This document shows, piece by piece, positions 1 through 42,325 of a stretch of DNA of 42,325 nucleotides. The stretch comes from an uncultured Massilimicrobiota sp. (GTDB lineage Bacteria; Bacillota_I; Bacilli_A; Erysipelotrichales; Coprobacillaceae), in assembly GCA_944326805.1 (NCBI GenBank), contig CALVFK010000002.1:1-42325 (forward strand), in the 5' to 3' direction. The notes under the pieces were generated by a model, which saw only the letters and a list, made by a program, of their open reading frames with translations, was not told where the DNA came from and searched no databases. How positions within the stretch are numbered: position 1 is the stretch's first letter; every line of letters begins with the position of its first letter. Both the position numbers and the translations under genes were made by a program.

Positions 1-744
1 TAATATAGCACATTCTTTCACGACACGAATACATAAAGAAATCGTCCATGGAATCTGATACATCATATCCAGCCATAATGGTGTTAAACATAATGTCACA
101 ACAATTTCTGTCAGTACAACACACAAAATCCAAGTTGAAAAAGTTTTGGCTTCCTGTGTATTAATCTTACGTTTCAAAAAGAGAATAATCACAACAAAAA
201 GAAGTGACAATAAAAGACATAGTGAAATTAATGTTATTTTATCCTGTAGTTTTAATGAATAAGCTGTGTCTGAAATACTCACGACATCTAACTGGCTGAT
301 ATATAAAGAAGCTCCCAGTCCTAATATAACAATTAAACCAATCACAATCATTAAAACTTTTGTTGGACTCACTCTTTTAAAGTGAACATGAACCATTGAA
401 GGAATGACACTGACTAAAATTGTTCCTAGTGTAAATCCAAAGAAAGGAAATCCGGTGGGGACAATAATCAATCCTATCACATCACTACATAGTCCAACCA
501 GAAAAGCATAGCTTGGAGATAAAAAATACCCTGCTAACATTAACGGAATATATTCAAATCCAATCTTTAAACTCTCTGTTCCAAATAAAGGAATCATAAT
601 CGCTAATCTTTTACAAATAGCTGTCAAAATAATGAAAATAGCGGCTATCACTAATTTCATCACATTTCCTTTTTCAAAAGGATAAAATTTAAAAACATAA
701 AAACCTAATGCAATAATAATCATTGCAATCACAACTTGTTCCAT
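1..744 (-). CDS. folT: ECF transporter S component, folate family (3' end outside window)
   Basis: This is a very hydrophobic membrane protein and the likely substrate-binding S subunit of an energy-coupling-factor vitamin importer. Its carboxyl end lies beyond base 1. The segments PTGFPFFGFTLG and SLKIGFEYIPLMLAGYF match the folate-family S-component pattern, and the late segment around TPLWLDMY also fits; this is recognition by eye. The ATG at 744 gives an extra N-terminal membrane segment ending FYPFEKG. An internal ATG at 660 has a better ribosome site (AAAGGA, 6 nt away) and starts at the usual first S-component helix, so the start is uncertain. No EcfA/EcfT genes are present, as expected for a group II system sharing a distant module. 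A promoter and a structured leader precede it. Confidence 0.75.
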   Translation of the reverse strand, partial: MEQVVIAMIIIALGFYVFKFYPFEKGNVMKLVIAAIFIILTAICKRLAIMIPLFGTESLKIGFEYIPLMLAGYFLSPSYAFLVGLCSDVIGLIIVPTGFPFFGFTLGTILVSVIPSMVHVHFKRVSPTKVLMIVIGLIVILGLGASLYISQLDVVSISDTAYSLKLQDKITLISLCLLLSLLFVVIILFLKRKINTQEAKTFSTWILCVVLTEIVVTLCLTPLWLDMMYQIPWTISLCIRVVKECAIL

Positions 745-791
745 AACATCATGCTACATATAACAAATTTTCCTGCTTCATCCTCATTTCT

Positions 792-850
792 AGTCCACAG
801 GCGTTAATTCCGATTATATAACCGTACATACTTTGCTACTAACGTAGACT
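792..850 (-). promoter_or_regulatory. Structured 5' leader of folT, class unknown (possible riboswitch)
   Basis: Read on the minus strand, AGTCTA (845-850) pairs with TGGACT (792-797), and CGTTA (840-844) pairs with TAACG (802-806) across a one-sided CCTG bulge. An inner hairpin CGGTT/AATCG has an ATAT loop (811-824). The nested helices lie between a good promoter and a vitamin transporter gene, the usual place for a metabolite riboswitch. It does not match the tetrahydrofolate riboswitch consensus as I remember it, nor preQ1, TPP or purine aptamers. The structure was found by eye and not folded computationally. Confidence 0.4.
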
Positions 851-874
851 CCTCCTTCTTTTTTTATTTTTTAT

Positions 875-903
875 ATCATACATGATTTATTCATTATTGA
901 CAA
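875..903 (-). promoter_or_regulatory. Promoter for the folT leader
   Basis: On the minus strand TTGTCA (898-903) and TATGAT (875-880) are separated by exactly 17 bases. The elements overlap the last codons of the upstream dehydrogenase gene. Transcription would start near 868, giving a leader of about 120 nt before folT. Confidence 0.6.
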
Positions 904-2281
904 TATTTCTTTCTTCACCTTTTAAAAATGAAAGTATATTTTCATAAACTTCATTGACACAACGTTGTCTGGCTTCAATAGAACCCCAGGCAATATGTGG
1001 TGTTAAAATCACTTTATCCATATTCTGTATAGAATAAATCACATCATCTTCTAATAATGGTTCATGTTCAAAAACATCTAAACCAACCCCAGACAGATGT
1101 CCTTCATTTAAAACTTTCACCAAAGCCTTTTCCTCAATAATACCACCACGTCCAACATTGATTAAATACGCTGTATCTTTCATTTTTCTTAAAGCTGCTT
1201 CATCAAATAAATAATGTGTCTGTTCATTTAAAGGCGCATGAATAGTAATAATATCAGATGTCTTTAATAACGTTTCAAAATCAACTTGCTGATAATCACT
1301 TGTTGCATTCTTGCCACTTGTTGAATAATATTGAACTTTTGCTCCCATCGCTTTAGCAATCCCAGCAACAGCTCTGCCAATATGTCCTAATCCAACAATC
1401 CCCCAAGTCATGGAAGACACATCATGAAAAACATCATCAAAATAGCTAAAACGTTCACTATGACAATATGCTTTAGATTTCACAAAACGATCATAAGCCA
1501 CATTCTTTTCAATAAGATGCATTAATAATGCTAAAGTATGTTGAGCAACTGTTGTCGTTGAATAATCTTTGACATTAGCTACCTTGATGCCATGATCATG
1601 GCAATATTTCAAATCAACATTATTCGTTCCTGTCGCAAATAAACAAATCAGTTTCAAATGTTTTAATCCTTCTAAAACATCTTTATTCATAACATTTTTA
1701 TTTGTAATGACAATATCCGCACCTAAGATACGTCCTCTTATTTCAGATTGTTTTGTATCTTCATACATTGTCACTTGTCCTAGTGAACAAAGTTTAGATA
1801 AATCAACATCTTTGCCAACAGAAGCACTCTGTAAAACAACAATATGAACATCTTCTTGACGAAGTAAAGTCATAAAATCTTCTAATGATACGTCTTGAAA
1901 TAATTTCCCTAGATGAATGGCTTCATTTAAATCTAAGATATCTGTAGATAAAGCCACACCACACATTGCATTATCCACAATTTCAAATTTTAAAATATGT
2001 TGGATCATCGCAACTCCTAATGCTTTAGAAGTCATTGTTTTATCATCATCAATTGTTTCTAAAATATGTTGTTTAAAATGTTTTTCCTGCTGTTCACATT
2101 GATAAATACATTCTTGAAGTGATGTATATGATAAGATTTGATCCCTAACCAAATCATGATAAAGAAGTGGTAATACAACATCATAAAGTTCCAATGGAAC
2201 GGGTTTACCATAACCTTTTGTAAAATTATACAGCAACGCTGTTCCTAATTCTTCATCTTTCATTCTATCTACTAGTTTCAT
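887..2281 (-). CDS. D-2-hydroxyacid dehydrogenase with a fused N-terminal domain
   Basis: The 464-residue protein has two parts. Residues ~145-464 are a complete NAD-dependent D-2-hydroxyacid dehydrogenase: nucleotide-binding GLGHIG (297-302), catalytic Arg in NVGRGG (378), Glu in FEHEP (407) and His in TPHIAWG (429). Such enzymes reduce 2-keto acids to D-2-hydroxy acids, and are usually ~320 residues. Residues 1-142 are extra. The pattern ELGTALLYNFTKGYG ... VVLPLLYHD, then a Ser/Leu-rich helix, resembles the 'middle component' of three-component ABC (ABC-3C) systems; this is a weak resemblance by eye. The chosen ATG has GGAGG 8 nt upstream and overlaps the preceding metallophosphoesterase gene by 17 bases, so the two are probably translationally coupled. 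Substrate unknown. Confidence 0.75.
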   Translation of the reverse strand: MKLVDRMKDEELGTALLYNFTKGYGKPVPLELYDVVLPLLYHDLVRDQILSYTSLQECIYQCEQQEKHFKQHILETIDDDKTMTSKALGVAMIQHILKFEIVDNAMCGVALSTDILDLNEAIHLGKLFQDVSLEDFMTLLRQEDVHIVVLQSASVGKDVDLSKLCSLGQVTMYEDTKQSEIRGRILGADIVITNKNVMNKDVLEGLKHLKLICLFATGTNNVDLKYCHDHGIKVANVKDYSTTTVAQHTLALLMHLIEKNVAYDRFVKSKAYCHSERFSYFDDVFHDVSSMTWGIVGLGHIGRAVAGIAKAMGAKVQYYSTSGKNATSDYQQVDFETLLKTSDIITIHAPLNEQTHYLFDEAALRKMKDTAYLINVGRGGIIEEKALVKVLNEGHLSGVGLDVFEHEPLLEDDVIYSIQNMDKVILTPHIAWGSIEARQRCVNEVYENILSFLKGEERNIVNNE

Positions 2282-3734
2282 CTTCATTTCCTCCCTCAAA
2301 TAAATAAACTTCGACACGCTGTCTTTCTGCTTTTGCTTTATCATCATAGAAAATCATACATAATTTCATTTTCTTCTCTTGAATATCATATTTCATAATA
2401 TTATACGAAATATAACGACTACGACTTTCTTTTAAACCACCAGTGGCACTACCCGCACCAATATAATAACAGCCATCTACCTCTCTAAAAAAAGGTAAAT
2501 GCTTATGTCCATGAAATACATAATGTATGTTTCGTTTCTGTAACCATTCAATCAATAACGGTGCATCTACTAAAACCTTTGATGTTTCTACAATTCGATT
2601 AATAAATGTTTTTTCATGCCATTTGGTTTTAATAAATTGAGCCTTATCAATAGGATAAACATGATGATGCAACAAAACCAATAAAGTATAGTCTTCCAAA
2701 TGATCAATCGCTGATAACTCATCATCAATTTCCATTAATTGTCTTTTTCCTATTTTCCCTCTAGCAAGATTTCCTTCACTGGTTGTATCCATTTTAATAA
2801 TAATAATTTTTTCTTTTTCCAGAACCTTAATATTTTCACCTAACAAATAAGCAATGACTTTACTTTTTTGATTTCTTGCAAAGTTAAATCCATGCACAAT
2901 CACATCATGATTTCCTAATATAAAAGTCACATTCGCTTTATAACGTTTCTTTAAACTATTCATAAAATCATTAGCTAAATACATATTTTTACGATTAGGA
3001 GATTCCATTAAATCACCTGTAATCAAAATATTCACAGGCCATAACGAAGGAAGTCTTGGCATCAATTCATCTAATGAAGCATAAAGTCGTGCTAGTCCTT
3101 TTTGACGTTTGTTTTTACCTAGATGCAAATCACTTAACTGAATAAAATAAGCATCATTTTGATAGTGTTGATATATATCAAACAAAGGTAATTGCTGTTC
3201 AATAGCCTTTTTAAGTTGAGTGAAATCTTCGATTTGTTTTATAGGAACGAAAACCATCTTCTGTTCCTGAAAAATCAAGCATCCCGGCCACGAATCCACA
3301 TGATTCAAAGCACAGAAGAAAGCAGGGAAAGGATCAAAAAATGATAAATTATCTTTTTGAAAATGACCAGAAATCGCATAAAAACAGATGTTTTCATATG
3401 TAGGAAAAGATATCATTTTCAAATCATTTTCATCAAATCCTGGCACATATACAATATGAATTGCTTTTTCATAAGTTTGTGCAATTGTTTCCATTTCTAC
3501 TGAAAAAGGAATATGTAAAATATGATCAACATCTTCCACTTTCATTAAATATGATAATAAGGCATATTCATCCTTTGTAATAGACTCTAAAACAGGGCAT
3601 GAAATATGACGTTGATTTAACCATTGAATAAAACTTTGAAGATAGTCATAGGACATGAGAAAATCACGCATATATGCCAATTCATTACGATAAACAATAT
3701 TAAAAAAGGTATTGATAAAGAAGATTTCATTCAC
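2265..3734 (-). CDS. Metallophosphoesterase with uncharacterised N-terminal half
   Basis: Residues ~197 onward carry the calcineurin-like phosphoesterase motifs in order: DLH (202-204), GDL (~240), GNHD (274-277), HHH (~356-358) and GHKH (409-412). These ligate two metal ions for phosphoester hydrolysis. The first ~190 residues show no domain I recognise. No signal peptide is evident, so it is probably cytoplasmic. The start is taken as GTG at 3734, because the GTG at 3746 lies inside the ribosome binding sequence GAGGTG. It is first in a two-gene unit with the dehydrogenase fusion, with overlapping ends. A TATAAT box at 3758-3763 is its likely -10 element. Its substrate cannot be inferred. 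Confidence 0.75.
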   Translation of the reverse strand: MNEIFFINTFFNIVYRNELAYMRDFLMSYDYLQSFIQWLNQRHISCPVLESITKDEYALLSYLMKVEDVDHILHIPFSVEMETIAQTYEKAIHIVYVPGFDENDLKMISFPTYENICFYAISGHFQKDNLSFFDPFPAFFCALNHVDSWPGCLIFQEQKMVFVPIKQIEDFTQLKKAIEQQLPLFDIYQHYQNDAYFIQLSDLHLGKNKRQKGLARLYASLDELMPRLPSLWPVNILITGDLMESPNRKNMYLANDFMNSLKKRYKANVTFILGNHDVIVHGFNFARNQKSKVIAYLLGENIKVLEKEKIIIIKMDTTSEGNLARGKIGKRQLMEIDDELSAIDHLEDYTLLVLLHHHVYPIDKAQFIKTKWHEKTFINRIVETSKVLVDAPLLIEWLQKRNIHYVFHGHKHLPFFREVDGCYYIGAGSATGGLKESRSRYISYNIMKYDIQEKKMKLCMIFYDDKAKAERQRVEVYLFEGGNEDETSR

Positions 3735-3769
3735 TGTTCTTTTCACCTCGTAGATTTATTATACTACAA

Positions 3770-3810
3770 ATAAAAATAGAAAAACATGGAAATTCATATT
3801 TTCCCATGTT
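3770..3810 (-). terminator. Terminator after asnS
   Basis: On the minus strand AACATGG pairs with CCATGTT (plus-strand arms 3804-3810 and 3783-3789). The 3' side is a T-rich tract. It sits just beyond the asnS stop. Confidence 0.6.
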
Positions 3811-3824
3811 CCTGTCAAATCTTT

Positions 3825-5210
3825 TTAGAATTTTAAATTTCTTGGTGTTCTTGGGAATGGTTCCACATCACGAATATTTTGCATACCTGTCAAATACATC
3901 AAGAAACGATCAAAACCAAGACCAAATCCTGCATGTTTACATCCACCAAATCTTCTTAAATCCATATACCACTGTAATCCTTCTTTTGACATCTGTTTTT
4001 CATCCATGATTTTTTCAAGAACATCATATCTTTCTTCACGTTGACTTCCACCAACAAGTTCCCCAATACCAGGCACTAACAAGTCACAAGCTGCAACAGT
4101 CTTACCATCATCATTTAAACGCATATAAAAGGCTTTGATTTCTTTTGGATAATCAGTTAAAAATACCGGTCCACCTACAATTTTTTCACAAATATAGCGT
4201 TCATGTTCACTATTGAGGTCCATACCCCATTCTACCTTATTTTCAAATTTGACATCAGCTTTTTTTAAAATATCAATCGCTTCAGTATAAGTCATTCGTT
4301 TAAATTCACTATTTCTTACATGTGTAATTCTTTGAATACATTCTTTATCAATCATTTGTTCAAAGAACTTCATTTCTTCTGGAGCGTTTTCTAAAACATA
4401 ATCAATACAGTATTTTACCATATCTTCAATTAAATCCATATCATCTTCTAAATCTGCAAAAGCAATTTCTGGTTCAATCATCCAGAATTCACTGGCATGA
4501 CGTGATGTATTTGAATTTTCCGCTCTAAATGCTGGTCCAAATGTATAAACATCTCTAAAAGCCATACAGAAAGCTTCAACGTGAAGTTGCCCAGTCACTG
4601 TTAAGAAAGCTTCTTTACCAAAGAAATCTTTATCAAAATTTGTATCATCAATCGTTGTTGCTCTAAACATTTCACCAGCACCTTCACCATCATTACTTGT
4701 AATAATAGGTGTATGCACATAGACAAATCCCTGTGACTGGAAAAATTCATGAATCGCCATTGATAAAACACTTCTTAATCTAAAAATAGCATAAAAAGTA
4801 TTTGCACGTGGACGAAGATGTGGAATTTCACGCATATATTCAAAAGAATGTCTTTTCTTTTGTAAAGGGAAATCATCATCACAAGCCCCTTCTACAACAA
4901 CTTGTGTTGCTTCTATTTCAAAAGGCTGCTTAGCCTGTGGTGTTAACTTTAACTTTCCTAAAACACGAATTGCACTTCCCGTACTAATATGTTTCACTTC
5001 ATCGTAGTTTGTTAAAGTGTCCTGTAAATAAACAATTTGACAGTTTCTAAAATAAGTTCCATCATTCAAAGCAATAAAACCAACTTTTCCATTATCACGA
5101 TTTGTACGTACCCAACCATCTAATTCAACATATTCGATACTTTCCGTTTCAAATTCTTCACCAGATAAAATCATTTCATATAATTCTCTGACTGTCATAA
5201 ATTCAAACAT
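3825..5210 (-). CDS. asnS: Asparagine--tRNA ligase
   Basis: A class IIb aminoacyl-tRNA synthetase of 461 residues that charges tRNA-Asn. The N-terminal ~130 residues form the anticodon-binding OB fold ([19 protein letters not shown]). The catalytic part has motif 2 around [21 protein letters not shown] and motif 3 [15 protein letters not shown] near the C-terminus. AsnS is distinguished from AspS by its length, by the absence of the GAD insert and by the leader: an upstream T-box carries an Asn (AAC) specifier. The ATG at 5210 follows a GA-rich ribosome site. The gene is transcribed alone, with a terminator after it. Confidence 0.96.
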
Positions 5211-5455
5211 AACTCTCTCCTCCTTCTTATAAAAAAGTCGTTCCTCAAAAGGAACGACTATATCGCGGTACCATCCTTATTTGTATTCTTAACAAATACA
5301 CCCTTTTTAAATAACGCCTCTAAGCGGGATAGTCTACTTTTATTTCTCCTATCCGGTTCATTGAGTGTTCCATATCATTCCCATTTCTTTTGCTTTCACC
5401 ATCCAAAAGTCGCTTTAAAACTTATGAATCATATGTTCTCAAATCATTACCTGTA
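5211..5455 (-). promoter_or_regulatory. T-box leader of asnS, Asn specifier
   Basis: The T-box core GGTACCGCG lies at 5264-5272 (minus strand). The specifier reads AAC (5367-5369) in the context GG-AAC-ACTC, which fits tRNA-Asn. The terminator arms AGTCGTTCC/GGAACGACT (5236-5259) end in a T6 tract. Uncharged tRNA-Asn should favour the antiterminator and raise asnS expression. The likely promoter is TTGAAA (5485-5490) and TAATAA (5462-5467), spaced by 17. Confidence 0.93.
5230..5260 (-). terminator. Conditional terminator of the asnS T-box
   Basis: A 9-bp stem (AGTCGTTCC with GGAACGACT) is followed by a T6 tract on the minus strand. It lies directly after the T-box core, as the conditional terminator of such leaders does. 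Confidence 0.9.
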
Positions 5456-5494
5456 TATTTATTATTAACATTTTTTCAATAAAATTTCAACACT

Positions 5495-6133
5495 TTATTC
5501 ATCATTCACATGCATTTTTAAAACCAGTTCCTGAATAGCCACCACAACATCAACTGTTTGTACAACAACATCATCTCTAACTGTAAAATGTGTATGGGTA
5601 AAATCAACAATACCTTTAATACCTAAATCCATCAAACGATCGACTGTTTCCTGAACATTTTCACTGATTGCTAAAATGGCAATTTTACATCCATCAGGAA
5701 ATGTTTTTTCTAAATCATCAATATGATAAAGTTTAACACCAAAACGTTCTCCAACTTTATTTTGATCTAAATCATAACCACAAACAATCTTTCCGACTGT
5801 ATATTGCCAGCGATTATATTTTAAAATAGCACTTCCTAAATTACCGACACCAATCAAAATAATAGATTCATCCAAACCTAAACCTAAAACATTATTTAAA
5901 ATATTAATAATATCTTTTGTATCATAACCTATTCCACGTTTTCCTAAAGCTTCTTTACTTGTTAAAAAACTGAAATCACGACGAATCGTTGTATCTAAAA
6001 TTCCCGTTGCTTCAGATAATTCACTAGATAAAAAATTATTCTTTCCTTCATGTTGCATATTGCGTAAAGCTTTTAAATAAACAGGGAAACGGGACATCGT
6101 TGCTTTTGATATTTTATGTTGTTTTTTTTCCAT
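5495..6133 (-). CDS. rex: Redox-sensing transcriptional repressor Rex
   Basis: 212 residues, the normal size for Rex. The N-terminal winged helix (~10-85) includes RFPVYLKALRNM and the DNA-recognition segment DTTIRRDFS. A Rossmann fold starting at GVGNLG (95-100) binds NADH/NAD+. Rex represses fermentation and NADH-oxidising genes when NAD+ is high. It is the last gene of the cluster ntdp-tsaE-tsaB-rimI-tsaD-rex, two bases after tsaD. I saw no clear Rex operator in the window, so its targets probably lie elsewhere. Confidence 0.95.
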   Translation of the reverse strand: MEKKQHKISKATMSRFPVYLKALRNMQHEGKNNFLSSELSEATGILDTTIRRDFSFLTSKEALGKRGIGYDTKDIINILNNVLGLGLDESIILIGVGNLGSAILKYNRWQYTVGKIVCGYDLDQNKVGERFGVKLYHIDDLEKTFPDGCKIAILAISENVQETVDRLMDLGIKGIVDFTHTHFTVRDDVVVQTVDVVVAIQELVLKMHVNDE

Positions 6134-6135
6134 GA

Positions 6136-7143
6136 TTATTCACCAAGACTTTCCATTTCTAAATCATATGATGGTTTCACCATCAAATCAAGCGATGAAA
6201 ATTGCTGATGTTCATACATAATACGGGCTGCTGAAGCAATCATGGCAGCGTTATCTGTACAATAACGCATAGGTGGAAATAATACTGGAATATCACTACG
6301 TTTTGTCAGTGCTTCTCTTAATCCCTGATTGGCACTGACACCTCCAGCAACAATAATTTCTTTGACTTGATAATCCTTTGCTGCTTTCAGTGTTTTCGAT
6401 ACAAGAACATCCACTGCCACCTCTTGAAATGAACATGCTAAATCTTCTGGAACAATATCTTCATTTCGCTGTGAGGCATTATGACAAAGATTAATCACAG
6501 CTGATTTTAAACCACTAAAAGAAAAATGATAGCTGTCATCATTCATAGGCAGTGGTAATTGATAACTATGCTTTCCTTCTTTAGCCATGCGATCAATGAC
6601 TGGTCCACCAGGGTAAGGCAAATGCAATACACGCCCTACCTTATCATAAGCTTCACCAATCGCATCATCTAAAGTTTGTCCAATGACTTCAAATGAAAAT
6701 TCATGTTTCATATAAACAAGTTCACTATGTCCACCACTGACAACCAGACACAGACATGGATATTTTATATCCTCTACAAGCTCATTAGCATAAATATGTC
6801 CAGCAATATGATGAACTCCAATCAATGGTTTATGATAAGCCAAAGCCAATGTCTTTGCTGCCTGCATTCCAACATGCAATGAACCAACAAGACCAGGTCC
6901 TTTTGTAACCGCAATTGCATCAATATCCTGCATATTGATTTTAGCCTCATTAAGAGCTGTCTTTAAAACCGTAGATACACATTCTACATGCATACGACTG
7001 GCAATTTCAGGAACAACACCACCAAATAAACGATGTGTATCAATTTGTGATGCGACTACATTACACAATAACTCACGTTGATCTTTTAAAATAGCTATAG
7101 ACATTTCATCACAGCTTGATTCAATCGCTAAAATAAGACTCAT
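6136..7143 (-). CDS. tsaD: tRNA threonylcarbamoyladenosine biosynthesis protein TsaD
   Basis: 335 residues of the Kae1/TsaD/Qri7 family. The iron-binding HxxxH is at His112/His116 (HHIAGH). SGGHSELV and the C-terminal GGVSANQGLR are ASKHA-fold nucleotide loops. TsaD transfers the threonylcarbamoyl group from its adenylate to A37 of ANN-decoding tRNAs, working with TsaB and TsaE. Both partners are encoded just upstream, so the bacterial t6A transfer complex is complete here; only TsaC/YwlC is missing from the window. It overlaps rimI by 4 bases and is followed two bases later by rex. Confidence 0.97.
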   Translation of the reverse strand: MSLILAIESSCDEMSIAILKDQRELLCNVVASQIDTHRLFGGVVPEIASRMHVECVSTVLKTALNEAKINMQDIDAIAVTKGPGLVGSLHVGMQAAKTLALAYHKPLIGVHHIAGHIYANELVEDIKYPCLCLVVSGGHSELVYMKHEFSFEVIGQTLDDAIGEAYDKVGRVLHLPYPGGPVIDRMAKEGKHSYQLPLPMNDDSYHFSFSGLKSAVINLCHNASQRNEDIVPEDLACSFQEVAVDVLVSKTLKAAKDYQVKEIIVAGGVSANQGLREALTKRSDIPVLFPPMRYCTDNAAMIASAARIMYEHQQFSSLDLMVKPSYDLEMESLGE

Positions 7144-7583
7144 TCTTTTTCCCTCCTTTTCGTCATTAAATAGGCATCTTCATGATTATCCTGATAATAA
7201 TCAGGACGAACTGCCTGAACTAAAAATCCATATTTTTGATATAAAGCGATCGCTTTATGATTTGATTTTCTCACTTCTAAACTGATTGTTTCTACATCAT
7301 CATTCATACGATCTAATGCATACTGTAAAAGTTTTGCACCATAACCTTGCGACTGATATGGTTTTGCAACCGCAATTGATGCAATTTGAGCCTGTTCATA
7401 CATGATCCAGACATCAATATATCCAATCACTTCTTTTCCTTTTTTAAATACAAAAAGATGTGCAAAAGGATTATGAAATAATTCATATTCAAAATCTTCT
7501 TGAGTCCAAGGTGAGGGCATCACATCTTTTTCTAAAAGAACAATAGCCCCAAGATCATCTTCACAACATTTTTCTATAGGCAT
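7140..7583 (-). CDS. rimI: Ribosomal-protein alanine N-acetyltransferase family protein RimI
   Basis: A 147-residue GNAT acetyltransferase. The acetyl-CoA pyrophosphate loop is QSQGYGAKLL (~80-89), followed by EVRKSNHKAIALYQKYGF, typical of RimI. In many Bacillota rimI lies between tsaB and tsaD as it does here. The classical substrate is the N-terminal Ala of ribosomal protein S18, but substrate choice varies in this family. It overlaps tsaB by 10 bases and tsaD by 4, consistent with one polycistronic transcript. Confidence 0.9.
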   Translation of the reverse strand: MPIEKCCEDDLGAIVLLEKDVMPSPWTQEDFEYELFHNPFAHLFVFKKGKEVIGYIDVWIMYEQAQIASIAVAKPYQSQGYGAKLLQYALDRMNDDVETISLEVRKSNHKAIALYQKYGFLVQAVRPDYYQDNHEDAYLMTKRREKE

Positions 7584-8179
7584 ATCTTTTTAGCCTCAAC
7601 ATCTTTAAGATAACGTGGAACCAAAGCATCCACATTTTCACAAGCAGGTTCATTTTTAGCTAATTCATGTAAATGATTAGCCAAATCAACTTCTACATGC
7701 TCATATCCCACGACTTCATTTTGTCCGACGACTTGAAAATCTTGGTAATCCTGCATAAATTGAGGAAAATCTGCAATTGCTATCATTTGTTCAGGAAGCA
7801 ATGCTTTGCCTTGATCATAGGCACAAACAAAAACTTTTTGACTACGGGCATCAATCACTGATATACATTTTTGTAAACCTGCATAAGCCGCCAAAGATGA
7901 AATAGCTTTAATACGAACAGATGAAATCACACTCAATGTTTTTGCAATTGTCAAAGCCACTCTTTCACCTGTATAAGAACCTGGTCCAATGGTAATAACC
8001 ATTTCATCAACATCCAATAGTTCTTTATGATATTTATTTAATAATCTTTCTAAATAAGGAATAGCATTTTCTGATTGACGTTTCGATCCCATTTCCTGGA
8101 TAGCTTCTAAACATTGATCATCTTCATATAAAGCAACCATTAAATATTGATTAGATGTATCCATGATTAATTGCAACAT
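7574..8179 (-). CDS. tsaB: tRNA threonylcarbamoyladenosine biosynthesis protein TsaB
   Basis: 201 residues. It starts with the ASKHA-type MDTSNQYLMVAL and has the conserved TIGPGSYTGERVALTIAKTL (~62-81), which places it with TsaB (YdiC/YeaZ), the catalytically inactive paralogue of TsaD. TsaB dimerises with TsaD and bridges it to TsaE in the t6A complex. It overlaps tsaE by 13 bases and rimI by 10. Confidence 0.95.
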   Translation of the reverse strand: MLQLIMDTSNQYLMVALYEDDQCLEAIQEMGSKRQSENAIPYLERLLNKYHKELLDVDEMVITIGPGSYTGERVALTIAKTLSVISSVRIKAISSLAAYAGLQKCISVIDARSQKVFVCAYDQGKALLPEQMIAIADFPQFMQDYQDFQVVGQNEVVGYEHVEVDLANHLHELAKNEPACENVDALVPRYLKDVEAKKICL

Positions 8180-8616
8180 ATGTTCATCTCCTTTAATAAT
8201 TGCTGATATTGTTGACCATGTGCAACAAAAGTCATATGACGAGTCTGATCTTTATTTTTTGTCATATGAATTTCTAATCTATTGTCTGGAAGTATATCTT
8301 GAATATACATTGGCCATTCAATGACACAGACACCACCATCTTCAAACATTTCTTCAAATCCCAGTTCTTCATTTTCTCCTTCTAAACGATAAGCATCAAA
8401 ATGATAGAAAGGCACTCTGCCTTGATATTCCTTGACAATCGTAAAAGTAGGTGAATTAATAATCTTTGTCACCCCTAATCCTTTTCCTATCCCTTTTGTA
8501 AAAGTTGTTTTTCCAACACCTAATTCTCCTTCTAATGTAATCACAGTATTAGGAAATAAATGTTTTGCCAGTTCTTCTCCAAAATCAATCATATCCTGTT
8601 CATTTTGAAAATCCAT
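8167..8616 (-). CDS. tsaE: tRNA threonylcarbamoyladenosine biosynthesis ATPase TsaE
   Basis: A small P-loop ATPase of 149 residues. Walker A is GELGVGKTT (30-38), followed by the family-typical SPTFTIVKEY and FYHFDAYRLEG. TsaE hydrolyses ATP to reset the TsaB-TsaD complex. The ATG at 8616 follows AAAGGAGAGG; an upstream in-frame extension lacks family similarity and was dropped. The start overlaps ntdp by 17 bases. Confidence 0.95.
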   Translation of the reverse strand: MDFQNEQDMIDFGEELAKHLFPNTVITLEGELGVGKTTFTKGIGKGLGVTKIINSPTFTIVKEYQGRVPFYHFDAYRLEGENEELGFEEMFEDGGVCVIEWPMYIQDILPDNRLEIHMTKNKDQTRHMTFVAHGQQYQQLLKEMNICCN

Positions 8617-9163
8617 GATGACCTCTCCTTTTTCTATAATTTCCACTTTGATAATAATGATACCAGTGTTGAGCAAAACCCGGTCTAAAAGGTCCTGACA
8701 TATTCATCGCCATATCAATCAATTGAGAAAGCTGAAGATGTAATATATCATCCAATTCATCACTATAATTCATGGCAGCTTTATGCTGCTGATATTCTTC
8801 TTCATCTAAAATTTTATATTTATAATCAGGAAAAACCTTTAAATCTAAATCATAATCAATATATTTCAAGGCTTCACCATCATATAATGTTGGAGATGCG
8901 ATATTACAATAAAAATGCACTCCTGTCTTACGAATCATACAAATCACATTATACCATTTTCGCTTAGGGAAATAACAAATGGCTGGTTCTCTTGTATACC
9001 ATTTACGACCATCAGCTTCTGTAACAAGCGTTCTATTGTTGACAACAATAAAATGATGTGGTGTTTCTTCTAAAACAAGCCCTTTATCCCAGCAGCGATG
9101 AATACTTCCATCATGTTTATAACAATGAATAAGGATATTTTGACCAACAAATGTCTTATTCAT
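8600..9163 (-). CDS. ntdp: Nucleoside tri-/diphosphate phosphatase, DUF402 family
   Basis: 187 residues. The segments YKHDGSIHR, TLVTEADGRKW, TREPAICYF, YNVICM and EALKYIDYDLDLKV closely follow the staphylococcal Ntdp/SA1684 family, which hydrolyses nucleoside tri- and diphosphates using divalent metal. The identification is from remembered family sequence, not a search. ATG 9163 is preferred over TTG 9169 because the GAGG site is then 9 nt away. It is the first gene of the tsa-rex cluster; an extended -10 box (TGTGTATAAT, TATAAT at 9193-9198) lies upstream. Confidence 0.88.
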   Translation of the reverse strand: MNKTFVGQNILIHCYKHDGSIHRCWDKGLVLEETPHHFIVVNNRTLVTEADGRKWYTREPAICYFPKRKWYNVICMIRKTGVHFYCNIASPTLYDGEALKYIDYDLDLKVFPDYKYKILDEEEYQQHKAAMNYSDELDDILHLQLSQLIDMAMNMSGPFRPGFAQHWYHYYQSGNYRKRRGHHGFSK

Positions 9164-9192
9164 AATCAATAACCTCTTTCTATAACAGAAAT

Positions 9193-9202
9193 ATTATACA
9201 CA
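9193..9202 (-). promoter_or_regulatory. -10 region for the ntdp-tsa-rex cluster
   Basis: TATAAT at 9193-9198 on the minus strand is preceded by TG-rich sequence, with no good -35 element at the normal spacing. It lies 30 bases before the ntdp start. The assignment is tentative. Confidence 0.45.
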
Positions 9203-9246
9203 AGTTCACCTCTTTTTTAAAGTAAATTTACTATTTTCTAATGTAT

Positions 9247-9275
9247 AAAAAAATCTCTCATAAAGAGAGATTAAA
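9247..9275 (-). terminator. Terminator after thiT
   Basis: On the minus strand AATCTCTC and GAGAGATT form an 8-bp stem with a 5-nt loop, followed by a T-tract. The thiT stop codon falls in the base of the stem. Confidence 0.85.
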
Positions 9276-9819
9276 AAGCATTTTTTAAACGTGAATATAA
9301 TAATGGCACAACAATCATACACAATATGAGCGTCGGTGCAACATAAATCGCATTATATCCTAATGAATAAACAATAGGGTTCATACCTTCAGGAGCATAG
9401 CTGGCAAACAAGAATGCACCAGATGCAAAATGAGATAAATACTTTAAAAACATAGCCAAAACAACACCCCAGCAAATAGAAATATGCCCTATTTTTTGAG
9501 TTTTGATTAATGGTGTTAAACCACAAACAGCCAGTGGTAAAACATAATCAAGTAAGACTGACCAAGGCCCATAATATTGAGCAATTCCTAATACAAATTG
9601 CAATAAAGCAACACCAACACCACAGATCACCCCATAACCGGCTCCCATCAAATATCCACATAACATAATCGCAATAACATCAACTGAAATCGTTCCACCT
9701 TGTGGCAGCGAAGGAATGACTTCATTGACATAACTTAAAACAAGTGTAATCGCCATAAACATCGCAAGCATACACATGTTTCTAATTGAGTACTCTACTC
9801 GCATCACATTTTTCATCAT
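9271..9819 (-). CDS. thiT: Thiamine ECF transporter S component ThiT
   Basis: 182 residues with about six hydrophobic segments. YYGPWSVLLDYVLPLAVCGL corresponds to the ThiT signature that lines the thiamine pocket. ThiT is the substrate-binding subunit and relies on a shared EcfA1A2T module. The upstream TPP riboswitch independently supports the thiamine assignment. The ATG at 9819 follows AAAGGAGAAG. It is monocistronic: a terminator follows within the stop codon. Confidence 0.95.
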   Translation of the reverse strand: MMKNVMRVEYSIRNMCMLAMFMAITLVLSYVNEVIPSLPQGGTISVDVIAIMLCGYLMGAGYGVICGVGVALLQFVLGIAQYYGPWSVLLDYVLPLAVCGLTPLIKTQKIGHISICWGVVLAMFLKYLSHFASGAFLFASYAPEGMNPIVYSLGYNAIYVAPTLILCMIVVPLLYSRLKNAF

Positions 9820-9848
9820 CTTTCTTCTCCTTTCATTCAGCCAACAAA

Positions 9849-9882
9849 TAAAAAAAGACTTTTCTACCCACGTAAAAAAGTC
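9849..9882 (-). terminator. Expression-platform terminator of the TPP riboswitch
   Basis: Minus-strand arms GACTTTT and AAAAGTC, with an inner TAC/GTA pairing, precede a T7 tract. The hairpin lies between the TPP aptamer and thiT, so ligand-induced termination is likely. Confidence 0.8.
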
Positions 9883-9896
9883 ACAATTTCATTATT

Positions 9897-9981
9897 TGCA
9901 CTCTCTACGCTGGCATTACCCAGTTCAGATCATAAGGGATAAGGTTTCCACCTTTCTCAGCAAAAATGCACCCCTGGCTTA
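9897..9981 (-). promoter_or_regulatory. TPP (THI-box) riboswitch of thiT
   Basis: On the minus strand the conserved blocks appear in order: CCAGGGGTGC, GCTGAGA, ATCCCTT-like, GATCTGAACTGGGTAATGCC and AGCGTAGAGA. This is the classic thiamine pyrophosphate aptamer. It is followed by an intrinsic terminator and then thiT, so TPP should switch thiamine uptake off. Confidence 0.97.
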
Positions 9982-9986
9982 TCTCT

Positions 9987-10014
9987 ATTATAATCCTTTT
10001 TAGAAAAAATACAA
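9987..10014 (-). promoter_or_regulatory. Promoter of the thiT transcript
   Basis: TATAAT lies at 9987-9992 on the minus strand, just upstream of the aptamer. A weak -35 (TTGTAT, 10009-10014) is 16 bases away. Confidence 0.55.
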
Positions 10015-10058
10015 ATATTTTTGATAAAACATTTTTTCCTAGTTTTTTTATAAATAAA

Positions 10059-10067
10059 TGTTATAAT
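10059..10067 (+). promoter_or_regulatory. Extended -10 promoter of ackA
   Basis: TGTTATAAT at 10059-10067 is an extended -10 element (TGnTATAAT). The -35 region is poor. The ackA ribosome site (GGGAGG) begins 14 bases downstream. Confidence 0.6.
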
Positions 10068-10094
10068 AAGAGGGAATTAAGGGAGGATAAGAAA

Positions 10095-11285
10095 ATGGCA
10101 AAAATTATTGCAGTTAATGCTGGTAGTTCATCTTTAAAATTTCAATTATTTGAAATGGATGATGAATCTGTCATTACTTCTGGTGTGATTGAAAGAATCG
10201 GTTTAGAAGACTCTATTTTTACAATTAAATTTAATGGTGAAAAAGATGTTCGTACTTTACCTATTCCAACACATAAAGAAGCTGTTCATTTATTATTAGA
10301 TACATTATTAGAAAAAAATATCGTATCATCACTTGAAGATATTAAAGGTGTTGGACATAGAGTTGTTCAAGGAGGTTCTTATTTTAAAGAATCTGCCGTT
10401 ATTGATGATGATGTTATTGGTAAAATTGATGAATTAAAATCATTAGCACCTTTACATAACCCAGCTCACTTAACAGGATACTATGCTTTTAAAGAAGCTA
10501 TTCCAAATGCTGGCGCAGTAGCTGTTTTTGATACAGCATTCCATCAAACATTAGAACCAAGATGTTATATTTATCCAATTCCATATAAATTCTACACTGA
10601 TTATAAAGTGAGAAAATATGGTGCACATGGAACTTCTCATTATTATGTTTCTCAAAAAGTCATTGAAAAATTAGGAAATCCTGAACATTCTAAAATCATT
10701 GTTGCTCACTTAGGAGCTGGAGGTTCTCTTACAGCAGTTAAAGATGGAAAATCTATTAATACTTCAATGGGATTTACACCATTAGCTGGAATTATGATGG
10801 GAACACGTAGTGGTGATTTGGATCCTTCTATTATTGACTATCTTATTGAACAAGTCGGTATGGATATGAAAGATGTTATTCATATGTTAAATAAAGAATC
10901 TGGTTTATTAGGTGTTTCTGGTGTATCAAGTGACTTTAGAGATGTCTTAAATGCAGCTAATGAAGGAAATGAAAGAGCAAAACTTGCGATTGATATTTTC
11001 TTTAGAAGAGTTATTGCTTATATTGGAAGATATTTTATTGCTTTAGGTGGATGTGATGCTATTGCATTTACAGCAGGTATTGGTGAAAACTCTGCTTATG
11101 CAAGAAAAGAAATTTTATCATTAGTAAGTGAAGCCTTAGGTATCATTGTTGATGACGACGCTAATGAAAATGGTGAAGGTGAACGTTTAATTTCTACACC
11201 AGAATCAAAAATTAAAGTTTATGTCATTCCAACAAATGAAGAACTTGTCATTGCTAGAGATACAAAACGCTTATTAAATTTATAA
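10095..11285 (+). CDS. ackA: Acetate kinase
   Basis: 396 residues, the normal length. VNAGSSSLKFQLF, GHRVVQGG, DTAFHQT, YGAHGTSH and HLGAGGSLTAVKDGKSINTSMG are conserved acetokinase blocks. AckA makes ATP and acetate from acetyl phosphate, the last step of the Pta-AckA fermentation route. The start at 10095 follows GGGAGGATAAGAAA; an upstream in-frame extension overlaps the promoter and is not used. No pta is adjacent. It is convergent with the adhesin gene and shares a terminator with it. Confidence 0.97.
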   Translation: MAKIIAVNAGSSSLKFQLFEMDDESVITSGVIERIGLEDSIFTIKFNGEKDVRTLPIPTHKEAVHLLLDTLLEKNIVSSLEDIKGVGHRVVQGGSYFKESAVIDDDVIGKIDELKSLAPLHNPAHLTGYYAFKEAIPNAGAVAVFDTAFHQTLEPRCYIYPIPYKFYTDYKVRKYGAHGTSHYYVSQKVIEKLGNPEHSKIIVAHLGAGGSLTAVKDGKSINTSMGFTPLAGIMMGTRSGDLDPSIIDYLIEQVGMDMKDVIHMLNKESGLLGVSGVSSDFRDVLNAANEGNERAKLAIDIFFRRVIAYIGRYFIALGGCDAIAFTAGIGENSAYARKEILSLVSEALGIIVDDDANENGEGERLISTPESKIKVYVIPTNEELVIARDTKRLLNL

Positions 11286-11290
11286 TCAAA

Positions 11291-11325
11291 AAGATGCAGA
11301 GATTTTTCTCCCTGCATCTTTTTTT
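11291..11325 (+). terminator. Bidirectional terminator between ackA and the adhesin gene
   Basis: AAGATGCAG (11291-11299) pairs with CTGCATCTT (11312-11320) and is followed by a T-tract. Read on the minus strand it also ends in five T, so it can serve both convergent genes. Confidence 0.85.
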
Positions 11326-14300
11326 ACATATTGTCTTCTTTTTTTGATCTATACTTCAACATGATCATCAAACCAAGACTTCCTCCAGCTAATATCATCA
11401 TATTCATGATATCTGATGAGTCCCCAGTTTTCACAATTACCGGTATTCTGCTATTTTCATACTGTAAGCTATGTATGTTTCCAATACCTTCAAGTTGATT
11501 GTCAATCACAATCTTCACGACTTCATCAGATAACTGATAACCTTGTGGTGCTTTGGTTTCTTTAAGAAAAACAATCTGACCATATGTTAAATCTGTAAAA
11601 GTCACTGTTCCTTTATTGATGTCAGCTTTGACTGTCTTTAATGGATTTTGACACTTTTCATCTGAATATAGCGTAAATTCAAAATCATTATGAACAATGT
11701 TTTGTTGTGTCTGACTGTCAATCTTATTGACCTGAATATCAGTTAAAACACGATAATCTGTCATTGTCAATGTCATATCCTGCATCTGATCCACAGTGAA
11801 AACAATTGATGATGCTTTCTTATATCCTTCTGGTGTTTTGATTTCAGTAAGTGTATAAGTTTCACCTGCTTTTAATCCTTTAACATTATGATATGTTCCA
11901 TCTGTTGTCCATTCATCAATGATGTTATTTTGCTGGTCAGTTATCTGTAAAATAGCATCCTTAACAGCAATCCCTTTGTCATCTATCTTTTGAACGCTCA
12001 CTCTTGTATCGACCATTGATAAATGCATATCTTCAGCTTCTTTGACTGTAAACTGTATTTCATTGGCAGTCACATATCCATCCGGTGTTTTGATTTCTTT
12101 TAAAATATAAGTTTCACCAACTTTCAATCCTTCTACAAAATGTTTAGTTTCATCACTGACCCATTGATCAACAATATTCTTTGTTTTGGTACTGACCACC
12201 TGTAACGTGGCCCCTTTGACAGGTTTTTCATCTGCATCTAACTTTGTCACATCTACCTGTGTATCTTTCATTACAATCGCTTGTTTGTTTTTAGACATTG
12301 TAAACTTCACATCTTTGGCATAAGTATAACCAAGTGGTGTCAAATCTTCACGATAGATATAATCTTTTCCCATGACAAGTCCTTTAATGAAGTGCGTCTT
12401 ACCATCACTTACCCAGTGTTCTATAGTTTCTCCAGTTTCAGCATCTATCACGGTGTATTCTCCACCTTTGAGTTCTGTTCCATTGAGATCTTGTTTAGAG
12501 AAATAAGTTTCTGTTAGCTTGTTGTTGACCGTCTTTTCGACTACATATTCTTTCGTTGTATTGTCTTTCATTTCAAATTCAAAGATGACAGGTTCATCCA
12601 GAAGCACATAGCCATCAACAGTCTTGATTTCTTCCACCTTATACTGTGCTCCATTTGTTCCAAGTGGTAAATCCTTTAATTCCAGTTTTCCACTTTCATC
12701 AATCATGTAAATACCATCAGTTGCAGTGTCCATGTTGACAGAATCACCTTTTTTGTAGATGATCTTTCCAGTTGCCGGATCAACAATATCGCTGTTAGCT
12801 GTTACTTTGAACTGTGCGCCACCAACCGCTGTATCTTTATCTAACTCAAATGTCTTATGTAAAATCAAATGACCTGTTGGTTTTTCATTAACAAATGTCA
12901 CTTCAATGACTGGCTGATGATCTTCATCAAAAATGATGTCCTGACGATCAGAAGAAATTTCAACCTTGATGTCATCACCTATTAAGAATCCTTCAGGTGT
13001 TTTCAATTCTTCAAGAGTATATAATCCTGATTCTACCATATCATCCAAGACAACATATCCCTTTTCATCAGTCGTCCATTCATCCTTATAAACTAAACCG
13101 ACTTTCTGCTTAACATAATTTCCATCTTCATCTTTTAGCTTGAATGTGGCATGAGATAAAGTGACTTTCTGCCCCTGATGATCAGTTTTAACAATCTTTA
13201 GCCATGCCTTGAATGGAGCATTGTTGACCATTCTATATTCAATTTCCTGATCTTCATCAATAGTGATAAAGAAATCACCACTGGCATAATAATTTTCTGG
13301 TGTTTTTGTTTCCTTGATTTGATAGATACCATAAGGCAAATCAACAGATGTATCTCGCCCTGTTTGATCTGTGACGAGCACATCATATGTTTTGGATTTT
13401 TCCCATCCATTCTTTTGAACATCTGAGTAAAGTTTGATTGTAAATTCAACACCTGCCAAACCTTGTGTGATACCACTTGATCCATCAGAACCCATCTTAG
13501 CCACTTCCAGCTTTCCTTTGATGACCTGTTCCTTAGAAACAACATTTTGTGTCACAACCTGCTGTGTTGAATTAGAAGATGTCAATGTCACAATCTGTGG
13601 AGAATCCAACAAATATCCAATACTTGGTTTTGTTTCCTCGACACGGTAACTTCCCATTGGCAAATTAGACCAAGAAATTTTCGCATGACTGTTAGTTGTC
13701 TTCGTTCCTGTATCACCCCAGACACCATTACCAACTGTCTTTTGAGAAATAACTTCATCTTTTTTATAAAGTACTGTCCCATCAGCTGGACTGAGAATAT
13801 TCTGATTAGCTTTTAAAACATATTCCGCTTCTTTTAAAGTGGCATCACCTTGAGCAGTATTACCAGTTTCCTTATCCTGTTTTTCGAGTTCAATTTTCCC
13901 TAGAACAGGCTCATTATAGATTTCAATCGCATAAGTTTTGCCATTTTCAGTCACACTTTGGTTCTTTTCCAGTGTCACAATGACATAGTTTTGTGGCGCT
14001 TCCTTTTCACGAATCGTATACGTTCCATAATCAAGTAAACCTGTTTTGGCAATACCTTCATTGTTTGTAGATATTGTCGAAACAACATGACTGCCACTCA
14101 ATACTTCAAACTTTGTCCCAGCTTTCTTGACTATCTCTCCTGTTTTCTTATCTTTCTTGACAACTTGAATATAGCCTTGTTTCCAGTTATTGGTTTGTGT
14201 AAATGAAGCTGTCTGTCCAGCTTTTAATTCGACTGAATGAACTGTTGAATCCAAAACAAGATGATCTGGCACTTTAATTTCCTGTATATAGACAGTTGTC

Positions 14301-15439
14301 GGTTTTAATTGACTGATTGTCACTGTTCCATCTTTTCCAGTTGTATATGTACCTAGACTTGGATTCATATTGGCATTATAGGAAATCTTGAACTGTACAT
14401 CAGCAATATCATTTCCCTTATTGTCCTTCTTGGCAATCTTTAAAGCAGACGTTCCTATCTTGATTTTAAAGAAAGCACTTGGTAAAGCTTCATCCAGTTT
14501 TCCAGCAATCGCAACTTTTTGATAACTTTCAGAACTATCCAGACAAATAAGCTGTCTTTTGTTTAAATCAAGACTGTTTGTTGCTGAAACAGTTTTGGTA
14601 TTTTCAAAAGAAGCATTGGCTGTCACTTTGAGAACATTTCCGCTTTTATCAAATGATAAACCATCAGATTTGAAATCATATCTATCCAAGACACTATTTT
14701 GATCATTCATCTCCATATAGTAATGACGGCCATCAAAGTCCGTCATTTCGTAAGTCTTGGCTAAACTTTCACTTTTTGCAGAAAAGCTTGGAATCTTGCT
14801 CCAGGATATCAATGTTTCACTATAAGAATCATAGTATTTTTTGACATTGGATTTTGTTGTAGAGTTAGACCAATTCAATGCGTTATAGACTGAAGTCGCT
14901 CCACTCGTTGTCACTCCTCGATAGCTTCCATCTGCCTTTCTTTCACCTACCATGATTTCCCATACAATGATCTGAGCAGCATACCATTGATAGGCATTAC
15001 CTTTGACTGCTTTTAATGATCCACTCGTATTGTATTCCACATTGATTTTTGTAGGAGCAAGACTTAAGACTCTACTAATCAATGTTTCTTTTTGTGAAGC
15101 ACTTAAGTATTTATTTTTCTGTGCTTCTTCAATCAAATCAATCGTATCAGTCGGTGTATACTGTGTTCCATCATGAACAGCCTTGCCATGTTCAAGACAA
15201 TAAAAATACTGCCCATTTGTTGTTAAAAGAACAGTTACACCTTCATCATAGGCACTTTCATCCAAGATTGTGCCATCATTGAGTTTGGCTCCATCTTTTG
15301 TCGTGACACCTGGCAAATAATTGTAGGTGTTCATCTCATAAGATGCTGCGTGAACTTGACTTATGTTCAACGCAAATAAACAAGATAAAATTGATAATAA
15401 AACTTTTTTGAATGCATGAAATAGTTTATGTTTATTCAT
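11324..15439 (-). CDS. Large cell-wall adhesin: thioester domain plus ~10 SpaA/Cna-B repeats
   Basis: 1371 residues. A signal peptide ends near Ala32 (HAASYE). Residues ~35-325 resemble a thioester (TQXA) adhesin domain: Cys81 in YFYCLEHGK and Gln156 in YAAQIIVWE are the expected bond partners. From ~330 to ~1325 there are about ten prealbumin-like SpaA/Cna-B modules. Each begins with a 'xxKxD' strand (KIAKKD, QVVKKD, ELEKQD, KIVKTD, DVTKLD, NKID) and ends with an E-K-TP-GY block, consistent with intramolecular Lys-Asn isopeptide bonds. The C-terminus has IVKTGD (1335-1340), a hydrophobic segment and a basic tail, a sorting signal without the usual LPxTG proline. No sortase is in the window. 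It probably presents a covalently attaching tip domain on a stalk at the cell surface. Ribosome site: AGGAGGG. Confidence 0.9.
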   Translation of the reverse strand: MNKHKLFHAFKKVLLSILSCLFALNISQVHAASYEMNTYNYLPGVTTKDGAKLNDGTILDESAYDEGVTVLLTTNGQYFYCLEHGKAVHDGTQYTPTDTIDLIEEAQKNKYLSASQKETLISRVLSLAPTKINVEYNTSGSLKAVKGNAYQWYAAQIIVWEIMVGERKADGSYRGVTTSGATSVYNALNWSNSTTKSNVKKYYDSYSETLISWSKIPSFSAKSESLAKTYEMTDFDGRHYYMEMNDQNSVLDRYDFKSDGLSFDKSGNVLKVTANASFENTKTVSATNSLDLNKRQLICLDSSESYQKVAIAGKLDEALPSAFFKIKIGTSALKIAKKDNKGNDIADVQFKISYNANMNPSLGTYTTGKDGTVTISQLKPTTVYIQEIKVPDHLVLDSTVHSVELKAGQTASFTQTNNWKQGYIQVVKKDKKTGEIVKKAGTKFEVLSGSHVVSTISTNNEGIAKTGLLDYGTYTIREKEAPQNYVIVTLEKNQSVTENGKTYAIEIYNEPVLGKIELEKQDKETGNTAQGDATLKEAEYVLKANQNILSPADGTVLYKKDEVISQKTVGNGVWGDTGTKTTNSHAKISWSNLPMGSYRVEETKPSIGYLLDSPQIVTLTSSNSTQQVVTQNVVSKEQVIKGKLEVAKMGSDGSSGITQGLAGVEFTIKLYSDVQKNGWEKSKTYDVLVTDQTGRDTSVDLPYGIYQIKETKTPENYYASGDFFITIDEDQEIEYRMVNNAPFKAWLKIVKTDHQGQKVTLSHATFKLKDEDGNYVKQKVGLVYKDEWTTDEKGYVVLDDMVESGLYTLEELKTPEGFLIGDDIKVEISSDRQDIIFDEDHQPVIEVTFVNEKPTGHLILHKTFELDKDTAVGGAQFKVTANSDIVDPATGKIIYKKGDSVNMDTATDGIYMIDESGKLELKDLPLGTNGAQYKVEEIKTVDGYVLLDEPVIFEFEMKDNTTKEYVVEKTVNNKLTETYFSKQDLNGTELKGGEYTVIDAETGETIEHWVSDGKTHFIKGLVMGKDYIYREDLTPLGYTYAKDVKFTMSKNKQAIVMKDTQVDVTKLDADEKPVKGATLQVVSTKTKNIVDQWVSDETKHFVEGLKVGETYILKEIKTPDGYVTANEIQFTVKEAEDMHLSMVDTRVSVQKIDDKGIAVKDAILQITDQQNNIIDEWTTDGTYHNVKGLKAGETYTLTEIKTPEGYKKASSIVFTVDQMQDMTLTMTDYRVLTDIQVNKIDSQTQQNIVHNDFEFTLYSDEKCQNPLKTVKADINKGTVTFTDLTYGQIVFLKETKAPQGYQLSDEVVKIVIDNQLEGIGNIHSLQYENSRIPVIVKTGDSSDIMNMMILAGGSLGLMIMLKYRSKKEDNM

Positions 15440-15507
15440 CCTTTTCCCTCCTTTTTGTGGCTAAACATAACTTTTTGTCTACATCACCTCCTTTCATTGA
15501 AGACAAA

Positions 15508-15532
15508 AAAAGACAGGTTTTCTCCTGCCATG
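15508..15532 (-). terminator. Second hairpin with T-tract upstream of the adhesin
   Basis: On the minus strand GGCAGG and CCTGTC (one G-T pair) form a 6-bp stem with an AGAAAA loop, followed by a T7 tract. It lies between azlD and the adhesin start, so it may be a backup terminator or an attenuator. Confidence 0.6.
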
Positions 15533-15550
15533 AAATTAATTTGATAATGA

Positions 15551-15573
15551 AAAAATCCCATTTAAAATGGGAT
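15551..15573 (-). terminator. Terminator at the azlD stop codon
   Basis: ATCCCATT and AATGGGAT form an 8-bp stem on the minus strand with a three-base loop. The azlD stop codon TAA lies within this hairpin, and a T-tract follows. Confidence 0.85.
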
Positions 15574-15873
15574 CACTATTTGGGCTATAAAACTACATAT
15601 CACTGTCATACATGCTACAAAAACAAGTCCTTTTTGTCGATAAGCAAAATAAATACCTGCCAATCCCCCTATAAGAGCACTAGCTATATTTCCAGTTGCA
15701 TAAAGAATACTTGGAAAAGTTAAAGCCGATAACACTGCATAGGGAACATAATACAAAAGTGAGCGGATAAAACGAGAATGGATTTCTTTTTTAAAAAACG
15801 TGAGTGGCAACATTCTAGGCAAATAAGTCATGACTGCCATAACCAAAACAGTCGTCAGTAAATAACTTGTCAT
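15562..15873 (-). CDS. azlD: Branched-chain amino acid exporter small subunit AzlD
   Basis: 103 residues with about four membrane segments. MTYLPRMLPLTFF is typical of the AzlD family. AzlD pairs with AzlC to export branched-chain amino acids (and azaleucine) across the cytoplasmic membrane. Its ATG shares one base with the azlC stop (TAATG), so the two are translationally coupled. The coding sequence ends inside its own terminator hairpin. Confidence 0.9.
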   Translation of the reverse strand: MTSYLLTTVLVMAVMTYLPRMLPLTFFKKEIHSRFIRSLLYYVPYAVLSALTFPSILYATGNIASALIGGLAGIYFAYRQKGLVFVACMTVICSFIAQIVIPF

Positions 15874-16568
15874 TATTCTTTTTCCTCAACAGGGTAGCGC
15901 CAAGCTCCATACAATGCTGCCAGTAATGTTGCGATAATCAATTGAAATCCATTCGATAATCCTTGAAATAAAGGAAACACATACATCAATGTTGAAAGAA
16001 CAGCTGCCAACACAACAACTTCTCCAATAGCACGCGATTTTGAAGATGCAGGAATAATAATAGCTAAAAACATACCATATAAAGCCAGTCCCATTGCACT
16101 TTGTAAAGAGGCTGGTAATAGATTAGTTAATGTTTCACCTGCCAGTGTTCCACTTGTCCACCCGATAATCGGTATCAGTATAAAACCTGCCATAAAAGGA
16201 AAAGAAAGAGTCTGCTGTTCTAATGATGCCAGACTAAATGTTTCATCTGTAATACCAAAAGAAATCACCATTCTTTCAAGTGTTGACATCTTTTGATCAA
16301 TCTTTTGACTTAAAGACAATGACATTAAAAAATAACGAGCATTAATCATCAAGAGTGTTAAAGCAGTTTCCATATAAGATGCCTGAACAAGCATTAAGGA
16401 CACCCCTGCAAACTGTCCTGATGATGTTAAATTTGTTATAGAAATCAAAGTTGCCAGTCCTAATGGTAAGCCACTTGAAGCCACAAAAACACCAAAAGAA
16501 AAAGAAACTGGAAAATATCCTAAAGCAATCGGCAAAGATCTTCTACACCCACTCAAAAATTCCTCCAT
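15873..16568 (-). CDS. azlC: Branched-chain amino acid exporter large subunit AzlC
   Basis: 231 residues and strongly hydrophobic. The start region LPIALGYFPVSFSFGVFVASSGLP and the downstream MINARYFLMSLSLSQ are hallmark AzlC segments. The ATG at 16568 is preceded by GGAGGGG and gives the usual family N-terminus; a longer in-frame start at 16601 is less likely. It lies 42 bases after the PemK-like gene on the same strand and overlaps azlD by one base. Confidence 0.92.
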   Translation of the reverse strand: MEEFLSGCRRSLPIALGYFPVSFSFGVFVASSGLPLGLATLISITNLTSSGQFAGVSLMLVQASYMETALTLLMINARYFLMSLSLSQKIDQKMSTLERMVISFGITDETFSLASLEQQTLSFPFMAGFILIPIIGWTSGTLAGETLTNLLPASLQSAMGLALYGMFLAIIIPASSKSRAIGEVVVLAAVLSTLMYVFPLFQGLSNGFQLIIATLLAALYGAWRYPVEEKE

Positions 16569-16610
16569 CAAATCCCCTCCATATATCCCTATATGATACA
16601 TGAATCAAGA

Positions 16611-17132
16611 TTACTTATCAAATAAATTTTTTTCAATAAATGTCATAATTTCTTCTCTTGATGTTAAAACTTGATAAAAAGACTTTCTTAAATCTAATCT
16701 TTGAATATCTACTGAGCGAATATCACTCAATTGAATACGACAATATGTTATATGTGTATCAGTTTTTATTTTAATATCTTTTTCAAAAAGTGGGTTAACA
16801 GGTGTCGAATCTTTCTTGATAGATGTACAGGGAACAACAAGCATCTTATATCCCATATCTTTCAAAACATAACACCAATGTCCATCCATTAATTCTTTAG
16901 GAAAACCTCGTCCAATATTAAAATAAGCCAATTCATGGATATGCGGTCTTTTATGTACATGATAGAAAGTCTGATTACAATCCCCATCTTTTACAAGATG
17001 ACAATAGAAATATTCCAGCTGGCTCGTTTGATGCAACAAAGCATAGCTATATTTTTCAACATCATAAACACCGGATTCTTCTAATTTTTTTAAAGATTTA
17101 TTCATTTCTAGTAAATTATTACGTATACTCAT
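16611..17132 (-). CDS. PemK/MazF-like protein, solitary
   Basis: 173 residues. Residues ~70-160 contain ELAYFNIGRGFPKELMDGHWCYVLKDMGYKMLVVPCTSIK-type sequence (read in parts), which fits the PemK/MazF toxin barrel: a GRG-containing first strand, HWCYVL, then VVPCTS. The N-terminal ~70 residues are an extra, mostly helical region. MazF-type proteins are mRNA endoribonucleases normally neutralised by an adjacent antitoxin, but no antitoxin gene is next to it. Upstream is the divergent glmS control region; downstream is azlC. Toxin activity is not demonstrated; it may be a domesticated member. The ribosome site is AGGAGGG. Confidence 0.6.
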   Translation of the reverse strand: MSIRNNLLEMNKSLKKLEESGVYDVEKYSYALLHQTSQLEYFYCHLVKDGDCNQTFYHVHKRPHIHELAYFNIGRGFPKELMDGHWCYVLKDMGYKMLVVPCTSIKKDSTPVNPLFEKDIKIKTDTHITYCRIQLSDIRSVDIQRLDLRKSFYQVLTSREEIMTFIEKNLFDK

Positions 17133-17268
17133 AATAACCCTCCTATTATTTATATACGCATATTTTTCTCATTTTTCTTTTTTTTAAACGAAATTTTTTT
17201 ATTTTTTTATTTTACAGGTGTGATGAAGTGATTTTTAAAATATGAAAACTATTATCTAACGGTTCATG

Positions 17269-17274
17269 TATAAT
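17269..17274 (+). promoter_or_regulatory. -10 element of the glmS transcript
   Basis: TATAAT at 17269-17274 is preceded by TG. A clear -35 is not seen. It predicts a transcript start near 17281, leaving about 22 nt before the ribozyme cleavage site. Confidence 0.5.
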
Positions 17275-17302
17275 AGCATTATTGATGAAGTCACAATCTA
17301 TA

Positions 17303-17415
17303 GCGCCAGGACTTTTTAAGTTGACGAGGACCAGATTTATCGAAAGATTCGGCGGATGATCTGGAGGTATGATGCTACCTGAACGATGGACAAAAATAAT
17401 GAGTGATCATTAAAC
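17303..17415 (+). ncRNA. glmS self-cleaving ribozyme
   Basis: The cleavage-site block TATA^GCGCC (cut between 17302 and 17303) is followed by the conserved GTTGACGAGG, TTATCGAAAGATTCGGCGGATG and flanking pairing CCAGAT/ATCTGG, then GGTA/TACC and an AATGA/TCATT hairpin (17398-17411). This matches the glmS ribozyme, which uses glucosamine-6-phosphate as cofactor and destabilises the mRNA when product is abundant. The 3' boundary is approximate. The 17133-17458 stretch holds only this element and the promoter. Confidence 0.95.
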
Positions 17416-17473
17416 AAATATCATCAGGCATCACTTCATCATATAATCAATTGAATATATGGAGGAAGATTTT

Positions 17474-19276
17474 ATGTGTGGAATTACTGCTTATTGTGGA
17501 AAAGGAGAAGCTTTGCCTTTTTTAATGCAAGGTTTATCTAAATTGGAATATCGTGGTTATGATAGTGCCGGTATTACAACATTAGAAAACAATCAATTAG
17601 TCACTATCAAATGTAAAGGGAGACTGGAAAATTTAGAAAACAAACTGAAAAGTCATCAATTACATGGACATGTGGGTATTGGACATACAAGATGGGCAAC
17701 ACATGGTATACCATCCAATCTGAATTCACATCCACATACCAATCAAGATGAAACAATCGCATTAGTGCATAATGGTATTATTGAAAATTATCGTGAATTA
17801 AAAGATGAACTTATCAAAAAAGGATATCAGTTTCAATCTGATACTGATAGTGAAGTTGTTGTCTTGCTTTTGGATAGTCTTTATGAAGGAGATCTTTTAG
17901 CAGCAACACAAAAAGTCTTAAAACGAATCAAAGGAAGTTATGCTTTATGTATTCTTTCAACACTTGAACCAGAACATATCATCGTTGTTAAAAAGGATAG
18001 TCCTTTAATCATTGGAAAAACAAATGATGCTTATGTTGCTGCTAGTGATATTCCTGCTCTATTAGAGTATACAAAAGATGTTTATTTTTTAAATGACTAT
18101 GAAATGGCTGTTTTATCATGTGATCATATTGATTTTTACAATCAAGATGGACTAAAGATTGAAAAAACTTCAACAACAATTCCTTATGATTTAGAAGCAG
18201 CCAAAAAAGATGGTTATGATACTTTTATGTTGAAAGAGATACATGAACAGCCTCATGTTATTGCAGAAACACTAAGAGGTCGTATTCATCAACAACATAT
18301 TGTCCTAGATGAATTAAAAGACATTGATTTTTCAAAATTCAACAAAGTCTATTTTGTAGCCTGTGGAACAGCCTACCATGCTTCATTATGTGGGGCTCAT
18401 GTTTTAAAGAAAGTTGCTCACCTTCCTGTATTAAATGAAGTCGCAAGTGAATTTCGTTATAATGACCCATTAATTGATGAAAAAACTTTAGCCATCTTTG
18501 TATCACAATCCGGAGAAACTGCTGATACTTTGGCTGCTTTGCGTTTAGCCAAAGAAAAGAAGGCCACAACTCTTGCGATTGCAAATGTTTTAGGAAGCAC
18601 CATTTCTCGAGATGCAGATTATGTATTATATACATGTGCCGGTCCAGAAATTGCTGTTGCATCGACAAAAGCTTATACAACACAGCTTGTCCTTTTAATC
18701 TTATTAGCTTATTATATTGCACAGAATTTGAATCAGGATATACATGATGATGTTATGAAACAATTACAGCTTATTCCTCAATATGTCGACAATATTTTAA
18801 AAGATGAACCGGTATTTGCACAATATGCACAGATGTTAAAGGATATGCATGATGCTTATTTTATTGGAAGAAATTTAGATTATGCCAGTGTGCTTGAAGG
18901 TGCTTTAAAACTTAAAGAAGTTTCCTATGTTCACGCTGATGCTTATGTAGCAGGTGAATTAAAACATGGTCCAATTGCCTTAATCGAAGATGGTTCTGTT
19001 GTGATTGCTGTCGCAACCCAGCCCCATGTTGCTCAAAAAACAATCAGCAACATCCAGGAAACGATTGCCAGAGGGGCTCGTGTCATCTTACTGACAACCC
19101 ACCATGAAGAAGTCAAAAACGTACAAAACACATACTATTTACCTGATGTTGAACCAACTTTGCAAGCAATTCTGGTTGCTATTCCTTTACAGCTTTTGGC
19201 TTATTATACAGCCTGTCTTAAAGGTTGTGATGTTGATAAACCACGAAATCTAGCTAAATCTGTGACGGTTGAATAA
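17474..19276 (+). CDS. glmS: Glutamine--fructose-6-phosphate aminotransferase (isomerising)
   Basis: 600 residues. The first residue after Met is Cys (MCGITAYCG), the N-terminal nucleophile of the glutaminase domain. HTRWATHG, VHNGIIENYRELK and SDTDSEVV complete that domain (~1-240). Two SIS sugar-isomerase domains follow, with SQSGETADT and STKAYTTQL. The C-terminus PRNLAKSVTVE is the standard family end. It makes glucosamine-6-phosphate for peptidoglycan. Choosing ATG 17474, not ATG 17459, exposes the catalytic Cys; GGAGGA lies just upstream. A ribozyme leader controls it. Confidence 0.98.
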   Translation: MCGITAYCGKGEALPFLMQGLSKLEYRGYDSAGITTLENNQLVTIKCKGRLENLENKLKSHQLHGHVGIGHTRWATHGIPSNLNSHPHTNQDETIALVHNGIIENYRELKDELIKKGYQFQSDTDSEVVVLLLDSLYEGDLLAATQKVLKRIKGSYALCILSTLEPEHIIVVKKDSPLIIGKTNDAYVAASDIPALLEYTKDVYFLNDYEMAVLSCDHIDFYNQDGLKIEKTSTTIPYDLEAAKKDGYDTFMLKEIHEQPHVIAETLRGRIHQQHIVLDELKDIDFSKFNKVYFVACGTAYHASLCGAHVLKKVAHLPVLNEVASEFRYNDPLIDEKTLAIFVSQSGETADTLAALRLAKEKKATTLAIANVLGSTISRDADYVLYTCAGPEIAVASTKAYTTQLVLLILLAYYIAQNLNQDIHDDVMKQLQLIPQYVDNILKDEPVFAQYAQMLKDMHDAYFIGRNLDYASVLEGALKLKEVSYVHADAYVAGELKHGPIALIEDGSVVIAVATQPHVAQKTISNIQETIARGARVILLTTHHEEVKNVQNTYYLPDVEPTLQAILVAIPLQLLAYYTACLKGCDVDKPRNLAKSVTVE

Positions 19277-19296
19277 AACACTTTCGAGTGTTTTTT
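19275..19296 (+). terminator. Terminator after glmS
   Basis: AAAACACT and AGTGTTTT form a stem around a TTCG tetraloop with a T-tract. The first stem bases are part of the glmS stop codon. Confidence 0.88.
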
Positions 19297-19339
19297 CATT
19301 TTGTTAAAAGTATTTCATGTGAAAAATGAATCTTTATTC

Positions 19340-19369
19340 TTCACAAGAAGTTATGAAATTGATATAATA
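19340..19369 (+). promoter_or_regulatory. Promoter of the TPR/cold-shock-like gene
   Basis: TTCACA (19340-19345) and TATAAT (19364-19369) are separated by 18 bases and precede the GAGGTGAT ribosome site. Confidence 0.6.
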
Positions 19370-19388
19370 TTAAACGAGGTGATGAATC

Positions 19389-20636
19389 GTGGAAAAACGT
19401 GAACCAAAAGATTTAACAAATTATGATAAACGTTTTGAAGAAGATCCAAGCTCATTTAATGATTTTCAAGCTATGGATTATGTAAAGGAATTGAAAAATC
19501 AGGGACGCACAGATGATGCAATTGAGGTAGGAAAGACTTTCTTACAAGTTGGTGAAGGTTTAAGTGGCTTTATCAATCATTATGGTTATGCACTTTATAA
19601 TAAATATATCAATATTGATGAAGATAAAATCAAAGAAAAAGAAGATTTATTTTTCTCTATTGTTGATGAAATCACAGATTTATGTAAACAAGAAAAATAT
19701 TCTCCTTTAGAAGCAACAATCAATAAAGCAATGAAATATGTTATGAATCAAAAGCCAGTGAATTATCAAAAATTATCTGCCCTTTTAGATAAACTTGATG
19801 TTCAAACATTAAGCATTGATCCTTTTATTAACAATGCTGGTAAAGAATTTGAATCTAAAAAAGAAAAATGGTATCGCTTAAAAGTGAGATGCTCATATGA
19901 ATTAGAAAATTATAAAGACTGTGTAGAATATGCTAATAAAGCATTCACACAACCTATCAAATGGCACTATAACAATCTTAACTGGGTGAAATATTATCGT
20001 GCTTCTTCGCTTGTTCATTTACAAAGATATGAAGAAGCAGAAAATGAATTCTTAGCTTTAGGTAATAGAGTTCCACATGTTGATTCTTTCCAGATTCTTT
20101 ATGATTTATATATGCATACAGGAAAAGTGAAAGAAGCTTATACAAATCTGATTTATAAATTCTTTAAATCTGGTTATAATCTTGGTGAATTATCAACTTA
20201 TGAAATGATTTTAGAGATGGTCAAAACGGGTCAAAATCAAGAAATCATTAATTTGGCTGATGCTTTTGTTTATCAAATCAAAGCAGAAAATCAAAAAGAT
20301 GTTTCACAAAACACTATTTTAGAACAATATCAGAATATGGATAGCAGTTCTTTATATGATCGTTTGTATAACCAATTAATGGAACATCTTGATGAATATA
20401 TTGATCGTTATGAAGGAAAAGTCATTTATTATAATAAGGATAAAGAATTTGGTAGTATTGATTTAGAAGATGATGATCCACTATTCTTTAGACAATCTGA
20501 TTATATTTATGATGAAGTTGTTGAAAAACATGATGTTGTTGAATATAGCTTAATGAAAACTTATGATTTCAAGAAACAACAACCATCTACAAAAGCTATT
20601 TTATTAAAAACATTATATGAAGATATTCAATACTAA
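19389..20636 (+). CDS. TPR protein with C-terminal cold-shock-like domain
   Basis: 415 residues. Helical repeats over ~25-330 contain TPR-like pairs such as YKDCVEYANKAF and YEEAENEFLALG. From ~340 the segment YEGKVIYYNKDKEFGSI resembles the start of a cold-shock domain (GxVxxxNxxKxFGxI) and continues for ~75 residues, so a nucleic-acid-binding tail is likely. The cytoplasmic function is unknown; an RNA-linked scaffold is inference. GTG 19389 is the start because the nearby ATG frame stops at once and GAGGTGAT sits 5-7 nt upstream. It has its own promoter and terminator. Confidence 0.72.
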   Translation: MEKREPKDLTNYDKRFEEDPSSFNDFQAMDYVKELKNQGRTDDAIEVGKTFLQVGEGLSGFINHYGYALYNKYINIDEDKIKEKEDLFFSIVDEITDLCKQEKYSPLEATINKAMKYVMNQKPVNYQKLSALLDKLDVQTLSIDPFINNAGKEFESKKEKWYRLKVRCSYELENYKDCVEYANKAFTQPIKWHYNNLNWVKYYRASSLVHLQRYEEAENEFLALGNRVPHVDSFQILYDLYMHTGKVKEAYTNLIYKFFKSGYNLGELSTYEMILEMVKTGQNQEIINLADAFVYQIKAENQKDVSQNTILEQYQNMDSSSLYDRLYNQLMEHLDEYIDRYEGKVIYYNKDKEFGSIDLEDDDPLFFRQSDYIYDEVVEKHDVVEYSLMKTYDFKKQQPSTKAILLKTLYEDIQY

Positions 20637-20661
20637 GCTATGCTGTGCATAGCTTTTTTTG
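20635..20661 (+). terminator. Terminator after the TPR gene
   Basis: AAGCTATGC and GCATAGCTT make a 9-bp stem around TGT, followed by a T-tract. The gene's stop codon overlaps the first stem bases. Confidence 0.9.
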
Positions 20662-20705
20662 TCACATAAAATCATCTTTTTCATACTTTATATTGAGGTG
20701 AAAAT

Positions 20706-21494
20706 GTGTTAGCTATATTACAACAGATGCCTGTTTTGATATTTATAGGAGCCATTCTATTTAACTGGTTCTCTACTTTTTTAGGGGCTTCTTTAGTTTA
20801 TTTTACAAACAAAGAAAATAAACAGATTGTTTCCATTGCTTTAGGTAGCAGTGCGGGTATTATGATTGCAGCATCATTCTTTTCTTTACTCCTGCCAGCT
20901 ATGAATTTATTAGAAAATATGTCCAAATGGTTTTTACTCATTATTCCCCTTGGTTTTTTATGCGGTGTCATCTTTTTAGCGCTTTGTGATCATTTCTTAC
21001 CCCATAAACATATGGTTTCAGGGGAAATAGAAGGTGTTCATTCTCGTTTTTCTAAAAACCAGCTGCTTATGTTAGCCATGACATTACACAATATCCCCGA
21101 AGGTTTAGCAGTCGGCGTTGCTTTTGCAAGTGCCCATCAACAATTTATTCCTGCTTTGATTCTTTCCATTGGTATTGGTATCCAAAATTTTCCAGAAGGA
21201 ACCGCTATAGCCTTACCCATGCATCAATATGGGAAAAGTCGTTTTGTTTCAATGATGTATGGCCAGTTTTCAGGAATCATTGAAATTCCAGCTGCTATTT
21301 TAGGTTATATCTTTGCTTCCTTAATTCAAAATATTCTTCCTTTTGCTTTAAGTTTTGCTGCTGGGGCTATGCTTTTTGTCTGTGTTGAAGACATGATTCC
21401 CGAAGCCTGCTGTCATCGTCAAATAGATATTGGCGCTATATCTTGCATGATTGGATTTACTATTATGATGATTCTGGATGTTATGTTATCATAG
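20706..21494 (+). CDS. ZIP family metal transporter
   Basis: 262 residues with about eight hydrophobic segments. HNIPEGLAVG and QNFPEGTAIALPM are the paired metal-site motifs of ZIP transmembrane helices 4 and 5. The family imports Zn2+, Fe2+ or Mn2+; which metal cannot be told from sequence. The start is GTG at 20706, because the overlapping ATG frame reads TGT TAG. The ribosome site is GAGGTG. It is transcribed alone, ahead of the T-box region. Confidence 0.9.
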   Translation: MLAILQQMPVLIFIGAILFNWFSTFLGASLVYFTNKENKQIVSIALGSSAGIMIAASFFSLLLPAMNLLENMSKWFLLIIPLGFLCGVIFLALCDHFLPHKHMVSGEIEGVHSRFSKNQLLMLAMTLHNIPEGLAVGVAFASAHQQFIPALILSIGIGIQNFPEGTAIALPMHQYGKSRFVSMMYGQFSGIIEIPAAILGYIFASLIQNILPFALSFAAGAMLFVCVEDMIPEACCHRQIDIGAISCMIGFTIMMILDVMLS

Positions 21495-21574
21495 GTTATA
21501 ATTTGTATTTTTAATAAAAGAAACAGAAATATTCATTGATATTCCTAACTTTTTATTTATTTTTTTAAAAACCA

Positions 21575-21603
21575 TTGACAAACAATTTTCATTTCATTAT
21601 GAT
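21575..21603 (+). promoter_or_regulatory. Promoter of the Phe T-box transcript
   Basis: TTGACA (21575-21580) and TATGAT (21598-21603) are exactly 17 bases apart. A start near 21610 leads into the T-box leader. Confidence 0.75.
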
Positions 21604-21609
21604 AAATGA

Positions 21610-21860
21610 TATATAAAACAAAAAGCCTTGATGTGACATAGTAAATATTTCTGTGACAATAGAGATATGATGGTTGGTGCAAATCATACGTAAAGAAATA
21701 TTGAATTCACCACGGAGCTATTACTTTGATAAGGGGTAATCGGAGTCATAACGTTATTTATGAAAAGTTGTTTAACTTGCAAAGGTTATAATTGTGAAAT
21801 TATAATAAATTGAGGTGGTACCGCGTTCACTCGCCCTCTTTGGACGGGTTTTTTTGTTTT
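21610..21860 (+). promoter_or_regulatory. T-box leader of the TrpXYZ-like operon, Phe (TTC) specifier
   Basis: The T-box core GGTGGTACCGCG is at 21814-21825. The distal Stem I block GGTTGGTGCAAAT is at 21672-21684. The specifier loop reads GAA-TTC-ACC with TTC at 21706-21708, matching the position of AAC and GCT in the two synthetase T-boxes of this window. TTC is a Phe codon, so the sensor is probably tRNA-Phe. A weak stem CCCTC/GGACGGG with a T7 tract (21833-21856) is the terminator. The 21495-21888 stretch contains only this leader and its promoter. Confidence 0.9.
21833..21856 (+). terminator. Conditional terminator of the Phe T-box
   Basis: CCCTC and GGACGGG form a short stem with one bulged base, followed by T7. 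It directly follows the T-box core. Confidence 0.7.
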
Positions 21861-21888
21861 ATAAAAATAGAGAGAGGAATGTGATATT

Positions 21889-22863
21889 ATGAAAAAACTA
21901 TCCGTATTATTGTTAGCTGTTGGTATGCTTTTATCAGGTTGTGCAAGTGATAGTAGTGAACCCAAAGAATTATCTGAAGTTAAAATTGGTGCTATTCAAT
22001 TTGCTCAGCATCCTGCCCTGGATAAAGCTTATGAAGGATTTAAAGATACTTTAGTGGAAGCGGGTATTAAAGAAGAAAATATTGATTTTCAAAATGCCAG
22101 TGGCGATCCATCAAATTGTCAAACCATTGCTGAAAAGTTTGTCAATGATGGTGATGACTTGATTTATGCTATTGCGACTGATGCATTACAGGCAGCCGCC
22201 AATAAAACAACAGATATTCCTATTGTAGGAGCCGCTGTCACTGACTTTGAAACAGCTGGTGTTGTCAAATCAAATGAAAAACCAGAAACAAACGTGACAG
22301 GTGCCAGTGATTTAAACCCTGTTAAAGAACAATTAGAATTATTAAAGACTTTAGTACCTGATGCCAAAAAAATCGCTGTTTTCTATTGCAGTGATGAAGC
22401 GAATTCTATTTATCAAGGTGAAATTGCCTTAGAGGCCGCTAAAGAATTAGGTTTAGATGCGAAAGTTGTGACTGTTTCAAATGATTCTAGCGCTATTCAA
22501 CAAGTCGCTCAATCAATGATTGGTCAATATGATGCTGTTTATATTCCAACTGATAATCTTTTGGCTTCTAATATGGCAACAGTCGCTCAAGTCACTAACG
22601 AAAATCAATTACCTGTTATCGTTGGAGAAGAAAGTATGTGTGAAAATGGTGGTTTAGCAACTTTAAGCTTAGATTATTATACTGTTGGACAAAATGCTGC
22701 TAAACAAGCTTTAGCTATTTTAAATGGTGAGTCAAAAGTTCAAGAAACACCTGTCAGCTTTGTTGATGCTAAAGACTGTCAATATTTTATAAATCAAAAA
22801 GTCGCTACACAATTAGGTATTGAAGTGCCTGAAGATCTACAAGCGACAATGATTGGAGAATAA
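21889..22863 (+). CDS. trpX: ABC transporter substrate-binding lipoprotein, TrpX family
   Basis: 324 residues. The lipoprotein signal ends LLSGC, with lipidated Cys18. The mature part (KIGAIQFAQHPALDKAYEGF, then KTDIPIVGAAVTDFETAG-like and VKEQLELLKTLVPDAKKIAVFY segments) belongs to the TrpX/YtrC-type periplasmic-binding family (PF04392). Members with known regulation are mostly tryptophan-linked, but this operon's T-box specifier is Phe, so phenylalanine or a precursor is the better guess. The next two genes encode the permease and ATPase. The gene symbol reflects family, not proven substrate. Confidence 0.85.
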   Translation: MKKLSVLLLAVGMLLSGCASDSSEPKELSEVKIGAIQFAQHPALDKAYEGFKDTLVEAGIKEENIDFQNASGDPSNCQTIAEKFVNDGDDLIYAIATDALQAAANKTTDIPIVGAAVTDFETAGVVKSNEKPETNVTGASDLNPVKEQLELLKTLVPDAKKIAVFYCSDEANSIYQGEIALEAAKELGLDAKVVTVSNDSSAIQQVAQSMIGQYDAVYIPTDNLLASNMATVAQVTNENQLPVIVGEESMCENGGLATLSLDYYTVGQNAAKQALAILNGESKVQETPVSFVDAKDCQYFINQKVATQLGIEVPEDLQATMIGE

Positions 22864-22867
22864 TTAT

Positions 22868-23794
22868 ATGCCAATGTTATTATCTTTACAGGGAGCAATT
22901 GGACAAGGAATTCTTTGGGGAATCATGGCTCTTGGTATTTACTTAACGTTTAGAATTTTAGATATCGCTGATTTATCAGTAGATGGCAGCTTTGCCACTG
23001 GTGGTGCTGTATGTGCTGTCGCCTTGATAGCTGGCATTCACCCTATTTTGGCGATTTTACTAGCGACTTTATCAGGTTTTTTAGCTGGTTTTGTCACTGG
23101 ATTTTTACACACAAAATGTAAAATGCCTGCCATCTTAGCTGGTATTTTAACTCAATTAGCATTATATTCTATTAATTTAAGAATTATGGGAAAAAGTAAC
23201 ATCCCTTTATTACAATCATCAACACTTTTTAAAGATTTTGCTAAGGTTATTCCTTTGACTTCACAATGGATTACAATATGTATTGGAATTTTCTTCAGTT
23301 TAATTGTTGTCATTGGAATTTATTGGTTCTTAGGTACAGAATTTGGTTCATGCTTAAGAGCAACTGGAAACAACGAAAATATGGTCAGAGCCAATGGTGT
23401 AAATACTGATACTATGAAGTTATTTGGTTTGATGCTAAGTAATGGGCTTGTTGCCATGAGTGGTGCTTTAGTCACTCAGCAGCAAAGTGTTGCTGATGTG
23501 AAAATGGGTACAGGAGCCATTGTTATTGGATTGGCTTCAATCGTTATTGGAGAAGTTATTTTTGGTAAAAAAGCTGGATTTAAACTTCGTTTAACTTCTA
23601 TTATTGTTGGTTCTATCATCTATCGTATGATTGTTGCAATTGTTTTACAAATGGGATTAAATACAGATGATTTAAAACTTCTTACAGCTTTCATTGTAGC
23701 AGTTGCTTTAACTGTTCCTGTCATTGTCAATAAAAGAAAACGTCTTTCAATGTATAAAAAATTAACTGGAAAGGAATTACAAAATCATGCTTAA
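22868..23794 (+). CDS. trpY: ABC transporter permease, TrpY family
   Basis: 308 residues with about eight to nine membrane segments. GILWGIMALGIYLTFRILDIADLSVDGSF is the conserved start of this family, related to branched-chain amino acid permeases. ATG 22868 is chosen over TTG 22853, since GGAG lies 9 nt before it and the longer form would overlap trpX. The end overlaps the ATPase gene by 8 bases. Partner of the lipoprotein and ATPase in amino acid uptake. Confidence 0.88.
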   Translation: MPMLLSLQGAIGQGILWGIMALGIYLTFRILDIADLSVDGSFATGGAVCAVALIAGIHPILAILLATLSGFLAGFVTGFLHTKCKMPAILAGILTQLALYSINLRIMGKSNIPLLQSSTLFKDFAKVIPLTSQWITICIGIFFSLIVVIGIYWFLGTEFGSCLRATGNNENMVRANGVNTDTMKLFGLMLSNGLVAMSGALVTQQQSVADVKMGTGAIVIGLASIVIGEVIFGKKAGFKLRLTSIIVGSIIYRMIVAIVLQMGLNTDDLKLLTAFIVAVALTVPVIVNKRKRLSMYKKLTGKELQNHA

Positions 23795-24581
23795 ATTAGA
23801 AAAAGTTTCTAAGTCATTTCATATAGGTACACCTAATGAGAAATGTGTTATCAAATCCTTAAATTTAGAATTAAAAGAAGGAGATTTTGTAACAGTTATT
23901 GGTGGTAATGGTGCAGGAAAAAGTACATTACTCAACCTGATTGCAGGGGTTTATCCTATTGATTGTGGTATCATCACATTGAATGGACAAAACATTTCCT
24001 TAGCTCCAGAATATCAACGTGCCAAATTAATAGGTCGTGTTTTTCAAGATCCTATGATGGGAACTGCTGCCGATATGCAAATTATCGAAAATTTAGCAAT
24101 GGCGGCACGTCGTGGCCAAAAGCGTAGTTTACGTTGGGGTGTGACAAAAAAGGAAAAGGAACAATATTATGAAGCTGTTAAAACATTAGGGTTAGGTTTA
24201 GAAGATCGTTTAACAACAAAAGTTGGACTATTATCAGGTGGTCAGCGTCAAGCATTAACCCTGCTCATGGCAACTCTTCATAAACCTCAATTATTATTAT
24301 TGGATGAACATACTGCTGCATTAGACCCTGCTACAAGTACGAAAGTTTTGACTTTGACGAATGAAATCGTGACAAAACAGCATTTAACTGCAATGATGGT
24401 AACTCATAATATGAAAGATGCTATTGATATTGGAAATCGTTTAATCATGATGTATGACGGTCATATTATTTATGATGTCGAAGGCGAAGAAAAGAAAAAA
24501 TTGACAGTGAATGATTTACTTAAAAAATTCGAAGAAGCTATTGGAGAAGAATTTGTAAATGATAGAATGTTATTAGGCTAG
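23787..24581 (+). CDS. trpZ: ABC transporter ATP-binding protein, TrpZ family
   Basis: 264 residues. Walker A is GGNGAGKST (39-47), the signature is LLSGGQRQAL and Walker B is LLLLDEHTAALDP, followed by the switch His in MMVTHNM. This is a complete ABC ATPase, and presumably powers the preceding permease. It overlaps the permease by 8 bases. Its TAG stop forms a CTAG palindrome shared with the stop of the convergent DUF421 gene. Confidence 0.93.
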   Translation: MLKLEKVSKSFHIGTPNEKCVIKSLNLELKEGDFVTVIGGNGAGKSTLLNLIAGVYPIDCGIITLNGQNISLAPEYQRAKLIGRVFQDPMMGTAADMQIIENLAMAARRGQKRSLRWGVTKKEKEQYYEAVKTLGLGLEDRLTTKVGLLSGGQRQALTLLMATLHKPQLLLLDEHTAALDPATSTKVLTLTNEIVTKQHLTAMMVTHNMKDAIDIGNRLIMMYDGHIIYDVEGEEKKKLTVNDLLKKFEEAIGEEFVNDRMLLG

Positions 24582-24598
24582 TGATCTAGCCTTTTTTT
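24576..24598 (+). terminator. Terminator of the TrpXYZ-like operon
   Basis: GGCTAG and CTAGCC make a 6-bp stem with a TGAT loop, followed by T7. Both convergent stop codons sit inside the 5' arm. Confidence 0.85.
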
Positions 24599-25222
24599 GA
24601 TGACGAATAAGCGCCCTTTTTCTACAACACAATAAAAAACATCATGATAATCTTGTATACCTGACTGTTGAAGCTGCTTAATTAACCAGGCTTCATCACG
24701 GTTTAATAGTTTCAGTATTTCATAATCAATGACTCCATCACTAATAATAGCAGCTGGTACTTTAACTTCATTTTTCTTTGTCTCAATAACCGATAATTGC
24801 CCATCGGTTTCTAAAACAGCAAATTCTACTTCTGATATAGAACCTATTCCCTGCTCTCTTAAATGATGACAAAGATCATCAACGCTATATTTTAAAGATG
24901 CCATTTTCTCTTGGTTGACTTTGCCTTGAAAAATAATAAAAGTGGGATGTCCTTCCACAATCTTTTTAAAAAAGGGACTTTTCAAGGAAATAACAGTAAA
25001 TAATTTATCCATAACAACAATGACCAAAACAGCTAAAGCCGCCTGTAAAAAATTGACATCTTTATTTCCAATAGACATAGTCATCAATTCGCTGATAATC
25101 AAAAAAACAATTAAATCCGAAACACTCAATTTACTCATTTCTTTCTTTCCTAAAAATCTAATCATGAAAACAAGCAACAGATATGTTCCAAAACTTTCAA
25201 AAAAGATTTCAAGATATCTCAT
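24578..25222 (-). CDS. DUF421 (YetF/YcaP family) membrane protein
   Basis: 214 residues. Three N-terminal membrane helices carry the family block MIRFLGKKEMSKLSVSDLIVF followed by ELMTMSIG. A cytoplasmic part follows with SVDDLCHHLREQGIGSISEVEFAVLE. The family's molecular role is unclear; members occur in sporulating and non-sporulating Bacillota. The ribosome site is AAAGGAG. It diverges from the next gene with only 41 bases between starts. Confidence 0.88.
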   Translation of the reverse strand: MRYLEIFFESFGTYLLLVFMIRFLGKKEMSKLSVSDLIVFLIISELMTMSIGNKDVNFLQAALAVLVIVVMDKLFTVISLKSPFFKKIVEGHPTFIIFQGKVNQEKMASLKYSVDDLCHHLREQGIGSISEVEFAVLETDGQLSVIETKKNEVKVPAAIISDGVIDYEILKLLNRDEAWLIKQLQQSGIQDYHDVFYCVVEKGRLFVIKKRLDH

Positions 25223-25263
25223 AAAAGTCAGCTCCTTTGCATAAAGTATATCAGGAGGAAACT

Positions 25264-25617
25264 ATGAAACAGACATTACGTACTTATATTTTTACATGTT
25301 TAATCTTTCTCATTCCCTTTATACTCATCTCATTTATTCTTTCCATTATTTCTTATTTCATGCAAATGAACACCCTTTTGATACAAATCATCATACAAAT
25401 ATTCTCTTATTTTATTTTAATCATATCTGCATTATATCTGACTTCTCATTTATCACATCAACGTATGAAACATTGTATAATCTTTGCTTTTTTTTATTTT
25501 TTAATAAGTTTATGCTTTCATTTTCATAACATACAATATATACATCTTATTTTCAAACCACTCATTTTTATATTCATTGGATTTTTTAAAGAACTCAAAA
25601 GTCGTATGATTGCATAA
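25264..25617 (+). CDS. Small membrane protein, possibly TIGR04086 (YrzE-like)
   Basis: 117 residues with about four hydrophobic segments (for example YIFTCLIFLIPFILISFILS) and a short basic C-terminus. Size and layout resemble the TIGR04086 membrane family, but no diagnostic motif is visible, so this is a weak guess. The start at 25264 follows AGGAGGAAACT; an upstream in-frame ATG (25237) lacks a site. A bidirectional terminator follows. Confidence 0.6.
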   Translation: MKQTLRTYIFTCLIFLIPFILISFILSIISYFMQMNTLLIQIIIQIFSYFILIISALYLTSHLSHQRMKHCIIFAFFYFLISLCFHFHNIQYIHLIFKPLIFIFIGFFKELKSRMIA

Positions 25618-25643
25618 AAAAAGACTTCCATCGAAGTCTTTTT
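25616..25643 (+). terminator. Bidirectional terminator between two small membrane-protein genes
   Basis: AAGACTTC and GAAGTCTT form an 8-bp stem around CATC, flanked by an A-run and a T-run. It works on either strand. Confidence 0.88.
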
Positions 25644-25938
25644 AAAATAACAACATACAAGAAAAGAATATCGCAACAACAATGAGAATAACATACGGAA
25701 TACGTACCAGACATGCTAAGGCAGTATTCTTCTTTAAATCATTCACCATTGAATCTTCTAATACACCGACAAATAATGTTGCAGCCGCAATATTAAAGAA
25801 ATTCAAAGGTCCAAGATAAAGTTCTAATGTACTCATAGGAAGAATAAAAGCATAAATTGTATTAACAGCCACAACAACAATGAGAAAAAGCACCCACAAA
25901 CTCAGGACAGTTCGATTAAATTGACGACTTTCTTGCAT
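25642..25938 (-). CDS. Hypothetical membrane protein
   Basis: 98 residues that I do not recognise. Three hydrophobic stretches are visible: VLFLIVVVAVNTIYAFIL, FNIAAATLFVGVL and VILIVVAIFFSCMLLF. There is no signal peptidase motif and no conserved cysteine pair. A purine-rich site lies before the ATG. It is transcribed alone, between the shared terminator downstream and the PTS gene's promoter region upstream. Confidence 0.6.
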   Translation of the reverse strand: MQESRQFNRTVLSLWVLFLIVVVAVNTIYAFILPMSTLELYLGPLNFFNIAAATLFVGVLEDSMVNDLKKNTALACLVRIPYVILIVVAIFFSCMLLF

Positions 25939-26046
25939 ATGATCACCACCTACTTCTTACTTTTCTTATTATATACTATTTTAAAAAAAATAACAAATTT
26001 CTCTTTAAGCAATAAAAAACAATTAGATTTTTTTCTATATTTCCTC

Positions 26047-26052
26047 TATAAT
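26047..26052 (+). promoter_or_regulatory. -10 element of the PTS IIB gene
   Basis: TATAAT at 26047-26052 lies 30 bases before the ATG. The -35 region (TTAGAT, 18 bases upstream) is weak. Confidence 0.5.
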
Positions 26053-26082
26053 AAAGATATCAAGTAAAGTGAGGGGATATTC

Positions 26083-26394
26083 ATGATACATATGGTCTTA
26101 TGTTGTGCGGCAGCCATGTCTACAAGTTTATTAGTTGAAAAAATCAAAAGAGAAGCGGATCAACAAGGAATATCTATTGATATAAGAGCTTTGGGAGTCC
26201 ATGATATATGTCATCAGGCAAAAGATGCTCATATTATTTTATTAGCTCCACAAGTGAAATATATGAGAAAACAAATTCAGAAATCTTTACCCAATATTCC
26301 TATCATGGATATATCTATGCGTGATTATGGAACAATGAATGGTCGAAATGTCTTTCAAGAAGCTTTACAAATTTTACAATATCAACAACTATAA
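26083..26394 (+). CDS. Orphan PTS system IIB component, lactose/cellobiose family
   Basis: 103 residues. The N-terminal MVLCCAAAMSTSLLVEKI carries the phosphorylated Cys (position 7 or 8) of the IIB-Lac/Cel family, followed by the DIRALGVHDI and LLAPQVKYM blocks. The protein relays phosphate from IIA to the sugar bound by IIC. No IIA or IIC gene is nearby, so it must partner with subunits encoded elsewhere or serve a regulatory role. The ribosome site is GAGGGG. Confidence 0.88.
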   Translation: MIHMVLCCAAAMSTSLLVEKIKREADQQGISIDIRALGVHDICHQAKDAHIILLAPQVKYMRKQIQKSLPNIPIMDISMRDYGTMNGRNVFQEALQILQYQQL

Positions 26395-26424
26395 GTAAAT
26401 CACCAATTTATTTATAGTTTTTTT
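26387..26424 (+). terminator. AT-rich terminator after the IIB gene
   Basis: AACTATAA (26387-26394) pairs with TTATAGTT (26412-26419) and is followed by a T-tract. It includes the stop codon. Confidence 0.65.
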
Positions 26425-26466
26425 ATTCAATCAATCGCATACATAAAAAGAAAATCTTTATCACTA

Positions 26467-26495
26467 CAAAAAAAGATGATGTTTTCACACCATCT
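26467..26495 (-). terminator. Terminator at the end of greA
   Basis: On the minus strand AGATG..TGT pairs with ACA..CATCT around a GAAA loop, followed by T7. The greA stop codon overlaps the 5' arm. Confidence 0.85.
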
Positions 26496-26979
26496 ATGCA
26501 AGATATTCAATCTTTAAAATTTTTACTTCGTATGGTTCAGCAACACCGACTGAAACAATTTCATTCACACCATGATCAAGAATAGCTTTAGCTAATGGAG
26601 ATTCATTTGAAATTTTACCATTTAATGGATCTGTTTCAAATGTCCCAACAATTGTAAAAGTTTCTTCTTGAGCATCAGCTTCTGATAAATCTAAAATTGT
26701 GACAGTTGCTCCCGGTTTCGCTACTGTACTATCCAATTGTGATTCATCAATAATTTTCACATGTAAAAGCATTTGATCAATTTCTTTGATTCTTGCTTCA
26801 ATATGTGCTTGTTTATCTCTAGCTGCATCATAATCGGCATTTTCTGACAAGTCACCTTGAGAACGTGCTAATTGCAACTCTTCAATAACTTTTGGTCTTT
26901 CAACATTAATTAAATGTTCTTTTTCTTGTTTTAGTTTTTCAACACCACTTTGCGTTAATAACACTGCATCATGATCCAT
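26494..26979 (-). CDS. greA: Transcription elongation factor GreA
   Basis: 161 residues. The N-terminal coiled coil (~15-80) has acidic tip DLSENADYDAA, whose Asp and Glu stimulate transcript cleavage in backtracked RNA polymerase. The C-terminal FKBP-like domain ends with EYLA. It is the last gene of the alaS...greA block. The 73-base gap after udk contains TATAGT boxes, so greA may have its own promoter. The ribosome site is GCGAGGTGG. Confidence 0.96.
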   Translation of the reverse strand: MDHDAVLLTQSGVEKLKQEKEHLINVERPKVIEELQLARSQGDLSENADYDAARDKQAHIEARIKEIDQMLLHVKIIDESQLDSTVAKPGATVTILDLSEADAQEETFTIVGTFETDPLNGKISNESPLAKAILDHGVNEIVSVGVAEPYEVKILKIEYLA

Positions 26980-27052
26980 AATTATCCACCTCGCAGACTA
27001 TACTATAACATAAATATATGAAAAATACTAGCATTTCTCTTTTAAATTTTCT

Positions 27053-27679
27053 TTAATCATCAACGATACTTTTGATTTTTGTTGTTAATAAATCTACTGC
27101 CACTAAATTACTTCCACCTTCTGGAATAATGATATGTGCATATTTTTTAGATGGCTCAATAAATTGTTCATGCATTGGTCTAACAGTTGTCAGATATTGA
27201 TCACAAACAGATTGAAGACTTCTTCCTCTTTCTTCAATATCTCTTTTTAAACGTCTGATAAAACGTATATCACTATCCGTATCAACATAGACAAGTATAT
27301 CACACAACTCTCTGATAGAAGGTTCTGCTAAAACGAAAATACCTTCTAAAATAATCACATCTCTTTTTTCAATGACTTCAGTCACGGAACTGCGTGTATG
27401 TAAAGTATAATCGTATGTTGGTTTTTCTATACGTTCTTTCTTCTTTAATTTCTTTAAATGCTCTACCAGCAAATCTGTATCAAATGCAAAAGGATGATCA
27501 TAATTTGTCTTGGCACGTTCTTCAAAACTTAAATGACTTTGATCTTTATAATAGTCATCTTGTTTTAAGATTTTCACTTTATGATGTCCTTTGAAATAAT
27601 CATATAACTGTTTCGCTATTGATGTTTTTCCAGAGGCACTTCCCCCTGCTATACCAATAATAACCGCTTGGTTTTTCAT
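27053..27679 (-). CDS. udk: Uridine kinase
   Basis: 208 residues. The P-loop [12 protein letters not shown] (9-20) is followed by [23 protein letters not shown]-type sequence, typical of uridine/cytidine kinases of pyrimidine salvage. ATG 27679 forms TGATG with the trhP2 stop, so translation is coupled; a GTG one codon earlier is less likely. In Bacillus udk sits in the same place between yrrO and greA. Confidence 0.95.
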
Positions 27680-28926
27680 CACTTTCTCACCTTTCTTCCC
27701 ATATCATTTGCTAATACACGATGAGGTATTTCAACATAGAGTATTTCCATTGGATGATTCGCTTTCGTTACTTCTTCCATATCTTCATTATAAAGTTTTT
27801 CAACTGTAAAGAAAAGGTTATCATGATGTGGAGAGAAAACTTCAATCTGATCACCAATTTCAAAATAATTTCTTTGTTCTATTTTTGCTAAATGATTTTG
27901 ATGATTATAATCCACAATACGCATCACAAATTCCTGTGTAGGATGTTCATCACGCATATTAAATAATTGTTCATCAACACCTGGATGATCGAAATAAAAT
28001 CCATGACATAAAGCACGATTGGCTGCTTTCTGTAATTCTTTTTCATAGAAATCATCTTGATGAAAATGATCAGGATCTTCACAATAAGCATCAATCAATT
28101 TACGATATGTTGATACAATTGTCGCAATATAATGAACCGATTTCATACGTCCTTCAATTTTAAATGAGTCAACACCTAATTCAATCAATTCACCAATATG
28201 ATGAACAAGACTCATATCTTTACTTGACATACTAAAAGGCATATCCTCTTCCTTATTGACAAGAACACCATCCTGATATAAATCATAATACCAGCGACAA
28301 GATTGTGAACACCCTCCACGGTTGGCATCACGACGGCTTAAATAATTAGAAAGCATACATCTACCAGAGTAATGGATACACATCGCACCATGAATAAAAT
28401 ATTCTATATCCACATCCACTTTATCTATCATTGCTTTTAAATCTTCATAAGTGACTTCTCGTCCTAAAACAACTCGATCCATTCCCATCTTTTGATAAAA
28501 AGCAATGGCTTGACTATTTAAAGTAGAAAGCTGCGTAGACACATGAACTTCCAGATTTAAATGCATATCTTTCGCTATTTTCATAATATAAGGATCGGCA
28601 ACAATAATGGCTGTGACACCTATATCATCTAATTGCTTTAAATAGTCTTTTAATCCCTCAAGATTATCCTGATGCAAGATAATATTACATGTAACATGAA
28701 TATGAGCACCATATTTTTTCGCAAATTCAACCCCTTCACGAATATCTTCCAAAGTAAAATTAGAAGCCTGTGAACGTAATGAAAATTCTTTTCCACCTAC
28801 AAAAACAGCATTAGCACCATACATAATTGCCACTTTTAACTTTTCAAGGTTACCAGCCGGAGCTAATAATTCTGGTTTTTTTATAATTTTTCTTTTCCCA
28901 TCAATGATTTGACTGATTTTTCTCAT
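27679..28926 (-). CDS. trhP2: tRNA uridine-34 hydroxylation protein TrhP2 (U32 peptidase family, YrrO)
   Basis: 415 residues of the U32 family. [28 protein letters not shown] opens the barrel, and the cysteine cluster [21 protein letters not shown] is conserved. In Bacillus, YrrN and YrrO together are needed for 5-hydroxyuridine at tRNA position 34 using prephenate. Here the order trmR-trhP1-trhP2 is identical, which supports the same pathway. The start overlaps trhP1 by 26 bases. No proteolytic activity is implied by the family name. Confidence 0.9.
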
Positions 28927-29833
28927 TATCCATCTTCCTTACATCTTCTAATTTATAAACTGTCTGATCAAATAGAAAACCACGATCTAATGGTGTATTT
29001 AATTGATATAATAAACGCATATATGCTTTCACATCTCGATCATATGTCTGATTTTCAAAACTCTTTAAAGCATCACTATAAAGAGAAGCAATTTCTACAG
29101 CTTCTTCTTCACTCATCATTAATGTTTCAATATATAAATAATCAAAATGATGAATCTGATTTAATAAATCTAGCATATATAAACGTGTCAAAGAAAAAAT
29201 ATGTGTTCCTTTTTGATCTTCATAAATATGAAAAGCATAATCAGAATTTCGCGCTTGAATCGTTAAACGTGTTTGGCTTTCTTTATCAAAATCAAGTCCT
29301 GAAGCTTTTTGATAATTACTTAATAATGCTCTTTTACTTGCAGCAATATATTCTACCCCATGAACCTGCAACATTAAAGGCATATTAACTTGTTGCTGAA
29401 TTAATAACTGTTCTTCTAATGGAATAACACGGGCGATTTGAGCACTGGTTACACCTTGTTCTTTTAAAACATTTAATGTCATCGCATTGGTATTTAATGT
29501 TTCAGGTGCATACATCATATCAAATGAATACTGTTTATCTTTCACAATTTGTAAAATACCAAAATCCTCAAAAACAATACCATATATAGAGAGTCTGGCT
29601 AATTCATCTATATAGCTTTCTAATCCTTCTATATCATGTTCATCATATAAAGCATTAAGTGCAACATAAAAATGACATTGAGGGTATTCTTGACAAATTG
29701 TTTTGATATCCTCTAATGAATAATAATAAGGAGCATAAAAAGAATATTTACACCCAAGTATAAATGTATCAATTCCCATAGAAACATAATCATATAATCT
29801 TTGTTTAGAGTTCAGTGATATTATTAACTTCAT
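28901..29833 (-). CDS. trhP1: tRNA uridine-34 hydroxylation protein TrhP1 (U32 family, YrrN)
   Basis: 310 residues of the U32 family, shorter than its neighbour. MKLIISLNSKQRLYDYVSMGIDTFILG is the barrel start; NALYDEHDIEGLESYIDEL and the MYAPETLNTNAMTLN region follow. It lacks the dense cysteine cluster of TrhP2, as YrrN does. The ATG at 29833 shares a base with the trmR stop (TAATG), with AAAGGGG upstream. It is expected to act with TrhP2 in making ho5U34. Confidence 0.87.
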   Translation of the reverse strand: MKLIISLNSKQRLYDYVSMGIDTFILGCKYSFYAPYYYSLEDIKTICQEYPQCHFYVALNALYDEHDIEGLESYIDELARLSIYGIVFEDFGILQIVKDKQYSFDMMYAPETLNTNAMTLNVLKEQGVTSAQIARVIPLEEQLLIQQQVNMPLMLQVHGVEYIAASKRALLSNYQKASGLDFDKESQTRLTIQARNSDYAFHIYEDQKGTHIFSLTRLYMLDLLNQIHHFDYLYIETLMMSEEEAVEIASLYSDALKSFENQTYDRDVKAYMRLLYQLNTPLDRGFLFDQTVYKLEDVRKMDNEKNQSNH

Positions 29834-30429
29834 TATTGCCCCTTTCTTTGAATAACACATATGCCATCTCCAACAGCATAGTATTCAACATTATAATCTT
29901 CATGTTGGAAAATCCAATCTTTAAATCGTTTGATTTTTTTAACTAGTTGTTTTGTATTTCTGTTTTTAATATGGTCAATATCAAAAACCATACCATGAAA
30001 ATCTAAATTATCAACAATAATCATGCCATCCTCTTTAACAAATGGTACATATTTTTCAAAAAACTTTTGATATTGTGCTTTAGCTGCATCAATAAATAAA
30101 CAATCATAAGGTGCATGTTGTAATAATTGTGTATCAAAAGTTAAAGCATCATGATGATGAATCGTAATCCTTTGTACAAGATGATGTTCCTGAATATGAT
30201 AAACAGCTTCTAAATAACGATCATTATCCAATTCAATTGTTTCTACTTTTAAACCTTCTACATGTGTAACCATCATCATAGCAGAATAACCAATGGCTGA
30301 ACCAATTTCTAAACATGATGAAGCAGATTTTTTATTTAACTGTTCAATCAAAAAATCGATGCCTTCTTTTTGCATAACAGGAATATGACGTCTTAAAGCA
30401 TCCTGTTCTAATTCTTCTAATGACAACAT
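29833..30429 (-). CDS. trmR: tRNA 5-hydroxyuridine methyltransferase TrmR (YrrM)
   Basis: 198 residues of the class I SAM-dependent O-methyltransferase family. The SAM loop is CLEIGSAIGYSAMMM, and DCLFIDAAKAQYQKFFEKY and IIVDNLDFHG carry the metal-site acids. In Bacillus TrmR converts ho5U34 to mo5U34 on tRNAs. Its place directly before trhP1-trhP2, which make the substrate, supports this role. It follows mltG by one base. Confidence 0.9.
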   Translation of the reverse strand: MLSLEELEQDALRRHIPVMQKEGIDFLIEQLNKKSASSCLEIGSAIGYSAMMMVTHVEGLKVETIELDNDRYLEAVYHIQEHHLVQRITIHHHDALTFDTQLLQHAPYDCLFIDAAKAQYQKFFEKYVPFVKEDGMIIVDNLDFHGMVFDIDHIKNRNTKQLVKKIKRFKDWIFQHEDYNVEYYAVGDGICVIQRKGQ

Positions 30430-30430
30430 A

Positions 30431-31471
30431 TTAATACCATTTATTCTCCTTTACAGCTTGTTTGTGTTCCTCATATGTTCGACTATAAATAACAGTCCCA
30501 TCTTCTTTCGCAAAGAAATAGAGATAATCATGATGTTTATAATGAACACATGAATCTAAAGTTACTTTAGAAATGGTACTGATTGGTCCAACAGGTAATC
30601 CTGTATACTTATATGTATTATAACGTGAATCAATTTGTGTATGTGCAACACTGACATCAACACCTGTTCTTTGCCATGCATAATTAACAGTAATATCGCT
30701 TTGTAATAACATATCCTGATTCAAACGATTCATAAAGACACCTGCAATCATTGGACGATCATCATCAAATAATGACTCTCTTTCAACAACAGATGCAAAC
30801 GTTAAAAACTGGTGTGGTGTCCATCCTAATTTTTCAATATCGTCACTATAGACAGATAATTGTTCATTCATCATATCTAATGCTAATTTTGTCATACTTT
30901 TTAAATCCGGTTCTTCTTCTGTAATATAATAAGTTTCTGGATATAAATATCCTTCTAAAGGATAAAGAATATCTGAATCTAAAATACTATCATCTATAAA
31001 CCAATATTCATCTATCAATGATTGTAAATATTGCTGATCATCCCATTGCTTGATGACCTCTTCTGATGAAATATCTAGAATATCTGCAAAAGATTGAGCA
31101 ACTTCAGGAATAGTCGTCCCTTCTTTAATTGTCAGTTTTGATAAAACAATATGATTAACATCTGGATTTTCTATTAATGAAAAAATATCAGCCAATGACA
31201 TATTTTTATTTAATATATACGTATTCGCCTGTAAATGATCATAGCGATTCAATTTCAAAAAAATCTCTCCACATAATTTATTCTTTACAAGTCCTGCCTC
31301 ATCCAAAGTATCAAGAATTGAAGAAGAAGTTGAACCTTGTTCAACTGTCACAATAACATCCTCATCTTTTGATGACACTGAAGAAATTCCTACATTATAA
31401 AAAATAACACATCCCAGGATGAAAACAACAACAAAACCTGCAATAATTCCTATTAATTTTTTATTCTTCAT
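30431..31471 (-). CDS. mltG: Endolytic murein transglycosylase MltG
   Basis: 346 residues. One N-terminal membrane helix (~7-28) is followed by a LysM-like region and the YceG catalytic domain. Glu230 in FASVVERES is the expected catalytic residue; GVFMNRLNQDMLLQSDITVNYA and YNTYKYTGLPVGPIS are conserved blocks. MltG cuts nascent glycan strands at the membrane, setting their length. It has its own promoter and begins the downstream half of the alaS...greA block. Confidence 0.94.
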   Translation of the reverse strand: MKNKKLIGIIAGFVVVFILGCVIFYNVGISSVSSKDEDVIVTVEQGSTSSSILDTLDEAGLVKNKLCGEIFLKLNRYDHLQANTYILNKNMSLADIFSLIENPDVNHIVLSKLTIKEGTTIPEVAQSFADILDISSEEVIKQWDDQQYLQSLIDEYWFIDDSILDSDILYPLEGYLYPETYYITEEEPDLKSMTKLALDMMNEQLSVYSDDIEKLGWTPHQFLTFASVVERESLFDDDRPMIAGVFMNRLNQDMLLQSDITVNYAWQRTGVDVSVAHTQIDSRYNTYKYTGLPVGPISTISKVTLDSCVHYKHHDYLYFFAKEDGTVIYSRTYEEHKQAVKENKWY

Positions 31472-31494
31472 AAACCATCCTCCATCATTTACTT

Positions 31495-31523
31495 ATTATA
31501 GGTTATTTTGCAGGAATTATCAA
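31495..31523 (-). promoter_or_regulatory. Promoter of mltG-trmR-trhP1-trhP2-udk
   Basis: On the minus strand TTGATA (31518-31523) and TATAAT (31495-31500) are exactly 17 bases apart. They lie between the lactonase terminator and mltG. Confidence 0.75.
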
Positions 31524-31550
31524 CTTTCACTCATTTTTTATCAATTCCAA

Positions 31551-31574
31551 CAAAAAAGAGCATTTCTGCTCTTA
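31551..31574 (-). terminator. Terminator after the lactonase-like gene
   Basis: AAGAGCA and TGCTCTT form a 7-bp stem with a GAAA loop on the minus strand and a T-tract. The gene's stop codon overlaps the 5' arm. Confidence 0.85.
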
Positions 31575-32645
31575 TAATCCTCTTCCTTCAATCAAACAAA
31601 CTGGTTCTCCAACCATATAACTAAAATGCGTTTCAAAAAGAACACCTTTAGATTCTCCACGTTTTAATTCAAAGGATTCAATTGTTCCACCTTTTTGTGA
31701 AGCAACCACAACATATTTATCATTAACAATAATCATTTGTACTGGTCTTTCATCTGTATCTGTATTATCAACTTCATATAACATCCCTGTTGTTGTATCA
31801 ACTTCAAAAGTTGTAATAGAATCATGACCACTATTAGAAACAAAAAGATAATCTCCTTTTTCATTCATCAAAATGTCACTTGCGATATTTTGACCAATAT
31901 ACTCATTCGTTGGATAAGTCATTACTTTTTGTATAAAAGTCATCTGTCCATCTTGATAACGATACACAAATACCTGACTAGATAATTCATTTAAAACATA
32001 AGCATATTGTCCATCTGAAGAGAAAATGATTTTCTTAGGACCAGAACCTGGCTCAACTTTTATTGTCAACTCATCATTACGATAAAGTCTTCCTTTTTCA
32101 CCAATATCATAAAAAACAATTTCATCAGTTCCTAAGTCACAAACAACCATTCTATGATCTGGAGTCATACTAATAAAACATGGATGAGCTTCTGTTTGAC
32201 GCTTTGGATCAATACTGCTACCTGTATGTTTTATTGTTTGCACAACTCTGACAAGTTTCTGTTTTAAAATAGCAATGACAACAACTTCACTATTATAGTA
32301 ATCCACAGCATAAGCAAATGTACGGTCTTCGTTAATATAACTATTGACATATGTTTTTCCATGATCTATTGATTTAGCAGCCAAACCAAACTGTAGATCC
32401 ATGGATGCATATTGCCATAATCCACCATCTGTTGGTCTTCCTGTACTATTTTTATAACACACATAAATAAAACGTTCACGCTTAGAAACAGCAATAGGAT
32501 TTGCTAATGATTTATAAAACTTCTTTTTTATAAATTCTCCATTTTCAACATCCAAATGAAAAACATATATTCCCCTTGTTAAATCATTTCCATAACTTCC
32601 TACAAATATTGGTTTGACTTTTCTTTTTTTAAAAAACAATCCCAT
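31572..32645 (-). CDS. Lactonase family (YkgB/Pgl-like) beta-propeller protein
   Basis: 357 residues. Repeated propeller blades are visible, including ANPIAVSKRERFIYVCYK, AHPCFISMTPDHRMVVCDLG, GSGPKKIIFSSDGQYAYVLNEL and ILMNEKGDYLFVSNSGHDS. These match the PF10282 lactonase family, which includes 6-phosphogluconolactonase; the substrate here is not known. ATG 32645 follows AAGGAGG; a longer in-frame start is unsupported. It lies within an otherwise conserved operon but is bounded by terminators on both sides. Confidence 0.82.
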   Translation of the reverse strand: MGLFFKKRKVKPIFVGSYGNDLTRGIYVFHLDVENGEFIKKKFYKSLANPIAVSKRERFIYVCYKNSTGRPTDGGLWQYASMDLQFGLAAKSIDHGKTYVNSYINEDRTFAYAVDYYNSEVVVIAILKQKLVRVVQTIKHTGSSIDPKRQTEAHPCFISMTPDHRMVVCDLGTDEIVFYDIGEKGRLYRNDELTIKVEPGSGPKKIIFSSDGQYAYVLNELSSQVFVYRYQDGQMTFIQKVMTYPTNEYIGQNIASDILMNEKGDYLFVSNSGHDSITTFEVDTTTGMLYEVDNTDTDERPVQMIIVNDKYVVVASQKGGTIESFELKRGESKGVLFETHFSYMVGEPVCLIEGRGL

Positions 32646-32655
32646 ATTTTCCTCC

Positions 32656-32686
32656 TTAATAAAGAAGGGTAACATCAGTTACCCTG
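32656..32686 (-). terminator. Terminator after the DUF1292 gene
   Basis: AGGGTAAC and GTTACCCT form an 8-bp stem with a TGAT loop on the minus strand. The following tract is T-rich but interrupted. Confidence 0.7.
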
Positions 32687-32703
32687 TGATACCAATCAAT
32701 GCT

Positions 32704-32955
32704 TTATTCTTCTTCATCTTCTGCCATAAAACTATTAAAAACTTCTTCAATCATATCCCATTCATCAGGTGTTTCAATAGGATATAAATTTCCTTCATCA
32801 TCATAGATAGATGAATAAACCTGTGCATTTTCATCATCAGCATCATAATATAAAACATATTTCTTTCCAGTCTCTTCACTATCAAAAGTGAAAAGGACAT
32901 CAAATTCTAATTCATTACCGTCATCATCAATGACCTGTATTTTATTAACGTCCAT
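32704..32955 (-). CDS. DUF1292 family protein (YrzB-like)
   Basis: 83 residues and highly acidic. VIDDDGNELEFDVLFTFD ... KKYVLYYDADDE ... EEVFNSF is the DUF1292 pattern. Function is unknown, but its position after ireB and ruvX is conserved in Bacillota. It begins two bases after the ruvX stop, so co-translation is likely. Confidence 0.92.
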   Translation of the reverse strand: MDVNKIQVIDDDGNELEFDVLFTFDSEETGKKYVLYYDADDENAQVYSSIYDDEGNLYPIETPDEWDMIEEVFNSFMAEDEEE

Positions 32956-32957
32956 GA

Positions 32958-33380
32958 TTATCTCCTTTGACCATCTAAATAACCTTGTAAAATTTGTACA
33001 GCTGCCATCTTATCAATCACTTTCTTTCTTTTTTTACGAGAAACATCTGCAAAAATCAGTTGATTTTGTGCCATCACCGTTGTTAATCTTTCATCAATCA
33101 AAACAACTTCAACATCCATCATCTTTTCTAATCTTTCTTTAAAAGCCATAGAAATTTGTGCTCTTTCTCCTAAATCACCATTCATATGTTTAGGTAGACC
33201 AAGAACAATTGTATGAATATGATGTTCTTCGACAATTTTTTGAATATGTCTGGCAGCACTCTTATAATTATTTTCTTCAAATCGATATGTTTCCACACCA
33301 TGAGCAATCATACCCAAAGCATCACTCATCGCAATCCCACAAGTTCTTGAACCTAAATCTAAACCTAATATTTTTTCCAC
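32958..33380 (-). CDS. ruvX: Holliday junction resolvase-like protein RuvX/YqgF
   Basis: 140 residues of the RNase H-like fold. GLDLGSRTCGIAMSD is the first catalytic strand, VLGLPKHMNG and LIDERLTT follow, and the C-terminal DKMAAVQILQGYL bears the last acid. YqgF-family proteins are implicated in 16S rRNA processing as well as junction resolution; which applies here is unknown. It overlaps ireB by one base. Confidence 0.95.
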   Translation of the reverse strand: MEKILGLDLGSRTCGIAMSDALGMIAHGVETYRFEENNYKSAARHIQKIVEEHHIHTIVLGLPKHMNGDLGERAQISMAFKERLEKMMDVEVVLIDERLTTVMAQNQLIFADVSRKKRKKVIDKMAAVQILQGYLDGQRR

Positions 33381-33637
33381 TATTTAGACTCCAGATAGAA
33401 CTTCACAAGTTCTTCAATAATCTCATCACGATCAATCTGTTGAATAATTGAACGTGCTCCTTTATGGCTTGAGATATAAGCAGGATCGTTAGAAATCAAA
33501 TAACCAGCAATTTGATGAACTGCATTATATCCTCTTTCATCTAAAGCATTAGCAACTGTCATTAAATGAGAATGGATAACTTCTCTTTTAATTTCTTCTG
33601 AATTAAATAGACGTGTTTGAGTAAAATCTTTTCCCAT
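33380..33637 (-). CDS. ireB: IreB family regulatory phosphoprotein (UPF0297)
   Basis: 85 residues. NALDERGYNAVHQIAGYLISNDPAYISSHKGARSIIQQIDRDEIIEELVKFYL (given in short blocks elsewhere) follows the UPF0297/IreB family; the diagnostic parts are DPAYISSHKGAR and RDEIIEELV. In Enterococcus, IreB is phosphorylated on N-terminal threonines by the PASTA kinase IreK. Here TQTRLF near the start offers two threonines. It follows alaS by 63 bases. Confidence 0.93.
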   Translation of the reverse strand: MGKDFTQTRLFNSEEIKREVIHSHLMTVANALDERGYNAVHQIAGYLISNDPAYISSHKGARSIIQQIDRDEIIEELVKFYLESK

Positions 33638-33700
33638 TTGTACTACCTCCCATCTATATAATCTATATTACACTAAATAATTGCAAATTGCTAGTAAAAC

Positions 33701-36310
33701 TTAGAATTGTGCTTTGATTTGTTCAATGGCTGTTTTGATCTGTGATGCATCCTGACATCCACCTTGAGCAAAGTCTGGCTTTCCACCACCACGACCATTT
33801 GTCACCTGGTTGATTGTTTTGATCATATCTCCAGCCTTATAACCATCTTTAACCATAGATTTTGTAAGTGCCACAAAATATGATACTTTTCCTTCATAAC
33901 TATTAACCATCACAACAAAACCATGTTGTAATTGATCTCTTAAATCAAAAGCCATTTGTTTTGCTGAAGAAACATCTTTACTTTCTTCTACAAATAAGAA
34001 CTGAACACCATTGATTTCTTCAATATTTTTTGTCTGTTCTTTTGCTGATAAGGCATTAATCTGATCTAAATATTGATTTCTTTCTTTTCTTAAATCATTT
34101 GTTTCTTCAATAAAATGTGTCACTTTTTCAAGTGTTTCATTCTTATTTTTGATTTTCAATAACTCTTGAACCTGATTTAATAAAGCTTCACTTTCTTTAA
34201 AAGCATGGTAAGCTTGGATAGATGTCACAGCTTCAATACGTCTCACACCAGAACCAATACTTTCTTCCCCAACAATTTTAAAGATTCCAATTTCAATACT
34301 ATTAGAAACATGGCATCCACCACATAATTCTTTAGAATAATCACCAACGCTGACTACTCGTACAACATCACCATATTTTTCATCAAATAAGGCCATTGCA
34401 CCAGATTGCATAGCTTCATCCTTACTCATAGATTGAATACAAACATCTAAACCATTGAAAATCTGTTCATTCACTTGATCTTCTACTTGTTTTAATTCTT
34501 CATCTGTTACTTTTTGAGGATGTGTAAAGTCAAAACGTAATCTTTGATCATCAACATAAGACCCTGCCTGTGAAACATGATCTCCTAATACATTTTTAAG
34601 AGCTTTTTGTAAAAGATGGGTTGCTGTATGATTATGTGTAATCAAAGCACGTTTTTTCATATCTACATGAAGTGTAAGAACATCACCTTTTTTGACACTT
34701 CCTTTTGTCACATGAATAGTATGTAAATGTTGTTGATGTGGAGCCTTACAAACATAAGTTACATTGATATCTGTACTTTCATTATTCATTGTTCCTGTAT
34801 CTGCACATTGACCACCCATTTCAGCATAGAAAGTTGTCTGATCTAAAATAATTTCACCTTTAGCATCAATCACATCACATTTGACTCCATCAACAAATGT
34901 CGCAATGACCTTTGCCTGAATTGGTGCAGGATTATAGATAAATTCAGATGGTTCGTCAAAAGCCATTAAATCCGGTTTCTGTGAACACATAGATTCCATA
35001 TCCCCACGTGCATTTCTGGCACGTTCCTGTTGCGCTTTCATTTCTGCTTTAAATCCTTCTTCGTCAACTTCAAAGCCTGATTCTTGAGCAATTTCCACTG
35101 TTAATTCTAATGGGAATCCATATGTATCATATAATTTAAAAGCATCTTGACCATTTAATAAATGATTTTCACTCTTTTGTAACATTTGGTTTAGCATTTT
35201 TTCACCATTAGATAATGTTTTGTGGAATGCTTCTTCTTCCTTTTTCACCAAACCACTGACATAATCTACTTTTGAAGGTAAATAATCATAGAAGTCTTTC
35301 ATAATATCAGCAACAACACTGACAAGTTCATACATGAAAGAATGATCAATACCAATCTTCTTTCCATAACGAACAGCACGTCTTAAAATTCTTCTTAAAA
35401 CATAACCACGTCCCACATTATCAAATAAAGCACCATCACTCAGTGCAAAAGTAACTGTACGAATATGATCGGCAATGACACGATATGCCATTTTGTTATC
35501 TTCATAAGAAACTTTTGCAAGTTTTTCAGTAGCATGGATAATAGGCAAGAACAAGTCTGTATCAAAGTTTGTTTCACCCTCTTGAATAATGCTGACAAGT
35601 CTTTCTAATCCCATACCTGTATCAATATTTTTTTGTGGCAATTCTTTATAATCTTTACGATCAATAGCAGGATTGCAGTCATATTGAGAAAAGACAACAT
35701 TCCATACTTCGATATAACGATCATTTTCCATTTCTTCAAAGAATAACTTTTCTCCTAACCCTTCAGGATCATATTTTTCTCCACGATCATAGAAAATCTC
35801 AGAATCTGGTCCACCAGGTCCTTCACCAATTTCCCAGAAATTATCATCTGTTTTTAAAATATGACTAGGATCAACATGACATACTTCTGTCCAAATACGA
35901 TAAGCATCTTCGTCATCAGTATAAACACTAATATAAAGCTTATCTTTATCAAAACCAATCCATTCTGGACTTGTTAAAAACTCCCAGGCAAAAGGAATCG
36001 CTTCTTCTTTAAAATAATCCCCAATCGAAAAATTCCCTAACATTTCAAAAAATGTATGATGTCTGGCAGTTTTTCCTACATTTTCAATATCATTTGTACG
36101 AATAGATTTTTGTGCATTCGCAATACGATTACAAGCTGGTTTTTCTGTTCCATCAAAGTATTTTTTTAATGCAGCAACACCAGCATTGATCCATAATAAA
36201 GTTGGATCATTGTGGGGAATTAATGATGCCCCTGGTTCAATCATATGTCCTTTAGACTTAAAAAAATCCAAAAACATCTGACGAACTTGATTTCCTGTTA
36301 ATTGTTTCAT
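33701..36310 (-). CDS. alaS: Alanine--tRNA ligase
   Basis: 869 residues, full length. The class II catalytic core contains RHHTFFEMLGNFSIGDYF; the editing domain has the zinc ligands HNHTATH and CGGCHVSN; the C-terminal C-Ala domain ends near RGGGKPDFAQGG. It charges tRNA-Ala and clears mischarged Ser/Gly. The T-box leader with a GCT (Ala) specifier supports the assignment. The ATG follows AAAGGAGG. It is the first gene of a block whose order matches many Bacillota. Confidence 0.97.
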   Translation of the reverse strand: MKQLTGNQVRQMFLDFFKSKGHMIEPGASLIPHNDPTLLWINAGVAALKKYFDGTEKPACNRIANAQKSIRTNDIENVGKTARHHTFFEMLGNFSIGDYFKEEAIPFAWEFLTSPEWIGFDKDKLYISVYTDDEDAYRIWTEVCHVDPSHILKTDDNFWEIGEGPGGPDSEIFYDRGEKYDPEGLGEKLFFEEMENDRYIEVWNVVFSQYDCNPAIDRKDYKELPQKNIDTGMGLERLVSIIQEGETNFDTDLFLPIIHATEKLAKVSYEDNKMAYRVIADHIRTVTFALSDGALFDNVGRGYVLRRILRRAVRYGKKIGIDHSFMYELVSVVADIMKDFYDYLPSKVDYVSGLVKKEEEAFHKTLSNGEKMLNQMLQKSENHLLNGQDAFKLYDTYGFPLELTVEIAQESGFEVDEEGFKAEMKAQQERARNARGDMESMCSQKPDLMAFDEPSEFIYNPAPIQAKVIATFVDGVKCDVIDAKGEIILDQTTFYAEMGGQCADTGTMNNESTDINVTYVCKAPHQQHLHTIHVTKGSVKKGDVLTLHVDMKKRALITHNHTATHLLQKALKNVLGDHVSQAGSYVDDQRLRFDFTHPQKVTDEELKQVEDQVNEQIFNGLDVCIQSMSKDEAMQSGAMALFDEKYGDVVRVVSVGDYSKELCGGCHVSNSIEIGIFKIVGEESIGSGVRRIEAVTSIQAYHAFKESEALLNQVQELLKIKNKNETLEKVTHFIEETNDLRKERNQYLDQINALSAKEQTKNIEEINGVQFLFVEESKDVSSAKQMAFDLRDQLQHGFVVMVNSYEGKVSYFVALTKSMVKDGYKAGDMIKTINQVTNGRGGGKPDFAQGGCQDASQIKTAIEQIKAQF

Positions 36311-36546
36311 AATTTTCCTCCTTTTGAATAAAAAAAGTCATTCCTGAAAAGGAACGACTTTTATCGCGGTACCATCCTCATTCATAATGAATACTCATTA
36401 TGCTCTTTAATCGTTAACGCCGATATACGTTGATGTTTTCATCACTCTTAGAAGGTAGCTTTCTTTATAAGCTTACAGAAATTTGCACCAACCATTTCCT
36501 CTCTATCAGCTCACTTATAAATACTTTTCTTCTTCAACGATTTGAC
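36311..36546 (-). promoter_or_regulatory. T-box leader of alaS, Ala (GCT) specifier
   Basis: The T-box core GGTACCGCG is at 36365-36373 (minus strand). Stem I contains GGTTGGTGCAAAT, and the specifier reads GCT (36457-36459) in GAAA-GCT-ACC. The terminator arms at 36335-36360 end in a T-tract. The promoter is TTGATT (36576-36581) and TATAAT (36553-36558), spaced by 17. Uncharged tRNA-Ala should raise alaS expression. Confidence 0.93.
36329..36360 (-). terminator. Conditional terminator of the alaS T-box
   Basis: AAGTCGTTCC and GGAATGACTT form a 10-bp stem with one G-T pair on the minus strand and a T-tract. It closely resembles the asnS T-box terminator. Confidence 0.88.
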
Positions 36547-36552
36547 TTTGAT

Positions 36553-36581
36553 ATTATATCCAATTTATCATGAAAAATCAA
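36553..36581 (-). promoter_or_regulatory. Promoter of the alaS T-box transcript
   Basis: TTGATT (36576-36581) and TATAAT (36553-36558) on the minus strand are 17 bases apart. Confidence 0.75.
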
Positions 36582-36625
36582 TCATTTTTCAAGTGATTTA
36601 ATCAAAACTTTTTGAAACAAAACAA

Positions 36626-36654
36626 TAAAAAAAGAAGTCTTGTGTGACCTCTTG
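36626..36654 (-). terminator. Terminator after the Na/Pi cotransporter-type gene
   Basis: AAGAGGTC and GACTTCTT form an 8-bp stem (one G-T) with an ACACAA loop on the minus strand, followed by T7. The 5' arm lies in a tandem 12-base repeat (36638-36661). Confidence 0.75.
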
Positions 36655-36674
36655 CGTGACCATGAAATCAATTA

Positions 36675-37610
36675 TTATTTATCATGAGTTATTTTTCGAA
36701 TTATTTTTATAAGATAAGGTTCTAATAATACAACAATAATCATTGTGAGTATATTATAGAAAGTATGCATATTAGCAATTTGATGATTGGGAGATAAAGG
36801 CGAGATATTTTGAATCATATCAATTAAAGGCAGACATTGACATAAAACAAGAAAACTCATAGCTCCTACAAGATTAAAAAGGAAATGAAAAAGAGCTAAA
36901 CGCTTACCATTACGACAACCAGATAAAGAAGCTAAAAAACCTGTAATACAGGTTCCTAAATCAAAACCTAATAAAAGATAAACTGACTGTCGAAATGATA
37001 CGAGATGTTGCATGGCTAAAATTTGTAAAATGCCTACGGATGCTGATGAACTTTGAATGAGAGCTGTAAACAACATTCCCATACCAACACATAATAAAGG
37101 ATTTTGTAATTGCATAAAAAGATCAATAATCCATGAAGTATGTTGTAAAGGCAACATGGATTGTGACATCATTTCTAATCCCATAAACAAAAGGCCTAAA
37201 GCCATCATGACCTGCCCTATAAGGTGTTTGATACCATGACTAATCAAATAAAACAATACCCCTATAAATGATAATGCAGGTGCAAAAGCACCGATATCCA
37301 AGGCTATCATCTGTCCTGTCATTGTCGTTCCAATATTTGCTCCCATCATGACCCAGATAGCTCTTTTTAATGGGATAATATGAGCATTTAAAAAGCCAAT
37401 CAATATGACACTCATAGCTGAAGAACTTTGAATTAAAGCTGTCAACAATGTTCCTACACCAATGGCTTTTATGCGATGGTTTGTCAATTTTAAAAGAATA
37501 ATTTCCAGTCTTTCTCCTAGTCCTGATGTCAACCCTTGTGATAACATATTCATTCCTAATAGAAATAAAGCCAGTCCTCCTAAAAGTCCCAAATAATGTG
37601 TTATTGTCAT
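36675..37610 (-). CDS. Na/Pi cotransporter family protein
   Basis: 311 residues with about eight membrane segments. Two inverted copies of the phosphate-cotransporter motif are visible: TALIQSSSAMSVILIG (N half) and TALIQSSSASVGILQ (C half), each preceded by G-rich helices. This is the PF02690 NptA-like family, driving phosphate uptake with Na+. The C-terminal PhoU-like domain found in many bacterial members is absent. ATG 37610 follows AAAGGAG, which overlaps the end of a 26-bp perfect palindrome. Confidence 0.88.
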   Translation of the reverse strand: MTITHYLGLLGGLALFLLGMNMLSQGLTSGLGERLEIILLKLTNHRIKAIGVGTLLTALIQSSSAMSVILIGFLNAHIIPLKRAIWVMMGANIGTTMTGQMIALDIGAFAPALSFIGVLFYLISHGIKHLIGQVMMALGLLFMGLEMMSQSMLPLQHTSWIIDLFMQLQNPLLCVGMGMLFTALIQSSSASVGILQILAMQHLVSFRQSVYLLLGFDLGTCITGFLASLSGCRNGKRLALFHFLFNLVGAMSFLVLCQCLPLIDMIQNISPLSPNHQIANMHTFYNILTMIIVVLLEPYLIKIIRKITHDK

Positions 37611-37622
37611 GATTTCACACTC

Positions 37623-37648
37623 CTTTATTATCATATATGATAATAAAG
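37623..37648. promoter_or_regulatory. 26-bp perfect palindrome before the Na/Pi gene
   Basis: The two 13-base halves (CTTTATTATCATA and its complement) meet at the centre CATATATG without a mismatch. The element ends at the AAAGGAG ribosome site of the Na/Pi gene. It could be an operator for a dimeric regulator or an RNA hairpin that hides the ribosome site. No T-tract follows, so it is not a terminator. Confidence 0.5.
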
Positions 37649-37666
37649 AAGAAATTAGAGAAATTC

Positions 37667-38704
37667 TTATTCATTTTCATGATGCATTATTCTTTGAATA
37701 TTTTCTTCAATATGTAAATTCTTTAATAATTCTACAAGAAAAATCACATAGGATGACAATAATGGCGAAAAGATCATACCTACAATACCAAATAAATCAC
37801 CAAAGAAAGTTAATGCTATAATAAGATAAATGGGATGTATTTGAATGCCTCTAGAAAAAAGATAAGGTTGTAAATAGGAAGATTCCAGATATTGTAACAC
37901 CATAACAACAATCAAAGATGCATAACCTAAATGTTGATCAATAAAAAACTCATAAATAATCACAGGTATACCACCAAGATAAGGTCCAACATAAGGAATC
38001 AGATTGGTTAAAGCTAAAAATAAAGCAATCCAGATTGCATAATTTTGATTAATAAAGAAAAAAGGTATCAAACACATAATAAAGAAAAAGATAAAATCTA
38101 GAATCATAGATTTCATAAATTGATAAGTTGTTAATTTGAGTTTTTTTAGTGTTTGCATACAGATACCTTGTTTTTCAAAAGGTAAGTAGATGATTGCTTT
38201 TTCAATGAGATGTAAATTATCATAAGATAAATAAAAGGAAATACCTAAAGCAATTAATATATTACCTACCCAATATATAACGGTCTGTGTCCAGCCATTA
38301 AAAATATCAATAAAATAATCAATAATCTGATAGTCTTCTAAAAAATGAATAAATGTTGAAAAGATGGGATTGACCATGATTTGACTATCACAAATACGAT
38401 GATAAAACAAAAGACATTGATCTAATAAATAAGGAATAAGAAAATAACAGCTTAGAATAAATAATAATGAAAATGATAAATAAAGATGTGTAACAACAAT
38501 TTTTCTTGATAAACGATCATTTGTAAAATAATCAATTATAGGATCAAGTAAAAAATGAAAAAACAACGCTATAAATACGGGAAATATCAACCTGAAAAGA
38601 TAACTGATAAGTGCTCCAATGCGAAACAGTGTATAAACATAGTATAATAGGATAGCACATAGACTTAATAAAATAAGAGATTTCGCTATATTTTCTTTTT
38701 TCAT
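37667..38704 (-). CDS. AI-2E family transporter
   Basis: 345 residues with about eight membrane segments. ALGISFYLSYD, LTNLIPYVGPYLGGIPVIIYEF and LQYLESSYLQPYLFSRGIQIHP are typical blocks of the PF01594 family. Members have been linked to autoinducer-2 or ion export; the substrate here is unknown. ATG 38704 follows GAGGAGG and removes a spurious N-terminal extension. It lies after a terminator, with no obvious promoter, so read-through may supply it. Confidence 0.88.
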   Translation of the reverse strand: MKKENIAKSLILLSLCAILLYYVYTLFRIGALISYLFRLIFPVFIALFFHFLLDPIIDYFTNDRLSRKIVVTHLYLSFSLLFILSCYFLIPYLLDQCLLFYHRICDSQIMVNPIFSTFIHFLEDYQIIDYFIDIFNGWTQTVIYWVGNILIALGISFYLSYDNLHLIEKAIIYLPFEKQGICMQTLKKLKLTTYQFMKSMILDFIFFFIMCLIPFFFINQNYAIWIALFLALTNLIPYVGPYLGGIPVIIYEFFIDQHLGYASLIVVMVLQYLESSYLQPYLFSRGIQIHPIYLIIALTFFGDLFGIVGMIFSPLLSSYVIFLVELLKNLHIEENIQRIMHHENE

Positions 38705-38723
38705 AAAACCTCCTCGAGAAGAA

Positions 38724-38748
38724 AAGGACTGTTGATCAGTCCTTTTGT
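38724..38748 (-). terminator. Terminator after the 45-residue gene
   Basis: AAAGGACTG and CAGTCCTTT form a 9-bp stem with a short loop on the minus strand, followed by a T-rich tract. Confidence 0.8.
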
Positions 38749-38753
38749 ACTTC

Positions 38754-38891
38754 TTAAAGTTGTTCTTTAATCGCTTTTTTGGCTTTATGAACACTATGTT
38801 CAATGTTATCTGCACATGGCATATCACTCATCATAATCATTGCCGCAGCAACAATTCCTGCCGAGAAAAAAGCAACAGCTAATTTTGACAT
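38754..38891 (-). CDS. Hypothetical 45-residue membrane peptide
   Basis: A short gene: M-SKLAVAFFSAGIVAAAMIM, then MSDMPCADNIEHSVH and a basic tail KAKKAIKEQL. One hydrophobic helix is followed by an amphipathic, Lys-rich end. A strong ribosome site (AAAGGAG, 9 nt before the ATG) and a following terminator support translation. It sits between recD2 and the AI-2E gene, 42 bases after recD2, probably at the end of the mnmA-recD2 transcript. I do not recognise it. Confidence 0.6.
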   Translation of the reverse strand: MSKLAVAFFSAGIVAAAMIMMSDMPCADNIEHSVHKAKKAIKEQL

Positions 38892-38933
38892 GATTATTCA
38901 CTCCTTTAAAAGTACATTCTTAGTATGTCCTCA

Positions 38934-41126
38934 TTATTCAAAATCATACAAAGAAATCTCTGGAGTCTTCTTCATTCTTTCAATTAATGTTGTTTTTCTT
39001 CGTTCATCCTGTTTATGTGTAATACCATAAACAAAAGCCTGATGACTTCCTAAAAACCATAAAGATTGTTTTGCTCGTGTCAGTCCAGTATAAATCAGAT
39101 TTTTCTTCAACATAATATAATAGTCTTTAAGTACAGGCATAATCACAATTTTAAACTCATTCCCTTGTGATTTATGAACACTCATACAATAAGCATGAGT
39201 TAAAGTATAAAACTCCTGTGGTGTATATTCTACAATCGTTCCATCAAAATCAACAATCATCTTATCCGTTAAATATTCAAAATTATCCTTAAAACATATC
39301 TCTATCAATGTTCCTATATCACCATTAAAAACATTATCTTCAACACGATTTTTTAACTGTAAGATTTTATCTCCTTCTCTAAACACTCTTTTGCCCACAC
39401 GCAATTCATTTTTAAATCCATCAGGTGGATTCAATAATTCCTGTAAACAATCATTTAAAGCATCAATACCAGCCACTCCATTATACATCGGTGCTAAAAC
39501 TTGAATATCTTGACCATCATAGCCATCTTCTAATGCTTTGGATACAAGAACACGTACATACTTCACCACATCATAGGGTGTACATGTTTGAAAATGTATA
39601 TCTGAATATTGAAAAAATAAGTTTTCATCATATTGATCATTACGAATACTATGTGCCAGTTGAACAATACCACTTTCTTTAGATTGACGATAGATGTGAT
39701 GCAAAGCAATGGTAGGAATACATTCACTTTGTATTAAATCTTTTAAAACATGTCCTGGTGCAACAGATGGTAATTGCTGATCATCACCTATCAATAAGAT
39801 CTGACTGACTTTTTGACACGCTAATAAAAGATGAGAAAATAACAAGGAATCAACCATTGAAAACTCATCAATAATAAGTAAATCAACATCAAGGGGATTT
39901 TTTTCATTAACCGCAAAAGTATTGGTATGTAAATCCCATTTCAATAAACGATGAATTGTACATGCTTCAACTCCAGTCACTTCACTTAAACGTTTTGCTG
40001 CTCGCCCTGTTGGAGCAACAATGGCTAGTCGCTGATCGGGATTTAAACGCTGATAAATCTTAATCATCGCATTAACAATTGTTGTTTTTCCTGTACCTGG
40101 TCCTCCTGTAATAATCATAGCTGAATGTTCCATAAAAAGCTTAATCGCTTCTTTTTGAAAATCATCATATTCAATAAAAAGTTCTTTTTCTAAATCTTCT
40201 AAAATCTTGTCTATCTCTTTTGGATCAATATCATAAAGAGGGGTATGTAACCATCTCTTAAAGATTTGTGATATGTTGATTTCACTTTGATATAACTCAT
40301 AAGGATAATAACGATCTTCTTCTTGAATAATCTTATTTTGTTCTAAAACATCAGTAAATGCTGCTTCAAAACTCTCATCATCTATTTGAGGTATATATCT
40401 ATGAAATCTTTTGACAATTGTTTCATAGTTATGATAAGTACTTCCATCTTGAAAACAAGCCTCTTTTAAAGCATAGACAATGGCTGCCTGTATACGATGA
40501 TGATCATATTGATCAACACCTATCTTTAAAGCTAAATCATCCGCTGTTTTAAATCCTATTCCATCAATATCATCAATAAGCTGATAAGGATTATTTTGTA
40601 AAATATCCAATGTCTTTTCTTGATAAACAGCCTGGATTAATGCAAGATGTCGTGTAGAAATGCCATGTCCCATAAAAAACATCAAAACTTCCTGATCAAA
40701 ATCCTGTGAAGACAAAACACCAGCTATAGTTTCACGTTTGGTTTCATTCATACCACGAACATGATCTAAAACATGTTTATCTTCTTTGATTTTTGTGAGT
40801 GCATCTTTTCCTAAAACTTCTACAATAGCTGTTGCCTGTTTTTCACCAATACCTTTAAATAAAGGACTAGATAAATAGCGAATGATTTCACTTTCTTCAT
40901 TCGCTAAAACAATCTCATAAGATTGAATTTGAAATTGTTTACCATATTTAGGATGAATAATATATTCTCCCTCAAAATGATATTTATCTTGAAGATTGAC
41001 ATAACTCATATAACCTGTCGCTAAAATCGGTTTATCTTCCTGTTCACTATCAATCAGACAGACAATAAACTTAGTATCTTCACTATAAAATTTAATACGT
41101 TTAATAATTCCCGTATATGCTAACAT
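38934..41126 (-). CDS. recD2: ATP-dependent DNA helicase RecD2
   Basis: 730 residues of the RecD2 (YrrC) type. An N-terminal OB fold (~1-75) and helix-hairpin-helix region (GIGEKQATAI, GIGFKTADDLAL) precede the SF1 motor: Walker A TGGPGTGKTT (340-349), motif II DEFSM (420-424) and the C-terminal YTGLTRAKQSLWF. It unwinds DNA 5'-3' in repair and replication and acts without RecBC. It overlaps mnmA by TAATG, so the two are coupled, as in other Bacillota where they are near neighbours. Confidence 0.95.
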   Translation of the reverse strand: MLAYTGIIKRIKFYSEDTKFIVCLIDSEQEDKPILATGYMSYVNLQDKYHFEGEYIIHPKYGKQFQIQSYEIVLANEESEIIRYLSSPLFKGIGEKQATAIVEVLGKDALTKIKEDKHVLDHVRGMNETKRETIAGVLSSQDFDQEVLMFFMGHGISTRHLALIQAVYQEKTLDILQNNPYQLIDDIDGIGFKTADDLALKIGVDQYDHHRIQAAIVYALKEACFQDGSTYHNYETIVKRFHRYIPQIDDESFEAAFTDVLEQNKIIQEEDRYYPYELYQSEINISQIFKRWLHTPLYDIDPKEIDKILEDLEKELFIEYDDFQKEAIKLFMEHSAMIITGGPGTGKTTIVNAMIKIYQRLNPDQRLAIVAPTGRAAKRLSEVTGVEACTIHRLLKWDLHTNTFAVNEKNPLDVDLLIIDEFSMVDSLLFSHLLLACQKVSQILLIGDDQQLPSVAPGHVLKDLIQSECIPTIALHHIYRQSKESGIVQLAHSIRNDQYDENLFFQYSDIHFQTCTPYDVVKYVRVLVSKALEDGYDGQDIQVLAPMYNGVAGIDALNDCLQELLNPPDGFKNELRVGKRVFREGDKILQLKNRVEDNVFNGDIGTLIEICFKDNFEYLTDKMIVDFDGTIVEYTPQEFYTLTHAYCMSVHKSQGNEFKIVIMPVLKDYYIMLKKNLIYTGLTRAKQSLWFLGSHQAFVYGITHKQDERRKTTLIERMKKTPEISLYDFE

Positions 41127-42259
41127 TATAAGTATGTAATCTCCTTATCATCTTTATACACCTTTTCAATTGTGCCACCACCCAAGCAGACATCACCATC
41201 ATAAAAAACTGCTGCCTGGCCTGGAGTTACGGCCTTAACAGGTTGCTTAAAAGTAACGAAAAGCGTAGTTTCATCAATAAAACGGATAGACACATCATTA
41301 TCTTTTTGACGATATCTAAACTTTGCTGTGCAATCATAATCACCCTGTGGTTTTTGACTGCTGATCCAGTTCACATCAGTAATTAATGCCCCTTCACTCA
41401 TTAACCATTGATTTTGATCACCTTGACACACATATAAAATATTTTCATCATATTTCTTCCCAACAACAAACCACGCATCTCCAGCTCCGCCAATGCCTAA
41501 ACCTTTACGTTGCCCAATCGTATAGTACATAATTCCCTGATGTTGACCAACAACCTGATTCGTTTCAATATCCACCATTTTTCCTGCTTTTGCAGGAATA
41601 TAATTTTTCAAGAATTCTCTAAAATCTCTTTCTCCAATAAAACAGATTCCTGTACTATCTTTTTTATGAGCAACTGGAAGCTTTAAATCTTCTGCCAGTT
41701 TTCTGACTTCCGGTTTTGTCATATGACCAATAGGAAATAGTGAAGACTGTAGCTGAGATTGATTTAACTGACATAAAAAGTATGTCTGATCTTTATTAGA
41801 ATCAACTCCTCTTAACATAACAGAATCTGCTCCTTCATGATGTTCTACACGTGCATAATGACCCGTCGCAATATAATCCGCCTCAATAGATCTGGCATAA
41901 TCTAAAAAAGCCTTAAATTTAATATGTTTATTACATAAAATATCTGGATTCGGTGTTCTTCCTTTAGCATATTCTTCTAAAAAATAAGTAAAAACATGAT
42001 CCCAATATTCTTTAATAAAATCTACACGTCTTAACTCAATCCCTAAATGCTCTGCCACTTTTTTGGCATCATTATAATCTTTTTCCTGTGGGCAGATATC
42101 ATCATTATTTGTTGGATTCCCTAAAATATCATTATTTAAAGATGAATCCCAGTTTCGCATAAAAACCCCAATGACTTCATACCCTTGCTGTTTTAATACA
42201 TAAGCAGCAACTGCACTATCCACACCACCACTTAAACCTAATACAACTCTTTGTTTCAT
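41126..42259 (-). CDS. mnmA: tRNA-specific 2-thiouridylase MnmA
   Basis: 377 residues. The PP-loop GLSGGVDSAVAAYVL (8-22) activates U34 with ATP. The catalytic cysteines are Cys109 (PNPDILCNKHIKF) and Cys206 (DSTGICFIGERDF); GHYARVE is also conserved. MnmA makes s2U34 on Lys, Glu and Gln tRNAs, taking sulfur from a cysteine desulfurase not found here. The ATG at 42259 follows GGAAGGAGG. A -10 box (TATAAT, 42300-42305) lies upstream; the -35 would fall at the window edge. Confidence 0.97.
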   Translation of the reverse strand: MKQRVVLGLSGGVDSAVAAYVLKQQGYEVIGVFMRNWDSSLNNDILGNPTNNDDICPQEKDYNDAKKVAEHLGIELRRVDFIKEYWDHVFTYFLEEYAKGRTPNPDILCNKHIKFKAFLDYARSIEADYIATGHYARVEHHEGADSVMLRGVDSNKDQTYFLCQLNQSQLQSSLFPIGHMTKPEVRKLAEDLKLPVAHKKDSTGICFIGERDFREFLKNYIPAKAGKMVDIETNQVVGQHQGIMYYTIGQRKGLGIGGAGDAWFVVGKKYDENILYVCQGDQNQWLMSEGALITDVNWISSQKPQGDYDCTAKFRYRQKDNDVSIRFIDETTLFVTFKQPVKAVTPGQAAVFYDGDVCLGGGTIEKVYKDDKEITYL

Positions 42260-42299
42260 AGACGCCTCCTTCCTGGTTATTCTATCATTTTCTTTACAA

Positions 42300-42305
42300 A
42301 TTATA
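42300..42305 (-). promoter_or_regulatory. -10 element of mnmA
   Basis: TATAAT on the minus strand at 42300-42305, about 40 bases before the mnmA ATG. The -35 would fall at 42323 or beyond, mostly outside the window. Confidence 0.5.
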
Positions 42306-42325
42306 AAGAAAAACCGATAAAGATG

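Follow-up and report, generated by a model that had tools for sequence, protein, structure and literature searches.

On the reverse strand of the window (the whole stretch of DNA analysed, 42,325 nucleotides), the gene at 887-2281 encodes a protein of 464 residues followed by a stop codon. The product is a D-2-hydroxyacid dehydrogenase with an adaptor domain fused to its N-terminus, and the gene is preceded by one encoding a metallophosphoesterase (Table 1). A mechanical version of the open reading frame is longer and starts at 2347. The ATG at 2281 was judged correct because GGGAGG lies 8 nt 5' of it and because the start MKLVDxMKDE is conserved family-wide among the fusion proteins, so the fusion described in the first-pass annotation is real and does not stem from a wrongly placed start. 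The overlap with the phosphoesterase gene, which had also been described, measures 17 nt, and translational coupling of the two genes through it is likely given their arrangement.

Table 1. Features of the fusion gene and its phosphoesterase partner (positions in the window).
Feature	Position	Strand	Basis
D-2-hydroxyacid dehydrogenase part, residues 146-464 and stop	887..1846	-	Profile matches, catalytic residues intact
N-terminal MC3/LmuC-like adaptor (fusion protein residues 1-145)	1847..2281	-	Pfam MC3, AF2 model, PDB matches
Overlap of phosphoesterase stop and fusion start, 17 nt	2265..2281	-	ORF coordinates
Putative ribosome-binding site GGGAGG, within the end of the phosphoesterase gene, serving ATG 2281	2290..2295	-	Sequence, inferred
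Metallophosphoesterase catalytic part with stop	2265..3149	-	Metallophos 9.9e-11
Phosphoesterase N-terminal region of ~195 residues, no known family	3150..3734	-	Pfam negative, confident model
Hairpin resembling a terminator, between asnS and the pair	3780..3813	-	Consensus scan only

The N-terminal ~142 residues (1-142, entered as 1-145 in Table 1) are a middle-component/LmuC-type domain of ABC-3C (Lamassu), as judged from two HMM libraries and from the fold. The first-pass annotation had noted this resemblance, and both profile search and structure prediction bear it out; the domain is not one commonly associated with dehydrogenases. The window's domain matches the Pfam family MC3 (PF20131, ABC-3C Middle Component 3) with 28.2 bits (E 1.6e-6, cut-off 23.2). 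When the domains were scanned singly, MC3 matched 24 of 29 family members at E<=0.01, and those of L053 and L058 gave no match to it even at E<=1. The LmuC model of PADLOC (PDLC03870) matches 10/29 members at E<=0.1 (best 4.5e-7), and the window's own copy does not match it. An AlphaFold2 model of the domain was built from a 29-row alignment (mean pLDDT 88.4, pTM 0.83). The first three rows of a Foldseek comparison of this model with the PDB were chains of Lamassu complexes (E 1.0e-4, 3.2e-4 and 4.7e-3), and the next row had an E of 1.0. The top fold rows, 9hqu_D, 9uxh_D and 9ny5_C, are presumably LmuC given their entry titles and lengths (164-171). The title of one matched Lamassu entry includes the words "nuclease sequestration state".

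It is very improbable that the domain is a generic winged helix whose likeness to LmuC arose by convergence. Winged helices are common, the window's MC3 score is barely above the cut-off, and the domain shares 18-22% of its sequence with the Lamassu chains. There is also no match to these chains by sequence, as a search of the PDB with the adaptor profile failed to reach them and returned only repeat proteins and a transporter at chance level. Convergence is opposed by the support of two independent HMM libraries and by a fold match over the whole domain, with VIA Z scores of 16.4 (138 residues, 3.3 A), 16.4 (139 residues, 3.5 A) and 15.4 (139 residues, 3.6 A) to Lamassu entries as against 7.0 for the best non-Lamassu row, which consists of generic winged helices. 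A fourth Lamassu entry scored 9.2 (120 residues, 3.8 A).

The C-terminal ~319 residues match 2-Hacid_dh_C of Pfam (3e-53) and NF006263 (400 bits, cut-off 389). R378, E407 and H429, which we take to be the catalytic residues, are kept in 35/35 fused rows of the alignment that cover those positions, and the GxGxxG NAD-binding motif is kept in all 36 of 36. The dehydrogenase part is complete, as had been claimed along with its ~142 extra N-terminal residues, and is predicted to be catalytically intact and NAD(H)-dependent. The solved structures closest to it are those of a dehydrogenase, of glyoxylate reductases and of phosphoglycerate dehydrogenase, and CtBP is also among the solved relatives. 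In CtBP, the dehydrogenase fold serves as an NADH sensor. The full double-Rossmann enzyme is alike in the fusion and in known D-2-hydroxyacid dehydrogenases (NF006263; 5tx7, 2dbq; CtBP as a regulatory member). Unlike these, the fusion has an N-terminal adaptor and a phosphoesterase gene as its partner. No description of this architecture was found in the literature searched; it is a new architecture made from known parts.

The phosphoesterase is 489 to 493 residues long, and its metal-binding motifs are invariant in an alignment of 25 sequences. Its N-terminal half had been noted as unfamiliar and indeed has no Pfam family. The ~195 residues of the window's copy have no Pfam match at E<=0.1, and across 24 members the hits are scattered and at chance level, each occurring in at most 2 of the 24. 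This region was found in 41/43 genomes of the window's family. In a sample of 392 genomes of the phylum it was convincing in the window's family only (17 genomes, with three further weak rows). A model of the region (pLDDT 86.4, pTM 0.84) shows a helical and an alpha/beta unit, for which the best VIA row in the PDB was thioredoxin-like (Z 6.2) and no clear fold relative was found. The metal-binding core has weak profile similarity to SbcD/Mre11 nucleases (1.1e-5). The protein is distinct from them, and a role as a substitute for SbcD was rejected since a separate true sbcD is present in 8/8 genomes searched. In one genome (G013, L044:8823-10187), the phosphoesterase has 455 residues and its N-terminal region is shortened and divergent. 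In another (G004, L032:7844-9144, a single contig), it is split into two ORFs by either decay or sequencing error, and the fusion gene is intact.

In the genomes searched, the fusion was found in the window's family only. The adaptor domain was found in 33 of 60 relatives, namely 33/37 in this family and 0/23 in the neighbouring one. After further genomes of the family had been read at the locus, the fusion was counted in 38/43 (Massilimicrobiota, Thomasclavelia, Faecalibacillus and Sharpea kin). At this position, two genomes (G012 and G028) encode a dehydrogenase that lacks the adaptor domain, and in a third (G014) no dehydrogenase adjoins the phosphoesterase. In G412 the contig ends inside the phosphoesterase; nothing was found in G005, a genome that is 69% complete. 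A scan of 84,980 species returned 29 loci, and the hosts named by genus or family (Massilimicrobiota, Stoquefichus, Longibaculum, Faecalibacillus, Thomasclavelia, Sharpea and Beduini) all belong to the window's group. In the 392-genome sample, the domain was likewise confined to the window's family (16 hits), and MC3 rows outside that family were weak or in broken frames. The adaptor model had no match under E 0.5 among viral structures. No relative was found in viral contigs searched with the adaptor, nor in plasmids searched with the adaptor of a relative.

In a tree of the dehydrogenase part (45 rows), the unfused G012 and G028 copies nest among the fused ones, on branches that are starred. 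Three changes of the fused/unfused label are needed on this tree, which we take as a single gain followed by two losses. The fusion was thus gained once in the ancestor of the family and lost at least twice, and it is ancient and vertically inherited. Loss of the adaptor was clean at the domain border, since in both G012 and G028 the dehydrogenase start and the phosphoesterase stop overlap. Over eight comparisons, dN/dS was 0.09-0.38 for the adaptor domain and 0.07-0.20 for the dehydrogenase, which shows purifying selection on the adaptor. Together, the single gain, the losses and the dN/dS values show that the adaptor is ancient in the family and selected, yet dispensable in some lineages. 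In G028 (L118:3974-5856), the dehydrogenase stands in tandem duplicate, with the second copy broken into two frames.

Ahead of the pair, the window and most relatives carry tsaE-tsaB-rimI-tsaD-rex-asnS (gene names read by eye from the sequences). A scripted check found the two genes adjacent in 28/30 fetched stretches (the 60-relative search gave 32 hits besides the window, of which 30 were fetched); L056, at a contig end, is a 29th stretch with the pair adjacent. The co-occurrence across genomes that the first-pass annotation proposed to check was thus confirmed. In G006 (L050), the fusion is kept and the phosphoesterase lies on another contig. In L053-L055, and in L056, the rex-asnS context is gone and the pair is still together. 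The locus is a fixed housekeeping neighbourhood in most genomes, not a defence island. Downstream of the pair the genes vary and include a folate-transporter-like membrane gene (by eye), a DbpA-type helicase, scpA and others. A fixed third gene of the unit was rejected since these genes differ among relatives. A DEAD-box helicase lies 3' of the fusion gene at L041:84-1664, L044:5717-7315 and L050:9832-11379, with a DbpA RNA-binding domain detected in the L041 and L050 helicases; it follows the fusion gene in G006 too, despite the phosphoesterase having moved. In a sub-clade (L058, L118, L119, L120, L046, L040 and L057), scpA and mostly scpB (by eye) lie directly or one to two genes downstream.

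According to a review (PMC10586767), LmuC is the small middle component of Lamassu, the components presumably assemble into one complex, and a double-Rossmann dehydrogenase type is listed among Lamassu effectors. It is unlikely, in our view, that the locus is an ABC-3C/Lamassu defence system in reduced or unusual form, in which the dehydrogenase would be an effector on the middle component and the phosphoesterase a second effector. The MC/LmuC domain and the listing of such a dehydrogenase speak for it, as do matches of the phosphoesterase to DS9_1, an anti-phage phosphoesterase model, in 25/25 members, though far below the cut-off (64.5 bits in the window, cut-off 420). LmuC of Lamassu is a free subunit, whereas the domain here is fused to a dehydrogenase at a core-genome locus. 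No LmuA was found beside the fusion locus; the N-terminal region of the phosphoesterase, viewed as a candidate LmuA effector with its C-terminal docking domain, matched no Pfam family and had no clear counterpart in the PDB. No LmuB-like ATPase was found among ten large ORFs of the window (PADLOC) or ten larger neighbour genes of relatives (Pfam). Since the adjacent ATPase is absent where tested, the fusion and phosphoesterase pair is not a Lamassu/ABC-3C system. The housekeeping place in most genomes, the vertical inheritance and the lack of a related locus in viral contigs and plasmids also count against defence. The first-pass annotation's middle-component call and its expectation of co-occurrence thus held, and its hint of a conflict system did not: the locus is family-wide and vertically inherited, in a housekeeping neighbourhood with no LmuB-like ATPase in the neighbours scanned. 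As for an LmuB elsewhere in the genome, the window's own (G000, 87.6% complete) has 11 AAA_23 matches, and three among the strong ones, of Rad50/SMC type, were read by eye as SMC, SbcC and RecN.

DS-9 is an anti-phage unit of a metallophosphatase and a HAD phosphatase, and its metallophosphatase, DS-9A, is experimentally supported (PMC13092281). The catalytic part of the phosphoesterase is distantly like DS-9A, and both loci are two-gene units. They differ in that the DS9_1 cut-off is missed by far here, in the core location of the present locus, and in the second gene, which encodes a hydroxyacid dehydrogenase here and the HAD phosphatase in DS-9.

The reading we favour, at about even odds, is that an intact dehydrogenase has been joined to a captured LmuC adaptor that tethers it to a partner, in a housekeeping regulatory or metabolic role and not in phage defence. 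The family ancestor would have acquired an LmuC-type winged-helix adaptor from a source resembling ABC-3C/Lamassu. As in its original system, this adaptor may still hold an enzyme within a complex and set how active that enzyme is. By tethering the dehydrogenase to its partner, it would let the NAD(H) or 2-hydroxyacid state control a second activity. The simplest candidate for the partner would be the co-translated phosphoesterase, with the use of the dehydrogenase fold by CtBP as an analogy. Docking onto the phosphoesterase is a guess, as co-evolution is negative, the phosphoesterase outlasts the adaptor (G012 and G028) and, beside it, the dehydrogenase (G014), and the two genes are split in G006. 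Co-evolution was assessed in 20 loci and the window (10 of the 30 stretches were dropped with a gene missing or broken). Beyond species distance, the partial r between the adaptor and the phosphoesterase N-terminus was -0.15, and 433/500 permutations were as high. The value for the dehydrogenase and the phosphoesterase (0.46-0.48) is uninformative, as control genes reach 0.49.

A purely metabolic pair is a strong rival to this tethering. Possibly, the two genes form an ordinary metabolic or metabolite-repair pair in which the adaptor-derived domain merely helps to oligomerise or stabilise the enzyme. In one tentative version, the phosphoesterase would take the phosphate off a phospho-hydroxyacid or nucleotide by-product, leaving a product for the dehydrogenase to reduce or oxidise. 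The housekeeping locus, the vertical inheritance, the intact catalytic residues and the identity of the nearest solved relatives all agree with such a pair, and two lineages have dispensed with the adaptor and retained the dehydrogenase. What it leaves unexplained is the choice of a Lamassu adaptor in particular, and the ~142-codon domain is retained under purifying selection in 38 of the 43 genomes. The adaptor may also serve oligomerisation alone.

LmuC is part of an SMC/Rad50-like machine, and the second-tier fold rows of the adaptor model include the winged helix of ScpA (4i99, Z 6.2). That the adaptor links the dehydrogenase with the SMC complex of the chromosome, through a kleisin-like winged helix, is nonetheless very unlikely. 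A Z of 6.2 is what any winged helix would give, and the adjacency of scpA and scpB, which would suit such a connection, is limited to one clade, where it also occurs with the adaptor lost (G012 and G028) or no dehydrogenase beside the phosphoesterase (G014). A further, rather unlikely reading is that the two genes form a housekeeping signalling unit. The LmuC-derived adaptor would then couple the phosphoesterase, or else the SMC machinery, to the NAD(H) state of the cell, an anti-phage adaptor having been domesticated.

ABC-3C/Lamassu adaptors have been treated as components of defence machinery, and the fusion shows one outside its system. Its ~142-residue domain offers a test piece for LmuC binding on its own. 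The locus also draws attention to an uncharacterised phosphoesterase of the core genome, found in gut bacteria of humans and animals, whose N-terminal region is new.

Some minor observations concern the window and one relative. Regulation through Rex sites was considered and rejected, as 35 pattern matches in the window compare with 30.7 expected. An ORF of 1371 residues at 11324-15439 of the window has a signal-peptide-like start and no PADLOC match, and probably encodes a surface protein. In G020 (L218), a DndD-like ATPase of 646 residues (by eye) suggests a DNA phosphorothioation system.
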